NCBI GenBank assembly: GCA_029055345.1
Contig: JAIDDJ010000023.1
Coordinates: 29,353 to 93,352 of the forward strand
Origin: Muribaculaceae bacterium
GTDB lineage: Bacteria; Bacteroidota; Bacteroidia; Bacteroidales; Muribaculaceae
DNA: 64,000 nt
Reading direction: 5' to 3'
Shown in pieces: positions 1 through 64,000 of the stretch; within the stretch, counting starts at the first letter, position 1; each line of letters begins with the position of its first letter. The notes beneath the pieces were generated by a model that was given only the letters and a program-made list of their open reading frames with translations, did not search any database and was not told where the DNA came from. A program made the position numbers and the translations under genes.

Positions 1-766
1 GCACCTTGCCCAACAACGGATTAAGGTTCGCACCGTCATAATATAACAGGCCGCCTGCCTTGTGCACGAGATCAGCGATTTCAAGAATTTCTGTCTCGAA
101 CATTCCTACTGTATTGGGATTGGTCATCATGATACCTGCCACCGTATCATCGAGAAGAGGCTTTAGGTCCTCTACATCAATGGAACCGTTAGGCTTGGAT
201 TTCACTTCAACCACTTCGAGGCCCGACACCATAGCGGAAGCCGGATTAGTTCCATGAGCAGTATCAGGCACGATAATCTTTGTTCGTTTATGGTCGCCGC
301 GAGATTTGTGGTACTGACGCATCACCATCAGACCGGTAAGTTCGCCATGAGCACCGGCATAAGGATTCAGGGTGAACTCCTCAAGACCGGCAAGACTTGC
401 GAGAGCCTTCTGCAGATTATAGTAAAGTTCGAGAGCGCCCTGCGCGGTCGATGCATCCTGAAGGGGATGGAGAGCGGTGAATTCCGGCATGGCAGCAATC
501 TCCTCATTGATTTTCGGGTTATACTTCATCGTGCAACTACCGAGAGGATAGAAGCCGGTATCAACGCCGAAATTCTTATTTGAAAGATTGGTATAATGGC
601 GGACCACATCAAGCTCGCTGACTTCAGGAAGCACGGGAGCCTCCTTACGAAGCAAATCAGCGGGAATCTCCGAAAATCCGTCAGTATCGAATTTATCAGC
701 AGGGAGTTGATAGCCCTTGCGCCCCGGGCGCGAGAGTTCGAAAATCAGTTTATCGTATTTTTTCAT
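1..766 (-). CDS. gcvPB: glycine dehydrogenase (decarboxylating) subunit 2, partial
   Basis: C-terminal-type half of the split P-protein of the glycine cleavage system. With GcvPA it decarboxylates glycine using PLP and passes the aminomethyl group to lipoyl-GcvH. The ORF track misses it because the gene runs off the left edge; about 255 codons are visible. I read the start [18 protein letters not shown] at 766, and the family motif [20 protein letters not shown] is clear. The region carrying the PLP-binding lysine lies outside the window. The ATG begins 4 bases after the gcvPA stop, so the two subunits are probably translationally coupled. It is the last gene of the operon that can be seen. 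Confidence 0.95.
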
Positions 767-770
767 CGTA

Positions 771-2093
771 TCAGTCCTCCAGCATTAATGTGACCAGGCG
801 GTCGATTTCCTCTTTAGTACGTTTTTCAGTCACGGCGAAAGCCACGAGCCCCTCACCTACTTTCAGGCCACCCATGATTCCTGCTTCTGCAAGACGTCGG
901 TTGACCATATCAATATCAAGATTGGTCCTGACGGTGAATTCCTTTAGGAATGGCTTGTCGAATGCAGGAGTGAACTTGCCCGATTCAATCAGCTTGCGAT
1001 AGAGATAATGGGCACCATCAGCGGAGAGGCGGTTGACTTCACGAAGTCCGCTTTCGCCCATGAGCGCCATATAAATCGTGGCATACAAAGCCATCAGGCT
1101 CTGGTTTGAGCAAATATTGCTGGTAGCCTTTTCGCGGCGGATATGTTGTTCGCGGGCCTGAAGAGTAAGCACATAGCAACGGTTACCGGCAGCATCGACA
1201 GTAGCTCCCACTACCCTTCCGGGCATTTTACGGAGCTGTGCTTTGCCACATGACATAAATCCGAGATACGGGCCTCCGAAAGAGAGAGGCATACCGAGTG
1301 ACTGACCATCACCGCAAGCAATATCAGCACCCCACTCTGCCGGCGAACGAAGCACTGCCAGAGCCGAAGGATCAGCATTTATAGTAATGAGCGCCTTCTG
1401 CTCGTGAACAGCCTCGGCCACACCGGTAAAGTCTTCAATAATGCCATACTTGTTAGGCTGAGGAAGAATAACTCCTGCCACATCACCGGCGGCAAGCATG
1501 CCGCGCATAGCCTCGATATCAGTCACACCATCCTTTTCAGGGATCTCGCGGATTTCAATACCGTGGAATCCTGCGTAAGTGCGCACAACTTCAGCCACAC
1601 GCGGAGCCAGAGTTGCGGAAACAAGCACTGCATTCTTGTTGCGCGCGGAAGCTACCATCATGAAAGCTGCCTCGGCCGTGGCCGTAGCGCCATCATACAT
1701 CGAAGCATTTGTAGCCTCAAGGCCGGTAAGCTCACTTATCATCGACTGATATTCGAAAATATACTGGAGCGTACCTTGAGAAATTTCAGGCTGATAGGGA
1801 GTGTAAGCGGTATAAAACTCCGAACGTTCGAGGAGATGGGGAATCACAGAGGGAGAATAATGATCGTACGCGCCCTGACCCCCGAAAATGACGAGCGATT
1901 TATTGCGCGCGCCCAGATTCTTGAACCATTCGCGAAGTTCTATTTCCGAAAGACCTTCCGGGAGGTCATACTCGCCCCGGAAAATAACTTCTGCGGGGAC
2001 GTCGGCATAAAGATCATCGACGCTGCTTACGCCGATACGATCAAGCATATGCCTGATATCCTCCGGAGTATGAGGAATATAGCGATTACTCAT
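771..2093 (-). CDS. gcvPA: glycine dehydrogenase (decarboxylating) subunit 1
   Basis: N-terminal-type half of the split P-protein, partner of GcvPB in glycine decarboxylation. The protein from [17 protein letters not shown] is 440 residues, normal for GcvPA. I chose this ATG rather than the ORF-track start at 2138, because the extra 15 residues overlap the gcvH 3' end and are not family-like, while the internal methionine begins the conserved N-terminus. The chosen ATG overlaps the gcvH stop by 8 bp, typical of coupled genes. Family motifs include [19 protein letters not shown] and GPYLGFMSC. Cytosolic. A 254-codon antisense ORF here is a coding shadow. Confidence 0.96.
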
Positions 2094-2469
2094 TTTCACA
2101 AAGCTGAGCGTAAGCGGCTGCGTCAAGCAGAGCGTCATATTCGCCTGCGTCAGACATTTTCACCTTGATAATCCAATTCTCGAAAGCATCGGCATTAACC
2201 TTTTCAGGAGCATCCTCGAGCTCTTCATTGACTTCGATCACTTCGCCGGAAACCGGACAAATAAGGTCGGAAGCGGCCTTAACTGACTCTACAGCACCGA
2301 ACACATCGCCGGCTGCCATTTCGTCGCCGACTTCAGGCATATCGACATATACGATATCGCCAAGTGCGTGCTGTGCATAATCTGAAATACCTATTGTGGC
2401 GATATCGCCATCTATTTTAACCCATTCGTGGGATTCCGCATAACGGCGGTCATCTTTTACATTTGCCAT
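2086..2469 (-). CDS. gcvH: glycine cleavage system H protein
   Basis: Lipoyl carrier of the glycine cleavage complex. It shuttles the aminomethyl intermediate from P-protein to T-protein, then is reoxidised by dihydrolipoamide dehydrogenase (gene not in this window). At 127 residues it has the normal length. The lipoylated lysine lies in GAVESVKAASDL (about residue 65), and the hallmark ESHEWVKIDGD is near the N-terminus. The gene is 147 bp or more downstream of gcvT; that gap carries three short palindromes. Its 3' end overlaps gcvPA. Start ATG follows an A/T-rich leader without a clear Shine-Dalgarno. Confidence 0.97.
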   Translation of the reverse strand: MANVKDDRRYAESHEWVKIDGDIATIGISDYAQHALGDIVYVDMPEVGDEMAAGDVFGAVESVKAASDLICPVSGEVIEVNEELEDAPEKVNADAFENWIIKVKMSDAGEYDALLDAAAYAQLCENE

Positions 2470-2483
2470 AATTATTGATTTAG

Positions 2484-2563
2484 TCAGGCCATTGGCCTGA
2501 AGGTTGATAGTATATACAGGCCATTGGCCTGAGGTTAGGAAGTTATTCAGGACTTAGTCCTGA
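2484..2563. repeat. three odd-length palindromes in the gcvT-gcvH gap
   Basis: TCAGGCCATTGGCCTGA occurs at 2484-2500 and again, one terminal base altered, at about 2516-2532. A different-sequence analogue TCAGGACTTAGTCCTGA sits at 2547-2563. Each has 7-8 bp perfect arms around a single central base. They could be mRNA processing or stability hairpins that set the gcvT:gcvH ratio, protein-binding sites, or members of a dispersed palindromic repeat. No U-run follows, so they are not ordinary terminators. Confidence 0.7.
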
Positions 2564-2616
2564 TGTTATAAGTTTAAAAAGTAACTCTGCGTGACCGGCG
2601 GAATGCCGGGGTATTA

Positions 2617-3693
2617 TTACTTTTTATAGCTTTTGTCGTAGAAACGTTTTTTCACAACTTTAGCTGGGAAGGTCTTGCGACGGATACGCACTTCGACTTC
2701 GGTACCGAGCTTGTCGTAAGGCTTGTTGATCATAGCCATAGCCACGCTCTTTCCGGTGGAAATCGAGCGATAGCCGGTAGTGATTTCTCCAACCTGCTCG
2801 CCGTTTACTTCCACGGGATAACCGTGACGCGGAATTGCATTACCCTCAAGTTCGAGCCCGACAATGCGGCGCTTTACACCCTCCGCTTTTTGAGCGGTAA
2901 GAGCTTCCTTACCGATGAATTCGGGCTTGTCGAGCTTAACGAACATACTAAGGCTCGCCTCAATCGGAGAAATCTCATCAGTAAGTTCATCACCATAAAG
3001 AGGAAGACCAACCTCAAAGCGGAGAGTATCACGGCAACCGAGGCCACAAGGCTGCACACCGGCCTCCATCAGTTTGTCCCATACCTTGCGGGTGAAGCCG
3101 TGACTTCCATAGATCTCGAAGCCATCCTCGCCGGTATATCCCGTGCGGCTCACAATTACATCTTCACCATCAAGGTTAAAAGTCTTGAAATTATAGAACT
3201 TTATATCCTCTACCGGGATTCCAAGCACATTGATAAGAGTATGCTCAGCTTTGGGGCCTTGCACGGCAACCTCGCCATAATAAAGACTTTCATCAGCAAT
3301 CTCGACATCGAAACCTTCAGCATTCTTCATAATCCATGCAACATCCTTATCGATATTTGATGCATTGATTACGAGGAAAAACTCCCGGTCATTCACTTTA
3401 TAAACGAGCAGGTCGTCGACCACTCCGCCATTTTCGTAGCACATCATCCCGTAGAAAATCTGGCCATCAGGGGCACCGGTGACATCATTTACAAAAATGT
3501 GGTTGACGAACTTTTCCGCTTCAGGGCCTTTGACGCGCACTTCGCCCATATGGCTGACATCGAACACACCGACTTCGTTACGCACGGCATTATGCTCCTC
3601 GGTGATTCCCTTGTACTGAATCGGCATATCGTAACCGGCAAAAGGCGACATAAGGGCACCCAGATCGACGTGGCGGTCGTGCAGACACGTCAT
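2617..3693 (-). CDS. gcvT: aminomethyltransferase (glycine cleavage T protein)
   Basis: T-protein: transfers the methylene group from aminomethyl-GcvH to tetrahydrofolate, releasing ammonia. The product is about 358 residues, the usual size. It begins [18 protein letters not shown] and contains the folate-binding region around [15 protein letters not shown] plus [10 protein letters not shown]. The ORF track starts 18 bp earlier (3711, MEEEIK). I prefer 3693 because homologues begin close to this methionine and GAAGAAGAG lies just upstream of it, but 3711 remains possible. First gene of the gcvT-gcvH-gcvPA-gcvPB operon, with a good Bacteroidetes-type promoter upstream. Confidence 0.95.
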
Positions 3694-3762
3694 CTTGATC
3701 TCTTCTTCCATGTTCTCAATATATTAGATAAAGGGTTAGTATTATCAGTTCGAAACTTTTTG

Positions 3763-3794
3763 TAAAGTTAATATTTGCAAAAATATGCACCAAA
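3763..3794 (-). promoter_or_regulatory. predicted primary-sigma promoter of the gcv operon
   Basis: Read on the minus strand: -33 box TTTG, 20-base spacer, -7 box TAACTTTA (7 of 8 matches to TAnnTTTG). It would start transcription about 45-65 bases before gcvT. Pattern match only. Confidence 0.55.
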
Positions 3795-3914
3795 TTTTTT
3801 GAAGAAATTTTAGGGCCAGCCGTCAAAAAAGGGGATAAAAAACGTTAAATAATAAAAAAAGAGAGTCTGAGAGTCCAAAACAGGATAAAAACAGTATAAC
3901 GAACCAACGAAAAT

Positions 3915-4781
3915 ATGAGAATAGACGGGCGTCGCCGGAGTGGCAATGTAGAAGACCGGAGGGGAATCAGCGGTCGGAGCATAGGTATCGGAGGAGGAAT
4001 CCTCGGAGCAGTGATAATCGGTATAATGACCCTGCTTTCGGGGGGCGACCTCGGGGATGTGGCTCGCAATGTGATGAACAATCAGGCGGGCGCCTCAACT
4101 CAAAGTGAATATGTCGAGACAGCAGAGGACCGCCAGCTTGCAGACTTCGCCTCGGTAGTGCTTGCGGGCACTGAGGATGTGTGGACGAAAATTTTCCGTG
4201 AACAGGGCTGGGGGGAATATGAGGCCCCCAAGATGGTATTGTTCCATGGAGCGGTGCAGTCGGGATGCGGAAACGCGACAGCTCAGGTCGGTCCTTTCTA
4301 TTGCTCTGCAGACAAGACAGTATATATTGACCTCGACTTTTTCAAAGATATGCAGAAAGATATCGGAGGAGGGGGTGATTTCGCTTATGCTTATGTAATA
4401 GCGCACGAAGTGGGCCACCACGTTCAGAATCTTCTCGGCATACTTCCCGAAGCTCACAATCAGATGAGCAGGATGTCGGAGACTGAAGCTAACCGCGTGA
4501 GTGTCCGCCTCGAGCTGCAAGCTGACTACTTTGCCGGAGTATGGGCACATACCGACAACAAGATGTTCAATTCAATAGAACCCGGGGATATAGAAGAGGC
4601 TCTTGATGTGGCCTCAAAGATAGGCGACGATTACCTTCAGAAGAAAGCCTACGGACGCGAGATGCCCGATTCGTTCAATCACGGACGTTCGGAATGGCGA
4701 GTTAGATGGCTAACCAAAGGAATAAAGACCGGCGATCCTAACGGGGGCGACACATTCTCAATTCCTTATTCTGATTTCTGA
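3915..4781 (+). CDS. YpfJ-type neutral zinc metallopeptidase
   Basis: Member of the putative neutral zinc metallopeptidase family (Pfam Zn_peptidase, E. coli YpfJ). Length 288 residues is typical. Basic N-terminus MRIDGRRRSGNVEDRRG, one membrane segment at about residues 23-43, then a periplasmic catalytic domain with the zinc motif HEVGH (residues 164-168) and the downstream acidic zinc-ligand region QADYFAGVWAH. Substrate is unknown for the family. It stands alone between the divergent gcv operon and a plus-strand S41 peptidase gene 75-100 bp downstream. No consensus promoter was recognised. Confidence 0.93.
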   Translation: MRIDGRRRSGNVEDRRGISGRSIGIGGGILGAVIIGIMTLLSGGDLGDVARNVMNNQAGASTQSEYVETAEDRQLADFASVVLAGTEDVWTKIFREQGWGEYEAPKMVLFHGAVQSGCGNATAQVGPFYCSADKTVYIDLDFFKDMQKDIGGGGDFAYAYVIAHEVGHHVQNLLGILPEAHNQMSRMSETEANRVSVRLELQADYFAGVWAHTDNKMFNSIEPGDIEEALDVASKIGDDYLQKKAYGREMPDSFNHGRSEWRVRWLTKGIKTGDPNGGDTFSIPYSDF

Positions 4782-4880
4782 TTGAACATGGGCTCGAATG
4801 AGGAAAGTTAAATTTCTAACGGATATACTTAGGATTGTTAGGGAAAGGTTATAGAATTGATCATTAATTCAAAAAATGAA

Positions 4881-5942
4881 GTGAAGCGATTATCACGAAA
4901 CATAAAGAGGATTTTATTGGCGACGATTCCATTTGCGTCCATACTGCAGTCATGCGTGGATCAACCGGATTATGGGAAAGATCCTTATGATATATACGCC
5001 AATTTCGATGCCCTGACGCAGGTGGTATCAGACCGATACTGTTTTTTTGAGGAGAAAGATATCGATTGGCCTTCACTGTGCCGCCAATATCGAGCTCAAC
5101 TCACGGATTCCACCAATTATCTTGATTTGTTTTTCATCATGTCAGACCTGCTCGACAACCTGAAAGATGGTCATGTGAATCTTATATCCGCCTTTAACAC
5201 GAGTTATTACAAGAAATGGTGGACGGACTATCCGCAGGATTTCAACAAGCGTACCTTGGAGGAATACTATCTTAATTTCAAGGGAATGCAGACTGCAGGC
5301 ATGAGATACGGCATAATGGGTCCGGACACAATCGGCTATATATATTTCCCCTCATTCTCTACTCCTGTAGGCGAGAGCAATCTGGATTATGTTCTGGCAG
5401 TCATGCAACCCACGAAAGGGCTAATTATCGACATAAGGGACAATGGAGGAGGTTTGCTCACGAATGTTCCCACTTTCGTTTCGAGGTTTATCGACAAGGA
5501 AGTTAAAGGGGGAAGCATCAGACATAAAACCGGACCCGGAGCGAAGGATTTTTCCGAGCCCTATGAGTTCAGTTACAGTCCGTGCGGGGGCGGACATATC
5601 AGTTATCTTGACAAACCTATTGCCGTACTGACCAACAGAAGCTGCTATTCAGCGGCAAATGACTTCGTAGCCGTAATGAAGACCTTGCCACAGGTAGAGA
5701 TAATAGGCGCCCGAACAGGCGGAGGAGGAGGTTTGCCATTTAGTTCTGAACTTCCCATCGGATGGTTTATCCGTTTTTCGGCATGTCCCATCACTGACCC
5801 CAATGGGGAAGTTACTGAATTCGGCATAGACCCGAGTCCCGGTTGCGAAGTGCATTGCGACCCGGTGGAACTTGCCGAAGGGAAAGATGCAATACTTGAC
5901 TTTGCGCTTGAAAGAATAGCGTCAAGAGCAAAAGCAAAATAA
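4881..5942 (+). CDS. S41 family peptidase, lipoprotein
   Basis: Predicted secreted serine protease of the C-terminal-processing/tricorn-core (S41) type. A signal peptide ends in the lipobox SILQSC, so the protein is probably a lipoprotein. A hydrophilic N-terminal helical region precedes the catalytic fold; the conserved DIRDNGGG strand-loop and the nucleophile motif SCYSAANDF are visible. No clear PDZ domain was recognised. The ORF track uses TTG at 4857; I prefer GTG at 4881, which gives a normal 25-residue signal peptide (MKRLSRNIKRILLA...), but the start is uncertain. Substrate unknown. It converges with the minus-strand DUF5606 gene. Confidence 0.9.
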   Translation: MKRLSRNIKRILLATIPFASILQSCVDQPDYGKDPYDIYANFDALTQVVSDRYCFFEEKDIDWPSLCRQYRAQLTDSTNYLDLFFIMSDLLDNLKDGHVNLISAFNTSYYKKWWTDYPQDFNKRTLEEYYLNFKGMQTAGMRYGIMGPDTIGYIYFPSFSTPVGESNLDYVLAVMQPTKGLIIDIRDNGGGLLTNVPTFVSRFIDKEVKGGSIRHKTGPGAKDFSEPYEFSYSPCGGGHISYLDKPIAVLTNRSCYSAANDFVAVMKTLPQVEIIGARTGGGGGLPFSSELPIGWFIRFSACPITDPNGEVTEFGIDPSPGCEVHCDPVELAEGKDAILDFALERIASRAKAK

Positions 5943-5944
5943 TA

Positions 5945-5976
5945 GGCCGAGCCAAAATTTTACTTTTGACTTGGCC
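5945..5976. terminator. stem-loop between convergent genes
   Basis: GGCCGAGCCAAAA pairs with TTTTGACTTGGCC (one mismatch, one G-T) around a short loop, three bases after the S41 peptidase stop and before the 3' end of the DUF5606 gene. A T-tract is weak on both strands, so this is a possible bidirectional terminator only. Confidence 0.5.
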
Positions 5977-6045
5977 CAATAAGGTTCCCATAAGTAGTGG
6001 CGATGCTACTTCCTCGGTTTAATATTCAAACCTAAAGCATTTGCA

Positions 6046-6495
6046 TCAGGATGGCTTTTCAGTATCATCTTCTTTATCAGAAGCCTCTTCCTTTGGTGCC
6101 TCTTCCTTTGAAAATTTGTCGAAGCCGTTGGCAATAAGAAGATTATACCAAGTGAAAAGTTTCTTGATATCACTGTCGTGCACACGGTCACGGTCGAAAT
6201 CAACCACCATCTCGGCGAATTTCTCCTTGAGGGCGCCTTTAGAAGCAGCGAGGGCCTTCACATCAATTGGTTTTCCTTCCTGAACCGCGTAGACCTTATC
6301 AAGGATTTCACCAAGCGGAGTATCGCCGGATTCAGTGTACATGGCGATATCGCCGAGCGACACTACTTTCTCACGGCCGAGAGCCGGGAAACGACGGCCA
6401 GTGCCAATTTCCTCAACAATCAAGGAGCCTTTCCCTTGTGAAAGGAGGCGGAACAAACCGGGCTTGCCGGTGATAGAAATAATTTCTCTTAACAT
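6046..6495 (-). CDS. DUF5606 family protein
   Basis: Small cytosolic protein of 149 residues with the conserved N-terminus MLREIISITGKPGLFRLL, which I recognise as the Bacteroidetes family DUF5606 (function unknown). The N-terminal part is predicted beta-rich; the middle has VSLGDIAMYTESG; the C-terminal tail is Lys/Glu rich and low complexity (SKEEAPKEEASDKEDD). It overlaps coaE by 7 bp and is the last gene of the nusB-yajC-ybbR-coaE-DUF5606 run. That synteny suggests a housekeeping role, but nothing in the sequence defines it. Confidence 0.88.
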   Translation of the reverse strand: MLREIISITGKPGLFRLLSQGKGSLIVEEIGTGRRFPALGREKVVSLGDIAMYTESGDTPLGEILDKVYAVQEGKPIDVKALAASKGALKEKFAEMVVDFDRDRVHDSDIKKLFTWYNLLIANGFDKFSKEEAPKEEASDKEDDTEKPS

Positions 6496-7118
6496 ATCGA
6501 TTTTATTAAAGTTTCTATTTGAAATAACAAGGATTCCGACCCATCGTTGATTATCCTGACTGTCGGAATATCTCCGAAATCATCGTATTCTGCAAGTTGC
6601 GCTTCAATACGCACTTTCACATCGGCAAAAGACATTCCATCCCTAAGCACCACACGTCGGGAACGCACATCAACAGGGGACTCCACATGCCATACTTCAG
6701 AACACATCGGGGTGATCCCTCCGGTATTGAGAATCGCCGATTCAACGAAAAAGATTCCGGGCGCATCCTGATTCTGAATTTGTCGGGAAGCGACCTTGAG
6801 TCGCGAAGCGATATGGTTGCGGACCAATTCATGCACCTTAGAATTGAGCCATCGCCTTTTACTTTCATCTGAAAAGACATGTCGCCCTACCACAGGCCTG
6901 TTGATAGAGCCATCCGGACGTATGCACTCCTTTCCGAAGAGAGCCGCAATATCACGCTTCAGAGGTTCCGAATGGTCCATAATAACGCGGGCCTCGGAAT
7001 CGCAGTCATACACTTCAAATCCCTGACAACGCAAAATTCGCGACACCACGCTTTTTCCGGATCCAATGCCGCCTGTGATACCTATCACCCGCAATTCGTT
7101 TTCCCTTTCAATTTTCAT
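6489..7118 (-). CDS. coaE: dephospho-CoA kinase
   Basis: Final enzyme of coenzyme A synthesis; phosphorylates the 3'-hydroxyl of dephospho-CoA with ATP. The 209-residue P-loop kinase has Walker A GITGGIGSGKS near residue 14-24, followed by the CoaE signature DCDSEARVIMD. Start MKIEREN at 7118 lies 7 bp from the stop of the YbbR gene. Coexists in this window with coaBC (13.3-14.6 kb), so two CoA pathway steps are encoded in neighbouring operons. Cytosolic. Confidence 0.96.
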   Translation of the reverse strand: MKIERENELRVIGITGGIGSGKSVVSRILRCQGFEVYDCDSEARVIMDHSEPLKRDIAALFGKECIRPDGSINRPVVGRHVFSDESKRRWLNSKVHELVRNHIASRLKVASRQIQNQDAPGIFFVESAILNTGGITPMCSEVWHVESPVDVRSRRVVLRDGMSFADVKVRIEAQLAEYDDFGDIPTVRIINDGSESLLFQIETLIKSIC

Positions 7119-7125
7119 TCCGTTA

Positions 7126-8100
7126 TTAATGCCTTACGAGAGTGTATTCCACGCTATCAGTCATAAGAGAAACGTTGACCAATCCTCTTGAATGCTCTAC
7201 GATGCGCAGTGGCAACTTTGAATTCGGAGTTAACTTCACATCCTCATAATCCACCTGAACAATGATTCGGTAGTTCTCTTCGTTAAACCGACTCATGGGG
7301 ACAAAGAAAGAAACCGGCACCCTGTTTGGGAAAAGAAGGAGGTTTTCATTAGCCGGAGTGTTGATAACCTCGACACTGACATAGACTTCCTTATGAACGA
7401 GAGGTTCCACGTTAACCTTTACATTGACCGAAGAAGGCACAATCTTGATATGAGGAATATTGCGGAGAGGGACGCTGAAGTCAGAAGATTGAGAAAGGTT
7501 TTTCTTCACAAGTTTCTTAGTGTAAACCGCACTGACAGTATCAATTTCATCGCGATAAGAATATATCCTTACGGCTTTGACTTCAGACTTTGGCTCACCT
7601 TGGATCATATACCCTGATTCTGCAGACACGTCAGAATCAACGATTACCGGAACACGCTTACCGGGAGATGTGGTGTAATAGAGTCTTAGAGAATCAAGAG
7701 AGGTGGAAGAAATTGTGGCCACACCTCCGAGATCGGCTTTCAACTCGGCATTAAGGTCGGAAGCGGAGAGGCGGAAAATACCATCGTGGGCATAGTCGTG
7801 GAAATTCAATGAAACCATCGGTTTCTTGACCACTCCGCTCCGGAGGATGTTTGTACCCTTATCCCTGAGCGTCACATGAATCTCAGAGGGAGGGTCAGTG
7901 ATAAAAGTGACGGAATCGGGAATATTGGCAATCTGGAATTTGACACGGAAAGTTTCAGTTACACTGTCATTGAGCGAAATGATAAACCAGAAAATTGCAG
8001 CAATAGCCACGAATACAAGAAACATCAGGGTATTATGGAACCGGGACGATTTCTTCACCCGGTTCCAACTTTCACTGAAGTTCTTAAATTTAAGATTCAC
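7126..8100 (-). CDS. YbbR-like domain protein
   Basis: Membrane-anchored protein of 324 residues. A cytosolic N-terminus of about 22 residues is followed by one transmembrane segment (residues about 24-42, FLVFVAIAAIFWFIISL) and then extracytoplasmic YbbR-like beta domains, e.g. VTLRDKGTNIL and VPVIVDSDVSAESGYM. In Firmicutes YbbR/CdaR regulates a diadenylate cyclase; whether that applies here is unknown, since no cyclase gene is adjacent. Position between yajC and coaE is the usual Bacteroidetes arrangement as I recall it. Confidence 0.88.
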   Translation of the reverse strand: MNLKFKNFSESWNRVKKSSRFHNTLMFLVFVAIAAIFWFIISLNDSVTETFRVKFQIANIPDSVTFITDPPSEIHVTLRDKGTNILRSGVVKKPMVSLNFHDYAHDGIFRLSASDLNAELKADLGGVATISSTSLDSLRLYYTTSPGKRVPVIVDSDVSAESGYMIQGEPKSEVKAVRIYSYRDEIDTVSAVYTKKLVKKNLSQSSDFSVPLRNIPHIKIVPSSVNVKVNVEPLVHKEVYVSVEVINTPANENLLLFPNRVPVSFFVPMSRFNEENYRIIVQVDYEDVKLTPNSKLPLRIVEHSRGLVNVSLMTDSVEYTLVRH

Positions 8101-8129
8101 GTCACAAGGAAATTAAAATCAAGGGCAGA

Positions 8130-8462
8130 TTATTTGCTTTCCACTTCCTTCTGCTGAGCCGGAATTTCGGCACCGAGAGGATAGATGGAAGTCTTATCGA
8201 ATTCAAGCACCAGTTCCGGGCTCACCTGCACCATGATTGTAGTATCCTTTATATTCTGGATTTTGCCATGAATACCGCCGGCGCTCACCACGCGGTCGCC
8301 TTTTTTCATGGCTTCGCGCTGCTTCTTGAGTTCTTTTTGCTTTTTCGACTGCGGACGAATCATCACGAAATAGAAAATTGCGATCATAGCCACAATCATG
8401 AGCATGCTTGAAATGCCGCTCTGACCTCCGGATTGGAGGAGAATAGTTGTTAAAGTAGTCAT
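8130..8462 (-). CDS. yajC: preprotein translocase subunit YajC
   Basis: Small inner-membrane accessory of the Sec-DF-YajC complex. 110 residues with an N-terminal membrane helix (IVAMIAIFYFVMI) followed by the hallmark RPQSKKQKELKK and GDRVVSAGGIHGKI. Located 17 bp downstream of nusB and 29 bp before the ybbR gene, on the same strand. Length and motif order are normal. Confidence 0.96.
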   Translation of the reverse strand: MTTLTTILLQSGGQSGISSMLMIVAMIAIFYFVMIRPQSKKQKELKKQREAMKKGDRVVSAGGIHGKIQNIKDTTIMVQVSPELVLEFDKTSIYPLGAEIPAQQKEVESK

Positions 8463-8479
8463 TATTAAATATATAAGAA

Positions 8480-9883
8480 TTATTTTTTAAGCAGAATACC
8501 CTCTTTCTGAAGGCGGGAAAGTACGAAACCGAGGACACCGTGAACGAATTGGCCGCTCTTTGCAGTGGAATAACTTTTAGCGAGCTCGATATATTCATTT
8601 ACCGATACTTTCAGCGGAATTTTCGGGAAATTCAGGATTTCAGCCAAAGCCGTTTCAAGAACAACAATATCCATGAATGCTATTCTGTCCTTATCCCAGT
8701 TTCCACCCTCAAGCGCCTCATCTATATATCGGCGGTATGTGTCTTTGTTGCGATACACGAACCGAATAAGTTCTGCACCGAAACGGGCATCCTCTTCATC
8801 CTTGAATTTGTCAAGGACAGCCGTCGAATCATCACCATCGGCGATACGCCTGAAAGATTTCAATACAAAAGTAGAAATATTGTCGAGGTCGTCATTCCAG
8901 AATACCGAGCTTTCCTCAAGCGCTTCAAGAAAGGCTGTATTGTCAAGAATGACTGATTTGAGAAGTTTTCTCCATAGTTCGGCATCCGAATGAATATCAG
9001 TAGCGGGGAGCTCCATATACTCGCGGTAAGCTTCCGATTCCTTTATAGCCTTGAGGAGTCCGCGTGCAAGAATCGGGTCTTCGGTAACCCAAGAAAACTT
9101 TGCCTTTTCGACATAGGCCCGAATTAACGGATTCTGACGGAGAAGCGCCACCATTCTGTTCTCAACGAAGCGCATATCAGGATTTATATCGGCTTCGCTG
9201 CGCAAATGCTTATGGCGGTTGTCATCAAGAATTCTGTCTTCGAGATCTGTAAGGTCAATCGGCAGGGTCAGAAGACGCAGGTAAAGTTCTCTGGCTTTAT
9301 CAAGACTGACATCAAGTGCCTTTATCACTTCACTGACATTATCCTGAGAACCCATGAAATTGACAAACGTGGTTTGCATCATATCCTTCATTCTTTCCAC
9401 ACCTTTGGGAGAAAAATTAGGTATGTTGGAAACGGCCGCATTGAGTTCAGGCGATGAAAGGAATATAGTGTTGAAAATATCGCGCCATAGACCCACTCCA
9501 CCATCAGGAGACTCTTTGGAACGATCCTTCATAAACAATTTGAATACACCTGATTCCTCAACGCGTTCAGCCATTGGCTTAACAAGGACATCGAACACGA
9601 AACCTGTCTCATCAGCAGCTTTAAGTCGCTGGGAAAAGTCCTCACAAAGCAGAAGGCGCGAAATGAATCGCGTATCAGCGAGGGGGAAATCTCCCTTTCG
9701 GCGTTCGATTGACCGCGCCACCTTGACCATAAGGACAAGCATATCAAGGTAAAGCGAATATGCGAATCGCTTTTCCTTGGTAGGTGCCGAAGGAGAGCTT
9801 TCCAGCCGGAACTGCTTCTCCACGAGAAGGAATGAATACAGAATCTGTATTACCTTAATTCTAATAAGTATGCGATTTATCAT
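8480..9883 (-). CDS. nusB: NusB-family transcription antitermination protein, long form
   Basis: NusB with NusE/S10 binds boxA in rRNA leaders for antitermination. The C-terminal about 100 residues carry the NusB signature (KIPLKVSVNEYIELAKSYS and GQFVHGVLGFVLSRL). The protein is 467 residues, far longer than classical NusB (about 140) and longer than the roughly 300-residue Bacteroides form I remember. The N-terminus INRILIRIKVIQILYSFL resembles NusB helix 1, so the roughly 330 intervening residues are a large helical insertion or duplicated bundle. Start at 9883 is supported by a promoter about 20 bp upstream. First gene of its operon. Confidence 0.9.
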   Translation of the reverse strand: MINRILIRIKVIQILYSFLLVEKQFRLESSPSAPTKEKRFAYSLYLDMLVLMVKVARSIERRKGDFPLADTRFISRLLLCEDFSQRLKAADETGFVFDVLVKPMAERVEESGVFKLFMKDRSKESPDGGVGLWRDIFNTIFLSSPELNAAVSNIPNFSPKGVERMKDMMQTTFVNFMGSQDNVSEVIKALDVSLDKARELYLRLLTLPIDLTDLEDRILDDNRHKHLRSEADINPDMRFVENRMVALLRQNPLIRAYVEKAKFSWVTEDPILARGLLKAIKESEAYREYMELPATDIHSDAELWRKLLKSVILDNTAFLEALEESSVFWNDDLDNISTFVLKSFRRIADGDDSTAVLDKFKDEEDARFGAELIRFVYRNKDTYRRYIDEALEGGNWDKDRIAFMDIVVLETALAEILNFPKIPLKVSVNEYIELAKSYSTAKSGQFVHGVLGFVLSRLQKEGILLKK

Positions 9884-9906
9884 AACTCTTTATGATGTTC
9901 TGAGTG

Positions 9907-9938
9907 CAAATTTACATTATTCCTGCGATATTGCCAAA
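9907..9938 (-). promoter_or_regulatory. predicted promoter of the nusB operon
   Basis: Minus strand TTTG, 20-base spacer, TAAATTTG (perfect TAnnTTTG). It overlaps the last codons and stop of rlmB, so nusB transcription likely starts at the end of the preceding gene, with a leader under 20 bases. Confidence 0.65.
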
Positions 9939-10690
9939 TCGGAATCAGCCTTCAACCTCTGACGGACCACTTCATAAGCCATAATTCCCGCAGCCACGGA
10001 AACATTGAGCGAACCGATGTTCCCCGACATCGGAATAGCTGCGAGTTCATCGCAAAGCCTGAGCACTTCATCGGAAATGCCTACATCCTCACTGCCCATA
10101 ACTATGGCAACCGGAACGGTAAAGTCGAGAGAAGAATAATTGCTTGCTGCCTTTTCAGAGGCAGCCACGACTTTAACCCCGGAATCCTTCAGCATTCTGA
10201 CAGCCGTTACAATATCGCGTTCGCGACATACGGGCACATAGAAAAGACCTCCGGCAGACGTCTTGACAGCATCCGGAGTAACTGATACGCTGTTTCGCTC
10301 AGGAATAACTATGCCATCGGCACCGGCACAATCGGCCGTGCGGCCTATCGCGCCGAAATTTCTTGTATCCGTTATGCCATCAAGCACAAGCAGGAACGGA
10401 TTCTTCCCCTCCTCGAAAAGTGAAGGGAGCAGATTATCGAGATGATGATATGTCACAGGAGAAATCAAAGCGATTACACCCTGATGATTTTTCATCGTGA
10501 TACGGTTGAGCTTTTCGAGCGGCACGCGTTGAGTAAGGATTCCATACTCCTTGATTTTTGCGAAAAGTTCACGCGCGAGGTCTCCACCAAGATCCTTTCG
10601 GAGAAGCACCTTATCAATGCTCTTTCCGGCATCTATAGCTTCAATGACGGCTCTAATACCGAATATATAATCAGAATTTGACTGTTTCAT
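9917..10690 (-). CDS. rlmB: 23S rRNA (guanosine-2'-O-)-methyltransferase, RlmB/TrmH family
   Basis: SPOUT-fold SAM-dependent 2'-O-ribose methyltransferase; E. coli RlmB modifies G2251 of 23S rRNA. 257 residues: N-terminal substrate-binding domain beginning DYIFGIRAVIEAI, then the SPOUT core with LDGITDTRNFGAIGRTADC, MGSEDVGIS and IPMSGNIGSLNVSVAAGI, the three family motifs, including the knot. The target base is inferred from family membership. Last gene of the dnaN-to-rlmB run, 24 bp after recN. Confidence 0.93.
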   Translation of the reverse strand: MKQSNSDYIFGIRAVIEAIDAGKSIDKVLLRKDLGGDLARELFAKIKEYGILTQRVPLEKLNRITMKNHQGVIALISPVTYHHLDNLLPSLFEEGKNPFLLVLDGITDTRNFGAIGRTADCAGADGIVIPERNSVSVTPDAVKTSAGGLFYVPVCRERDIVTAVRMLKDSGVKVVAASEKAASNYSSLDFTVPVAIVMGSEDVGISDEVLRLCDELAAIPMSGNIGSLNVSVAAGIMAYEVVRQRLKADSDLAISQE

Positions 10691-10714
10691 AACCGAGTTA
10701 TAATGAAAATAGAA

Positions 10715-12379
10715 TTACGATGGAATGCCAAGTAGAGCCTTTACGGCCGAAAGGGCAGCTTCGGTAACCTCGCTTCCGGAAATCATGGCGGCAAGCTCAA
10801 GGACACGGTCGTTGTCGGACAAGCGTCGGACACGTGTGTAGGTCCGGTTATCGGCATCCGTCTTATAGACCTTAAAATGCCAATCACCCTTAGCCGCCAC
10901 CTGCGGCAAATGGGTAATAACAATCACCTGCATATCAGCGGCAATATCCTTCATCATCGCACCCATCTTGTCGGCGATTTCTCCGGATACCCCCGTATCG
11001 ACCTCATCGAAAATAATGGTAGGAAGATTTATATGCCCGGCAAGAATAGCCTTAAGACTGAGCATCAGACGGGCAATCTCACCACCTGAAGCGATAGCGC
11101 CAACAGGCTTTAGCGCGCCATTCTTATTGAACGAACAAAGGAACTCCACGTCATCAGCTCCGGAAGATGTAAGCTTACGGGAAGTGACCTCGGCCTTGAA
11201 ACTGATATTGGGGAGTCCGAGAGGACGAGCCTTCTCACAAATACGCCGGGAGAAGATTTCTGCCGATTTTTTACGCGATTCAGAAAGGGCCGCGGCAGCA
11301 TCCTTTAAAAGACGAGCTATGCGCATTGCCTCTTTCTCAAGCTCCGGCAAATTGTTATCGCCTTCTGAAGCAGCCTTTATCTGACTTCTGACATCGTCAT
11401 AAAGAGTAACGAGTTCATCGGCATCCGCCACCCTGAATCTTTTTATAGCCTCATAATATAAATTCATGCGGGCCGAGAGACGGGCGAGGGTGGCCGGGTC
11501 TGTATCGATTGATGAATTATAATCATCGACAGTTTCAAAGATATCACGCGCTTCAATAAGAAGGGTACGTAATCTCCCGCAAACGTCATTTGAGACTCCG
11601 GCCTTTTCAGCAATAGCAGCCGCTTCCGACAGCATTGACTGCACTCCCCTCTCCGAGTCTCCGAGGATTCCGCAGAGAAGAGAAAGGCGTTCCTTGACTT
11701 CATCTGCATCCGAAAGAAGTTCGAAGCGATGCTCTATCTCACGGAGTTCACCCTTCTTAGGCTTGAGAGCTTCCAGCTGTTCGAACTGAAAACGGAGGAA
11801 TTCCATATTTTCAGCAGATTTCTCAATATTGCGTCGGCATCGGTCGATCTGATGGCGCACATCGACATAGCTTTTATATAGCTTCTGATATCTTTCTCTC
11901 AAATCCAAATTTCCGGCTATGGCATCAATGATGCGAAGACGTTCGGCAGGGTCATTGATTTTTGCGTTGGCATGTTGGGAATGAATGTCGATAAGTTTAG
12001 GGACAATCTCCCCGAGAGTCTGCAGGGTGACAACCGAATCATTGACAAAGATGCGTGAGCGCCCCGAGGCGGAAATCTCGCGGCGTATCGTCATTTCAGA
12101 AACTCCGTCATCATTTACGAGCCATTCGATATCTTTCAGTTCGAACACCGGTTTGAGGTCCGGGTCGACATCAGTAAACAGAGCTTCGACCACTGATTTT
12201 GAATCGCCGTCTGAAATCACTTTCGTATCGGCTCGGCCACCCATTACAAGCGAAAGTGCCCCGAGCATTATCGATTTACCTGCGCCCGTTTCACCGGTTA
12301 TAATAGTAAGCCCCGGACCGAATTCCAGATCCAGATGCTCGATGAGTGCGTAATTTCTAATTAAAAGATTTTTCAGCAT
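10715..12379 (-). CDS. recN: DNA repair protein RecN
   Basis: SMC-like ATPase that binds DNA ends and promotes double-strand break repair. 554 residues, normal length. The N-terminal ATPase lobe starts MLKNLLIRNYALIEHLDLEF and has Walker A ITGETGAGKSIML. A central coiled-coil region (about residues 150-370) separates it from the C-terminal lobe with GGEIARLMLSLKA (ABC signature) and Walker B IIFDEVDTGVSGEIA. Preceded by the DUF4835 gene (49 bp gap) and followed by rlmB. Its place in the same run as dnaN groups DNA maintenance functions. Confidence 0.97.
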   Translation of the reverse strand: MLKNLLIRNYALIEHLDLEFGPGLTIITGETGAGKSIMLGALSLVMGGRADTKVISDGDSKSVVEALFTDVDPDLKPVFELKDIEWLVNDDGVSEMTIRREISASGRSRIFVNDSVVTLQTLGEIVPKLIDIHSQHANAKINDPAERLRIIDAIAGNLDLRERYQKLYKSYVDVRHQIDRCRRNIEKSAENMEFLRFQFEQLEALKPKKGELREIEHRFELLSDADEVKERLSLLCGILGDSERGVQSMLSEAAAIAEKAGVSNDVCGRLRTLLIEARDIFETVDDYNSSIDTDPATLARLSARMNLYYEAIKRFRVADADELVTLYDDVRSQIKAASEGDNNLPELEKEAMRIARLLKDAAAALSESRKKSAEIFSRRICEKARPLGLPNISFKAEVTSRKLTSSGADDVEFLCSFNKNGALKPVGAIASGGEIARLMLSLKAILAGHINLPTIIFDEVDTGVSGEIADKMGAMMKDIAADMQVIVITHLPQVAAKGDWHFKVYKTDADNRTYTRVRRLSDNDRVLELAAMISGSEVTEAALSAVKALLGIPS

Positions 12380-12428
12380 AATTAATACATCACATCCAAT
12401 ATCGAAACGGCCACGAGGGTGAAAAAGA

Positions 12429-13340
12429 TTATCTCTGCTCTGGATTCTTTATTTTGTTAAGGCGGTCAGACTCCGTGGGGTAGACAGGCTGCAGGAGATC
12501 GTAAACATCTTTCCTCTCGTTATCCGGAGCTTTCGAATAAACATTGACAAGTTCATCCAACTTGGAATCCCTGAATATCGAAAGAGCCACCGACATCGGG
12601 GCATTGTCGAACACTTTTTTGACTTCCTTTAAAGATTCCGTGATTATACCTCTCCCCTTGTCAGGACTCGTCACCATCTCATCAAGCCCTTTGCGATGAT
12701 AATTATAAAGCAGATCCCGGATCCCGGAAGTATTTCCATCAGTGTAAGAGTTAAGGACAGCAGCCCGGTTTTTCGTATCTTCAAAAGTGCGCCATCCTAT
12801 CTCGCCGCTCGATTGCTGCATCTGAACGATGCTCTGGGCGCGCTCGAAGAATCGTTCCCCACCTCTTGGAGAAAAGGAATCGAAATCAAGGGCAAGAAAA
12901 AGATTTGCATAGAAATCGAGAATCGCCGTGAGATTGTTTTCCGGCTGAGTCTCGTTATAAGTCAGCGGATCGCCGTCACGATAGTCGAATTCAACCTTGT
13001 TGTCCTTAAAATTGAAGAGCGTGGTGGTATAAGTGGAATTATAGACCGGCCTTATTAGCTGCAGCTGGAGATCGCCTTTTACGCGGTCGTTGGTATACTC
13101 GTTGACGGTTAGATAAACATTGCATTCAATCTTCTCATTGGGAGAGAAAGTAGCATCGGAGAATTTGGTTTCATTCATATACGTGTTCATCTGTTCTTTG
13201 AGAGATTCAAACACGCTTCGGTTCGTACCCTCGATTTTCTGAGAGTTAACCTCCACCGTGGCGCGGAACTCCTGAGCAGAAACACCGGCGACACAGCAAG
13301 CCCAAAACACACCGACAGCTATCGCAACTAATCTATTCAT
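12429..13340 (-). CDS. DUF4835 family secreted protein
   Basis: Bacteroidetes-specific protein of 303 residues with a signal peptide (MNRLVAIAVGVFWACCVAGVSAQ) and the DUF4835 pattern EFRATVEVNSQKIEGTNRSV near the mature N-terminus. Function unknown. It sits directly after coaBC (stop and start adjacent) and before recN, an arrangement I recall as conserved in the phylum. The lack of a lipobox cysteine at the cleavage site suggests a soluble periplasmic or secreted protein. Confidence 0.9.
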   Translation of the reverse strand: MNRLVAIAVGVFWACCVAGVSAQEFRATVEVNSQKIEGTNRSVFESLKEQMNTYMNETKFSDATFSPNEKIECNVYLTVNEYTNDRVKGDLQLQLIRPVYNSTYTTTLFNFKDNKVEFDYRDGDPLTYNETQPENNLTAILDFYANLFLALDFDSFSPRGGERFFERAQSIVQMQQSSGEIGWRTFEDTKNRAAVLNSYTDGNTSGIRDLLYNYHRKGLDEMVTSPDKGRGIITESLKEVKKVFDNAPMSVALSIFRDSKLDELVNVYSKAPDNERKDVYDLLQPVYPTESDRLNKIKNPEQR

Positions 13341-14564
13341 CTATTTTCCCTTGTTCAATTCAAGAATAATCCTGTCGACAACATCAGAAGCCACATCAGT
13401 CTTAGACTTCAACGGGAAAGACACTGTATCATCGGCAGTGACAATGGTAATTTTATTTGTATCGCATTGGAATCCCGCTCCCTGATCGCGAAGGGAGTTC
13501 AGGACAATCATGTCGAGATTCTTTTTAACGAGTTTCTCCTGAGCGTTCTCCAGCTCATTGTCAGTCTCGAGAGCAAACCCGACAAAAAACTGATTCTTCC
13601 TTTTGCCACGGCCGCACTCTGCGGCTATATCCGGATTCTTTACGAGCTTTATTACAGGCTCTTGCTGCTTTTCGCGCTTTATTTTTGACTCCCGACAAAC
13701 TTCTGGGCGATAGTCAGCCACGGCAGCAGCAAATATTGCAATATCAGCCGACTGCACAAAACTGCGGGTGGTCTCATACATTTCAAGCGCTGAAGTCACG
13801 TCAAACCGTTCAATATCAGGGTTGGGAGTAGGCAGAGCCACCGGACCGCAGACGAGTGTCACATCGGCACCGCGACGCGCACATTCACGAGCTATTTCAA
13901 ACCCCATTTTCCCGCTGGAATAATTACCTATAAACCTAACCGGGTCAATTTTTTCATGAGTCGGGCCGGCGGTAACTATCACTTTCTTGCCGTTAAGTGC
14001 AGGAGGAACAGCGGGATGGAGAGTGTCAAAATAGGATTCGATAGCTTTCAAAATATTCTGAGGCTCCTCCATGCGACCTTTCCCGACAAGATGGGAGGCA
14101 AGTTCGCCGGCAGCAGGCGAAATAATCTCAACACCATCTGCAACCAGCGTAGCGATATTGCGGCGGGTCGATGGATGAGCCCACATATCGAGGTCCATAG
14201 CCGGAGCCACCATCACGTGAGCCTTGGTGGAAAGATAGGAAGTGACAAGCATATTATCGGCAACCCCGTTGGCCATCTTTGCAATTGTGGAGGCAGTGGC
14301 AGGGGCTATTATCATCAGGTCGGCCCACAAACCGAGGTCGACATGGCTATGCCATTCGCCCGTATTTGCAGTGAAGAACTCACTTATCGCAGGCTTACCA
14401 CTCAGGGAAGAAAGAGTGACAGGCGTAATGAATTCCTTTCCATTGGGGGTTATTACCACTTGGACTTCAGCTCCGGCCTTCACGAGAAGGCGCAGAAGGA
14501 AGACCGACTTATAAGCGGCAATTCCTCCACTGATACCCAATACTATATGCTTTCCTTTCAACAT
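13341..14564 (-). CDS. coaBC: bifunctional phosphopantothenoylcysteine decarboxylase / phosphopantothenate-cysteine ligase
   Basis: Two consecutive steps of CoA synthesis in one protein of 407 residues. The N-terminal flavin-dependent CoaC half shows GISGGIAAYKS, the active-site histidine context GEWHSHVDLGLWAD and APAMDLDMW. The C-terminal CoaB half shows VTAGPTHEKIDPVRFIGNYS and KNPDI. The loop that carries a cysteine in E. coli CoaC reads ELASHLVGKGRMEEP here and has no cysteine at that place; this may be lineage variation rather than inactivation. Same-strand run downstream of dnaN and the exonuclease. Confidence 0.96.
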   Translation of the reverse strand: MLKGKHIVLGISGGIAAYKSVFLLRLLVKAGAEVQVVITPNGKEFITPVTLSSLSGKPAISEFFTANTGEWHSHVDLGLWADLMIIAPATASTIAKMANGVADNMLVTSYLSTKAHVMVAPAMDLDMWAHPSTRRNIATLVADGVEIISPAAGELASHLVGKGRMEEPQNILKAIESYFDTLHPAVPPALNGKKVIVTAGPTHEKIDPVRFIGNYSSGKMGFEIARECARRGADVTLVCGPVALPTPNPDIERFDVTSALEMYETTRSFVQSADIAIFAAAVADYRPEVCRESKIKREKQQEPVIKLVKNPDIAAECGRGKRKNQFFVGFALETDNELENAQEKLVKKNLDMIVLNSLRDQGAGFQCDTNKITIVTADDTVSFPLKSKTDVASDVVDRIILELNKGK

Positions 14565-14597
14565 AGCTTTACTAATAAGGTGGAAGTCTCACCGATA

Positions 14598-15374
14598 TCA
14601 ATACTTTTTAGGAGGATATACCTCAAAATATAATACAGTCAGGACATCCTTGGTGTTCTTTGGGAAATCCCCTTGCATCATCCAGCTATAGAATGAGCGT
14701 TCGGAACGGAACACATCCTTTACCGGCTTGCCCTTATGTTTTCCGAAATTGAAAACCGGCACATCGTTATCGTCAAGAACGATTCTGGCGGCGAGGTCGA
14801 GACCCCTACCTGACCGGGAAAAGTCAGCGAGTTTGGGGATATCGTTCTCCAACTCCGGATAGCGGTCAAGCTGAGCCTTAAGCACCTCGTAGGTTGCTCT
14901 TGTATCGGCATTCGCGGAATGGGCCTCCTCGAGATTTTTTCCACAATAAAACTTATAGGCGGCAATAAGTGTCCTTTGCTCCATCTTATGGAAGATGTTC
15001 TGGACATCCACGAAATGGCGTCCGGCTATGCGGAAATTTCTTCCCACCCTGCCGAATTCCTCCACGAGCAGAGGCACGTCAAACTTATTGCTGTTATAGC
15101 CGGCGATATCTGCCTGATCGAAGACTTCCTCAATGCGAGGGGCAATCTGCGCGAAAGTCGGTTTGTCGGCCACCATCGCATCAGTGATATGATGGACCGC
15201 GGTACTGGCCGGAGGGATTGGAATTCCGGGATTGACCCTGAGCGTATCGGATTCTTCCGTACCGTCGGGATATACCTTAATAAAACTTATTTCTACGATT
15301 CGGTCACGGGTTATGCTTGTCCCCGTGGTCTCGAGATCAAAAAAAACCAGCGGACGGGATAAATTCAGTTTCAT
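14598..15374 (-). CDS. DnaQ-like 3'-5' exonuclease
   Basis: RNase T/DEDD-type exonuclease of 258 residues. ExoI motif FFDLETTGTS (residues about 11-20), HHITDAMVADKPTF, ExoII-like GYNSNKFDVPLLVEEF, and ExoIII region AHSANADTRATYEVL; all acidic metal ligands appear present. The C-terminal part has FNFGKHKGKPVKDV followed by a short SFYSWMMQGDF motif, as in several Bacteroidetes proofreading-like exonucleases. The start overlaps the dnaN stop by 4 bp, suggesting a functional link to the replication clamp (proofreading or repair); that is inference from context. Confidence 0.92.
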   Translation of the reverse strand: MKLNLSRPLVFFDLETTGTSITRDRIVEISFIKVYPDGTEESDTLRVNPGIPIPPASTAVHHITDAMVADKPTFAQIAPRIEEVFDQADIAGYNSNKFDVPLLVEEFGRVGRNFRIAGRHFVDVQNIFHKMEQRTLIAAYKFYCGKNLEEAHSANADTRATYEVLKAQLDRYPELENDIPKLADFSRSGRGLDLAARIVLDDNDVPVFNFGKHKGKPVKDVFRSERSFYSWMMQGDFPKNTKDVLTVLYFEVYPPKKY

Positions 15375-16492
15375 AACACTTGCATTGGCATCTGGATAGT
15401 GATAAGGCTCTCGCCCTGGCGGGGCTCGATACCCGAATAAATACCCGGACGGGCCGGATCAGAGAGTGAAAGTCGGATAGTATCATCATCCATGTTAGAA
15501 AGGATTTCGACCATGAAGACACCATTGAATCCAATATTCATCTGATTACCCGAATATTCACAGGCCACACGCTCCTCGGCTGATGTGCCGTAATCAAGAT
15601 CCTGAGCCGAGAAGAGCACTTCGGATTCGCTGAGAGAAAGCACTACGAGATTCGATGACTTCGGCGCGAAAAGATTCACGCGACGCAGTGCATTGATAAG
15701 TGATGCCCTGTCGGCTACGAGACTAAAGGGGTTGTTGGCGGGAATCACCCGGTTATAATTCGGATAATTTCCGTTGATGAATACGGAATAAAGAAAGAAA
15801 TCGCCAAATTCGAACATACATCCTCTTGAATCGAAAGAGAGTTTTACGTCTGCATCCTCCTTTGCGATCAGCGAACGCATAATTCCCGCGGTTTTACCGG
15901 GGAGAATGAAAGACGCCTCTACACCGGGAGCTTTCTCCGCATTGACGTATTTAACGAGCTTATGGGTATCGGAGCTGACAAAAGTGACATCGGTCTCGTG
16001 AATGTCCCAGAAAATACCGGTCATAACGGGGCGTGACACTTCATTAGAAACGGCATAAGCGGTGTTGTTCAATCCTTTCAGCACCATTGAAGAGGGAAGG
16101 AGCAATTCGATTTTTTCATCGGAAATCTGACGTGGTTCGGGATAGTCAGCACCGTTAGTGCCCATGAAGTTGAAATGGCCGTTGAGGAAGCCGAGATCAA
16201 TTTCATAGGTTTCTTCATTTATAGAGAAAGTCAAAGGCTGATTAGCGATCTCTTTCGTGATTTCAAGGAGTCTTTTCGCCGGGACCGCGATAATACCATC
16301 CCCTTCGACATCCATAATTGGTACGAAAGCCGTAAGCACGTTCTCTGAGTCGCTGCCGGTTATACTCAGCCGGTCGCCATCAATCCTTAGGAGGAAATTG
16401 TCGAGAATTTTCATCGTGTTCTTGGCATTGATTACTTTGCTGACAGCTTGCAACTGCTGCTGGAATTCCTTGCCTTCAACTACAAATTTCAT
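15371..16492 (-). CDS. dnaN: DNA polymerase III subunit beta (sliding clamp)
   Basis: Ring-shaped processivity clamp of the replicative polymerase. 373 residues with three clamp domains; the N-terminus MKFVVEGKEFQQQLQAVSKV and the C-terminus ending LITIQMPMQVL are typical. No dnaA or gyrB is adjacent, so this is not the classical dnaA-dnaN origin arrangement. First gene of a run reaching rlmB, with a strong consensus promoter 80-110 bp upstream. Confidence 0.97.
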   Translation of the reverse strand: MKFVVEGKEFQQQLQAVSKVINAKNTMKILDNFLLRIDGDRLSITGSDSENVLTAFVPIMDVEGDGIIAVPAKRLLEITKEIANQPLTFSINEETYEIDLGFLNGHFNFMGTNGADYPEPRQISDEKIELLLPSSMVLKGLNNTAYAVSNEVSRPVMTGIFWDIHETDVTFVSSDTHKLVKYVNAEKAPGVEASFILPGKTAGIMRSLIAKEDADVKLSFDSRGCMFEFGDFFLYSVFINGNYPNYNRVIPANNPFSLVADRASLINALRRVNLFAPKSSNLVVLSLSESEVLFSAQDLDYGTSAEERVACEYSGNQMNIGFNGVFMVEILSNMDDDTIRLSLSDPARPGIYSGIEPRQGESLITIQMPMQVL

Positions 16493-16572
16493 TTGAATGT
16501 ATGTATTATATTATTAATCAGAAATATAAAGAATTTGTAAAAATTCAGTTTCAGCTAAATTTCCCTAATCTG

Positions 16573-16603
16573 CAAATATAATGAAAAAAATCGGCATAGC
16601 AAA
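16573..16603 (-). promoter_or_regulatory. predicted promoter of the dnaN operon
   Basis: Minus strand TTTG, exactly 19 bases, TATATTTG: a perfect match to the Bacteroidetes primary-sigma consensus. Leader to dnaN about 75 bases. Confidence 0.72.
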
Positions 16604-16651
16604 AAAATTGTGGAAAAAGGGGTGCAGAAAAGAGGGGTACAGGCGTAGAAA

Positions 16652-16680
16652 AAGGGGCACATCTCAGTGATGTACCCCTT
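16652..16680 (-). terminator. rho-independent terminator of the rpsF-rpsR-rplI operon
   Basis: Minus strand hairpin AAGGGGTACATC / GATGTGCCCCTT (12 bp with one wobble, loop ACTGA), directly followed by TTTTC, about 30 bp after the rplI stop. Confidence 0.85.
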
Positions 16681-16708
16681 TATAATAAGTTTAAAAGAGT
16701 AAGCGGGA

Positions 16709-17158
16709 TTATTCTTCTTCTTCAGCTACAACGTCAAATTCGATGTCAGCTGAAACATCGCGAAGGAATCTAACGATAGCAGTGTAATGACCTAGGTGCT
16801 TAACTGTTTCGAGTTCGATAATCTTGCGATCAACCTGATGACCGAGTTTAGCGAGTTCATCAGCCACGCGGGCAGCGTTTACAGAGCCGTAGATAGCGCC
16901 GTTAGCGGCAGCCTTAGCGGGAATAGTAAGGGTTACGCCCTCGAGAGCTTTAGCGGCAGCCTCTGCATCCTCGTGAATTTTAGCGATTTTATGAGCGCGC
17001 TGCTTCTGGTCTTCTGCGAGACGCTTGAGAGCCGCATCGGAAGCAATGATTGCCAGACCTTGCGGAATGAGGTAATTGCGGCCATAACCACTCTTCACCT
17101 CTACGACATCATCCTTATAACCCAAGCTGGGAATATTTTCTTTAAGAATTACTTTCAT
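16709..17158 (-). CDS. rplI: 50S ribosomal protein L9
   Basis: Large-subunit protein binding 23S rRNA near the base of the L1 stalk. 149 residues. N-terminal globular domain MKVILKENIPSLGYKDDVVEVKSGYGRNYLIPQGLA (only partly quoted motif: GYGRNYLIPQGLA), central helix, and C-terminal domain ending in an acidic EEEE-type tail. Last gene of rpsF-rpsR-rplI, with an intrinsic terminator downstream. Confidence 0.98.
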   Translation of the reverse strand: MKVILKENIPSLGYKDDVVEVKSGYGRNYLIPQGLAIIASDAALKRLAEDQKQRAHKIAKIHEDAEAAAKALEGVTLTIPAKAAANGAIYGSVNAARVADELAKLGHQVDRKIIELETVKHLGHYTAIVRFLRDVSADIEFDVVAEEEE

Positions 17159-17178
17159 TGTGATATGATTTAGAGTGA

Positions 17179-17445
17179 TTATTTCATAAGGTCGGTAACA
17201 TAGGGAAGGAGTGCAAGGTGACGAGCACGTTTCACAGCCTGAGCCACACGACGCTGGAATTTGAGAGAAGTGCCGGTGATGCGGCGGGGAAGAATTTTAC
17301 CCTGCTCGTTGAGGAACTTCTTAAGGAATTCAGGATCCTTGTAGTCGATATACTTAATACCGCTGCGTTTGAAACGGCAGTATTTTTTCTTTTTGGTATC
17401 AACCGTAAGAGGGGTGAGGTAACGGATTTCGTTGTTAGCTGCCAT
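17179..17445 (-). CDS. rpsR: 30S ribosomal protein S18
   Basis: Small-subunit protein that pairs with S6 on the platform of the 30S. 88 residues. Signature [20 protein letters not shown] then [20 protein letters not shown] and [11 protein letters not shown]. Two bp from the rpsF stop and 20 bp before rplI. Confidence 0.98.
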
Positions 17446-17447
17446 GA

Positions 17448-17837
17448 TTATGCCTCCTTTGCTTCAGTGGCTTCAGCGTTAGCTTCAGCGGGTTCAACCT
17501 GTGGTTTTTCTGATCTCAGTTTACGACGCTTTTCAGCATAGAGAGCTGCATACTTGTCGAGGCGGAAAGTGAGGAAGCGAATCACGCGTTCGTCACGGCG
17601 GAAGGCAGTCTCAAGACGCTTAACGATAGTCGGTTCGGCTTCAAACTCAAAAAGAGTATAGAATCCTGTCGACTTCTTCTGAATAGGATATGCAAGCTTG
17701 CGCAGACCCCAAAGCTCCTCGTTGATGAGAGTAGCATCGTTCTGCTTGAGCACATCCTTGAATTTTTCTACCGCTTCCTTCATCTGGTCGTCAGACAAAA
17801 CGGGAGTCAAAATGAAAACGGTTTCGTAACGATTCAT
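17448..17837 (-). CDS. rpsF: 30S ribosomal protein S6
   Basis: Small-subunit platform protein, partner of S18. 129 residues. N-terminus [20 protein letters not shown], middle [20 protein letters not shown], then an Ala/Glu-rich tail ([13 protein letters not shown]) longer than in E. coli and of low complexity. First gene of the operon; a consensus promoter lies about 80-110 bp upstream. Many bacteria carry an S6:S18-binding mRNA leader; I could not confirm that structure here. Confidence 0.98.
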
Positions 17838-17916
17838 AATTTGAATGTGTTTTGTTAATTAATTTATATTCAGCAACTCAGGAGCAGAAATGAATAGCGC
17901 CTGACTTTTGCGACTG

Positions 17917-17948
17917 CAAAGTTAACAATTTTTTTTGTAATAACCAAA
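17917..17948 (-). promoter_or_regulatory. predicted promoter of the rpsF operon
   Basis: Minus strand TTTG, 20 bases, TAACTTTG (perfect TAnnTTTG). The roughly 73-base leader could hold autoregulation, which was not resolved. Confidence 0.68.
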
Positions 17949-18025
17949 TATTTAGATCCCTTTCCCCAATATTTGCGAAGGCTGGGGAACAGCCCAAATA
18001 TTTTTTACGATTTTAAGCTTAAGGA

Positions 18026-19057
18026 TTAGTCTATGCGCTTTGTGTTGCCATACTTGTCGGTCTTGTAGGTGCCCAATGGACCGAAATTAGTTGAACCTCC
18101 ATCATTATCTTTGGTGTTGATTCCGGAGAACATCCACCCTGCACCGATCAGTAGACAAGCTGCAAAGAGGAAGTTAATGACAACGAAAATAATCGAAATA
18201 ACCGTCAGTATCGTTCCTATGATAAGCAAAACAGTTATAATAATGTTAGCCACACCATTCACTTGTCCGACAAAAAGATACTCCTTATAAGAAAAGACCA
18301 TTAGTACAGCAACCAGAGAATACGGAATAAGGAGTGGAGTTGCAATCCAATAACCGACATCCTCCGGATTGACCCACCACGCGGCATCTGTGCCTAAAGA
18401 GAATGCCGCTCCGATTTCAAGCAAGGAAATAATACAAACCGGTATTGCAAAGCAATAACGAACAAAGCACGAGACTTTCTCTTTGAAAAAGCGTCTTAAC
18501 CAGAAGATTACCGATATAAAGGCACATATTAGTGCAATCAGACCAGGCGTCCAGGTTCTGTAAAAATCTCCAAGCCAAGAGTTACTGAGATAATTCCTTA
18601 CTCCTAAATCGGCAGTAGTTTCACCATTCTCGTCAACCGGCTTAATATTCTTTTCGGGAAGAGGAAGCAGATAGTGTTTCCCTTCATGGATTATAATGAG
18701 ATTATCACGGGATATATAGGGTGAACCTTTATAATTCCACTTCTTATCAGGATGAATTTCAAACCCTTCGAATTCGGTTCCGTTTTCGAGGTAAATTTCT
18801 CTCGCACCCTTTATATATTTCCAGTTCTCTCCTTCTTGTTCTACAGGAATGACACGTGCCTTACCCTCCTTACTGGAAACAACGTATCTTTGATTTTCTG
18901 CCATGGCGGATGAAATACCTACAAAAAGAAGAAGCATCAAGATAACAAGTTTTCTTAAGCCTGCTGATACCGGAGGATTGGTTAACCGACCGACAAATAT
19001 ACCTGCATGACTGTAATTGAAGTTTACAGATTCATGGTCTTTCCTGCTTTTTGACAT
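18026..19057 (-). CDS. hypothetical polytopic membrane protein
   Basis: Not recognised. 343 residues. A 34-residue polar N-terminus precedes a signal-like hydrophobic segment (LVILMLLLFVGISSAMA). A soluble extracytoplasmic domain of about 110 residues (EGFEIHPDKKWNYKGSPYIS) follows, then about five transmembrane helices between residues 165 and 320, and a short hydrophilic tail (NFGPLGTYKTDKYGNTKRID). Start 19057 is supported by a promoter ending about 30 bp upstream. It stands alone between the ribosomal operon and the divergent oxalate genes. No catalytic motif seen. Confidence 0.8.
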   Translation of the reverse strand: MSKSRKDHESVNFNYSHAGIFVGRLTNPPVSAGLRKLVILMLLLFVGISSAMAENQRYVVSSKEGKARVIPVEQEGENWKYIKGAREIYLENGTEFEGFEIHPDKKWNYKGSPYISRDNLIIIHEGKHYLLPLPEKNIKPVDENGETTADLGVRNYLSNSWLGDFYRTWTPGLIALICAFISVIFWLRRFFKEKVSCFVRYCFAIPVCIISLLEIGAAFSLGTDAAWWVNPEDVGYWIATPLLIPYSLVAVLMVFSYKEYLFVGQVNGVANIIITVLLIIGTILTVISIIFVVINFLFAACLLIGAGWMFSGINTKDNDGGSTNFGPLGTYKTDKYGNTKRID

Positions 19058-19085
19058 ACAATTTAATTTATTAAGTTGATAATGG

Positions 19086-19116
19086 CAAATTTAGGAAATT
19101 TTTTTTAATTTCGAAA
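19086..19116 (-). promoter_or_regulatory. predicted promoter of the orphan membrane protein gene
   Basis: Minus strand TTTC, 19 bases, TAAATTTG: 11 of 12 consensus positions. Leader about 22 bases. Confidence 0.55.
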
Positions 19117-19321
19117 CATATTTTCCTTTATAATTATGTATTAGGTTTCGCCACTCTGCAATATTCACTGCAAGATCTCAAAAGTTGGAAGCAAAAAACT
19201 TCAGAATAATATTAACCATGATTAAATTTTGTTAATAATATTGTTAAAAAAAGAAAACCGTAATGTATCGATGTTTTAAATTCGAAAAAAGATTAAAATT
19301 ATTAATTAAAATATTAAAACT
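19117..19321. other. AT-rich leader region of the oxalate genes
   Basis: About 205 bp upstream of frc with very low GC and runs of A. I see no TTTG/TAnnTTTG promoter on the plus strand and no recognisable riboswitch. The absence of a consensus promoter is compatible with an alternative sigma factor or an activator, but is only a negative observation. Confidence 0.5.
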
Positions 19322-20635
19322 ATGACCAACACAGCACCTTTACAGGGAATTAAAGTAGTAGATTTCACAGAAGTACAGTCAGGACCATCATGCACACAGA
19401 TGCTCGCATGGCTTGGCGCAGAAGTTATCAAAATCGAACGTCCCGGCGTAGGCGATGCCACACGTAAGGAACTTCAGTTTAATCCTGATCTGCCAAGTTA
19501 TTATTTCCTCCAGCTCAACAGTGACAAGAAATCACTTTCACTTGATGCAAAGACTCCGGACGGAAAGGCTATTCTTACCCAACTTATTAAAGAATGTGAT
19601 ATTTTCGTAGAAAATCTTCATCCCGGAGCAATGGATAAGCTCGGCTTCAGCTGGGAGGCCGTTCACGAGTTGAATCCAAAATGTATTTATGGCACAATCA
19701 AGGGGTTCCCATTGTCGTCACAATATAAGGATCTGAAGGCATACGAACCCATCGCCCAGGTGACAGCCGGCGCAGCCACCACTACAGGATGGTATGAAGG
19801 CGAATATAATATTCCGACTCAGTCGGGCGCAGCACTCGGAGACTCCAATACAGGTATGCACCTTCTGATCGGTCTTCTCGCAGCTCTTCAGCAGCGCAAC
19901 CGCACCGGTGAGGGCGTTTACGTATATCAGTCGATGCACAACGCATGTCTTAACCTCTGTCGAATCAAGACCCGCGACCAGCTCACTCTCGACAAGATCG
20001 GTTATCTGACACAGTTCCCGCAATATCCTAATGGAAAATTTGGTGACTGCGTTCCTCGCGCCGGAAATATTGAAGGTGGCGGCGTGCTCGGTTGGACTTA
20101 CAAATGTAAGCCTGCAGGCAACCTTGACTCGGCAATTGATGCCAATAATTACGTCTACATAATTCTCCAGCGCGGCGCGAAGGATTTCGAAGCAGCCTGC
20201 AATGCAATGGGCTTCCAGGATTGGCTTACCAACCCCGACTTTAATACAGCCGATGCGCGCGACCGCCACAAACAGGAGATTTATCAGAGAATCGGCGAAT
20301 GGACAGCAGATAAGACCAAGTTTGAGGTAACCGAGATTCTCGGTAAGGCAGGAGTGCCGGTTGGACCGGTATTGTCTACAAAAGAGATTATGACAGATGA
20401 GTCACTCTACGATGGCAATACACTCGTAAGAATCAATCAAGGTGGTGAAATCGGTGAATTTGTCACAGTAGGATGTCCGTTTACCATGAGTAATTATCAG
20501 CCTACTTATGGTCCTTGTCCATCACTCGGAGGTAATACAGAAGAGATTCTTACTTCACTCGGATATACTGCAGAACAGCAGAAAGAATTTGCAGCCAACG
20601 GTACAACCAAACCGCTTGCGGACGGCAAAATGTAA
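19322..20635 (+). CDS. frc: formyl-CoA:oxalate CoA-transferase
   Basis: Class III (family III) CoA-transferase that moves CoA from formyl-CoA to oxalate, activating oxalate for decarboxylation. 437 residues, close to the Oxalobacter enzyme (428). Visible: VVDFTEVQSGPSCTQMLAWLGAEVIKIERPG, of which GAEVIKIERPG is the family signature; catalytic aspartate Asp174 in ALGDSNTGMH; and glycine loop GNIEGGGVLGW. Where Oxalobacter Frc has Trp48 (TRGWLQ) this protein reads TRKELQ, so substrate affinity may differ. The next gene is oxc, only 24 bp away. Cytosolic. Confidence 0.95.
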   Translation: MTNTAPLQGIKVVDFTEVQSGPSCTQMLAWLGAEVIKIERPGVGDATRKELQFNPDLPSYYFLQLNSDKKSLSLDAKTPDGKAILTQLIKECDIFVENLHPGAMDKLGFSWEAVHELNPKCIYGTIKGFPLSSQYKDLKAYEPIAQVTAGAATTTGWYEGEYNIPTQSGAALGDSNTGMHLLIGLLAALQQRNRTGEGVYVYQSMHNACLNLCRIKTRDQLTLDKIGYLTQFPQYPNGKFGDCVPRAGNIEGGGVLGWTYKCKPAGNLDSAIDANNYVYIILQRGAKDFEAACNAMGFQDWLTNPDFNTADARDRHKQEIYQRIGEWTADKTKFEVTEILGKAGVPVGPVLSTKEIMTDESLYDGNTLVRINQGGEIGEFVTVGCPFTMSNYQPTYGPCPSLGGNTEEILTSLGYTAEQQKEFAANGTTKPLADGKM

Positions 20636-20659
20636 TCCCACACCTTAGATTTGAAAGAA

Positions 20660-22402
20660 ATGAGCACAACAGAAAATACAAATACCGGAGCGGCGAAGCC
20701 GCAGTTTCCGGAACAGGTGACCGGAATGTACATTCTCGCCGAGTCACTGAAAAGAATGGGTATATCGGATGTCTACGGTCTCGTAGGCATCCCGGTAACC
20801 GAAGCTGCCTATGCCATGCAAAAAATCGGCATTAATTTCTACGGATTCCGTTTCGAGCAGCAGGCCGGTATGGCTGCCGCTACTCATGGCTTCCTCACTA
20901 AGACTCCGGGCGTGTTGTTAACCGTATCATCGCTTGGCTTCATGAACGGACTGACGGCCACTGCGAACGCTACAGTGAACTGCTACCCTATGATTCAGAT
21001 ATCAGGGGCGAGCGACCCGACAATGGTCGACATGAACATGGGCACATACGAGCAGCTTGACCAGCTGAATACAGCGCGTCCGCTTGTAAAGGCGGCATTC
21101 CGCTGCTCCCATGCAAAGGATATTCCGTCGGCAGTGGCCCGTGCATACAGAGCTGCCGTCACCGGCAGACCGGGCGGTGTCTATATTGACATGACTACTC
21201 CCGCACTCGGAGAGATAATGAACCGTGCGGACGCCGAGGCGTTGTTCTATACTCCCGTGGATATCTACTCTCCGGTAGCTCCGAATTCGGATTCAGTGAA
21301 ACGCGCGGTAGAAATCCTAACGTCGGCCAAACGACCTGCAATTCTTCTTGGTAAGGGCGCGGCTTATGCTCAGGTTGATGACAAAATCAAGGAACTTGTA
21401 GAAAAGGGTAACATACCATATCTTGCAATGTCGATGGCCAAAGGCCTGCTTCCGGACAACGGCCCGTTGAGCGCACTTTCCTGCAGAAGCACGATTATGG
21501 AAAAGGCGGATGTAGTAATGGTGATCGGTGCCCGCATCAACTGGATGCTTCAGTTCGGTCGCGGCAAATGGAATCCTGATATGAAATTCATCCAGCTCGA
21601 TGTGGAGCCGGAAGAAATCGACCGGAACGTTCCGATCGCAGCTCCGGTAGTAGGAGACATGGGTCTTGCGCTTGACGCAATACTCGCCGAACTTGAAGGC
21701 AAAAAGATGTCGGCCGATCCTGATTGGGTAAGTTCGCTGCAGGCAGAAAGCAAAGAGAAGAATGCTAAATTCACCAAGCGTCTTGAAGAAGCCCAGACTG
21801 CAAGTCCAATGAATCACTGGACGGCAATTGGCGCTATCAAGCCTGTGCTTGAGGCCAATCCAGATGTAATTCTCGTAAATGAGGGAGCAAATACGCTTGA
21901 TGATACCCGCGACTCAATTGATATGTTCCTTCCTCGCCATAGAATCGATTGCGCTACTTGGTCGATTATGGGTATGGGAATGGGTTCGACTATAGGTGCG
22001 GCAGTTGCCACCGGAAAGAGTGTTGTCGCTGTGGAAGGTGATTCAGCATTCGGCTTCTCAGGCATGGACTTCGCAACCATCTGTAGGTTCGGACTCCCCT
22101 GCACCGTAGTGATTTTCAACAATGGTGGTATTTACAACGGTATTGGTGTCAATCCTTCGGGTGGAACGGCACCGGCTCCGACTACTCTTGACATTCACGC
22201 CCGTTATGACAAATTGGGAGAAGCATTTGGCGCCGACACATACTATGTAACGACTCCACAGGAACTCACAGATGCCCTCAAGAAGTCAATCGATTCCAAG
22301 CGACCGACATTAATTGATGTGCAGCTTGCAGCAGATTCAGGCAAGGAAAGCGGTCACATCGGCTATCTGAATCCGACTCCGCTAATTGATTATACGGTAT
22401 AA
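20660..22402 (+). CDS. oxc: oxalyl-CoA decarboxylase
   Basis: Thiamine-diphosphate enzyme converting oxalyl-CoA to formyl-CoA and CO2, closing the cycle with Frc. 580 residues. The catalytic ThDP glutamate lies in FRFEQQAGMAA; the central domain has LGKGAAYAQVDDKI; the C-terminal ThDP/Mg motif is EGDSAFGFSGMDFATICRF ending in NNGGIYNG. These match the Oxalobacter enzyme closely rather than acetolactate synthases. The ORF track begins at a TTG (20651); I choose the ATG at 20660 (MSTTENTNTG). Transcribed with frc. Confidence 0.95.
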   Translation: MSTTENTNTGAAKPQFPEQVTGMYILAESLKRMGISDVYGLVGIPVTEAAYAMQKIGINFYGFRFEQQAGMAAATHGFLTKTPGVLLTVSSLGFMNGLTATANATVNCYPMIQISGASDPTMVDMNMGTYEQLDQLNTARPLVKAAFRCSHAKDIPSAVARAYRAAVTGRPGGVYIDMTTPALGEIMNRADAEALFYTPVDIYSPVAPNSDSVKRAVEILTSAKRPAILLGKGAAYAQVDDKIKELVEKGNIPYLAMSMAKGLLPDNGPLSALSCRSTIMEKADVVMVIGARINWMLQFGRGKWNPDMKFIQLDVEPEEIDRNVPIAAPVVGDMGLALDAILAELEGKKMSADPDWVSSLQAESKEKNAKFTKRLEEAQTASPMNHWTAIGAIKPVLEANPDVILVNEGANTLDDTRDSIDMFLPRHRIDCATWSIMGMGMGSTIGAAVATGKSVVAVEGDSAFGFSGMDFATICRFGLPCTVVIFNNGGIYNGIGVNPSGGTAPAPTTLDIHARYDKLGEAFGADTYYVTTPQELTDALKKSIDSKRPTLIDVQLAADSGKESGHIGYLNPTPLIDYTV

Positions 22403-22451
22403 GACCGGATTTTCAGTCGCCACTGATAATTGAAAAAGTTATTGTTAATAC

Positions 22452-22485
22452 TTAAGCTCACTTAAGGATTATTAGGTGAGCTTAA
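22452..22485 (+). other. stem-loop between oxc and the AEC transporter
   Basis: TTAAGCTCAC and GTGAGCTTAA form a perfect 10-bp stem with a 14-base loop. Only a weak T-tract follows, so this may be a partial terminator or an mRNA processing site reducing transporter expression relative to frc-oxc. Confidence 0.5.
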
Positions 22486-22506
22486 TTTATAAAAAATCAG
22501 AAGGAA

Positions 22507-23475
22507 ATGTTACACATTATATTATATGCGATTGTCCCGATTGTGGTGGTAATGCTCGCAGGATATATATCTGGCAAGAAGGGGGCATTTTCGGGTGATG
22601 ACGCGAAAAAATTCAACAAAGTTGTGTTGGATTTCGCACTTCCGGCAGCCTTGTTCGTCTCAATCGCTCAGGCCACAAGGGAAGACCTTGCGAAAGACCT
22701 TCGCCTGACATTAGTATCGCTAATCGGCATTATGGGTTGCTTCATGGCGGTATATTTCGTATTCAGATATTGCTTCAAGAAGAATACGGGAGCTGACGCG
22801 GCAGTATCAGCACTTATCAGCGGCTCCCCTACTATCGGATTCTTAGGATTTGCGGTGCTGGAGCCTATATTCGGAACCACCCCCGCCGTGGCTCTTGTAG
22901 TGGCAATTGTCGGAATTGTGGTCAATGCGATTGGAATTCCGGTTGGCCTGTCACTGATGAATGCATCTCTTGACAGTACGGATCCGAAGACAGGGAAAAA
23001 GCCGAGCGCATGGAAACCGGTGCTTCACGCATTGGCACAGCCTGTGGCTTGGGCTCCTATTTTAGCCGTAGTCATGGTGCTTGTTGGCATCAAGTGGCCC
23101 GATTGGCTGAGTCCATCCTTCAACCTTATCGCCAAAGCAAATGCTTCTATGGCAGTTTTCTCAGCCGGTATCACATTGTCGGCAATCAAGATTTCAATCA
23201 ACTGGCAGGTAATCCTGGGCTCAATCATGAAGATGATTCTTATGCCACTTGTTATCCTTGCCTTAGGTCTTGCATTCCATATGGATCCCGAAAACCTTAA
23301 GATGCTTGTAGTAGCAGGCGCGCTTCCACCGGCATTCTCCGGCATCATCATCGCCGACGAGAACAATACCTACGTAGCAACCGGAACATCCTCACTGACT
23401 CTCTCAGTGATTCTATTCGTAGGCTTCTGCCCGCTCTGGATTTGGCTGACGGATGTTGCCATCAACATGTTCTAA
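22507..23475 (+). CDS. AEC-family transporter (candidate oxalate/formate carrier)
   Basis: Auxin-efflux-carrier superfamily protein of 322 residues with about ten hydrophobic segments, beginning MLHIILYAIVPIVVVMLAGY. Conserved family features include FALPAALFVSIA, SGSPTIGFLGFAVLEPIFG and the C-terminal VAGALPPAFSGIIIA. Members (e.g. MdcF-type) move malonate and other carboxylates. Substrate here is inferred only from position directly after frc and oxc. No OxlT-type antiporter is present in the window. A very strong hairpin follows the stop. Confidence 0.88.
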   Translation: MLHIILYAIVPIVVVMLAGYISGKKGAFSGDDAKKFNKVVLDFALPAALFVSIAQATREDLAKDLRLTLVSLIGIMGCFMAVYFVFRYCFKKNTGADAAVSALISGSPTIGFLGFAVLEPIFGTTPAVALVVAIVGIVVNAIGIPVGLSLMNASLDSTDPKTGKKPSAWKPVLHALAQPVAWAPILAVVMVLVGIKWPDWLSPSFNLIAKANASMAVFSAGITLSAIKISINWQVILGSIMKMILMPLVILALGLAFHMDPENLKMLVVAGALPPAFSGIIIADENNTYVATGTSSLTLSVILFVGFCPLWIWLTDVAINMF

Positions 23476-23490
23476 TCGAAAAAATATAAA

Positions 23491-23549
23491 TATTTGACAA
23501 TTAAAAAATGTGATGCACGTCATGCATCACATTTTTTAATTGTCAAATA
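23491..23549. terminator. bidirectional terminator with 27-bp perfect stem
   Basis: Left arm 23491-23517 and right arm 23523-23549 are perfect reverse complements (27 bp) with the 5-base loop CGTCA. The A/T-rich stem base supplies a U-run on either strand. It separates the plus-strand oxalate genes from the minus-strand acyl-CoA dehydrogenase gene, serving both. Confidence 0.88.
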
Positions 23550-23586
23550 AATTGCAGTCACCGGGAATACCGGTGATTCGAATAAA

Positions 23587-25287
23587 TTAGAAGAGGTAGT
23601 TTTCGATTTGTTCGGGGCGGAAGTTGCCGATGAAGTCGGCGTGTTTAGCCACTTCTGCCTGACCGAGCTTAACGAATACTCGGAGAGAGCGTTCGAAGCT
23701 ATCGTTGCGATTCGAGTCTTCGAGAAGAAGAAGGCCCATAATCGTATAACCGGCCATCTCGACAAGGCGACGCGCCATGAAGTCAAGATATTTCGGATCA
23801 TTGACACCTGTCACAGCTTCTACAGCATTGGCATACTGCTGGGCCATGAAATCGAGGGTTGCTTTTACGTCCTGAAGGGCGGGTTTGCATTCCACTGCAA
23901 GCTGCTCCTTGATCCAGTTGGCATAAGTGCCGGTAGTGACGTGGCGGATAGCCGCAACTACCTGAAGCTGGGTTGTACCCTCATAGATAGAAGTTATACG
24001 GGCATCGCGATAGATACGTTCGCAGGCATAATCCTTCATGAATCCCGAACCTCCGTGAATCTGGATAGCGTCATACGCATTCTGGTTGCAGAACTCGGAA
24101 GTCATGCCCTTGGCGAGCGGAGTGAAGGCGTCAGCGAGTTTTGAATACTCCTTACCCTCCTTCTTCTCTTCGACTTCGAGTTTACGCTCCTTGGCGATAT
24201 CATCATAAGCTTTATAAATATCCACGAACCGGGTGCAAGCATATAGAAGGGCGCGGGAGGCATCGAGTTTGGACTTCATCACCGAAAGAATCTCGGCGAC
24301 AGCAGGGAATTCGATGATAGCCTTGCCGAACTGCTGACGGTCTTTGGCATAAGCGAGAGCCTCGCGATAAGCAGCCTCGCTGAGACCAACGCTCTGAGCC
24401 GCAATACCGAGACGCGCACCATTCATCAGCGCCATAACATATTTGATAAGACCGAGGCGGCGCGAGCCTACGAGTTCGGCGGGAGCATCCTTATAAGTCA
24501 ACTCACAAGTGGGGCTCCCCTTGATACCCATCTTATTTTCGATGCGACGCACATTGACTCCGCCATTGCGCTTATCATAGATAAACATTGACAGACCGCG
24601 GCCATCCTTTGTGCCTTCTTCAGAACGGGCGAGCACGAGGTGGATATCTGAATCACCATTGGTGATGAAGCGCTTCACACCATTGAGCACCCAAGAGCCA
24701 TCCTCTTTCTGAGAGGCCTTGAGCATTACAGACTGAAGGTCTGAGCCCGCATCCGGCTCGGTAAGGTCCATCGACATTGTCTCACCGGCGCATACCCGCG
24801 GAATATATTTCTGTTTCTGCTCCTCGTCAGCAAACTCATAAATAGTTTCGGCGCAATCCTGAAGACCCCAGAGGTTTTCGAACCCGGCATCAGCACGGCT
24901 CACGATATCGGCAGCCATGATATAGGGAGTGATGGGGAAATTAAGACCACCGAGACGGCGGGGCATCGACATACCCATCAGTCCGGCTTTGCGGCAAGCG
25001 TCAAGGTTACGGGCAGTGCCGTCAGCATAAATCACACGGCTATTCTCCACCTTGGGACCGTTATGGTCGACATCCTCAGCGTTTTCAGCAATCACATCGC
25101 CGCAGATTTCACCTACGATGTCAAGCACCTTGTCATAACTGTCCTGAGCATCGGCGTAATCCTGAGGGGCATAATCATACTTGTCGGCGTCAGCGAAATC
25201 GCGTTCCTTGAGGGCCACAATCTTCTCCATCATAGGATGGGTGAGATAATGCTTTAGGGCCTCATTATCTGTATAGAAATTAGCCAT
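23587..25287 (-). CDS. acyl-CoA dehydrogenase
   Basis: FAD-dependent acyl-CoA dehydrogenase of 566 residues, the long form with an extra C-terminal domain beyond the about 380-residue core. Motifs: MSMDLTEPDAGSDLQSV (signature 1), KRFITNGDSDIHLVLAR, and QIHGGSGFMKDYACERIYRD with the flavin-binding region near the catalytic site. Electrons go to ETF, encoded directly upstream (stop and start share one base with etfA). Chain-length specificity cannot be read; in anaerobic Bacteroidales such clusters may serve branched-chain or butyrate-type metabolism (inference). Confidence 0.94.
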   Translation of the reverse strand: MANFYTDNEALKHYLTHPMMEKIVALKERDFADADKYDYAPQDYADAQDSYDKVLDIVGEICGDVIAENAEDVDHNGPKVENSRVIYADGTARNLDACRKAGLMGMSMPRRLGGLNFPITPYIMAADIVSRADAGFENLWGLQDCAETIYEFADEEQKQKYIPRVCAGETMSMDLTEPDAGSDLQSVMLKASQKEDGSWVLNGVKRFITNGDSDIHLVLARSEEGTKDGRGLSMFIYDKRNGGVNVRRIENKMGIKGSPTCELTYKDAPAELVGSRRLGLIKYVMALMNGARLGIAAQSVGLSEAAYREALAYAKDRQQFGKAIIEFPAVAEILSVMKSKLDASRALLYACTRFVDIYKAYDDIAKERKLEVEEKKEGKEYSKLADAFTPLAKGMTSEFCNQNAYDAIQIHGGSGFMKDYACERIYRDARITSIYEGTTQLQVVAAIRHVTTGTYANWIKEQLAVECKPALQDVKATLDFMAQQYANAVEAVTGVNDPKYLDFMARRLVEMAGYTIMGLLLLEDSNRNDSFERSLRVFVKLGQAEVAKHADFIGNFRPEQIENYLF

Positions 25288-26318
25288 TATTTCGTATTCT
25301 TTTTGTAATATTTAATTAATTTGGGCACGACATCCTCGACATTGCCGGTGATGACATAATCCGCAATTTTATTGATTGGAGCATCGGGATCATTATTGAT
25401 TGAGATAATGATTGATGACTCCTGCATACCGGCAATATGCTGAATCTGTCCGGATACGCCGCAAGCGATATAGAGTTTGGGGCGCACGGTCACACCGGTT
25501 TGGCCGATCTGACGGTCGTGGTCAGCCCATCCTGCATCGACGGCAGCGCGGCTTGCGCCAACTTCTCCGCCAAGCACGTCGGCAAGTTCATGAAGCATTT
25601 CGAAATTTTCCTTGCTTCCCATGCCATAACCACCGCACACGATAATCGGGCTTCCCTTCAGGTTGACCTTTGATTTCTCAACGTTACGGTCGATTACCTC
25701 GACAACGTAATCTTCGGGGCGTGTATAATCCTCAGCCTTCAGGTCGATTACCTTACCGGAATAATTTGAGTCGCGGACTTCCTTTTTCATAACGCCTTCA
25801 CGGACAGTTGCCATCTGAGGACGGCATTCCGGATTGACGATAGTTGCCACGATGTTACCACCGAAAGCCGGGCGAATCTGGAGGAGTAGGTCCTTATATT
25901 CCTCACCGGTGCGTGCATCCTTATGGTCGCCTATCTCAAGCTGAGTACAGTCGGCTGTAAGACCGCTGTGAAGGGCGGAAGATACTCTCGGTCCGAGGTC
26001 GCGGCCGATTGAAGTTGCGCCCATAAAGGCGATGCGGGGCTCCTTCTCCTTGAAAAGATTTATGAGAATGGAGCTGTGAGGAAGAGAAGTATAAGGAGAA
26101 AGACGCTTGTCGTCGAACTTGTAAACGGTATCGACACCATAAGGAAGAATCTGCTTCTCCACATCTTTGAGGTTAGCTCCGGCGACAACGGCCTCGAGTT
26201 TAATGCCAAGTTTGTCGGCGAGCTGACGGCCCTTAGTGAGGAGCTCAAGGCTCACATCGGCCACCTTGCCGTCTTCGTATTCGCAATATACGATTAAATT
26301 ATGCTTGTCTGTTGCCAT
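25287..26318 (-). CDS. etfA: electron transfer flavoprotein subunit alpha
   Basis: Alpha subunit of ETF carrying FAD. 343 residues. The C-terminal FAD domain has VCGGYGMGSKENF, VGASRAAVDAGW, QIGQTGVTVRPKLYIACG and IISINNDPDAPI, the standard series. Overlaps acyl-CoA dehydrogenase by one base (TAATG) and lies 2 bp after etfB. With EtfB it accepts electrons from the dehydrogenase. Confidence 0.96.
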   Translation of the reverse strand: MATDKHNLIVYCEYEDGKVADVSLELLTKGRQLADKLGIKLEAVVAGANLKDVEKQILPYGVDTVYKFDDKRLSPYTSLPHSSILINLFKEKEPRIAFMGATSIGRDLGPRVSSALHSGLTADCTQLEIGDHKDARTGEEYKDLLLQIRPAFGGNIVATIVNPECRPQMATVREGVMKKEVRDSNYSGKVIDLKAEDYTRPEDYVVEVIDRNVEKSKVNLKGSPIIVCGGYGMGSKENFEMLHELADVLGGEVGASRAAVDAGWADHDRQIGQTGVTVRPKLYIACGVSGQIQHIAGMQESSIIISINNDPDAPINKIADYVITGNVEDVVPKLIKYYKKNTK

Positions 26319-26320
26319 GA

Positions 26321-27190
26321 TTAGCCGATTGTATGGTTAGCGATGAGTTCCTTGACGAGTTTTTCAATTTCCTCGTCGTTATTTTCAATTCGGCGTGCAT
26401 CTTTTGCGGTAAAGACCACATTTTCGATTTGCTTCACCTTTGTGGGAGAGCCCGGAAGACCGCACTGCGCGAGATCAGCATCTACAGTCTGCGCGGTCCA
26501 TTCGCCGATTTCAAGATAAGGGCGTTTTTCGATAAACTCCTTCTTTTTTTCATCCGCGGCCACTTCAGATGGAACGGCGGCATATTTATATTTCTGCACG
26601 TGCTTTGCATTGCGAGGGCGGCATGCATCAGCTGAACCGTTCACGGTAACAACAAGCGGCAGAGGAGCCTTTACGGTCTCGACTCCGCTCTCAATACGAC
26701 GTTTGATAAGTGCCTTGCCATCTTTCACTTCTATAATATCCTCAGCATAAGTAACCTGCGGGAGGCCGAGTTTTTCGGCAATCTGAGGACCCACCTGAGC
26801 GGTATCGCCATCAATAGCCTGACGGCCACCGATAATGAGGTCGTAATTACCGATTTTTCGAACAGCGGCACTCAGCGCATAAGAAGTGGCGAGGGTATCA
26901 GAACCGGCAAAAGCGCGGTCAGAGAGCACAATACCTCCATCGGCACCGCGATAAAGACCTTCGCGAACGATTTCTGCCGCACGCGCCGGACCCATAGTAA
27001 GCAGTGTCACTTTCGTGCCGGGATACATTTCCTTCAATTTCAAGGCCTGCTCGAGGGCGTTCAAGTCCTCGGGATTGAAGATTGCGGGGAGCGCGGCGCG
27101 GTTGATCGTGCCGTCTTCCTTCATCGCATCTTTCCCGACATTTCTCGTGTCGGGCACCTGTTTGGCCAAAACGATGATGTTCAAACTCAT
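26321..27190 (-). CDS. etfB: electron transfer flavoprotein subunit beta
   Basis: Beta subunit of ETF. 289 residues with KQVPDTRNVG near the N-terminus, NPEDLNALEQALKLKE, YALSAAVRKIGNYDLIIGGRQAIDGDTAQVGP and the ETF-beta signature region after VTVNGSADACRPRN. First gene of etfB-etfA-acyl-CoA dehydrogenase. A -7-like TATCTTTG lies at 27285-27292 on the minus strand, but without a TTTG box at proper spacing, so the promoter is unsure. Some ETFs bifurcate electrons through a second FAD in the beta subunit; I cannot decide that here. Confidence 0.96.
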   Translation of the reverse strand: MSLNIIVLAKQVPDTRNVGKDAMKEDGTINRAALPAIFNPEDLNALEQALKLKEMYPGTKVTLLTMGPARAAEIVREGLYRGADGGIVLSDRAFAGSDTLATSYALSAAVRKIGNYDLIIGGRQAIDGDTAQVGPQIAEKLGLPQVTYAEDIIEVKDGKALIKRRIESGVETVKAPLPLVVTVNGSADACRPRNAKHVQKYKYAAVPSEVAADEKKKEFIEKRPYLEIGEWTAQTVDADLAQCGLPGSPTKVKQIENVVFTAKDARRIENNDEEIEKLVKELIANHTIG

Positions 27191-27485
27191 TTTATTTCTA
27201 TTAGATTATGTTTCAGACCGTGGCCCTTTAGGCCCGCTCCCCAACCTTATACAAACTTGGCAATAGGGAGCGCATAATAGGCTGCAAAGATAATAAAAAT
27301 TTCTCAAATTATCGATTTTTGTGCAGTTTTTGACTTTAAATATATCTGTATGCTTAAAAAACCATCAGAAATCAACACGTTTGCCAGAACATTTTATCTT
27401 GATTTGAAGATTTTTGATTAAATTTGTGAAATAATAGGTGCGGACCGGTCAAGAAGGCGGAAGGCACAGATATCAACATAGTAAA
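27191..27485. other. divergent intergenic region
   Basis: About 295 bp between etfB and the next plus-strand gene. It holds the minus-strand TATCTTTG noted under etfB and a plus-strand TAAATTTG at 27419-27426, each lacking a matching -33 box at 19-21 bases. No RNA gene or repeat seen. Confidence 0.5.
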
Positions 27486-28754
27486 ATGATGAAAATCCGA
27501 CAACTATCTGGAATCATCCGATATAGCGCAACATATAGAATGCTCACAGCCATTTCTGCCATTCTGCTCATCGGCATGGCAGTCCATGCCCAGACAGCAG
27601 ATGAATTGTTGGCGAAAGGGCGCGAGGCATTTATGGATTATCGGTTTGACGAAGCCGCCAAATTATACAGTCAGGCTAAAGCAAAAGCCAAGAAGAAGGA
27701 CGAGTTTTTCGCCGACAAGCAGGAAAAATACACCAGACAACTGCGTCAGGCAGAGTCCTATCTGGAAAGGGTGGAGCAAATAGAGGTTATCGACAGTATA
27801 TCTGTTCCTCGCGCGGAATTCTTCAAATCCTACAGACTGCCTGTTTCTGCAGGGAGACTTGGTGGCCATGAAGCCTTGCCTCGGCAATGGCGCGATGAGA
27901 TAGAGACCGATTACGTTTTCACAAGCGAAAAGGGGCATTATAAGCTCTGGGCTCAGCCTTCTGATTCAACTGAATTCCGGGTTCTTGTAGAGTCGGCGCT
28001 TCTGACTGACGGGACGTGGTCAGAGCCTTCGGCGCTCGACGAGGACCTTTGCGAAGATGGAGACGCGGCCTACCCGTTCCTTATGTCGGACGGAGTGACA
28101 CTTTATTACGCCGACAACGGCGAGTACTCAATCGGCGGCTATGATATAATGGTGGCTACCCGCGATGCCTCCGATGGCACTTTCATGCAGCCGAGCAATC
28201 TCGGTTTTCCATACAATTCACCATACGATGACTATCTTTTGGCAATCGATGAACTCAATGGTGTAGGCTGGTGGGCTACCGACCGGAATCAACTCGAAGA
28301 CATGGTGACCATCTATGTCTTCATACCCAACGAACTTCGTAAGAATTATCCTGCTGATGAAGAAAATATAGTGGAACTCGCCCGCATCTCCGACTATTTC
28401 GCCACTCAGCCCGAAGATGCCGACTATGACAAACTTCTTGATACCATAGCCGCGATAGAACCGGGAGTTACCGAGCGGGAAAACGACTTTATACTCCCTG
28501 CGGGGAAGGGGCTCGTATATTATCGATACGACCAGCTCCCCAACGCTCAGGCCCGCACGGGAGTTAAGCGATATATGTCTTATCTTAAAGATCTTGCAGC
28601 AGATGAGAAAAGGCTGAGCGAAATGCGTAAGGAATATAACAGGACACATTCTGCCGACATAGGGCGCCGGATTAGCGTCTTTGAGAAAGAAGTCGAGAAG
28701 AACCGTAAGGAGGGCGAGAAGATACGTTCGGAAATGTACAAATCATTGCGATAG
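27486..28754 (+). CDS. TPR/PD40-like envelope protein
   Basis: 422 residues from ATG 27486; the ORF track uses a GTG 48 bp earlier, which would add an unusual 16-residue N-terminus. Signal peptide region around TAISAILLIGMAVHAQ, then a TPR-like pair (DELLAKGREAFMDYRFDEAA). The middle resembles WD40-like PD40 beta-propeller repeats (VTLYYADNGEYSIGGYDIMVA and YNSPYDDYLLAIDE). A C-terminal coiled coil ends the protein. It looks like the periplasmic propeller part of PorE/OmpA-like Bacteroidetes proteins but has no OmpA domain. Role unknown. Confidence 0.8.
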   Translation: MMKIRQLSGIIRYSATYRMLTAISAILLIGMAVHAQTADELLAKGREAFMDYRFDEAAKLYSQAKAKAKKKDEFFADKQEKYTRQLRQAESYLERVEQIEVIDSISVPRAEFFKSYRLPVSAGRLGGHEALPRQWRDEIETDYVFTSEKGHYKLWAQPSDSTEFRVLVESALLTDGTWSEPSALDEDLCEDGDAAYPFLMSDGVTLYYADNGEYSIGGYDIMVATRDASDGTFMQPSNLGFPYNSPYDDYLLAIDELNGVGWWATDRNQLEDMVTIYVFIPNELRKNYPADEENIVELARISDYFATQPEDADYDKLLDTIAAIEPGVTERENDFILPAGKGLVYYRYDQLPNAQARTGVKRYMSYLKDLAADEKRLSEMRKEYNRTHSADIGRRISVFEKEVEKNRKEGEKIRSEMYKSLR

Positions 28755-28831
28755 TATTCAGGCTTTACATTTTCACAAAAGAAGGATAACGAGCTTCGCA
28801 CAAAATTAAAATCGGACTAACAAAAAAAATT

Positions 28832-30304
28832 ATGATATCATTTACAATAGCAATTATAGTGCTTATAGTAGGCTATTTTGTCTATGGAACGATAGTTTCG
28901 AAAATATTCGGCCAGGATCCGAGCAGAGTTACCCCGGTGCACACGAAAGCTGACGGAGTGGACTATGTTGCGCTTCCGACATGGAAAATATTCCTGATTC
29001 AATTTCTGAACATCGCCGGGCTCGGTCCTATTTTCGGAGCGATTATGGGCGTGATGTTTGGCCCGGCTGCGTTCCTGTGGATAGTGTTCGGAACAATCTT
29101 TGCAGGAGCCGTCCACGACTACTTGTCGGGGATGCTCTCACTTAGGAGCGACGGAGCCTCATTGCCCGAGATAGTGGGTAACCAACTGGGTAACGGCGTC
29201 AAGAATGTTCTCCGTATTTTTTCGCTTCTTCTTATGATTCTTGTGGGAGCGGTATTCGTGTATAACCCCGCCGACCTACTCGGAATGCTTACGCCGGATC
29301 ATCTTGACAAGACATTCTGGATCGTGGTGATTTTCGCATATTATATGCTCGCCACACTTCTGCCTATCGACAAGCTTATCGGCAAACTCTACCCGCTGTT
29401 CGGCTTTGCCCTTCTTTTCATGGCCGTAGGCATAATGGCAATGCTGTATGTGCATTATGATTCTATGCCCGAATTCTGGCACAACATGAGCAATCAGAGG
29501 CTTGATGCGGATTCTACCCCGATCTTCCCTATGATGTTCGTATCAATAGCCTGTGGCGCAATATCGGGCTTCCATGCTACTCAATCGCCGATGATGGCCA
29601 GATGCCTGAAGAATGAGAAACATGCGCGTCCGGTGTTCTATGGAGCGATGGTAACTGAAGGGGTCGTGGCTCTGATATGGGCGGCAGCGGCTATCGCATT
29701 CACCGGTGGCTATGGCGAACTCCAGCAGACCCTCGGGTCGAGCAGCCCGGCGGTTCTCGTAAATAACATTTCTCAGTCATGGCTTGGCGCAGCGGGGGGA
29801 ATACTTGCCATTCTCGGAGTCATTGCAGCGCCGATTACTTCCGGAGACACCGCTTTACGTTCGGCAAGACTGATTGCGTCCGACTTCATGAAAGTGCCGC
29901 AACATAAAATAAGGCACCGCCTGGCTGTATCAGTGCCGATATTCGTGCTTTGCTTCGTGGTCATGCTGATTCCGTATGAGGCACTATGGAGATATTTCGC
30001 ATGGTGTAATCAGGTTCTTGCCGTGTTCACATTATGGGCAATAACCGTATGGCTCGCAAGCAACGGCAAAGCATACATAATCACCCTTATTCCGGCAATG
30101 TTCATGACAGCCGTCACTACCACCTACATATTTTTCGCACCTGAAGGTCTGACAGCATTGACAACATCGGCTTTTGATACTCCCATTCCCTATGAAATTG
30201 CATTAGGGGCAGGACTCACTATCACTCTGCTTCTGACCGGATTATTTTTCAAGTATCAGCGAGGACTTCAGACCGCTCCCACTCCACCCGATGTATTGGC
30301 ATGA
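28832..30304 (+). CDS. cstA: carbon starvation CstA family transporter
   Basis: Multi-spanning inner-membrane protein of 490 residues. Hallmarks FLNIAGLGPIFGAIMG, FAGAVHDYLSGMLSLR, FHATQSPMMARC and ITSGDTALRSARLIASDF identify the CstA/BtsT family, known for pyruvate (and in some cases peptide) uptake. The C-terminal CstA domain of the roughly 700-residue E. coli protein is absent; the short form is common in Bacteroidetes. Its last codon overlaps the PHP gene by 4 bp (ATGA), so the two are one transcript. Confidence 0.94.
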   Translation: MISFTIAIIVLIVGYFVYGTIVSKIFGQDPSRVTPVHTKADGVDYVALPTWKIFLIQFLNIAGLGPIFGAIMGVMFGPAAFLWIVFGTIFAGAVHDYLSGMLSLRSDGASLPEIVGNQLGNGVKNVLRIFSLLLMILVGAVFVYNPADLLGMLTPDHLDKTFWIVVIFAYYMLATLLPIDKLIGKLYPLFGFALLFMAVGIMAMLYVHYDSMPEFWHNMSNQRLDADSTPIFPMMFVSIACGAISGFHATQSPMMARCLKNEKHARPVFYGAMVTEGVVALIWAAAAIAFTGGYGELQQTLGSSSPAVLVNNISQSWLGAAGGILAILGVIAAPITSGDTALRSARLIASDFMKVPQHKIRHRLAVSVPIFVLCFVVMLIPYEALWRYFAWCNQVLAVFTLWAITVWLASNGKAYIITLIPAMFMTAVTTTYIFFAPEGLTALTTSAFDTPIPYEIALGAGLTITLLLTGLFFKYQRGLQTAPTPPDVLA

Positions 30305-31119
30305 CAAGTAAGGAAATATCCAGACTGATTTCAGAGACGAAAACCTACAATCTGCATTCCCACACTGAATATTGCGATGGTCATGCGCCGATGGCCTCAA
30401 TTGTCGAGGCTGCTGCAAAAGAGGGATTCCGGATATGGGGTATAACTCCCCATTCCCCTATTCCTATCGAGTCGGGATGCAACATGCTTCGCACGGATGT
30501 CGGCAGATATATTTCACGTGTCGGTGAGCTTCAGGATAAATATGGTGATGAACTGCGTCTGCTGACGGGGATGGAAGTGGACTTTCTCGGCCGTGACTTC
30601 GGGCCACATATCGATTACTTTCAGACACTTCCTTTGGACTACCGGATTGGGTCGGTGCATTTCGTGCCTAATCAGGATGGGATTTTAATAGATTGTGATG
30701 GAAGCGCCGAAAGGTTCAGAAAGAACCTTAAAGCCGGATATGCAGATGACTTGCGTTATGTGGTAGAGAAATATTTCGAACAGGTCCTGACCATGCAGGA
30801 ACTTGGAGGGTTTGAGATTCTGGGGCACTTCGATAAAATCATAGGTAATGCATGCACCGTTGACCCGAACTTGGAAAATGAAGGATGGTACGAATCTCTT
30901 ATTAAAGAAGTAATAAGGGGAGCTGCCGATTCCGGGGTAATTGTTGAGATAAACACGAAAGCGATTGAAAGCAGGGGGCGCTTTTATCCGTCAGAAATTT
31001 GGTGGCCAATGTTGAAAGAGTGCGGAGTAAAAATTGCAGTGAATTCAGATTGTCATTCTCCCGAACTGACAAATCTCGGACGAAATGAAGCATTAGAAAA
31101 ATTTAGTCTCCTACATTAA
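30301..31119 (+). CDS. PHP-domain phosphoesterase (histidinol-phosphatase-like)
   Basis: Polymerase-and-histidinol-phosphatase fold metal enzyme of 272 residues. Metal ligands are visible in YNLHSHTEYCDGHAP (HxH near residue 20), GITPHSPIP, MEVDF and the final NSDCHSP. Most like HisJ/HisK-type histidinol-phosphatases, which make histidinol from histidinol phosphate. But it lies with cstA, not his genes, so the substrate may differ. ATGA overlap with cstA. Confidence 0.88.
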   Translation: MTSKEISRLISETKTYNLHSHTEYCDGHAPMASIVEAAAKEGFRIWGITPHSPIPIESGCNMLRTDVGRYISRVGELQDKYGDELRLLTGMEVDFLGRDFGPHIDYFQTLPLDYRIGSVHFVPNQDGILIDCDGSAERFRKNLKAGYADDLRYVVEKYFEQVLTMQELGGFEILGHFDKIIGNACTVDPNLENEGWYESLIKEVIRGAADSGVIVEINTKAIESRGRFYPSEIWWPMLKECGVKIAVNSDCHSPELTNLGRNEALEKFSLLH

Positions 31120-31143
31120 ATTATGAGAACGTAGGAGACTAAA
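31102..31143 (+). terminator. 13-bp stem-loop spanning the PHP gene stop codon
   Basis: TTTAGTCTCCTAC (31102-31114) and GTAGGAGACTAAA (31131-31143) are perfect reverse complements with a 16-base loop containing the TAA stop. No U-run follows on the plus strand, so it may be an end-protecting or processing hairpin. Confidence 0.55.
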
Positions 31144-31399
31144 TAAGAAATTGCCGGGAAATAAGTTACCGTAAAATCAAATCCGGCTTATAATCTTTGC
31201 AAAATGTAGCTCTTTCCTTTCAGCTATCAGCTTTAACTCAATGTGGCTACCGGGTGCAAAATTACATCGGGTTCTCCATTGCTGAAATACCCATAGTTAG
31301 TGAATTTTCATATCAACGTCACTATTATTTTTAGAGAAAGTCGGGAAATAGTCAAAAGTAGGTATTGGGGACATGGATAATAATGAGTAATTTTGCTGC
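31144..31399. other. intergenic region upstream of the hemerythrin-LuxR gene
   Basis: About 255 bp with no ORF of note and no repeat. At its right end, ATTG-N20-TAATTTTG (31364-31395) matches the promoter consensus at 11 of 12 positions, but abuts the start codon. Confidence 0.5.
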
Positions 31400-32356
31400 A
31401 TGATTGACCGACAAAACAGATATTTATCGCGAAATACTCTCCGAGAGCTTATACGCGACAATAATATGCTGCTGATGGTGCTCAGCCGTTTCAATATACC
31501 TTTCGGATTCGGAGATTCGACAGTAGCTCAGGTCTGCGCCACGCATAATGTAGACTGCGATACATTTCTTGCTGTATGCAATCTTCTGAGCACAGGAGAG
31601 GCAAATGTGGAAAAGGTGCGTCTGGATTCACTCATCAATTATCTGAAGAAAGCTCACACATCGTTTCTGGAAGTAACTTTGCCCCGAATAAGAGAGCATC
31701 TTATCGAGGCCATCAGCTATTCAAAAGCAGACGAGGTCTCTTATCTATTGATAAAGTTTTTTGACGATTATGTTGAAGAAGTCAAAAGGCATATGGACCA
31801 TGAAAACGAAGTTATATTCAGTTATGCCGAGAGTCTTATGAGCGGAAATTCGGATTCAATATGCAATATATCCGATTTCAATGCCAATCATGGTCATATG
31901 GCTTCCAAACTTCAGGAGCTGAAAGACATCTTTATCTATCATTACAACCATGCTGAAAATGCTCGCTTGAGCGTAACTTTATTCGATATCATAATGTGCG
32001 AGAAAGACATGATGGCCCATTTCGAAGTTGAGAAAAGATTGTTTATTCCGGCGGTAGAGCTGCTTGAAAGGAAGAAAGGTAAAGAGACTTTAATAGAAAC
32101 AGATGACGCTGCGGAATCAGACTTATCGCCGGTCGAATTGTTAGGGGATAGAGAAAAAGAGATATTGAGCTGGGTAGCGAAAGGAAAATCCAATAAGGAA
32201 ATAGCATCAGAATTATTTATTTCAGTTCATACAGTCACCACTCACAGAAGGAATATCTGTGCCAAATTGGATATTCATTCCACAGCCGGACTGACCATAT
32301 TCGCCATCATCCACAACTTGGTAAAGATAGAAGAAATCGGCTCCACCCTGAAGTGA
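31400..32356 (+). CDS. RIC/hemerythrin-like LuxR-family transcriptional regulator
   Basis: 318 residues. Residues about 10-65 resemble the ScdA_N/DUF542 domain of di-iron RIC repair proteins, but with NIPFGFGDS where the cysteine motif would be. Residues 75-225 form a helical bundle with hemerythrin-type His/Glu ligands (EHL about 99, HMDHENE 131-137, NHGH 163-166, HYNHAE 181-186, AHFEVE 206-211). Residues 246-310 are a GerE/LuxR HTH (LGDREKEILSWVAKGKSNKE, HTVTTHRRNICAKL). Likely a DNA-binding sensor using a di-iron site, perhaps for oxygen, NO or redox stress. That role is inference. Confidence 0.85.
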   Translation: MIDRQNRYLSRNTLRELIRDNNMLLMVLSRFNIPFGFGDSTVAQVCATHNVDCDTFLAVCNLLSTGEANVEKVRLDSLINYLKKAHTSFLEVTLPRIREHLIEAISYSKADEVSYLLIKFFDDYVEEVKRHMDHENEVIFSYAESLMSGNSDSICNISDFNANHGHMASKLQELKDIFIYHYNHAENARLSVTLFDIIMCEKDMMAHFEVEKRLFIPAVELLERKKGKETLIETDDAAESDLSPVELLGDREKEILSWVAKGKSNKEIASELFISVHTVTTHRRNICAKLDIHSTAGLTIFAIIHNLVKIEEIGSTLK

Positions 32357-32420
32357 AGCCGAATATAATCTGTAAGCCCCCTTCCTTTTTTAATGGTAAG
32401 GAGTCTAAGCAAATAAGCAT

Positions 32421-33776
32421 TTATTCCTCTTCCTGAGGTTCTTTGGGGAGGGTAAGGTGGAGTGCTGCCCAGCCGAGGATTCCGGCAAGCAGTGAGGCCA
32501 CGAGGATGCCCAGCTTGGAATCATTCAGCAGCTCCGACATCAGCGGGTCGCCCGAGCCGAAAGAGAGATTGGCAATAAAAAGTGAAACCGTGAAACCTAT
32601 ACCTCCGAGCATCGATACCGAGGCAAGGCGCGCCCAGTTACCCCCTTCGGGCATGGGCGCCAAACCAAGCTTGATAGTCAGCCAGGAGAAGGAGAAGATA
32701 CCGAGGAATTTTCCCAACACGAGCGCTATGATAATGGCAGGTGCGATTCCATGAAACAATTGTGACACTTCCATATCACCGAAGAAAATTCCGGCATTGG
32801 CGAACGCGAAAAGCGGAACAATAACGTAATTCACCAGAGGATGCAGCGTATCTTCCATATCCTGCAGCGGAGAAATCACCTTATCGGAAGCCGACTCTAT
32901 CTCTTTGAGCCAGTTCAACTGATCCTTACTCAGAATTGTCCTTGAATTGAGGTGCTCATCATCCTCATGGGAGAAATGGCTGATATTCTTACGGATAGTC
33001 TTGATATAATTCTTGGGTGCGTACACCGGTTTGGCCGGAATAGTAAAAGCCACGATTACCCCCGCAATAGTAGGGTGAATACCGGCATTCAGAAAGAAGA
33101 ACCAGACGAATGTACCGACGAAGGCATAGAACAGTTTAGACTGTATTCCGAAATAAGCCCCGGCAATCAGCACGGCGATACAAGCCGCGGCCCAGAGAAG
33201 CAAAGTGAAGTCGATAGAACCGCTATAGAAAATGGCAATTACAAGAATACCACCGATATCATCCACCACCGCAAGAGTCGTAAGGAAAATCTTCAGTCCG
33301 AGCGGCACGCGATTTCCGAGCATGGCCAGCACACCGAGAGAAAAAGCGATATCGGTCGCCATCGGAATCGCCCATCCATCAGCATAAGGAGTGCCACGTG
33401 CCATCAGAAAATAAATCAGCACCGGAAACGCCATTCCTCCGACAGCGGCTACGATAGGAAGCAACGCATTGCGGAAAGAAGAAAGTTCGCCAACGAGCAC
33501 CTCTCGCTTAATCTCCAGTCCGACGGAGAAAAAGAAGAGCGCCATAAGTGCATCATTAATGAATGCCATGACACTCATCGGTTCGCCGTGATGACTGAAC
33601 AGATTGAAAGAACCGACCTGGAGAGCGAGTTCGTGATTCCAGAGCGAATTATAGAAGTCGGTAAAATATGGCACATTGACGACAATAAGCGCAAGCGCAG
33701 TGGCGAAAATCAAGACATTTCCACCATTGGCGTAATTGCGGAGCGTCTTCCGCGCCGTGTAAAACACCGAAGCCAT
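32421..33776 (-). CDS. nhaA: Na+/H+ antiporter NhaA
   Basis: Inner-membrane sodium/proton antiporter of 451 residues. The ion-binding aspartates lie in AVVDDIGGILVIAIFYS; other hallmarks are FFFSVGLEIKREVLVGEL and MATDIAFSLGVLAMLG. An insertion of about 40 polar residues (HFSHEDDEHLNSRTILSKDQ) lies between transmembrane helices, as in many Bacteroidetes NhaA. Starts 3 bp after the bcp stop and is probably co-transcribed. A 464-codon antisense ORF spans this region and is a shadow. Confidence 0.96.
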   Translation of the reverse strand: MASVFYTARKTLRNYANGGNVLIFATALALIVVNVPYFTDFYNSLWNHELALQVGSFNLFSHHGEPMSVMAFINDALMALFFFSVGLEIKREVLVGELSSFRNALLPIVAAVGGMAFPVLIYFLMARGTPYADGWAIPMATDIAFSLGVLAMLGNRVPLGLKIFLTTLAVVDDIGGILVIAIFYSGSIDFTLLLWAAACIAVLIAGAYFGIQSKLFYAFVGTFVWFFFLNAGIHPTIAGVIVAFTIPAKPVYAPKNYIKTIRKNISHFSHEDDEHLNSRTILSKDQLNWLKEIESASDKVISPLQDMEDTLHPLVNYVIVPLFAFANAGIFFGDMEVSQLFHGIAPAIIIALVLGKFLGIFSFSWLTIKLGLAPMPEGGNWARLASVSMLGGIGFTVSLFIANLSFGSGDPLMSELLNDSKLGILVASLLAGILGWAALHLTLPKEPQEEE

Positions 33777-33779
33777 ATT

Positions 33780-34277
33780 TTAGGCGGGATTTGGATTGTA
33801 GCGACCGTCGAGGATTTCAAAGAGCTGGTCGGAAGCGATTTTCGTTTTCACCTTATCGATACGGTCAGTCACCGTGCCATCACTGTCAAGGACGAATGTG
33901 GTGCGAACAATACCCATATATGCCTTGCCTGCCATAACTTTTGGCTGCCAGACTCCGGCGAGCTTACAGAGCGTGAGATCGGTGTCAGCGATAAGTGGGA
34001 ACGGAAGATTATTCTTCTCAGCGAATTTCCGGTGGCTATCTTCGGAATCTTTACTTACTCCGATAACCTGATATCCCATGTTGAGGAAGGTCTGATAATT
34101 GTCACGGAAGTTCTGAGCTTCCACCGTGCAACCCGAAGTGTTATCCTTGGGGTAAAAATAAATGATGAATCTTTTACCGGGAAAATCCGAAAGACGAACA
34201 TCCTTACCTTCGGCATCCTTGCCGAGCAAATCGGGAAACTTGCTCCCGATATCCATAAGCTTAATCTGGGAATCCAT
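33780..34277 (-). CDS. bcp: thioredoxin-dependent peroxiredoxin (Bcp/PrxQ type)
   Basis: Peroxide-reducing thiol peroxidase of 165 residues. The peroxidatic cysteine is Cys50 in KDNTSGCTVEAQNFRD. The usual resolving cysteine five residues later is glutamine here; the only other cysteine is Cys104 (DLTLCKLAGVW). So the enzyme is a 1-Cys or atypical PrxQ. Cytosolic. Upstream of nhaA in one run; a strong hairpin lies between it and lepA. Confidence 0.93.
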   Translation of the reverse strand: MDSQIKLMDIGSKFPDLLGKDAEGKDVRLSDFPGKRFIIYFYPKDNTSGCTVEAQNFRDNYQTFLNMGYQVIGVSKDSEDSHRKFAEKNNLPFPLIADTDLTLCKLAGVWQPKVMAGKAYMGIVRTTFVLDSDGTVTDRIDKVKTKIASDQLFEILDGRYNPNPA

Positions 34278-34329
34278 ATAAAAAGCAATTTAGAAATTTC
34301 ACATAATCGGGCCATTGGGGCCACTTTGA

Positions 34330-34384
34330 TGAAAAGTTGTATATAATAATGAGGACACGCCTCATTATTATATACAACTTTTCA
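34330..34384. terminator. terminator with 25-bp perfect stem
   Basis: Arms 34330-34354 and 34360-34384 are perfect reverse complements (25 bp, loop ACACG). A/T-rich stem base. Lies between lepA (ends 34493) and bcp on the same strand, so it would end the fumarase-lepA transcript. Same architecture as the hairpin at 23491-23549, with unrelated sequence. Confidence 0.85.
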
Positions 34385-34492
34385 ATGATATTAGTTTAAT
34401 GATACCGGTGTCCACTTCAGAAAGTGAAGACCGGGATTTATACCGGAGATTCAGGTAAGGCCTCCGGTATGCAGTTACCGGGTAGAATCGTC

Positions 34493-36280
34493 TCAGTCAA
34501 GCTTGAGGACAGCGAGGAATGCCTTTTGCGGCACCTCGACCGAGCCAATCTGCTTCATGCGTTTTTTTCCGGCTTTCTGCTTTTCAAGGAGCTTACGCTT
34601 ACGGGAGATATCACCGCCATAACACTTCGCGGTCACATCCTTACGGACAGCCTTGATAGTCTCACGGGCGATAATCTTCGCGCCGATAGCCGCCTGAATC
34701 GCTATATCGAATTGCTGGCGGGGAATCAGCTCCTTGAGCTTCTCACACATCCTGCGACCGAACTTTACGGAATTAGCCTCATGAGTGAGAGTGGAAAGGG
34801 CATCGACACTCTCGCCGTTGAGCAGGATGTCGAGTTTAACGAGCTTCGACTGACGGAAATCGTGGATATGATAATCGAAGCTTGCATAACCCTTTGATAT
34901 GCTTTTAAGCTTATCGTAGAAATCAATCACGATTTCACCGAGGGGCATATCGAAAGTAAGTTCCATTCGGTTGCCTGAAATATATTCCTGCTTTACGAGT
35001 TCGCCGCGTTTACCGAGGCAAAGCGTCATGATAGGACCGATATAATCGGCCTGAGTTATTATTGTGGCACGGATATATGGCTCCTCTATGTAATCAATGG
35101 ATGATGGCTCCGGGAGTCCGGAAGGATTATGCACTTCAGTCTTATTGCCCTTTTTGTCCGTTACGATATAAGAAACGTTGGGGACAGTGGTAATCACATC
35201 CATGTCGAATTCCCTACCGAGACGCTCCTGAACTATTTCCATATGGAGCAGTCCGAGGAAACCGCATCTGAATCCGAATCCGAGGGCAGCCGATGACTCG
35301 GGTTGAAAAGTAAGCGAAGCATCGTTCAGCTGCAATTTCTCGAGCGATGCACGCAGATTCTCGAAATCTTCCGTCTCAATGGGATAAACCCCTGCGAACA
35401 CCATCGGCTTCACTTCCTCGAACCCTTCGATAGCTTTGTCGCAGGGATGGTTCACATGGGTGATGGTATCCCCCACCCGAACCTCCTTAGAGGATTTGAT
35501 TCCGGAAATTATGTATCCCACATTTCCGGCCGAAATCTCCTTTCTGGGCGACATTTCAAGTTTGAGGACACCGACTTCATCGGCATGATATTCCTTGCCT
35601 GTCGAAACGAACTTCACGAAGTCATCTTTCCGCAGGGTGCCGTTTACTATTTTATAATAAGCGATGATACCTCGGAACGGATTGAACACGGAGTCGAAAA
35701 TCAGAGCCTGAAGCGGGGCCTCAGGGTCACCCTTTGGGGCGGGCACCCGTTCGACAATCGCACGCAGGATGTCATCGACACCCATTCCGGTCTTTCCGGA
35801 GGCGCGTATAATCTCCGACGGATCGCAGCCGAGCAGGTCGACAATCTGGTCCTCCACCTCATCAGGTTTGGCGCTCTCCAGATCACATTTGTTGATTACC
35901 GGAATAATCTCAAGATTATTGTCGATAGCCATGTAAAGGTTGGATATAGTCTGTGCCTGTATTCCCTGAGAGGCATCGACAATAAGGAGAGCACCTTCAC
36001 AAGCGGCAATTGAGCGGGACACCTCATAAGAGAAATCGACGTGTCCCGGAGTATCAATCAAGTTGAGCGTGTAATGCTCGCCATCAAGAGCATAATCCAT
36101 CTGGATCGCATGGCTCTTGATGGTGATTCCACGTTCGCGTTCAAGATCCATGTCATCGAGCACCTGAGCCTCCATATCCTTGGCATCAACGGTATTGGTG
36201 CGTTCAAGGAGGCGGTCGGCCAGAGTCGACTTACCATGGTCGATATGAGCTATTATACAAAAATTTCGTATATTCTTCAT
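34493..36280 (-). CDS. lepA: elongation factor 4 (LepA)
   Basis: Ribosome-associated GTPase able to back-translocate or remodel stalled ribosomes. 595 residues. G1 [19 protein letters not shown]3 [16 protein letters not shown]4 NKCDLE; C-terminal LepA-specific domain ending [17 protein letters not shown]. Ten bp downstream of the fumarase stop, on the same strand, so likely co-transcribed with it. Confidence 0.97.
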
Positions 36281-36289
36281 TCAGTGATT

Positions 36290-37933
36290 TTATTTGCAAT
36301 CAAGCGGGCAACGCGGTTTGATTTGCTTAAAGAAATCATTGCCCTTGTTGTCAACGAGAATGAAAGCGGGGAAATCCTCCACATCTATTTTCCAGATTGC
36401 TTCCATACCGAGTTCGGGATATTCGAGAAGCTCAACATTCTTGATAGAGTTCTGAGCGAGGATAGCGGCAGGGCCACCGATTGAGCCGAGATAGAAACCT
36501 CCATGCTTTTTACAAGCGTCAGTGACTTGTTGAGAGCGGTTGCCCTTCGCAATCATCACCAGTGAGCCACCGGCAGCCTGGAACTGGTCAACATAAGAAT
36601 CCATACGTCCGGCAGTTGTCGGGCCGAACGAACCTGAAGGCATACCTTCGGGCTTCTTTGCCGGGCCGGCGTAATAGATAGGATGATCCTTGAGATATTG
36701 AGGCATAGGCTCGCCGGCATCGAGACGCTCTTTTATTTTAGCGTGGGCGATATCGCGGCCCACGATGATAGTGCCCTTGAGAGAAAGCCTTGTGGAAACG
36801 GGATATTTGTCGAGTTGGGCGAGAATCTCCTCCATCGGGCGGTTTAGATCAACCTTTACAACCTCTCCTTCGCCCACACTGCGAAGTTCTTCCGGAATAA
36901 GCTGACCGGGGAACTCATCAAGCTTTTCAATCCAGAGACCGTCACGGTTGATTTTGGCCTTCACGTTGCGGTCTGCCGAACAGCTCACGCCCATTCCGAC
37001 AGGGCAGGAGGCTCCATGGCGGGGCATACGGATTACGCGGACATCGTGGGCGAAATACTTACCGCCGAACTGAGCGCCAAGTCCAAGATTCTGGGCAGCT
37101 TCGAGGAGCTCTTTCTCAAGTTCCACATCGCGGAACGCATGGCCGTATTCATTACCTTCGGTGGGAAGATTGTCATAATACTTGACAGATGCCTTCTTGA
37201 CAGCGGCGAGGTTCGCCTCTGCAGAAGTTCCTCCGATTACGAATGCGATATGATATGGAGGACAGGCAGCAGTGCCGAGACTTTTCATCTTTTCGATAAG
37301 GAAAGGAACGAGCGTCTTCTTGTTGAGAATGGCCTTAGTCTCCTGATAGAGATAAGTCTTATTGGCCGAGCCACCCCCCTTAGCTACGAAGAGGAACTTA
37401 TATTCATCGCCTTCAGTGGCATGGATTTCAATCTGAGCCGGAAGATTGCATCCCGTGTTAACTTCCTCATACATAGTGAGTGGAGCATTCTGAGAATAGC
37501 GAAGATTATTTTCGGTATAGGTTTTATATACACCCAGTGATATTTTCTCCTCGTCATCGCAACCGGTCCACACCTGCTGACCTTTATAAGCAGCACAGAT
37601 AGAAGTGCCCGTGTCCTGGCAGAACGGAAGGATACCCTTGGCTGCCACCTCCGCATTGCGAAGCATAGTCAGGGCAACAAACTTATCATTTTCCGAAGCC
37701 TCCGGGTCAGCGAGAATCTTGGCGACCATCTCATTATGCTCGCGGCGGAGCATAAACGAACAGTTATGTGAAGCCACGTTTGCAATTACAGTAAGAGCCT
37801 CCGGGTCAACCACGAGCATCTCATGGCCATTCCAGTTCTCAACTTTTACATAATCTTTGGTAATAAGCTGATACTCAGTAGTATCAGGCCCCAGGGGGAA
37901 CATCTCCTGGTAGTGGAAGGGTTTTGTAGCCAT
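36290..37933 (-). CDS. fum: class I fumarate hydratase (iron-sulfur)
   Basis: Fe-S-dependent fumarase interconverting fumarate and malate, used in the reductive TCA branch of anaerobic Bacteroidales. 547 residues. Cluster-binding cysteines are likely in [10 protein letters not shown] and [11 protein letters not shown] plus a third in the middle; C-terminal [18 protein letters not shown] and [17 protein letters not shown]. Start [15 protein letters not shown] at 37933 is supported by a consensus promoter about 30-60 bp upstream. Divergent from the exopolysaccharide genes. Confidence 0.95.
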
Positions 37934-37964
37934 TATTGTCGGTTCTGATTACTAATAATATCGG

Positions 37965-37995
37965 CAAATTTAGCAAAAAAGTCGCACATGGCAAA
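37965..37995 (-). promoter_or_regulatory. predicted promoter of fumarase-lepA
   Basis: Minus strand TTTG, 19 bases, TAAATTTG: perfect consensus. Leader about 25 bases. Confidence 0.72.
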
Positions 37996-38020
37996 ATGAT
38001 AGGGTGAAGATGAGTTGAAA

Positions 38021-38052
38021 GTTGCATACTTCACCAATAATTTGTAAATTTG
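38021..38052 (+). promoter_or_regulatory. predicted promoter of the exopolysaccharide genes
   Basis: GTTG, 20 bases, TAAATTTG on the plus strand (11 of 12 consensus positions). About 26 bases before the wza-like start, and back to back with the fumarase promoter. Confidence 0.6.
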
Positions 38053-38084
38053 CAGATAATTCAGGAAACTCGACCTAACCACAC

Positions 38085-38900
38085 ATGAAACTAACTCGAC
38101 TGGGCCTCTGCGCGATAGCGTGCATAGCAATAATGGCTGGCGGCTGCTCGTCAAACAAGGAGGTAAATTATTTTCAAGAACTGCAGGCCGGTCAGGAGTA
38201 TACACTTCCGGCCTTGACTTCCATAAAGCTTCAACCTGACGACAAGCTAACGATAATAGTGAGCACGAGCGATGCGCGGTTGAATTCTCTTTACAATCTT
38301 CCGATAGCCGATGCTCGGTTGAACCAAGCCGCATCGGGCTCATCAAATACGCCATCATATTCCGGTAATGTGGCAGCATATACCATTGACAAGCAGGGAG
38401 ATATTAACTTCCCGGTGCTTGGCAGGCTTCACATCGCCGGGATGAACCGTGAGCAAGTTGCGGAATACATCCGGCGTGAGCTTATCAGCAGAGACCTTGC
38501 CAAGAACCCTATAGTCACCGTGGAATATCTCAATCTGAGCGTATCGGTGATGGGGGAAGTAACCAAACCGGGATTATACACATTCAACAAGGAGAATTTT
38601 ACCATACTTGATGCACTGAGCGCTGCAGGCGACCTTACCATTTTCGGAAAGCGCAACAACATAAAGGTACTCCGCGAAGAGAACGGGAAGCAGAAAGTCT
38701 ATGAAGTGAATCTTAATTCAGGCCATGATCTGATGAATTCACCGGTGTATTATATGAAGCAGAACGATGTGATTTATGTTGAGCCCAATTCAACCAAGGC
38801 CCGTACATCCACACCCAACGGAAATGCCGTGATGACTCCATCGTTCTGGATTTCAATAGCATCGTTCATTGCAACGATAGCTGTGCTTGTAATAAAATAA
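38085..38900 (+). CDS. polysaccharide biosynthesis/export protein, Wza-like lipoprotein
   Basis: Outer-membrane polysaccharide export protein of 271 residues. Lipoprotein signal MKLTRLGLCAIACIAIMAGGC. A Poly_export domain follows (LQPDDKLTIIVSTSDARLNS, IDKQGDINFPVLGRLHIAG), then a SLBB-like domain (GEVTKPGLYTFNKENFTILDAL). A C-terminal hydrophobic stretch (FWISIASFIATIAVLV) is typical of Bacteroidetes members. First gene of the exopolysaccharide cluster, 15 bp before the Wzc-like gene. Confidence 0.93.
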   Translation: MKLTRLGLCAIACIAIMAGGCSSNKEVNYFQELQAGQEYTLPALTSIKLQPDDKLTIIVSTSDARLNSLYNLPIADARLNQAASGSSNTPSYSGNVAAYTIDKQGDINFPVLGRLHIAGMNREQVAEYIRRELISRDLAKNPIVTVEYLNLSVSVMGEVTKPGLYTFNKENFTILDALSAAGDLTIFGKRNNIKVLREENGKQKVYEVNLNSGHDLMNSPVYYMKQNDVIYVEPNSTKARTSTPNGNAVMTPSFWISIASFIATIAVLVIK

Positions 38901-38915
38901 TCCCCAAAGATTTAG

Positions 38916-41390
38916 ATGGCAACAATTATTGAGAACGGAGAGGCCGCAAAACCGAGTAGTCAGAAGCCGTCACCGATAAAAAAATATGGAGTTCGTTTTC
39001 AGGAATACTTGTATATGTGCCTGACGAACTGGTATTGGTTCGTGATTTCGATAGTGGTATGCATGACAATCGCATTCATCATGATTAAGAAGACCGAGCC
39101 GACCTTCAGCACTACTGCATCAATATTGATAAAGACCGACTCTCAGGGACGTTCGGTGTCGGGAACTGACGCCATGTTCGAAGACCTGGGACTGACAAGC
39201 ACAAATAACAGTCTGAACGACGAGGTGCAGATAATCCAGTCGCCTGACCTGATGCGCGATGTGGTGCGCAAGCTGAACCTCCAGATTTCATATGCTTCTC
39301 AGGGAAAATTCCGGATGGTAGACCGTTACGGAAAGGGTCTGCCGGTTCAAGTGTCCATGCCTGATGTCAAGGAAGACGCGCTTGCCACATTTCATATCGA
39401 ATTCACGAAGGATGGGGATTTTGAAATAAGCGATTTGAGTCTGAATGGAAAGAGCCTTGGCGACAACGTATATAAAGGCCGGTTAGGGACGTCGATATCG
39501 ACTCCATTAGGCGAAATACTTGTAACACCGGGGGAAGGTCTTGAAACAGCACCTTTTGATGAAATGCAAGTGACCCACAAGCCGATAAAGACAGCAGTGG
39601 CATATTTCAACGACCATTTGAAAGTAACGACCGACGAGCGGTCGTGGAACCTGGTAAACATGACTCTTACTGACACGTCATGTGAACGCGCTGCCGATGT
39701 TCTTAACCAGTTGATCGCGAGCTATAACGACCGGTGGATGCGCGACAAGCGCACTTTGGCCGAGAATACCAGTAAATTCATCGATGACCGCGTTCAGCTG
39801 CTCCAGGATGAACTTGGCTCAGTTGATAACGACATATCATCGTTCAAGAGCGCCAATATGGTGCCCGATGTTGAGGCTGCAGCAACTCTATACATGAGTC
39901 AGGCTTCGCAGGCATCCCTGGCCCTGAAAGACCTCCGCAATCAGGAATACATGGCCAAATATATCCGCAATTATCTGAAGAACACCGACAATCATGGAAA
40001 ACTTCTTCCGTCGAATGCGGGAATCGACAACATGAGCCTCTCGACCCAGATTTCCCAATACAACACCAAGGTTCTTGAACGCAACAGTCTCGTATCGCAG
40101 AGTTCAGCCAATAACCCCCTCGTAGCCGAACTTGACGCTGACATATCAGCCATGCGTGGAGCCTTGATAGCGGCCATCGACAACGAACTGGTATCACTCG
40201 CCGCCCAGATCCGCAGCCAGGAAGGATTGACAGGGTCAGCTCAGTCGAAGATCGCTTCCAACCCAAAGCAGGCCAAATATCTTCTGAGCGTGGAACGCCA
40301 GCAGAAAGTGAAGGAATCCCTCTATCTCTATCTTCTCCAGAAGAGAGAGGAAAATCAGCTCAACCAGGTCTATACTTCCTATAATACTCGAATTGTAAGG
40401 GAACCTGATGCTGATAACGGCCCGATTGCTCCCGACAAGAGTAAAATCATGCTTATAGCTCTTGCGATAGGTTTTGCAATTCCTGCATTGGTGATATATC
40501 AGAGAGAGTTAATGGTGCATGTGGTGCGCGGTCGTCGAGACATCAAAGACATGAAAATCCCATTCGCCGGAGAGCTCCCTCTTCACGGGCATAAGAAAAA
40601 ATTCAAGCTGAGCAAGAAAGAAGATGGAAAGAAAAAATACAAGCCTCTGGTTGCCGTCAAGGAAAACAGCCGTAATTCCATCAATGAGGCCTTCCGAATG
40701 CTTCGCACAAACATAGAATTCATGCTTGCCTCCGATCCGAATGCGAAGGTCATCATGCTGACATCCTTCAATCCCGGCTCGGGAAAGACTTTCATCGGCT
40801 ACAATCTTCCGCGAACATTCGCCATAAAGGGTAAGAAATCTATCGTTCTTGACCTTGATATGCGCAAATCGTCACTAAGTAAATATATTGACCGAAAAGA
40901 TCAGGGAGTGTCCGATTATCTTGCCAACAGGATAGAAGACATCAACACCATAATCCAACCGGTGAAAGACTGCCCGAATCTATCGTTAATACCGGTCGGC
41001 ACGATTCCTCCAAATCCGACGGAATTACTCTTCAGCGACAGATTTGCCAATATGATTTCCTATCTGAAGCAGCATTATGACTATATCTTCCTTGACTGTC
41101 CGCCGGCAGAGGTAGTGGCCGATGCATCCATCATCAGTAAATATTCCGATATGACACTCTTCGTGGCCCGCGCCGGGGTGATCGATCTTCAGATGCTTCC
41201 CATTATCGATGAGATGTATGAGAACAAGACATATCCGAATATGGCGCTTATCCTCAACGGCACGATAGATGCGGGCAATTCCTATACGAAAGGATATGGG
41301 AATCCCTACGGCTACGGTTACGGCTATGGTTACGGCTATGGATACGGTTCGGGATACCATGCCGATGAAGATGAAGAAGCCAATAGCTGA
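38916..41390 (+). CDS. polysaccharide biosynthesis tyrosine autokinase, Wzc-like
   Basis: Inner-membrane chain-length regulator and BY-kinase, 824 residues. A cytosolic N-terminus, TM1 (VISIVVCMTIAFIMI), a Wzz periplasmic region with long coiled coils, a second TM (IMLIALAIGFAIPALVIY), then the kinase domain. Walker A is SFNPGSGKTFIGYN, Walker A' VLDLDMRKSS, and Walker B YIFLDCPP. The C-terminus is a tyrosine/glycine tail of repeated YG units, the usual autophosphorylated Tyr cluster, followed by an acidic end. Works with the Wza-like protein to export polysaccharide. Confidence 0.94.
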   Translation: MATIIENGEAAKPSSQKPSPIKKYGVRFQEYLYMCLTNWYWFVISIVVCMTIAFIMIKKTEPTFSTTASILIKTDSQGRSVSGTDAMFEDLGLTSTNNSLNDEVQIIQSPDLMRDVVRKLNLQISYASQGKFRMVDRYGKGLPVQVSMPDVKEDALATFHIEFTKDGDFEISDLSLNGKSLGDNVYKGRLGTSISTPLGEILVTPGEGLETAPFDEMQVTHKPIKTAVAYFNDHLKVTTDERSWNLVNMTLTDTSCERAADVLNQLIASYNDRWMRDKRTLAENTSKFIDDRVQLLQDELGSVDNDISSFKSANMVPDVEAAATLYMSQASQASLALKDLRNQEYMAKYIRNYLKNTDNHGKLLPSNAGIDNMSLSTQISQYNTKVLERNSLVSQSSANNPLVAELDADISAMRGALIAAIDNELVSLAAQIRSQEGLTGSAQSKIASNPKQAKYLLSVERQQKVKESLYLYLLQKREENQLNQVYTSYNTRIVREPDADNGPIAPDKSKIMLIALAIGFAIPALVIYQRELMVHVVRGRRDIKDMKIPFAGELPLHGHKKKFKLSKKEDGKKKYKPLVAVKENSRNSINEAFRMLRTNIEFMLASDPNAKVIMLTSFNPGSGKTFIGYNLPRTFAIKGKKSIVLDLDMRKSSLSKYIDRKDQGVSDYLANRIEDINTIIQPVKDCPNLSLIPVGTIPPNPTELLFSDRFANMISYLKQHYDYIFLDCPPAEVVADASIISKYSDMTLFVARAGVIDLQMLPIIDEMYENKTYPNMALILNGTIDAGNSYTKGYGNPYGYGYGYGYGYGYGSGYHADEDEEANS
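41307..41347 (+). repeat. short tandem repeat encoding the Tyr-Gly tail of the Wzc-like kinase
   Basis: Six-base units close to GGYTAY repeat about six times in frame. Length change would alter tyrosine number without a frameshift. Confidence 0.75.
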
Positions 41391-41434
41391 CAGTCATCTC
41401 TTTCGCATCATCACAAAGACAAAATCCATAAACC

Positions 41435-42331
41435 ATGAAAGGCATCGTACTTGCCGGAGGCTCCGGCACCAGGTTATATCCGATCACGAAAGGCGTCAGT
41501 AAGCAATTGCTCCCCATCTATGACAAGCCTATGGTGTATTACCCCATATCGGCATTGATGCTTGCGGGAATCCGCGACATACTGATTATCTCCACGCCGG
41601 CCGACCTTCCGGGATTCAAACGGTTGCTGGGAGATGGTTCAGACTATGGAGTAAGGTTTGAATATGCGGAGCAGCCATCGCCCGATGGGCTCGCTCAGGC
41701 TTTCATAATAGGGAAAGATTTTATTGGAGATGATTCTGCTTGTCTGGTTCTTGGCGACAACATTTTCCACGGCGCAGGGTTCTCAATGCTTCTTAACGAG
41801 GCCGTGAAAGATGCGGAGGAAAATGGGAAAGCAACTGTTTTCGGCTACTGGGTGGATGATCCTGAGAGATATGGTGTAGCAGAATTCAACGATGAAGGCA
41901 AATGTCTCTCAATAGAAGAAAAGCCCAAGAATCCAAAAAGCAATTATGCCGTGGTAGGCCTTTATTTCTATCCCAATAAGGTTGTGGACGTGGCATCGCA
42001 TATCACGCCATCAGCAAGAGGCGAACTGGAGATCACCTCCGTTAATCAGGAATTTCTGAAGGATGGGGAATTGAAGGTGCAGGTTCTGCCGCGAGGATTC
42101 GCTTGGCTCGATACCGGCACTCATGACTCGCTTGCCGAGGCTTCGATATATGTGGAAGTATTAGAAAAAAGACAGGGGCTTAAGATAGGTTGTCTTGAAG
42201 GGATCGCTTATCGTAAAGGATGGATAAGTGAAGATAGGATGCGTGAGATAGCAGCGCCAATGTTGAAAAACAACTACGGAAAATATCTAATAAAAGTGAT
42301 TGAGGAACTTAACGGAGTAAGCGAAATTTAA
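41435..42331 (+). CDS. rfbA: glucose-1-phosphate thymidylyltransferase
   Basis: First step of dTDP-L-rhamnose synthesis: dTTP + glucose-1-phosphate to dTDP-glucose. 298 residues. Nucleotide-binding motif [20 protein letters not shown], then [20 protein letters not shown] and [13 protein letters not shown]. Followed 10 bp later by rfbC; rfbB and rfbD are not in the window and must be elsewhere if rhamnose is made. Confidence 0.96.
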
Positions 42332-42341
42332 ATAAACAGGC

Positions 42342-42890
42342 ATGGAAGTAACAGCAACTCCAATAGCAGGGGTCTACATCATAGAACCGCGGATATTCAA
42401 GGATTCGCGGGGCTATTTTTTTGAGAGTTATAGCGAACGTCAGTTCCGGAGCGAAGTGGCAGATGTAGATTTTGTTCAGGACAATGAGTCGTGTTCGTGT
42501 CGAGGAGTAATGCGAGGACTTCATTTCCAGCGGCCGCCTTACACCCAAGCCAAACTCGTGAGGTGCGTCCGTGGTTGCGTGCTTGATGTTGCTGTGGATC
42601 TTCGCAAAGACTCCCCTACCTATGGCAGTCATATAGCAGTTGAACTGTCGGAGGAGAATCACCGAGAACTCTTTATTCCTCGAGGTTTCGCCCATGGCTT
42701 TGCCGTGCTTAGCGAGACGGCAGTGTTTCAATACAAATGCGATAATTATTATGCACCGGAAGCCGATGGAGGTATCTCGATACTTGACACATCACTCGGC
42801 ATCGACTGGCGTATATCTCCTGAAGAGGCCATATTGTCGGAAAAAGACAAGAAGAATCCGCTCTTTAAAGATTTCGAGTCTCCATTTTAA
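42342..42890 (+). CDS. rfbC: dTDP-4-dehydrorhamnose 3,5-epimerase
   Basis: Cupin-fold epimerase of 182 residues, third step of dTDP-rhamnose synthesis. Motifs DSRGYFFESYSERQF, VMRGLHFQRPPYTQAKLVRC (catalytic histidine) and FIPRGFAHGFAVLSE. Functionally paired with rfbA. The 85 bp that follow are purine- and G-rich. Confidence 0.95.
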   Translation: MEVTATPIAGVYIIEPRIFKDSRGYFFESYSERQFRSEVADVDFVQDNESCSCRGVMRGLHFQRPPYTQAKLVRCVRGCVLDVAVDLRKDSPTYGSHIAVELSEENHRELFIPRGFAHGFAVLSETAVFQYKCDNYYAPEADGGISILDTSLGIDWRISPEEAILSEKDKKNPLFKDFESPF

Positions 42891-42975
42891 ATTCCGGCCT
42901 GATGGGAGATTAGTGGGGGTAAGTTTTGAGGATTGGGATTACAGGGAGGATTGAGAGAATCGGGAAGGGGGTTTA

Positions 42976-44244
42976 ATGGGTTTGGAGGTTATGGAGAGTT
43001 CATTGGTGCGTGAGAAAAGTGTTCCAAAAGGTATTTACACCATCCTTGCAATTGCGGGGCTGGTGCTTCTTTGTGTGAATCCTCATTTCACACAAGGCCA
43101 TGATAATATGAATGTGCTGCTTAACGCGGCGATGTGCCTCTCCCCTGCCGTACTGCTGTTAAAACGCGGACGAGTGGTGATAACGCGGGTGGATCTGCCT
43201 TTCGGGATCATGATTCTATGCGTGATATTGTTCCCGTTGCTTTTTCACAGGGAGACAATCCGGTTGTCGACAATGCTGTTTCTCTGCGCATATTGCGTCT
43301 ACATCATGATGCTTGCGCGCCTTGTAAGAGTTGCCGAAATAGATTCTCTGGTTCTTTGCAAGGTAATCAGATGGATTGTTTATAGCTACGCCATCGTGCT
43401 CGTCATTCAGCAGATATGTGTTCTTTTGGGCTGGACAGTGCCTATGTGGTCTATTCCATATCAGGACCCTTATAAGCTAAATTCGCTGATGCCTGAACCA
43501 TCTCAGACGAGCCTTGTGCTTGGCATTCTGATGTATTTTTACACCCAGACGCTTATATCACGCAACAGCGACTATACACTTTGGGAGTGTATCAGGGAAT
43601 CGCCCGTGACATGGATATGCTACATATGGACAATCTCCACGACTCATAATGCCACGATGCTTTTGTTCGGTCCGCTTTTTCTGCTACCCTTCATCAACCG
43701 CAAGAGCTGGCCATGGTATCTGGCAGCGGGTCTGGCGCTGATAGTTACTTTGTGGATTATCCCATCGGGGAAATTCGTGCGACTTGACAGAGTGAGGAAT
43801 TTTGGAGTAGCATTACCGAGCCTCGATGAAAGAAAAATGCTCGCCGCTGACACAAGCATTTCAGCCCGGGTTTTACCGACACTCCACGGAGCGGAACTGA
43901 TTGACATGAGCAATCTCGACACTTATATCGGTCATGGGGTTGACGCCGAACGGCGCGATACTCCTCCGGCCCCCTGCGGAGAGAGGCGTACCGGGTCTGC
44001 CGGAATATTCAACATATGGTATAATTACGGTCTTCCATCTGCTTTGGCATTCTGGGCCGGAATCTTTATCCTTACGATAATAAAGGGGCGTCCGCTGACA
44101 ATCCTGACTTTTGCCCTTGCCTTCATCCTCAGCGGAGATTATAACGTGCAGTTCGTATGGATGGTACTCGCCTTTTCCATGGTTTACAAGTATTCAATAT
44201 GCGGTGAAAGACGACTGCTCGAGACTATATCAGGTAATGGTTAG
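42976..44244 (+). CDS. O-antigen polymerase/ligase-like membrane protein
   Basis: Polytopic inner-membrane protein of 422 residues with about ten hydrophobic segments (e.g. IYTILAIAGLVLLCV, WPWYLAAGLALIVTLWI). A large extracytoplasmic loop of about 95 residues (GKFVRLDRVRNFG to GERRTGSAGIF) precedes the last helices, the layout of Wzy or O-antigen ligases. No clear sequence signature; function is inferred from topology and location between rfbC and a glycosyltransferase. ATG 42991 is an alternative start. Overlaps the next gene by 8 bp. Confidence 0.75.
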   Translation: MGLEVMESSLVREKSVPKGIYTILAIAGLVLLCVNPHFTQGHDNMNVLLNAAMCLSPAVLLLKRGRVVITRVDLPFGIMILCVILFPLLFHRETIRLSTMLFLCAYCVYIMMLARLVRVAEIDSLVLCKVIRWIVYSYAIVLVIQQICVLLGWTVPMWSIPYQDPYKLNSLMPEPSQTSLVLGILMYFYTQTLISRNSDYTLWECIRESPVTWICYIWTISTTHNATMLLFGPLFLLPFINRKSWPWYLAAGLALIVTLWIIPSGKFVRLDRVRNFGVALPSLDERKMLAADTSISARVLPTLHGAELIDMSNLDTYIGHGVDAERRDTPPAPCGERRTGSAGIFNIWYNYGLPSALAFWAGIFILTIIKGRPLTILTFALAFILSGDYNVQFVWMVLAFSMVYKYSICGERRLLETISGNG

Positions 44245-45328
44245 GAACAAAGAAAAGAAGATACGAGTAGCCGTGATTGGTTCACAGGGCGTTCCGGCAC
44301 AATATGGTGGCTTCGAGACACTCGTTGAGAATATCATCAGTCATCGGAGCGACAACGTGTTGTATACAATCTTCTGTAGCCGGCCGGATATGGACACTGA
44401 CCTGAGCAGCTACAAAGGGTGCCGTCTTGAATACATTTCGATGCGGGCGCATGGGATTATGAGCGTGCCTTACGATATACTGTCGATGATAAAAGCAATT
44501 CGTGGATATGACGTGCTTCTGATTCTTGGGGTGTCAGGTTGTGTGTTTCTACCCGTAATCCGTATGCTGACAAGGGCGAAGATACTGGTAAATATCGATG
44601 GTCTGGAGCATAAGCGTGAGAAGTGGAATTCAGCAGCCAAAAGATATTTAAAATTTTCATTGGGATGCTGTATCCGCTGGGCTCATGAGATAATTTCTGA
44701 CAATGCCGGCATCAGGGATTACGTGATTAAGGAGTATGGTCGCGAACCCAGGCTCATAGCCTATGGGGGAGACCACGCGGTGAGAAATGTATCCATGCCG
44801 CGGCAAGATGCCATCCTTGAATTTTACGGCCTGAAACGGGGTAATTACGACTTAAGTATATCGCGCATCGAGCCTGAGAATAATTGCGAACTGACATTAA
44901 AGGCCTATGCTGAAACAGGGCAAAGGCTGGCCTATGTAGGCAACTGGAATCACAGCGATTTCTCGCGTGATCTATATAACAGATATAAGGGAATAGAAAA
45001 TATAAGACTGATAAAATCAGTCTATGACCTTGACATCCTCTATTCTTTACGTGCAAATGCGCGCCGATACGTTCACGGTCATCGCGCCGGGGGCACAAAT
45101 CCATCGCTTGTGGAAGCCATGTTCTTCAATATGCCGATAATAGCTTTTGACGTGGTGTATAATCGGGAGACCACCCGGAACCGGGCCTATTACTATACAG
45201 ATGCCGATAGCCTGAAGGAACTGATAGTCAGAAATGACCTTGAAGGGGCGGCCACAAGCTCATTTGCGCGCAGGGAATATGTATGGTCATCGATAGCGTC
45301 GGAATATGAAGCTCTATATATACCTTAG
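44237..45328 (+). CDS. DUF1972-type glycosyltransferase
   Basis: Rhamnosyltransferase-like glycosyltransferase (DUF1972 N-terminal, GT1/GT4 C-terminal fold) of 363 residues. N-terminal VAVIGSQGVPAQYGGFETLV is the family signature; the C-terminal nucleotide-sugar region has VHGHRAGGTNPSLVEAMFFN. The ORF track begins at 44111 inside the preceding gene; I choose ATG 44237 (MVRNKEKKIRVAVIG), overlapping the upstream stop (ATGGTTAG). Probably transfers a sugar, possibly rhamnose, into the exopolysaccharide repeat unit. Confidence 0.9.
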   Translation: MVRNKEKKIRVAVIGSQGVPAQYGGFETLVENIISHRSDNVLYTIFCSRPDMDTDLSSYKGCRLEYISMRAHGIMSVPYDILSMIKAIRGYDVLLILGVSGCVFLPVIRMLTRAKILVNIDGLEHKREKWNSAAKRYLKFSLGCCIRWAHEIISDNAGIRDYVIKEYGREPRLIAYGGDHAVRNVSMPRQDAILEFYGLKRGNYDLSISRIEPENNCELTLKAYAETGQRLAYVGNWNHSDFSRDLYNRYKGIENIRLIKSVYDLDILYSLRANARRYVHGHRAGGTNPSLVEAMFFNMPIIAFDVVYNRETTRNRAYYYTDADSLKELIVRNDLEGAATSSFARREYVWSSIASEYEALYIP

Positions 45329-45357
45329 TGCGCATGGCTTTACAGGCCATGAGAGCG

Positions 45358-46002
45358 TTAATGTGCCAGAGGGTATATCTCCGATGGATCTGACACGATA
45401 TGGTCGGCATAAGCGGAACGGAGTTCGGAAACGGGACGGAATCCCCAGGTGACACCTACCGAATCAATACATGCTCTTCGGGCGGTTTCCATATCAACCG
45501 CAGAGTCTCCAACCATCATCACATCCGCCTTCGGAGTCGGCGCCTGACTTAATATATCAAAAACTACCGATGGGTCCGGCTTCTTGGGAAAGTCTGAGCG
45601 CTCCCCTCTTAAAGCTGCAAACTCAACGTCGGGGAAATAATGCGGTATAATTTTTTCAACGGCAGCCTGATACTTATTGGATGCGACAGCAATCCGTATG
45701 CCTTCGGCGCGAAGCGAACGAAGCAATTCCGGGATACCGGGATATGGGCGCGTCTGGTCAGTGCAATGATCATCGTAATACTCCCTGAAATCCTCAAGAA
45801 GCTTGTCGATTTGCTCCGGAGAAGCATCCGAAGCCGCCCTTTCCATAAGCTTGCGCACACCGTCTCCTACCATATAATTATATGAAGACAAAGGATGCTC
45901 GTTATAACCGTTCTTCTTCAGTGCATAATTTGTAGCTGTTCCCAAATCAGCTATAGTATTGAGCAAGGTGCCATCAAGGTCAAAAATTACAAGTTGCTTC
46001 AT
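45358..46002 (-). CDS. HAD family hydrolase, phosphoglycolate phosphatase-like
   Basis: HAD subfamily IA phosphatase of 214 residues. Motif I VIFDLDGTLLNT (nucleophile Asp), motif II VASNKYQ, motif III lysine in FPKKPDPSVV, and motif IV VGDSAVDMETARRA. I start at ATG 46002, immediately before KQLVIFDLDG; the ORF-track start at 46047 adds 15 residues not normal for the family. Convergent with the glycosyltransferase gene. Substrate undetermined. Confidence 0.92.
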   Translation of the reverse strand: MKQLVIFDLDGTLLNTIADLGTATNYALKKNGYNEHPLSSYNYMVGDGVRKLMERAASDASPEQIDKLLEDFREYYDDHCTDQTRPYPGIPELLRSLRAEGIRIAVASNKYQAAVEKIIPHYFPDVEFAALRGERSDFPKKPDPSVVFDILSQAPTPKADVMMVGDSAVDMETARRACIDSVGVTWGFRPVSELRSAYADHIVSDPSEIYPLAH

Positions 46003-46206
46003 AAGTTCAAAATTACCGGGCCCCAAGGCCATTCTATTTAATAACAAATCATATGCTTAAATTCCCCGGCGCTCTCCAATTTTCTATTTCGGGCAAAATA
46101 GCCGATCGGTAAAGATTAATGTATTTCTTAGCCCCATGGTTCGGGCCAACATTGCGCATATCCAATAAGGCTACATCCACTAAAATTTCTTGATGCCAGG
46201 GTTAAA
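46003..46206. other. intergenic region, nothing recognised
   Basis: About 200 bp between the HAD gene start and the tamL stop. I see no ORF, promoter of consensus type, terminator or repeat. Confidence 0.4.
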
Positions 46207-48555
46207 TCAGAACGGGTAACCGATGGAGAAATGGAAAGCATGGTCGCGTCCCCACTTTGGATGAAACAGAGGCCAGGGCTCCTCACCTACCGCCGGGTTG
46301 TGAGCCTTCATTCCCAAATCTAAACGTATGAGGAAATAATTGAAGTCAAGACGTATACCAAGCCCGTATGCAGCAGCGAGCTCCTTATAGAAAGAATTGA
46401 ACTTAAACCTGCCATAGGGCTGGGTTTCATAGTTTCGTATTGTCCAGATATTCCCTAAATCCACAAAAAGCCCGGTCTCTATCACCCAGAACAGTTTCAG
46501 GCGATATTCAGCGCTTAGATTAAGTCTGATATCCCCACACTGATACATGAAATCGCTTACCGAATTTCTACCCGGGAATCTGCCCGGACCGAGTGTCCTA
46601 ACAGCCCAGCCGCGGACTCCGTTGGCTCCGCCGCCGTAGAAACGTTTTTCGAAAGGAAGCACATAGCTGTTTCCGTAAGGAACCCCGACACCGAGTCCGA
46701 CGTAGCATGCCAGGGCGTTGCGCCTGTCGAACGAATGCAGATAAGAGAAGTCCGCATCCGCTCGCACATATTCCGAGAAGCGTATACCGAACACCTTATA
46801 GGGGTCATCATGGAAATCCCTGTGTGGATATGCTGCCCGGCATATTCCGAAAAGCAGATTGCCGGCAGTCTCCGCCTGAACGCGCACCGTCACTACATTA
46901 CGATTGTTGGTAAGCCTGAAAGGCGATTCGCGCCTCTTGCTTGTATAATAATAGTTGAACCCGGCACGCATGATGAAATGGTCCTCATAGCTGTAACGCA
47001 GCAGCGGATTGTCGGGAGCTATCTCATCGATGAAGTTATATGTGCTTTTCGGCAGAAATACATAGTTGATGTCGATTGGCGTGACGGTATAGCGGAATCG
47101 TGCCGAATGCTCGCTCCATTTATAGCTCCAGCCGGCTGTGGAAATGATTCGCGTATATTCGGGCCGCTCCTGGTAATTGAGAGAGAGATGTATTTCAGTC
47201 GATGCGCGCACCTTGCGCTTGAAAGAATCAGAAAGAAAAGGAGCCTTGAACTTAGGAAAATTGATTGAAGATTCTATTCCATATTCCATGAACCGGTTAT
47301 GGATAAATCCCTCGAGCTTGCCGTTGATAGCCTGATAGCTTCCTCGAAGTTTGAGAGTGAGCAGTTCGGAGCCCCGGCCAACATTTCTATGGGAATAGTT
47401 GACCGACGCCGCCACTCCGAGGTCTCCTTCTGAATTAGTGCCTTCGAGCTCGAGCGTAACGCTCTGTGAACGCCCCGGCGTCAGAAGGATATATGCATCG
47501 ACAAGTCCGATGTCACCCAGCCGCCCGGCAGGAATCATTCTTACCTGCGCCATTTTTATGATGGATAACCTTCCGAAAGCTGAATAAGTGTTTTCCACAT
47601 CCCTCTGACGGAAAATCGCCCCCGTGCGGAGATAAACATTGTCATAAACGACCGATGGCCTAAGATAAGGCTTCGGGCCGTTGAGAATAATAAGATCCTT
47701 ATATTTCACGGTGTCGGATGAAGCCCAGGAATTAGGATCGGCCTCCGGAGAGCCATTGAAGTCAGTAATCACCACAATCTTTCTGACAATATATTTGTTA
47801 TGGGTGAGGACTTCCGGTGTCGAGGAAGATCGCTGATATGGAGGATTGACGATCATGGTCAAGTCAACATCATACACACCCTCGGTGGTATCGGCATTGA
47901 AAGTAATATATTCCTTAGAGAAGGCCCAATAACCACGATTGCGCATCCTGTTTGCAATCCATTCTCTTTGTGTTTCAAGCACTGAACGGTCAAGGATATT
48001 GCCGGGCTTCACGATAAATCTTACGGAATCCCGCATTATCAGTTTCCGGATGGAGTCATCCGGAAACTGATAATTTATAGAGTTTATCACATGCGGGCGC
48101 CCCGGATAAAGCTTGAAACCGAGATCAATTTTCCGATGGATAGAATCGGGTTGTCTTTCCACCATCACTTGAGAATGGAGAAATCCGGCATTGTTCATCG
48201 CCGCAACCAGCTGGGCCGAATCGGAGACAGTGGCATTCTCATCATAAATGACGGGAGCCTCTCCAAGGCGGCGCATCCACTTGTTCCACCAGTTTGTAGA
48301 ATCCTGCCCGCTCATATTATAGACGCCGAGTCGCAAGCGCGAAATATGAAGAAATCGGTTGTTGGGTCTCTGTCTCACATAAGTCATCATCGAAGAGGAA
48401 GAAAGAGTCCCGGTGGAATCGTTGACTGCAATCCTTACGTTATCGAGCAACAGGCTACCCTGAGGGACATGACGCGTCGGAGAGCAAGAGCACAGAACCG
48501 CTAAAAGCGGCACTATGGCCCATGACCAACTATATTTCCATCTTCTTACTTTCAT
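46207..48555 (-). CDS. tamL: BamA/TamA-family outer membrane protein, TamL lipoprotein type
   Basis: Omp85 superfamily protein of 782 residues. Signal peptide ends in a lipobox (LLAVLCSC, then SPTRHVPQG), the form known as TamL in Bacteroidetes, where it replaces TamA. POTRA-like N-terminal segments (about residues 35-330) precede a 16-strand barrel. The barrel has FYGGGANGVRGWAVRTLGPG (family lid/motif region) and the C-terminal FHFSIGYPF ending in Phe. It likely inserts or assembles outer-membrane proteins with a TamB partner encoded elsewhere. It overlaps the MFS gene stop by 4 bp. The CDS contains an 18-bp perfect inverted repeat. Confidence 0.92.
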   Translation of the reverse strand: MKVRRWKYSWSWAIVPLLAVLCSCSPTRHVPQGSLLLDNVRIAVNDSTGTLSSSSMMTYVRQRPNNRFLHISRLRLGVYNMSGQDSTNWWNKWMRRLGEAPVIYDENATVSDSAQLVAAMNNAGFLHSQVMVERQPDSIHRKIDLGFKLYPGRPHVINSINYQFPDDSIRKLIMRDSVRFIVKPGNILDRSVLETQREWIANRMRNRGYWAFSKEYITFNADTTEGVYDVDLTMIVNPPYQRSSSTPEVLTHNKYIVRKIVVITDFNGSPEADPNSWASSDTVKYKDLIILNGPKPYLRPSVVYDNVYLRTGAIFRQRDVENTYSAFGRLSIIKMAQVRMIPAGRLGDIGLVDAYILLTPGRSQSVTLELEGTNSEGDLGVAASVNYSHRNVGRGSELLTLKLRGSYQAINGKLEGFIHNRFMEYGIESSINFPKFKAPFLSDSFKRKVRASTEIHLSLNYQERPEYTRIISTAGWSYKWSEHSARFRYTVTPIDINYVFLPKSTYNFIDEIAPDNPLLRYSYEDHFIMRAGFNYYYTSKRRESPFRLTNNRNVVTVRVQAETAGNLLFGICRAAYPHRDFHDDPYKVFGIRFSEYVRADADFSYLHSFDRRNALACYVGLGVGVPYGNSYVLPFEKRFYGGGANGVRGWAVRTLGPGRFPGRNSVSDFMYQCGDIRLNLSAEYRLKLFWVIETGLFVDLGNIWTIRNYETQPYGRFKFNSFYKELAAAYGLGIRLDFNYFLIRLDLGMKAHNPAVGEEPWPLFHPKWGRDHAFHFSIGYPF
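48035..48074. repeat. 18-bp perfect inverted repeat inside tamL
   Basis: Arms 48035-48052 and 48057-48074 are perfect reverse complements with a four-base loop (GAGT on plus). It encodes the stretch YQFPDDSIRKLIM. Much longer than expected by chance in coding DNA. Confidence 0.85.
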
Positions 48556-49880
48556 TTCTCTTTTTTCCCGAATTCAGGATTTATATGCAGGGGGAGGCAG
48601 ACCAGGAATGTAACAATGCAACAAATCATCACCCACCAGAAGAAATTGACGTAACCCGACGGACCGGTAGCACTCCAGATGTTGAAGCGGCTAAGGAAAT
48701 CGTGAATCCAACCGGCAGCCATACCCGGAAGCATCATTCCCAGAGCCATAAAAGCCGTGCAGAAAGCATAGTGAGAGGTTTTGCTCGGTCCCTGGCTGAA
48801 ATAGATTAGATAAAGCATGAACGCGGTGAATCCGAATCCATAACCGAACTGCTCGATAGCGATAGCCGAACATATCAGGAAGAAATTCTCCGGCTGCCAC
48901 ATGGCGAGGAAACAATAGACAAGACAGGGCAGCGTAAGACTCAAAGCCATCGGCCACAACCACTTCTTCAGGCCACCGCGTGATATTGCGATACCTCCGA
49001 GGACGCCACCGGCAAGTAAAGCCACCACTCCGACAGTTCCATTCACAAAACCGACCTGAGTGGTGGAAAGCCCGAGCCCTCCATCAGCAATGGAAGCTTT
49101 AAGAAACGGTTGAACGAGCTTTATACACATTGCTTCAGGAAGCCTGTAGAGGAGCATAAAAAGCAATGCTGTGCCGACATATGGCTTGCGGAAGAAAGTG
49201 ACGAAAGTCATTGCGAAATCGCGGAGGATTGTGCGCGAAGTGACCCCCTCAACCGGATGGTCATCGGCAGGACGAGGCATTGCATATATATGATATATGC
49301 CCGCGAAAAGGAAGAACACCGAAAGGACCGTGAAGACAATGCTCCAGGCCGATGCTATGGTCTCACAAGTGGATTCCAGATATCCCGCGAGCATCACGAG
49401 CCCACCCTGTCCGATAACGCTTGCAACCCGATAGAATGTGGAGCGGACTCCTACAAAGGCAGCCTGGTCATGATCAGAAAGAGCGAGCATATAATAACCG
49501 TCGGCCGCGATGTCATGAGTGGCCGAGAGGAAAGCAAGAATCCAGAAACAGACAAGAGTAGAGGCGAAAAACATCGAAGTGGGCAGAAGGAAAGCCACGG
49601 AGCCCAAGGCTACGGCCATAAGAAGCTGCATTGCGATGGTCCATAGGCGTTTAGTCTTAAATAAGTCTACAAACGGGCTCCAGAATGGTTTTATAACCCA
49701 AGGGAGATATAGCCATCCCGTATAGAATGTCATTTCGGCGAGACCAACCCCCATATTAGTATACATAAGTACTGTCAGCACGTTCACTGCGAAATAAGGG
49801 AGTCCTTCGGCAATATATACGGTCGGAATCCAAGCCCATGGACGTCCGGAAAACCTCCTTGAATCAATTTCTTTATTCAT
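48552..49880 (-). CDS. MFS transporter, AmpG-like
   Basis: Major facilitator protein of 442 residues with about 12 hydrophobic segments, resembling the AmpG muropeptide permease group. IPTVYIAEGLPYFAVNVL at the N-terminus, LYLPWVIKPFWSPFVD and FLSATHDIAADGYYMLAL are typical. AmpG imports anhydro-muropeptides for peptidoglycan recycling. That assignment fits the neighbours (SpoIID/LytB, amidase) but is not proven. Last codons overlap tamL by 4 bp; 22 bp after the SpoIID gene. Confidence 0.88.
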   Translation of the reverse strand: MNKEIDSRRFSGRPWAWIPTVYIAEGLPYFAVNVLTVLMYTNMGVGLAEMTFYTGWLYLPWVIKPFWSPFVDLFKTKRLWTIAMQLLMAVALGSVAFLLPTSMFFASTLVCFWILAFLSATHDIAADGYYMLALSDHDQAAFVGVRSTFYRVASVIGQGGLVMLAGYLESTCETIASAWSIVFTVLSVFFLFAGIYHIYAMPRPADDHPVEGVTSRTILRDFAMTFVTFFRKPYVGTALLFMLLYRLPEAMCIKLVQPFLKASIADGGLGLSTTQVGFVNGTVGVVALLAGGVLGGIAISRGGLKKWLWPMALSLTLPCLVYCFLAMWQPENFFLICSAIAIEQFGYGFGFTAFMLYLIYFSQGPSKTSHYAFCTAFMALGMMLPGMAAGWIHDFLSRFNIWSATGPSGYVNFFWWVMICCIVTFLVCLPLHINPEFGKKEK

Positions 49881-49902
49881 GAATCATTTCTTAAGTAAAA
49901 GG

Positions 49903-51024
49903 TCATAAGAGCTCAAGATTAGTGCCCGGGTAATAGAAATCAAGAATCTCCCGGAATTGCCTACCTTCGAAAGCCATTCTTGCTGCTCCAATCTGGCACA
50001 ATCCTACGCCATGCCCCCACCCTCTGCCTTCAAGCAGGAATCCTTCCCTCTCATCCATAATGTCAAACCGGGAGCTGTATAGGCAATCATCGGTCAGAAG
50101 ACGGCGGATAGCGAGTTCCTTCCCTATCTCAACACTACCGTCCGCTCCGGATATAATTATCCTCACCGCTCTGCCGGAGGGACCCCGACGGCTGACTTCA
50201 AGTGTTTTTACTGTTCCGACATCGATTCCATATCTTGATTTGACTCTATCGCGAAGCCATTGCCTGCCGACTCGCCTACTCCATTGATAAAAATCTTGTG
50301 TAGCTGCGTCATAATTCTTAAGGGCTGCAGAAAGAAACTCATTCCTGGAAGATTCAGTCATATCGGAAAGGTTGCACCATGAATCTTCCTTTGACACCAG
50401 ATAATCGTAATCCTTATCCGCCCAGCATGATGAGAAAATTTCAGTTCGGCCCCCGCAACACTTCGAGAACCGGGCATCGGCAATCTGACCCTCCCGATCC
50501 TTAATGACAAGACCTCGGGTGGCTTCGACTGCTTTGAGAGCTGAAGAAGGAATCACTTCCGGCAGGCCCTGAAACCTTTGGCAATGGTCATCGCTGCAGA
50601 CATCAAAACCCACATGGGAATCGGCCTCCTCCCACCCTATATGAAGTGCAGCCTCATCAACTCTTCCGGACTCAGACTTATGCGAATCACCCAGAATCTT
50701 TCTCATAGCCCAGCTCCGGGATATAACGGCATGGGCCTTGAGAAACTCAAGCGGTGCAGAGGGGTTCATCTCACTTGAAATCACCGAAAGGACATAGGCC
50801 TCCAAAGGGACCGTCATGACAGACTGAATCGGAGGCCGGGACGATTCAAGAAGTTCAAGTTCCCCCGGAACGAAAGCCGTGATGGTCTTCCGCCAGTGGA
50901 AGCCATATCCAATCAGTAGGTTTTGAATCATAAATCCTGACATACCATTCCTGACACAAGCTTCTGCCTGCGGCAACCCGTCGGTGAGCAATCCTACCCT
51001 GATAACTTTTTCAGCCTCACTCAT
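49903..51024 (-). CDS. SpoIID/LytB domain protein
   Basis: 373 residues with a SpoIID/LytB domain, the fold of lytic transglycosylases that cut denuded glycan strands, also known as amidase enhancers. Conserved segments: LEAYVLSVISSEMNPSAPLEFLKAHAVISRS (core EMNPSAPLEFLKAHAV), CGGRTEIFSSCW, and GRGWGHGVGLCQIGAARMA near the C-terminus. No clear signal peptide is seen, so export is uncertain. Lies 3 bp after the DUF4922 gene in the envelope run. Confidence 0.9.
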   Translation of the reverse strand: MSEAEKVIRVGLLTDGLPQAEACVRNGMSGFMIQNLLIGYGFHWRKTITAFVPGELELLESSRPPIQSVMTVPLEAYVLSVISSEMNPSAPLEFLKAHAVISRSWAMRKILGDSHKSESGRVDEAALHIGWEEADSHVGFDVCSDDHCQRFQGLPEVIPSSALKAVEATRGLVIKDREGQIADARFSKCCGGRTEIFSSCWADKDYDYLVSKEDSWCNLSDMTESSRNEFLSAALKNYDAATQDFYQWSRRVGRQWLRDRVKSRYGIDVGTVKTLEVSRRGPSGRAVRIIISGADGSVEIGKELAIRRLLTDDCLYSSRFDIMDEREGFLLEGRGWGHGVGLCQIGAARMAFEGRQFREILDFYYPGTNLELL

Positions 51025-51027
51025 GAT

Positions 51028-51963
51028 TCAAACTTTATACCGGGATTTTATTTCCGATGGTAGACCATCTGCAAAAGCCACCTCGGCGTAAATCCGGCGG
51101 ATATCTTCATCGGTAAGAGCCATAAAATCCTCCTCTCGCGGAGTAATTATTATTCCAGCCATGTCAATCGCGCCCGGACTGACGATACGCTTAAGCGGCT
51201 CTTCCGAAAAATAACAATCCGGCCTGTGAGCCCTTCGCGGAATGATTACTATTCTCAACAACCCTGACTCATCAATCCACATAAAGGAGTTGAGAAGTCC
51301 GGTATCAGGGAGTCCTGTTACGGCATCCATACCAAATGCATTCCTACATTTGGCGAGAGCTTCCATACCGGTTTTATCAGGGGTGATGACAGCACTCAGA
51401 AAACTGAAAGGAAGGTCGAGTCTGAAATCTTCGGAGCTCATCCATCCGGGTCTTGATGCAGGATGACATTCTTCTGTAAGACGGATTAAAGGGAGTTCCG
51501 ATTTAAGGACAGCCTGCGCATGCTGATGGTCGGGAGCGGATGCGCCGGCGCGGGCGCCGTTGTAAAATATCACGAGATCCGGGGCAGCCTCCGCCATAGC
51601 TGCCATTTCCAGAGGTATGTCAGCCTGCGGAGTGTGGGATGGGTTAACGATAGTGAAATGAACCGGAAGGATAGGAAACGGATTGACAAGCAGTTGCCAG
51701 CCGGCAACCCAACTGAGTGTATTCTGACAATCAGGCCTGTTGGATTCACATAGGAAACATGGGCGCTCAGCAATAGAACGCGCATCGACATTTGCGGCGG
51801 AAGAACGTATTCTCGCCGGATTAAGCTGCACGGCACAATGGAAATCGCCGAGAATGAGATTACGGCGGCGCACCAATCTGATGTTTGAAAAATTGGCGGC
51901 AGCTTCAGGCCACTGAGTCAACTGATCTTCTATCAGGTCATTAATAAGGGAGGTCGTCAACAT
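51028..51963 (-). CDS. DUF4922 HIT-like protein
   Basis: 311 residues from ATG 51963 ([21 protein letters not shown]). The ORF-track N-terminus from 52125 is out-of-frame readthrough of the GT2 acidic tail and is discarded. Contains a histidine-triad-type motif [10 protein letters not shown], a cysteine pair region [11 protein letters not shown], and [18 protein letters not shown]. These are features of the galactose-1-phosphate uridylyltransferase / nucleotidyl-phosphorylase fold (DUF4922). Predicted nucleotide-sugar phosphorylase or transferase; no substrate known. Overlaps the glycosyltransferase by 23 bp and precedes SpoIID by 3 bp. Confidence 0.88.
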
Positions 51964-53443
51964 CCCCGTCAAAGTTCTCTCCATCATAATCGTCATCGTC
52001 ATCCTCATCATCGAGATCATCGGGATACCCGTCATAATCAACATCCCTAAGGTCGATGAAAGGAGGAATGAAACCTCCGATAGCGGCAAAATGATGATTG
52101 CCGCGAGCTCCGCGTTCGTCATCAAAGTTCTGCCGGACGCGTGCCATCAGTTCAAACGAGCGCACACAATCCTTATAGTTATTATTGGCATTGATTTTCT
52201 CAATTGAAAGCGAAGCATCGGAATTGCCTTCCCAACGGCGACACAGGTAGATTGAGGTGAAAATACGGCCAATCCCATAGTCACGAGATATACGCAAAGC
52301 CATTGCATAATCCTCGCCATAGCTCACATTGGGAAAAAGAAAACGCCTTGCCACAGGAGTGAAAAATGCACGGGGAGCACCAAGACCATTTATTCGCAGA
52401 GCGTTGTTCGGACCGTTTAAATCCGTCCATTCATCATGGCTGATAAGCCCCGGAGGGATTATATTCCCCTCAAAGTCCACGAGCGTATAGCTTCCGATCA
52501 CCATGCCATAATTACCTGAGCGGAATTTTTCAACAATCAAAGCCACAGTATCGGGCGAAGCATATATATCATCCGAATCAAGCTGGACGGAAAAGCGACC
52601 GCAGCGGTAGTCAAGAATCGCTTTATTCCAGCAGCCCCCTATGCCGAGTCTTTCGTCATCCTCCGCTTCGATAAGGACAAGCCGGGGGTCATTTACTGAG
52701 CGCAGGAGATCTCGCGTGCCATCGGTAGAGCCATTGTCGACCACAATGACGTTCATCGGGAAATCGGTCTTTTGCGACAATGCGGAATTGACGGCATCCA
52801 TTATGGTACGGGCCCTGTTTCTGACCGGAATAATCACCGAAGCCTCCACCGGGAAGGATTCAGAATCATATCTCACAGACTCTCGCTTTGCCGGATTGAC
52901 AAGCCCGTCGATATCTTTCAGATGATCAGTCAGGGCTTTCTCCATCTGTATCTGATATTCACGGTTGCGTGGGTCGACATAGTCATGCTGCATCTTGCCG
53001 CTCTCTCTCAAATCGATTCGCTCGGCCGTATACAGATATTCCGGAATCATGGCAATCATCTTCCCCATGGTCACCCGGAGCCGGAGCGCATACCAACCGC
53101 CGTCGAGCATTTTAGATTCTTCCTCCATATTCTCCGAAGCAGCGAGCACATCGGCCGCATTCAGAAGGACAAGAGGTCCGAAATCAAAATCATCCCTGAC
53201 CGACCCCGGCTGATAGTCTATAACCGGATGATTGGCAACCGAGCCGTCAGGGAGACGATCGCGATAATAACAATAGGTAAGAGTGGAATCGACATCTGAA
53301 GCCAATTCTGTGAGACGATGAATGCACCCTTCATCGAGCGTCACCTCTCGTGGTCCGATCTTGAGGAGGACGAATTGCTGGAGCGGCGTTCTGAAAATCT
53401 CCTCCCGGAGGGCCATTATATTTTTAAAGGGAATAATATCCAT
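51941..53443 (-). CDS. glycosyltransferase family 2
   Basis: 500 residues. A GT-A fold domain in the middle starts [29 protein letters not shown] is present, and the DxD-like metal site is [13 protein letters not shown] roughly 200-residue N-terminal region of unknown fold precedes it. The extreme C-terminus is highly acidic ([15 protein letters not shown]), encoded over the DUF4922 start. No transmembrane segment is evident. Which sugar and acceptor is unknown; neighbours suggest cell-wall or envelope work. Starts about 50 bp after the golvesin-amidase stop. Confidence 0.88.
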
Positions 53444-53495
53444 GAAAACGTATAGGGTTATATGATCGTGTAGTAGAGAATTATATGTTAAGGAA

Positions 53496-56400
53496 TCAGT
53501 CGCGACTCAGCGAGGAGACGACACCTTTTACGAAAGCATTGCGTTCAGCCGGATCTGTCATTGACTCGATTGGAATTGTCAGCACGGCTACTTTGCCGCG
53601 ATGATTACTTACAATATGTCCGGCACGGCAACCGGAGTCAAAGGAGAGTATTTCGGTAGTGGGGACATCATCGGCGCCTACAATGACATCGGGCTGCTCC
53701 ACAATGTAGTGCCGGTCATTAAGATTGGCGGAATATTTGATCTGCTTCCCGGAACGCGAATCGCGCACGCGGCCGGTCTTTCTTGAATCCGCACCATATG
53801 AACCTATTCCGAGAACCTCAGCAGCGAATTTTCTGTCGGCAGCCGACGACCTCATATCGAGCAGGTCGGAAGCTACATATTGCCCGCTCACGATAAGATC
53901 TCCACCTTTTTCAACATATGAGCGAAGTGCCTTCTGAAGAGAAACCGGGAAAGCGGCAAATTTAATACCGCTCTTACCCTTGCCGACAAGAGTCTTTTTC
54001 TGCTTGCCGACTATCAGGTCAACGAGAGAATAGTCGGAAAGTTTCACGTCACCCTCCTCCACGGCTCCGGCTGAAGCTGAGACGAAGCCGAGACCCGATG
54101 CGGTTAGTGCATTGCCATGAACCACCGCGAAATCAAATGTATTGCCGGCTATCACATCGCCAACGAAATTTCTGCCGCTCACGCCGAAATTATTTCCTGC
54201 GGCGCGACGGAACTCAGTCTGATGGCCCGTAAATGATATATCCTTCTTATATGGCACTCCGAAATCGGCCTCCGAGTCAAATCCCGTATTACCATCGGCA
54301 TTGTGGTGTCCCGGAGCTGAAATCCGGGTGAACCCGTTGACAATTAGGGCAGGTTTTGTATTACCCGGGGCTTCCCGCAGCGCAAGCGTCTCCGAAGGGA
54401 ATGAAAGGCCGCCGTCGTTGGCCGCAATTACGTAGAAAGAATGAATATCGTTGTCGGCAACTTTGAGATCGAAATGCGTTGATTTGGTCTCCCCTATCTT
54501 ATGGAAACCGAGATCACTTCCCGACCGCTCCATAATGATATATTTCTCAGGCACGGCTGTCGGTTCGAGTTTATCGTGAGTTGCTTTCCACGAGAGCCTG
54601 TAATATTTCGGTTTGGTGCGCTTGATGCTGAAATTGTGGACAGGTAGGGGCTGGATCACAAGTTTCCGGTCCTTGCGCTCGGCGAGGAAGCGGGCAATGC
54701 CTTTGTATATGGCTCGACCAACTGTGAACCGGAAATTGGGGTCGAGACCAAGTTCCATATCGGCATAATTCTGATGACTCATCACCTCGATGAGGGATGT
54801 CGGTACTTCAGGCACTCGGGCTTCGACATATGACTTATCCCACATTGATCGTCGCGTCCAGTTCGGTTCCCACTCGCGACGGATATCATTGGTGATTTGC
54901 TGCATTACCATGTCGGTAAGCATACGTGAATTGATGCGAGGAGTGCCATCTGCATAAGAAGCTCCGTTCTGGGTGAAATATATACCGAGAGTTCCGACAT
55001 AAGAATCATTGTCGCGTTTGCCGGCATCGGAATGGAGCGCAAAGGCGGCGTCTACCGGAATATTGAGTCCCTCCGCTTTAGGGAGCACCCTCGAGCCGCC
55101 GGCAAGGTAATTCACCCAGTGTCCGCGGCTTGTATAATCATCCTTATAGTCGTTCGAACCGTGGAAAGGAGAGTAAACATATTCCGGGAAACCGGCCCAA
55201 TGGAGCCAATATCTGGCCCCTTCGACAAACCGGGGCATACCGGAGGTGGCGAACCTCGGAGCCGGGCCCTTCCTGTCGGACGACTGGGGAGTGGCGGATG
55301 CTTGCTTTGTAGCCTGTGTCTGGTCGGCCGTGTCGGAGATATCGTCTGACTCCTCATCATCGATAGCTTCCTCGTCATCCGGCTCGGCGGCTTCCTCGTC
55401 ATCGGCATCAAGCTCATCCTCCGGAGTCGACGGGTCATAATATATATCGCTTCTGCGCGAGCTGCGGGCTATATTACCCATGCCGCCCCCTATTTTGACG
55501 GCATCTGCAGTTACGACCGTGCCGGGCGCACCATCCGTGAGGTTGGAAAGTGTGATTACCGGTTCGGAGTCGGAGTATCCGGCTTCGAGAGGGAACGTTC
55601 CGAGATAAATCCATGTGCTTCCTCCCATTGTCTGGTTTACCTTGAATTCCTTCGAGCCGCCGGAATAGTTGACGGTGTACCGCGCATCTGTCGTAGAGTT
55701 AGGGAGTGTCTTGTAGCTGACATACACTGCATATTCTCCATCCTGAGGAATATCGGCATACCATGCTGCCAGCGAGGGTGTGCCCCCCTTCTGAGTCTCT
55801 ACCTGTCGGTATGTTCCGTTCTCGAACGGATTTTCGGTGTCGCGGAAATCAGGCAGGTCATAGATGAAGCCGTCAAATTCGCCGGTCTGCCATTTATTCT
55901 TACCGCTCATCTCCTTATAGTAAGGTTGCGAGAAGATCCGGCCTCCATCGTTTGTGTCGTTGTCGACGATAACTTCGTGCTTATTGGTGTCGCGTTCGCG
56001 GGGTAACATCACATACGCGCCGGCGTTTTCCAGCATCGGCACCACATAAGGCAGGATATAGCCCATGGTGAAGACATCCTCCGCCGTTTCAAACAGGAAT
56101 GGCCGTTGCCATGTCCATGAGCCCTCCTTGAAATAGCGGCCATGCGAATGCCAGAGGGCGATAATATCATTATCCATTCCTTTTGAAGCCACCACGAGTG
56201 GATGGACCTCTTCCACGAAGGCCGGATTTTTCCGGTATTTCTCCGGAAGTTTATCCACTTTGTGGATGTAATAAGCAAGCGATTTCTTCCCGACATTGAG
56301 ATCCACTCTGTAATGAGAAATTGAATCCGGAAGAGCCTTTTTCACCATCCGGGAAAGCGTATCGATAAATTCCCGGGAAATCGGCATGTAGGTAAAGTTT

Positions 56401-56924
56401 TCGTTAAGACCGATTCGGGCAACATGGCGCCCCTTGTCGGGCGTCACACTGTTGACACGAAGCCCACCGGGATTCAAATGCGCCGGTATCTGGCGGATAA
56501 GGTTTTCATTAACCGAAAGTGTTAGCGAGTCGTTCTGAGCCACCTCCTTCGGTTCTTCCTTATAAACAGAGCGCACCACGTTGCGCTGCTTCTTAGTTGA
56601 CCTCGAAGCCCTTGACGATTTAGAATTTTTTGAACGCGAAGATTTACGGGACGATTGCTTTGAAGATTTATTTCCCTTTTTACCTTTCTTACTGCCGGCA
56701 GTTTTTGATGATTTAGAAGACTTAGAAGATTTCGAGCCTGAAGTTTTGGATGATTTTGAAGACTTTGATGACTTGGCCGTTTTTCCGGACTTGGAAGATT
56801 TAGAAGATTTAGCCGATTGGGAAGTCTTGGCCTTGGCACCTTTTGAAAATGCCGTTTCGGGCGTAATTACGGCGACCGAAAGAATAATGCAAACAACGAG
56901 ATAAATTAAATTCTTAAACTTCAT
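53496..56924 (-). CDS. golvesin-domain N-acetylmuramoyl-L-alanine amidase-like protein
   Basis: 1142 residues from ATG 56924; the ORF-track start (56990) lies on the promoter -7 box. Signal peptide, then a Lys/Ser low-complexity region (residues about 30-115). An amidase_3-like catalytic fold is split in two: HSHG (residue 259) and, later, ALHSDAGK (631) and LIEVMSHQN (713). Between them lie a golvesin-type beta domain (about 370-480) and an acidic linker (500-535). A fibronectin III-like domain (about 790-880) and a C-terminal domain follow. Often labelled xanthan lyase in databases; peptidoglycan amidase is a better reading, with moderate confidence. Confidence 0.85.
56590..56835 (-). repeat. 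Lys/Ser-rich low-complexity coding repeat
   Basis: Degenerate 9-base and 12-base units encoding KSSKSSK-type runs occupy the N-terminal part of the amidase gene. Probably a flexible, cationic tether to the wall; may be length-variable between strains. Confidence 0.75.
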
Positions 56925-56987
56925 AATAAGACAGATAGATTCAGCCGAGCGTTTCTGGGAAGGAAGAATCCGCCGGCGGTTGAACAG

Positions 56988-57019
56988 CAAAGTTACAAAA
57001 AAAAAGAGACCGCAGCAAA
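56988..57019 (-). promoter_or_regulatory. predicted promoter of the envelope operon
   Basis: Minus strand TTTG, 20 bases, TAACTTTG (perfect -7 box). The -33 TTTG is the loop of the upstream terminator hairpin. Leader to ATG 56924 about 57 bases. Confidence 0.65.
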
Positions 57020-57028
57020 CTGCGGTCT
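56996..57028 (-). terminator. rho-independent terminator of the BACON-like lipoprotein transcript
   Basis: Minus strand AGACCGCAG / CTGCGGTCT (9-bp perfect stem, loop TTTG) followed by a CTTTTTTTTT run. Confidence 0.88.
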
Positions 57029-57205
57029 ATAATAAAGGTTAAATGAAAAATTAATTATGGGTGAGAGCCATAAAGAAAGAGGCGAATCTCAAACATTAGT
57101 TACTATGTTCAAACTCGTTGGCACAACAGTATGATATTTGCACCGAAGGAAAAAGCAAATGTTAGGCCCCATCCACTAACATCGAATTTATCTTATCAAT
57201 AAATT
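57029..57205. other. intergenic region
   Basis: 177 bp between the terminator hairpin and the stop of the BACON-like gene; AT-rich, no ORF, repeat or RNA recognised. Confidence 0.4.
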
Positions 57206-57694
57206 TTATTTTTGTTCAGACCCTTCTTGCGTAAGCTTCATAGAATTGTATAAGTTTCCGGATTGCAGGATAATTTCAAACTCTCTGACATCCGATGATG
57301 GATTTTCCTTTATATTAAAAGTAGCCTGATATGATTCCGGTCTTACGCAAATACCCTTAATATCGCCCCACTCACCGGAAAAGACCATTTCACCTGATTC
57401 TACATACCAATCATAGTCATCCCAATAGCCAATACCATCGACATCCACCCGATTTATCCACGCCCACGAATTAATACCTACGGTTGTAAATGTAAATGTT
57501 GCTCCTTGAGCCGGGATCGTACCAATATATGAATAGGGTAATTCTTGCTTGAATAAGGATATGCCTTCTGCTTCAAGCTCAATTACTGAATACGGTACAT
57601 CACCTAACTTATCTGACGAATCATCATCTTTTTTACACCCTGCGAGAGTTACGATGCACAGTAGTGTTGTCATTAAGATTAATTTAAATTTCAT
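57206..57694 (-). CDS. BACON-like lipoprotein, paralogue 1
   Basis: 162 residues. Lipoprotein signal with cysteine in LLCIVTLAGC, followed by KKDDDSSD. The mature part resembles a single BACON-type immunoglobulin-like domain: IPAQGATFTFTTVG, a tryptophan-rich middle, and NPSSDVREFEIILQSGNLYN ending MKLTQEG. Distantly related to the two near-identical paralogues at 57.8 and 63.4 kb. Function unknown; location suggests a partner of the nearby secreted peptidase. A good intrinsic terminator lies about 180 bp downstream. Confidence 0.8.
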   Translation of the reverse strand: MKFKLILMTTLLCIVTLAGCKKDDDSSDKLGDVPYSVIELEAEGISLFKQELPYSYIGTIPAQGATFTFTTVGINSWAWINRVDVDGIGYWDDYDWYVESGEMVFSGEWGDIKGICVRPESYQATFNIKENPSSDVREFEIILQSGNLYNSMKLTQEGSEQK

Positions 57695-57760
57695 ACTTTA
57701 ATGATTTATAATTATTTCCTCCTTCTATAATCTTATACTATCAGGTACACACATTTTATT

Positions 57761-57820
57761 ATGACCCATAGAACGACAAGAGGGCGTTTTGCGCTCTGAA
57801 AAACGCCCATTATGAGTCAT
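57761..57820. repeat. double-palindrome element, copy A
   Basis: Outer 10-bp arms ATGACCCATA / TATGAGTCAT (one mismatch) enclose a perfect inner hairpin GGGCGTTTT / AAAACGCCC. Lies just past the stop of the BACON-like paralogue 2. Repeated with changes at 63325-63383. Confidence 0.75.
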
Positions 57821-57831
57821 TGGTCTGAATT

Positions 57832-58332
57832 TTATAGATTTAGATCAGCTCCATCTTGTGTCAGTTTAAGATCATTGAATAGATTGCCTGCTTCAAGTGA
57901 AATTATAAATTCACGTGGGGCGGACGATGGGTTCTTCTCTATATGAAAACTTATTTGATACTCATCCTTCTTTCCATTTTCTTCTATCGCTTTCCCTTCT
58001 ATAATTCCCCAGTCTCCGGAAAAATAATGTATACTTCTCTTTAACTCATCCTCATCCCAGTAGAAATCCATGCCATCAACCATAACACCTGCCACCCATG
58101 CACCGGCATTAATGCCTACCGGAATGATTTTAAAATTCGCTCCTTCAGATGGTATGGTTCCGGTATAAATACCATTTTTTTCATTAAAAGATAATTCTAT
58201 TCCATTGACTTCAAGATCAATGATCTTATAAGTCGTAAGACCTATTAAATCCTGACTCACACGATCATTCGAACAAGCTACAAACAGGAATCCCAATAGT
58301 GTCGCTAAAAGGTATATGAATTTAGTCTTCAT
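57832..58332 (-). CDS. BACON-like lipoprotein, paralogue 2
   Basis: 166 residues with lipoprotein signal MKTKFIYLLATLLGFLFVAC. One BACON-like domain: GTIPSEGANFKIIPVG, a variable Trp/acid-rich segment (about residues 75-105), then the invariant HIEKNPSSAPREFIISLEAG and LKLTQDG. Very close to paralogue 3 except in the middle segment. Begins 24 bp after the stop of the 301-residue secreted protein gene and is probably co-transcribed. Function unknown; candidate surface-anchored inhibitor, receptor or adhesin. Confidence 0.82.
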   Translation of the reverse strand: MKTKFIYLLATLLGFLFVACSNDRVSQDLIGLTTYKIIDLEVNGIELSFNEKNGIYTGTIPSEGANFKIIPVGINAGAWVAGVMVDGMDFYWDEDELKRSIHYFSGDWGIIEGKAIEENGKKDEYQISFHIEKNPSSAPREFIISLEAGNLFNDLKLTQDGADLNL

Positions 58333-58356
58333 ATGCTATTACGGTTAAATAATTAA

Positions 58357-59262
58357 TTAGTTTTTTAATATTTTATGAAAAGAACCATCATTTTTTACGA
58401 GGATATAGATGCCGGGATTGGCAATTTCTCGGATAGCAATGCCATCAAGGGTGTAAATCTGTGATGAATTATCACATTCATTATGAATGGCTTCGACACC
58501 ATCATCGGGCACATCTTCATAATAGAAATAAATGAATAATTCGGGGGCATTATTATCGTTGGCTTGAATAAGATAGCCATCTTCATCAAATACGTAATCA
58601 CCGACAACAACATTACCATCACTATCATTCCACGAAGAAGGAAACTGAGCGGGAGGATCCCCTAAGAATCCGGCTTGAGCGAGGATTTCCAACCCATCGA
58701 GTTGAACTCCCCACATAGACTCAAGCAACTTTATTCCATGAAGATTATAGTCGCCCGAATACTCATATTCTCGCCAGTCAATTTCATCCGGATAAAGGTC
58801 ATTGTAGTACTCGAACTTTATCAGATTACCGGCATCAAAACATAAATTGGTATATATATTACCTGAGTCTTCATATTGGATAAAGGAGTTAAGTCTGTTT
58901 TGAGCGTATTCAAAAAAATATGTACAAGCGCCAAATGATTGTTCTATTCGTTCAGCTATATCAACCCTTCCATCATCATCCAGAGTAGCAATATAGTTCA
59001 CATCATACCTTTCATCCGGAATATTGACGTTAACAGTGAGGTAGCCATCTTCAATATTAGTGTAATCAATACTCGTTGTCATGTTCGAATAATCTATTTT
59101 GAATAACCTGCCATCCTCATCATATGAAATATTACATCCGATATCTTCAATATAATAATTATCAAAATACCCCCTTAATATAGTAGATTTAAGCCGCCTA
59201 TCCTTCCCGTATACACATGGAACGAACATCAAAAGAACGAGTAAAACAATAAATTTCTTCAT
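58357..59262 (-). CDS. hypothetical secreted protein with short C-terminal PGIYIL tail
   Basis: 301 residues from ATG 59262 (MKKFIVLLVLLMFVPCVYG, a signal peptide); the ORF-track start adds eight unlikely residues. The body is rich in Asp, Tyr and Asn with repeated YxxDGR/Y-type strands (YDEDGRLFKIDYS, DDDGRVDIAERI, DEDGYLIQA), suggesting a beta-repeat fold. The tail SQIYTLDGIAIREIANPGIYILVKN resembles type IX secretion C-terminal sorting signals seen in Bacteroidales, but is short. Promoter with an overlapping inverted repeat lies upstream. Confidence 0.75.
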   Translation of the reverse strand: MKKFIVLLVLLMFVPCVYGKDRRLKSTILRGYFDNYYIEDIGCNISYDEDGRLFKIDYSNMTTSIDYTNIEDGYLTVNVNIPDERYDVNYIATLDDDGRVDIAERIEQSFGACTYFFEYAQNRLNSFIQYEDSGNIYTNLCFDAGNLIKFEYYNDLYPDEIDWREYEYSGDYNLHGIKLLESMWGVQLDGLEILAQAGFLGDPPAQFPSSWNDSDGNVVVGDYVFDEDGYLIQANDNNAPELFIYFYYEDVPDDGVEAIHNECDNSSQIYTLDGIAIREIANPGIYILVKNDGSFHKILKN

Positions 59263-59277
59263 ATGAACTAAATTAAT

Positions 59278-59311
59278 TGCTTTCACTTGCTAACTTTAAC
59301 AAGTGAAAGCA
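59278..59311. promoter_or_regulatory. 12-bp inverted repeat overlapping a promoter (candidate operator)
   Basis: TGCTTTCACTTG and CAAGTGAAAGCA, perfect, 10-base spacer. It covers the expected transcription start and touches the -7 box of the promoter at 59310-59340. Could be a repressor operator or a 5' mRNA hairpin. Confidence 0.6.
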
Positions 59312-59340
59312 AAAATAAATATAAATTATTAGATTTCAAA
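59310..59340 (-). promoter_or_regulatory. predicted promoter of the secreted protein / BACON-like genes
   Basis: Minus strand TTTG, 19 bases, TATTTTTG: perfect consensus. Confidence 0.65.
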
Positions 59341-59376
59341 ATAATTAATAAAAATAATCAATCGTTATTTTCACAG

Positions 59377-60711
59377 CTATTTCCTTATCCCGGAAATTGT
59401 CTTGAGATTATACTGATAATATGAAGAAGTTCCACTCCGAGTTTCATCCTCGTCATTTTCAGAATTTATTAAATAATCTGATAAAGCGGCTGCTGTGTCG
59501 AATACACCACTGAGGAAATAACCATCACTTAAACCGCCCCATCCCCAGTTACATAGAGTATACCACTGATTTTCTATTCGGGAAGATATAAAGTAACCAT
59601 CGTCTGAAAACCATTTAATTTCCCTAAATCGTTTTAACATTCCATGAATTAACCAAGCATGACCCTCTGAAAGATTGGTATAAATAGTCCATCCTAAAAA
59701 CTTTATTTCTTTTTTCTTACAATACCCACTTACAATTACTGGATAATAACTTAAAATTTCATCTATTACATTTTCTGTATTATACTTCTTTATAATGCCA
59801 GAGGACCTGTATCCAAAAGAATTAAGAGTTCTTGGAATACTTTCTATCCGTGCTCCACTTTCTTCTATACCATAATTCATATTCAAGTTTGTAGGTAATC
59901 CCAGTTGATACATTAACCGTGCTATGTCAAATTGCGCCAATTCGCTACATTGACTACCTTTAGGGAATTTTGTCATTTTGTCCCAGTGAAATGATTCTCC
60001 ATTATATGAAGAAGGATATTTATAAACAGCCATCAACTGCGCAACAGCAGTAGCTACACATCCAGTGGGAGCTTTCTTACCATCAATAGTTGGACAAAAT
60101 TTATTATATGGATTTAGTTGGCCCCATTGAACGGGACAAAGTGGAGAATCTGGATATTTTTTATTATCCCATTCTCCGTATTCGTAGTAGCCACTACCTA
60201 TTATAGAGGGGGTAGAGAAATCGATAGACCATTTAAATTTTTCGGTAGATATGATATCACCAATGTAAGGAGGTAACGCAGTTAAAAAACTTGCTAAGCT
60301 TGGTTCTTTAATTGTATCTATAGGAGCGAGATTGCCTTCGGTTACATAAGCAATCAAAGACGGAATTCTGTTATCACCTGACATAACAGCAAATCCCTTG
60401 TTATCCTCGAAATTTATAACATAAGTGAGTAAGGAGTCTGATTTTTGTAGCTTAGTATTTTCATATGGAATCTTTAGTGAATATGAATAAGATACTTTCC
60501 TTTCCATGGTATCAGTAGCTCGAGAAGAAGAATTACGGAGTTGTCCAATAATTCCATTGAGTTCTTCTTGTGCTTGATTTAATGTAATTAAATACGGATT
60601 GTCTGCGAAATCTTGTTTAGTCGCTTCATACATTAAATCTACACTTTCATTACTGCATGAGATTAATAAGACATAGCTTATTAAAGATAGTAAGATTTTA
60701 CGAGTCTTCAT
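59377..60711 (-). CDS. C10 family cysteine peptidase (streptopain-like), lipoprotein
   Basis: 444 residues. Lipoprotein signal (ISYVLLISC), a pro-domain of about 180 residues with a Spi-like inhibitory section (FEDNKGFAVMSGDNRIPSLIAYV), then the papain-fold catalytic domain. Nucleophile Cys218 is in PTGCVATAVAQLMAVYKYP, catalytic His351 in SEGHAWLIHG, and the NWGWGG motif follows. Related to SpeB of Streptococcus and the Bfp proteases of Bacteroides fragilis. Probably autoprocessed and surface-exposed. Transcribed after the DUF3244 gene (40 bp gap). Codon use and base composition are AT-rich. Confidence 0.92.
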   Translation of the reverse strand: MKTRKILLSLISYVLLISCSNESVDLMYEATKQDFADNPYLITLNQAQEELNGIIGQLRNSSSRATDTMERKVSYSYSLKIPYENTKLQKSDSLLTYVINFEDNKGFAVMSGDNRIPSLIAYVTEGNLAPIDTIKEPSLASFLTALPPYIGDIISTEKFKWSIDFSTPSIIGSGYYEYGEWDNKKYPDSPLCPVQWGQLNPYNKFCPTIDGKKAPTGCVATAVAQLMAVYKYPSSYNGESFHWDKMTKFPKGSQCSELAQFDIARLMYQLGLPTNLNMNYGIEESGARIESIPRTLNSFGYRSSGIIKKYNTENVIDEILSYYPVIVSGYCKKKEIKFLGWTIYTNLSEGHAWLIHGMLKRFREIKWFSDDGYFISSRIENQWYTLCNWGWGGLSDGYFLSGVFDTAAALSDYLINSENDEDETRSGTSSYYQYNLKTISGIRK

Positions 60712-60751
60712 AATAAATTTAATTATAAATATTTAAATATAAGAAAAATTT

Positions 60752-61135
60752 TTATTTTTGTTCTCCTGAGATGATACCGGAATAGGTATTGAGCAGATCA
60801 GTAGAAATTTCGAACTCCGCAGGGAAGGTGATATCTTCCACTTCGAAATCAAATGGTTCCGCAGTATCGAATGACTCAGACAAACCTGGGATACCGGTTT
60901 GATTCAGGAACTCAATATAAGCCTTTCCTTCCGATTTCAAGAATTCAATATGCAGAATATTCTCTTCAAAGTAAGCCTCTATACGCTGATGAGAAGGAAT
61001 CCGAGGACGACCAGTCGAAGAATTTCTGGATATCTTGATTACAATTTGACGTGATTCCCCTTGAGAGCCGGAATCTGCACAAACCTTCAATGGAAGGATA
61101 AGAGTTAATAAAGACAAATAAAAGGCTAATTTCAT
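60752..61135 (-). CDS. DUF3244 family small secreted protein
   Basis: 127 residues. Signal peptide MKLAFYLSLLTLILPLKVCA, then the DUF3244 pattern around GRPRIPSHQRIEAYFEENIL, predicted as a small beta-sandwich. Function unknown. Being the first gene before a C10 peptidase, it could be a staphostatin-like inhibitor that protects the producer, since other C10 peptidases are paired with small beta-rich inhibitors; this is inference. Confidence 0.85.
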   Translation of the reverse strand: MKLAFYLSLLTLILPLKVCADSGSQGESRQIVIKISRNSSTGRPRIPSHQRIEAYFEENILHIEFLKSEGKAYIEFLNQTGIPGLSESFDTAEPFDFEVEDITFPAEFEISTDLLNTYSGIISGEQK

Positions 61136-61152
61136 GGTTTTAAAGTTTTGTG

Positions 61153-61186
61153 CAAATTTAATAAATTAGTTAGAAGGCAACCCAAA
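61153..61186 (-). promoter_or_regulatory. candidate promoter of DUF3244-C10 peptidase
   Basis: Minus strand -7 box TAAATTTG (perfect), with TTTG 22 bases upstream, slightly wider than usual. Leader about 11 bases. Confidence 0.45.
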
Positions 61187-61388
61187 ATATGGCTTCTCAA
61201 ATATCTATCATCCCTGATTTTATATATCTATAAAACAAATATTTATAGAATAAAAAAATTAAAAATATCTATCATGCCTTAGAAAAAGTAAAAATCAAGA
61301 AATAATTAATAAAATTTTCGTTCTAAATATGATTCTTTTTTGGATTTCCATTATATTTGCATTCCAATTTATAGATAAATCAATTTCT
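61187..61388. other. divergent region between DUF3244 and the TPR-HTH regulator
   Basis: AT-rich. On the plus strand TATATTTG (61352-61359) is a perfect -7 box without a clear -33 box; it lies about 30 bp before ATG 61389. No ORF or hairpin of note. Confidence 0.5.
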
Positions 61389-63302
61389 ATGAAAACCAAC
61401 ATATATATTTTAGCCTTGTCATTGATACTATTAATGGGTTGCGAATCAAAATTCGAGCCATCTATAAAAGAGGCCGAAGCATACTTAAAAGAATATCCGG
61501 ATTCTGTCAACAAAATAAGTATGCCTGAAAGGGCATTATCGATTCTTGAAGGTATTGATTCAACAAATTTATCTAAAGATAATAGAACTAAAATCGCTAT
61601 TCTCAAAGCATATGCTAAATATAAGTTATATAAACCCTATGATATCGATCTTATTGACTCGTGTCGGGAACAAATAATTTCGATTTCAAATGAGGATCCA
61701 TCTTTATATTACAAGTATCTTTATCTAAAGGCATTTCATTTTTTTGAAGATGCAAAATATCCTGAAGCGATGAACTACGCTATGAAGGGATTTCAGCTTT
61801 CCAATAAATATAATGATCACTTATGGACTGCTAAGAATTCACAGATGATAGGAGATATACTTTGCAGAAACTGCAATTGGCCAGGAGCCCTACAACAAGA
61901 CTCGGTTACAATTGAAGAGTATTTAAAAGCAGGACGTTTACGTGATGCAAATTTCGCCAAAGTGGACTATTTAATGAATCTTTCAAGTAGTGGTGACATT
62001 CAAAATGCTCAAGAACAATTTCTGGCAAATAATGAGGCATGGATTGGAACAAACGACAGTGCATTAATATCTTATAATTTAACCAGATATGTATTGTGTT
62101 TAATTGATAATGGAATGATCTCCGACGCAAAAAGCCTACTTGCAGAAAGTGATAATTTTAATCCACACATAGCATTCCAATCACAATATTATAATGCACT
62201 ATTTGAAATTTCATTACTTGATAATAATATTCCTAAGGCACAAGCATATCTTGATTCCATTGAAAAGGATGATGATGAAGGAATCGGAGAAGTAAGATAT
62301 CTTGATGCTAAATCAAAATATCTTAAAAAGAAAGGTGACTACAAAAGGGCCCTCGAAGTAACAGACAGTATCATCCTTATATCAAATGAAAAGATAAAGG
62401 CTCTCCTTACTCAATCGGTAGTGGCTGCGCAGCGAGATTTTTATGATGATGTAGCTAAAGAAGAGGCTCTAAAAGCGGAAAATAACCGTAATACCTTGAT
62501 TATCGTTTCAGTCGGCGCGTTAATTTTGATACTCCTGGCATTATTTTATTACAGATACCATATCAAGTTGAAAAATATTGAGCTACAAAATAAAATAAAT
62601 CAAATATATAATCTGAGTCAGAATCTCGACAGGCTGACATACGAGAACTCCGGCTTGAACGAATCTGTCCATTCTCAAGAGGAGGCGCTAAATAAACTAA
62701 CTTCCGAGTTGGAACTGAACCTTCAGAATATCGAAAGGATGAAGGAGGAAATCAAGCAAAAGGAGGAAGCTGATAAATACTATCGCGAATTAATTTCCAA
62801 CGAGAAGGGTGATGCGACCGGTCCTTATGACATGACAACTATACGCAAGGAGTTGGAAAAACTACAAATCAAGGAGAAGGAAAATAATGAACGTATCAGG
62901 GATTTATATTCAAGACGGTTGGATTACTTCAATAAATTTTCCAATATTTATCTGACGAAGAAGGATTCTCCCAAAGTTAAGAAAACTCTTGTCTCCGACT
63001 TTGAAGAAATGCTTGAAGATATGAAGAAAACTATTACGTCCGGGGAAGTCGAGCAACAAGTGAATCTATTCTTTGACGATGTCATAGCCGAACTGAGACA
63101 GAAATGCAATACGCTCTCGGAAAAAGACCTCCTGATGACAACACTAATTTATGCCGGATTCATGCCTCGGTATATAGCGGAAGTGTGCGGATATTCCCCG
63201 AACTATTTTTATGTAAAGAAAAACCGCATTATAAAGAAGATATTGAATGCGATGCCTGACAGCGAAGCCTCACCATACATAGATTTCCTTAAAGACGCAT
63301 AA
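61389..63302 (+). CDS. TPR-transmembrane-coiled-coil regulator with C-terminal HTH
   Basis: 637 residues from ATG 61389 (MKTNIYILALSLILLMGC); the ORF-track start 61329 lies upstream of the -7 box. Exported TPR-like sensor region (about 25-365), one transmembrane helix (TLIIVSVGALILILLALFYY, about 370-388), a cytosolic coiled coil (390-500), and a C-terminal domain. The latter (SEKDLLMTTLIYAGFMPRYI, CGYSPNYFYVKKNRIIKKIL) looks like a winged or LuxR-like DNA-binding helix-turn-helix. It is divergent from DUF3244-C10, so it probably controls that operon. Such one-component membrane regulators are common in Bacteroidales. Confidence 0.85.
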   Translation: MKTNIYILALSLILLMGCESKFEPSIKEAEAYLKEYPDSVNKISMPERALSILEGIDSTNLSKDNRTKIAILKAYAKYKLYKPYDIDLIDSCREQIISISNEDPSLYYKYLYLKAFHFFEDAKYPEAMNYAMKGFQLSNKYNDHLWTAKNSQMIGDILCRNCNWPGALQQDSVTIEEYLKAGRLRDANFAKVDYLMNLSSSGDIQNAQEQFLANNEAWIGTNDSALISYNLTRYVLCLIDNGMISDAKSLLAESDNFNPHIAFQSQYYNALFEISLLDNNIPKAQAYLDSIEKDDDEGIGEVRYLDAKSKYLKKKGDYKRALEVTDSIILISNEKIKALLTQSVVAAQRDFYDDVAKEEALKAENNRNTLIIVSVGALILILLALFYYRYHIKLKNIELQNKINQIYNLSQNLDRLTYENSGLNESVHSQEEALNKLTSELELNLQNIERMKEEIKQKEEADKYYRELISNEKGDATGPYDMTTIRKELEKLQIKEKENNERIRDLYSRRLDYFNKFSNIYLTKKDSPKVKKTLVSDFEEMLEDMKKTITSGEVEQQVNLFFDDVIAELRQKCNTLSEKDLLMTTLIYAGFMPRYIAEVCGYSPNYFYVKKNRIIKKILNAMPDSEASPYIDFLKDA

Positions 63303-63324
63303 TTCCCAAATCATAGCGTCCGAA

Positions 63325-63383
63325 ATGACCCATAGAACGACAAATGGGCGTTTTTCGTTCTGAAAGACGCCCATTATGAGTCA
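63325..63383. repeat. double-palindrome element, copy B
   Basis: Same outer arms as copy A; inner hairpin AATGGGCGT / ACGCCCATT (63343-63375) differs from copy A but keeps pairing. Sits between the regulator stop and the convergent BACON-like gene. Confidence 0.75.
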
Positions 63384-63394
63384 ATGGTCTGAAT

Positions 63395-63895
63395 TTATGG
63401 TTTTATATCGGCTCCATCTTGTGTCAGTTTAAGATCATTGGATAGATTGCCTGCTTCAAGTGAAATTATAAATTCACGTGGGGCGGACGATGGGTTCTTC
63501 TCGATATGAAAACTTATTTGATACTCACCCTTCTTTCCATTTTCTTCTATCGCTTTCCCTTCAATAATTCCCCAGTCTCCGGAAAAATATTCTATATCTT
63601 TCTTAAACTCATCCTCATCCCACCAGAAATACGTGCCGTCTACCTCGACATAAGTCGGCCATGCACCGGCATTATGGCCTACCGGAATGATTTTAAAATT
63701 CGCTCCTTCAGATGGTATGGTCCCGGTATACATACCTTTTTTTTCATTAAAAGATAATTCTATTCCATCGGCTTCAAGTTCAATGATTTTATAAGGCGTA
63801 TTACCTATTAAATCATAACTCTCACTATCATTCGAACAAGCAACAAACAGGAATCCCATTATTGTCGCTAAAAGGAATGTTAATTTAGTCTTCAT
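63395..63895 (-). CDS. BACON-like lipoprotein, paralogue 3
   Basis: 166 residues, lipoprotein signal MKTKLTFLLATIMGFLFVAC. Same architecture as paralogue 2. Differences cluster after the signal peptide and in the central segment (GHNAGAWPTYVEVDGTYFWW against GINAGAWVAGVMVDGMDFYW). The segments GTIPSEGANFKIIPVG and NPSSAPREFIISLEAGNL are identical. This pattern suggests recent duplication or gene conversion with a variable exposed loop. Convergent with the regulator. Confidence 0.82.
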   Translation of the reverse strand: MKTKLTFLLATIMGFLFVACSNDSESYDLIGNTPYKIIELEADGIELSFNEKKGMYTGTIPSEGANFKIIPVGHNAGAWPTYVEVDGTYFWWDEDEFKKDIEYFSGDWGIIEGKAIEENGKKGEYQISFHIEKNPSSAPREFIISLEAGNLSNDLKLTQDGADIKP

Positions 63896-63915
63896 ATGCT
63901 ATTACGGTTAAATAA

Positions 63916-64000
63916 TTAATTACTTTTTAATATTTTATGAAAAGAACCATCATTTTTTACGAGGATATAGATGCCGGGATTGGCAATTTCTCGGATAGCA
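63916..64000 (-). CDS. 3' end of a second secreted PGIYIL-tail protein, partial
   Basis: 27 codons plus stop, reading AIREIANPGIYILVKNDG and ending KILKSN. Identical to the end of the 58357-59262 product apart from its last two residues. The gene continues beyond the window. It shows that the two-gene unit (secreted protein + BACON-like lipoprotein) is duplicated. Not in the ORF track because it is truncated and short. Confidence 0.8.
   Translation of the reverse strand, partial: AIREIANPGIYILVKNDGSFHKILKSN

Follow-up and report, generated by a model that had tools for sequence, protein, structure and literature searches.

What does a protein sense when it joins a di-iron-type domain directly to a DNA-binding domain, and which genes might it control? 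This question is raised by a gene of a Muribaculaceae bacterium, located at positions 31400-32356 (forward strand) of the 64-kb stretch of DNA analysed here (the window). It encodes a 318-residue protein that fuses a hemerythrin/RIC-like region to a GerE regulator. A preliminary description suggested that it is a cytosolic di-iron sensor that directly controls transcription, possibly of oxidative or nitrosative stress genes such as the neighbouring bcp. The likeliest binding sites are located before its own gene and before iron-import genes; therefore, the protein is probably an iron-shortage switch, not an oxidative-stress switch. Iron sensing in Bacteroidota is poorly known. This kind of regulator has been described in its two-gene form (the CdhR type), together with one published fusion.

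Domain architecture and fold

The fused protein contains four regions, all encoded on the forward strand. The helical N-terminal head (residues ~14-65; 31439-31594) resembles ScdA_N, with FGFGD in place of the RIC CC motif and a conserved C46. It is followed by a hemerythrin/RIC-like four-helix bundle (residues 75-233; 31622-32098), a flexible linker of low pLDDT that holds no receiver domain (residues 234-247; 32099-32140), and a GerE/LuxR-type HTH (residues 248-302; 32141-32305). In the Pfam search, residues 248-302 scored 70 bits against GerE (cut-off 23.5), and residues 79-218 scored 31.7 bits against Hemerythrin PF01814 (gathering score 25.3). The NCBIfam RIC model TIGR03652 aligned with residues 21-217, with a score of 45.9 bits that is far under its cut-off of 204.7 and places the protein outside the RIC/YtfE family. 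Pfam ScdA_N reached just 12 bits, in one split homologue; in the PDB, a profile of the N-terminal region (A3) matched ScdA of S. aureus (2e-10) as well as YtfE of E. coli (2e-7).

The AlphaFold2 model, built from an input alignment of 65 sequences, has a pLDDT of 90.5. Its bundle helices span residues 75-105, 112-147, 165-181, and 187-233, followed by the floppy linker and the HTH. The Foldseek search with this model returned YtfE first and aligned the ScdA chain of S. aureus with a TM of 0.74; LiaR/VraR DNA-binding domains were also among the top matches. The Pfam, PDB profile, and Foldseek results thus agree on a RIC/hemerythrin-like domain and a GerE HTH in one chain, and they support the earlier view of a cytosolic di-iron-type domain fused to an HTH. 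The PF01814 score and the four-helix bundle (model and Foldseek) place the protein in the hemerythrin-like superfamily. It is not a two-component response regulator, since a receiver domain with a phospho-acceptor Asp is absent from the fused protein.

Predicted metal ligands

Six RIC-type ligands are predicted: H86 in helix 1 (31655-31657), H131 and E135 as an HxxxE motif in helix 2 (31790-31804), H164 in helix 3 (31889-31891), and H207 and E211 as a second HxxxE motif in helix 4 (32018-32032), all on the forward strand. They are essentially invariant among the non-redundant homologues, both fused (n = 118) and split into two genes (n = 36). H164 is kept in 116 of the 118 fused proteins, and the other ligands are complete save in one truncated sequence. 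The preliminary description had named lack of conservation in orthologues as grounds for refutation, which these homologues do not provide. Five of the residues (H131, E135, H164, H207, and E211) align exactly with the metal ligands of YtfE and ScdA; H86 is displaced by one residue from YtfE H84 in the HMM alignment. Every modelled bundle helix carries or abuts predicted ligands. The expected convergence of the residues on a single site is thus supported indirectly, by their placement on all four helices and by the alignment, and the bundle presumably binds a di-metal (di-iron) centre.

The six His/Glu ligands are shared with the RIC/YtfE family; the Cys-Cys motif of the ScdA_N-like head is not, being absent in all homologues, which have FGFGD instead. 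The earlier remark that the head lacks its cysteine therefore holds for the RIC Cys-Cys motif but not for C46 (31535-31537). This residue is kept in 116/117 fused and 36/36 split homologues, a conservation equal to that of the predicted ligands.

Fused and two-gene forms

Roughly half of the relatives from the same genus encode the two halves in adjacent genes on one strand. The hemerythrin protein and the GerE regulator form one unit throughout, fused in 118 loci and adjacent on the same strand in 36. The two-gene form is the CdhR-type pair of Bacteroidales, in which a hemerythrin gene accompanies a gene for a GerE regulator whose receiver is degenerate. The downstream gene of the pair encodes an N-terminal receiver-like domain without the acidic residues normally found there. 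At the phospho-acceptor position, Asp is mostly replaced by Asn or another residue (mostly Asn in close relatives), and the best Pfam receiver score among five proteins scanned was 16.4 bits against a cut-off of 30.2. The pseudo-receiver is absent from all fused proteins, in which the linker has 9-37 residues.

On phylogenetic trees of the hemerythrin region, seven switches of form are required, and at least four of these are forced by well-supported branches. A single fused clade was rejected (AU p = 9e-48, delta lnL 175). The window protein belongs to a large Muribaculaceae fused clade, and the fusions of Prevotella, of the Alistipes type, and of one more Muribaculaceae locus (L024) are placed outside it; L024 is less certain because it is located at a contig end. 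The split form is basal in the tree. Therefore, fusion with loss of the pseudo-receiver appears to have happened several times, a new result of this tree analysis. Such recurrence suggests that the two-gene systems, too, receive their input through the hemerythrin protein and not through phosphorylation. One genome has two fused paralogues facing each other about 4.3 kb apart (G016 contig C6, L060).

Predicted operator motif and promoter spacing

An unsupervised search for palindromic motifs in 15 intergenic regions from the regulator loci of relatives, none from the window genome, yielded ATACCTAATATTAGGTAT with a log-likelihood of 113.7, compared with 30-48 in eight shuffled sets. The motif from relatives, ATACCYANNNNTRRGTAT, has the 7-2-7 inverted-repeat form of NarL-family operators, as expected of a GerE domain. 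Its two highest-scoring sites in all 64 kb of the window are both in the promoter of this gene, within 280 bp upstream. The top site, predicted operator 1 (ATAGTCAAAAGTAGGTAT; 31348-31365; 17.9 bits), is centred exactly 31 bp ahead of the -7 element TAATTTTG of the regulator (31388-31395, forward strand). The second, predicted operator 2 (ATACCCATAGTTAGTGAA; 31287-31304; 12.6 bits), is exactly 31 bp from a reverse-strand copy of TAATTTTG (31257-31264), which belongs to a divergent promoter that is not followed by an ORF. The Bacteroidetes -7 box has the consensus TAnnTTTG (PMC7366714).

The predicted transcription start is within 1-2 nt of the ATG (31388-31400), and the regulator mRNA may be (nearly) leaderless; the -7 box is 23-48 nt from the start codon in most homologues. 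The ORF-less divergent unit at operator 2 (31105-31264, reverse strand) ends near a hairpin at ~31105-31143. It may be the relic of a lost porin-operon promoter or encode an iron-responsive small RNA. Similar ORF-less divergent promoters with hairpins were observed at L014 and L069.

In held-out promoters of fused genes (n = 98), a site of at least 12 bits was found in 53%, compared with 0.4% of shuffles, and 38% had no site of 8 bits or more. For the split genes (n = 35), sites above 12 bits were found in 29%, compared with 1.3% of shuffles. The site centre is exactly 31 bp from the start of the -7 box in 41 of 65 held-out site-bearing promoters, with a background of 0.29% per position; the binomial p of 6e-87 overstates independence because the sequences are related. 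The same spacing recurs at porin promoters, including a 10.1-bit site before the unlinked porin-imelysin-DHOR-ResB operon of the window genome (contig C7). At feoAB promoters, the -7 boxes are 31, 46-47, 56-58, or 68-69 bp off, distances that mostly differ by about one turn of the helix. The 31-bp spacing puts the site centre at about -41/-42 from the start site, the usual place of an activator that touches the polymerase, and activation by the regulator is therefore inferred. The motif, its fixed 31-bp spacing in this activator-like position, and the association of its sites with iron genes are new in this work.

Predicted targets

The regulon was sought by pattern search of genomes. In the 2.03-Mb genome of the window, ATACYYANNNNTRRGTAT has a single perfect match; it lies 108 bp upstream of a gene that encodes a FeoA-FeoB fusion. 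Three sites match with a single mismatch, and only the regulator's own site among them exceeds 10 bits by PWM. Weak matches with one or two mismatches inside genes (e.g., C20:21931, formiminotransferase-like) were treated as chance. The 61 same-genus genomes contain 48 perfect sites, compared with 17 for a reversed control pattern. Among 47 exact sites inspected, 18 are before feoAB, 7 before the regulator or porin, and 4-5 before TonB-type receptors; single cases are before PepSY, rubredoxin-like, FMN-binding, and DUF4491-like genes, and about 13 are intragenic and chance-like. Gene names other than feoAB, porin, and regulator were assigned by sequence inspection. A feoAB site of at least 12 bits was found in 16 of 23 regulator-bearing genomes, compared with 1.5% of shuffles.

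The gene neighbourhoods are also related to iron. The porin-imelysin-DHOR(-ResB) operon adjoins the regulator in about 20 of 80 loci, in several clades and mostly divergently, and at L030 its porin gene is likewise divergent from a split pair. At L092, L093, and L101, feoAB is the divergent neighbour; together, feoAB or the porin operon takes this position in more than 20 loci. Imelysin-like proteins have been implicated in iron uptake (PMC3143127), and the porin-imelysin-DHOR-ResB/CcsA operon is a probable iron or heme-iron acquisition unit. In the window genome it is located at L168 4309-10466 (G000 contig C7); elsewhere it is conserved and often divergent from the regulator.

Two further gene families were observed near such sites. 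A lipoprotein family of ~210-280 residues (SCSDxx...YDGYTVAxxxYF), possibly heme/iron-binding, is encoded upstream of the regulator at L031, L041, L055, and L078, divergent from the +31-spaced site. A DUF4491-like small membrane protein is encoded directly before the regulator at L068 (5588-5992) and behind an exact operator at L200 (1051-1389).

FeoAB has been reported to be Fur-regulated in B. fragilis (PMC6460266), and Fur-family genes are present in 20 of 21 relatives searched. Therefore, the regulator would be one layer of control, and feoAB is likely co-regulated by Fur.

Proposed role and alternative explanations

Taken from sequence are the architecture, the ligand conservation, the operator motif, the fixed promoter spacing, and the association with iron genes. 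The explanation that we consider probable is that this CdhR-type protein of Muribaculaceae works as a one-component di-iron activator of iron-acquisition genes. A di-metal (di-iron) site would be formed in the RIC/hemerythrin-like bundle, and the occupancy or oxidation state of this site would determine how the GerE domain at the C-terminus dimerizes or binds DNA. When iron is scarce, the protein would bind NarL-type 7-2-7 inverted repeats (TACCYAN-NN-NTRRGTA) whose centres lie at about -41/-42 relative to the start site. From there it would activate feoAB, the porin-imelysin-DHOR-ResB operon, TonB receptor genes, and the regulator gene itself. The two-gene unit PG1236-37 (CdhR) of P. gingivalis is induced ~7-fold without iron, and BT0519-20 of B. 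thetaiotaomicron 16- to 20-fold on iron depletion (PMC10434189); activation of hmu genes has also been ascribed to CdhR (PMC10101095). A protein that is active when iron-free is suggested by these induction data of relatives and by the site position. The signal itself might be iron occupancy, redox state, O2, or another metal.

If the bundle sensed O2, H2O2, or NO instead of iron, the protein would tune iron uptake to oxidants. This is a serious candidate, albeit one we tend to doubt: hemerythrin domains are reactive towards O2, NO/H2O2 stress has been linked with RIC proteins (PMC9268430), a rubredoxin/rubrerythrin-like gene is behind one exact site (L202), and cdhR is down in microaerophilic conditions (PMC10101095); however, the homologous pairs respond strongly to iron depletion (PMC10434189), and the predicted targets are iron transporters, with no site at bcp. 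The narrower proposal, a stress regulator of bcp and its neighbours, is very improbable despite the RIC-like domain and the position of bcp 1.4 kb downstream. The scan of the 64-kb window found no operator-like site near bcp, bcp, like NhaA, is encoded on the opposite strand, and bcp is not a conserved neighbour in the 80 loci. The set bcp/NhaA/PHP/CstA was rejected as an operon or target group, being without sites and not conserved beside homologues; of the four, only CstA recurs, in one locus. The stress targets of the preliminary description thus give way to a predicted regulon of iron acquisition.

It is also conceivable, though unlikely, that the motif is bound by a different regulator, either a GerE paralogue or a member of the Fur family, and that this gene is merely one of its targets. 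Relatives encode several further GerE proteins, and the 97% complete genome G017 has a 21.9-bit feoAB site, yet no regulator was detected in its assembly; a similar picture, more or less pronounced, was seen in three genomes of lower completeness. Nevertheless, the dyad differs from a Fur box and shows the NarL-family arrangement that an HTH of this type should recognize. The motif is found repeatedly in front of the regulator gene itself, in different families and for both the fused and the split form, and it also adjoins feoAB or the porin gene in divergent loci. A catalytic or iron-donating bundle for RIC-like Fe-S repair, with an incidental HTH, is hardly credible: YtfE and ScdA are the closest structural neighbours, but the RIC CC motif is missing in all homologues, and the bundle is repeatedly fused to, or paired with, a GerE regulator.

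For the iron-responsive activator, the predicted operator, the fixed promoter distance, and the target list (feoAB, imelysin operon, TonB receptors, and self) make the proposal directly testable. More broadly, the chances seem about even that a di-iron hemerythrin-type sensor acting as a direct DNA-binding activator is a main, widely conserved iron-uptake switch in Bacteroidales. It would then parallel FBXL5/BRUTUS as a one-component system of bacteria, in which repeated fusion stripped an obsolete receiver.

Comparison with known systems

The literature searched contained no operator, regulon, or sensing mechanism for the CdhR-type unit. The architecture is not new, since the unit is fused in P. 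intermedia according to a figure legend (PMC10434189). By published description (PMC10434189, PMC10101095), the CdhR system (PG1236-PG1237) and BT0519-0520 also place a hemerythrin protein beside a GerE regulator, in an iron-limitation stimulon. However, they consist of two genes with a degenerate receiver, whereas the window protein is one chain without a receiver. PIN17_RS10465 of Prevotella intermedia, likewise compared by published description (PMC10434189), is a hemerythrin-GerE fusion; the Prevotella fusions are in a different clade, and it is therefore probably a separate fusion event. The RIC proteins YtfE and ScdA share the head and the four-helix bundle with H / HxxxE / H / HxxxE ligands, but the window protein lacks the CC motif, has an extra HTH, and scores far under the RIC cut-off. 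The NarL/FixJ (GerE) regulators, such as LiaR/VraR, have the HTH and the 7-2-7 inverted-repeat operator in common with it, although its input is a hemerythrin-like bundle instead of a phosphorylated receiver. In the hemerythrin E3 ligases FBXL5/BRUTUS, a hemerythrin-like di-iron domain senses iron and controls iron uptake (PMC12022348). This likeness is an analogy only: FBXL5/BRUTUS act by ubiquitination, whereas the window protein would act by predicted direct DNA binding, in a bacterium.
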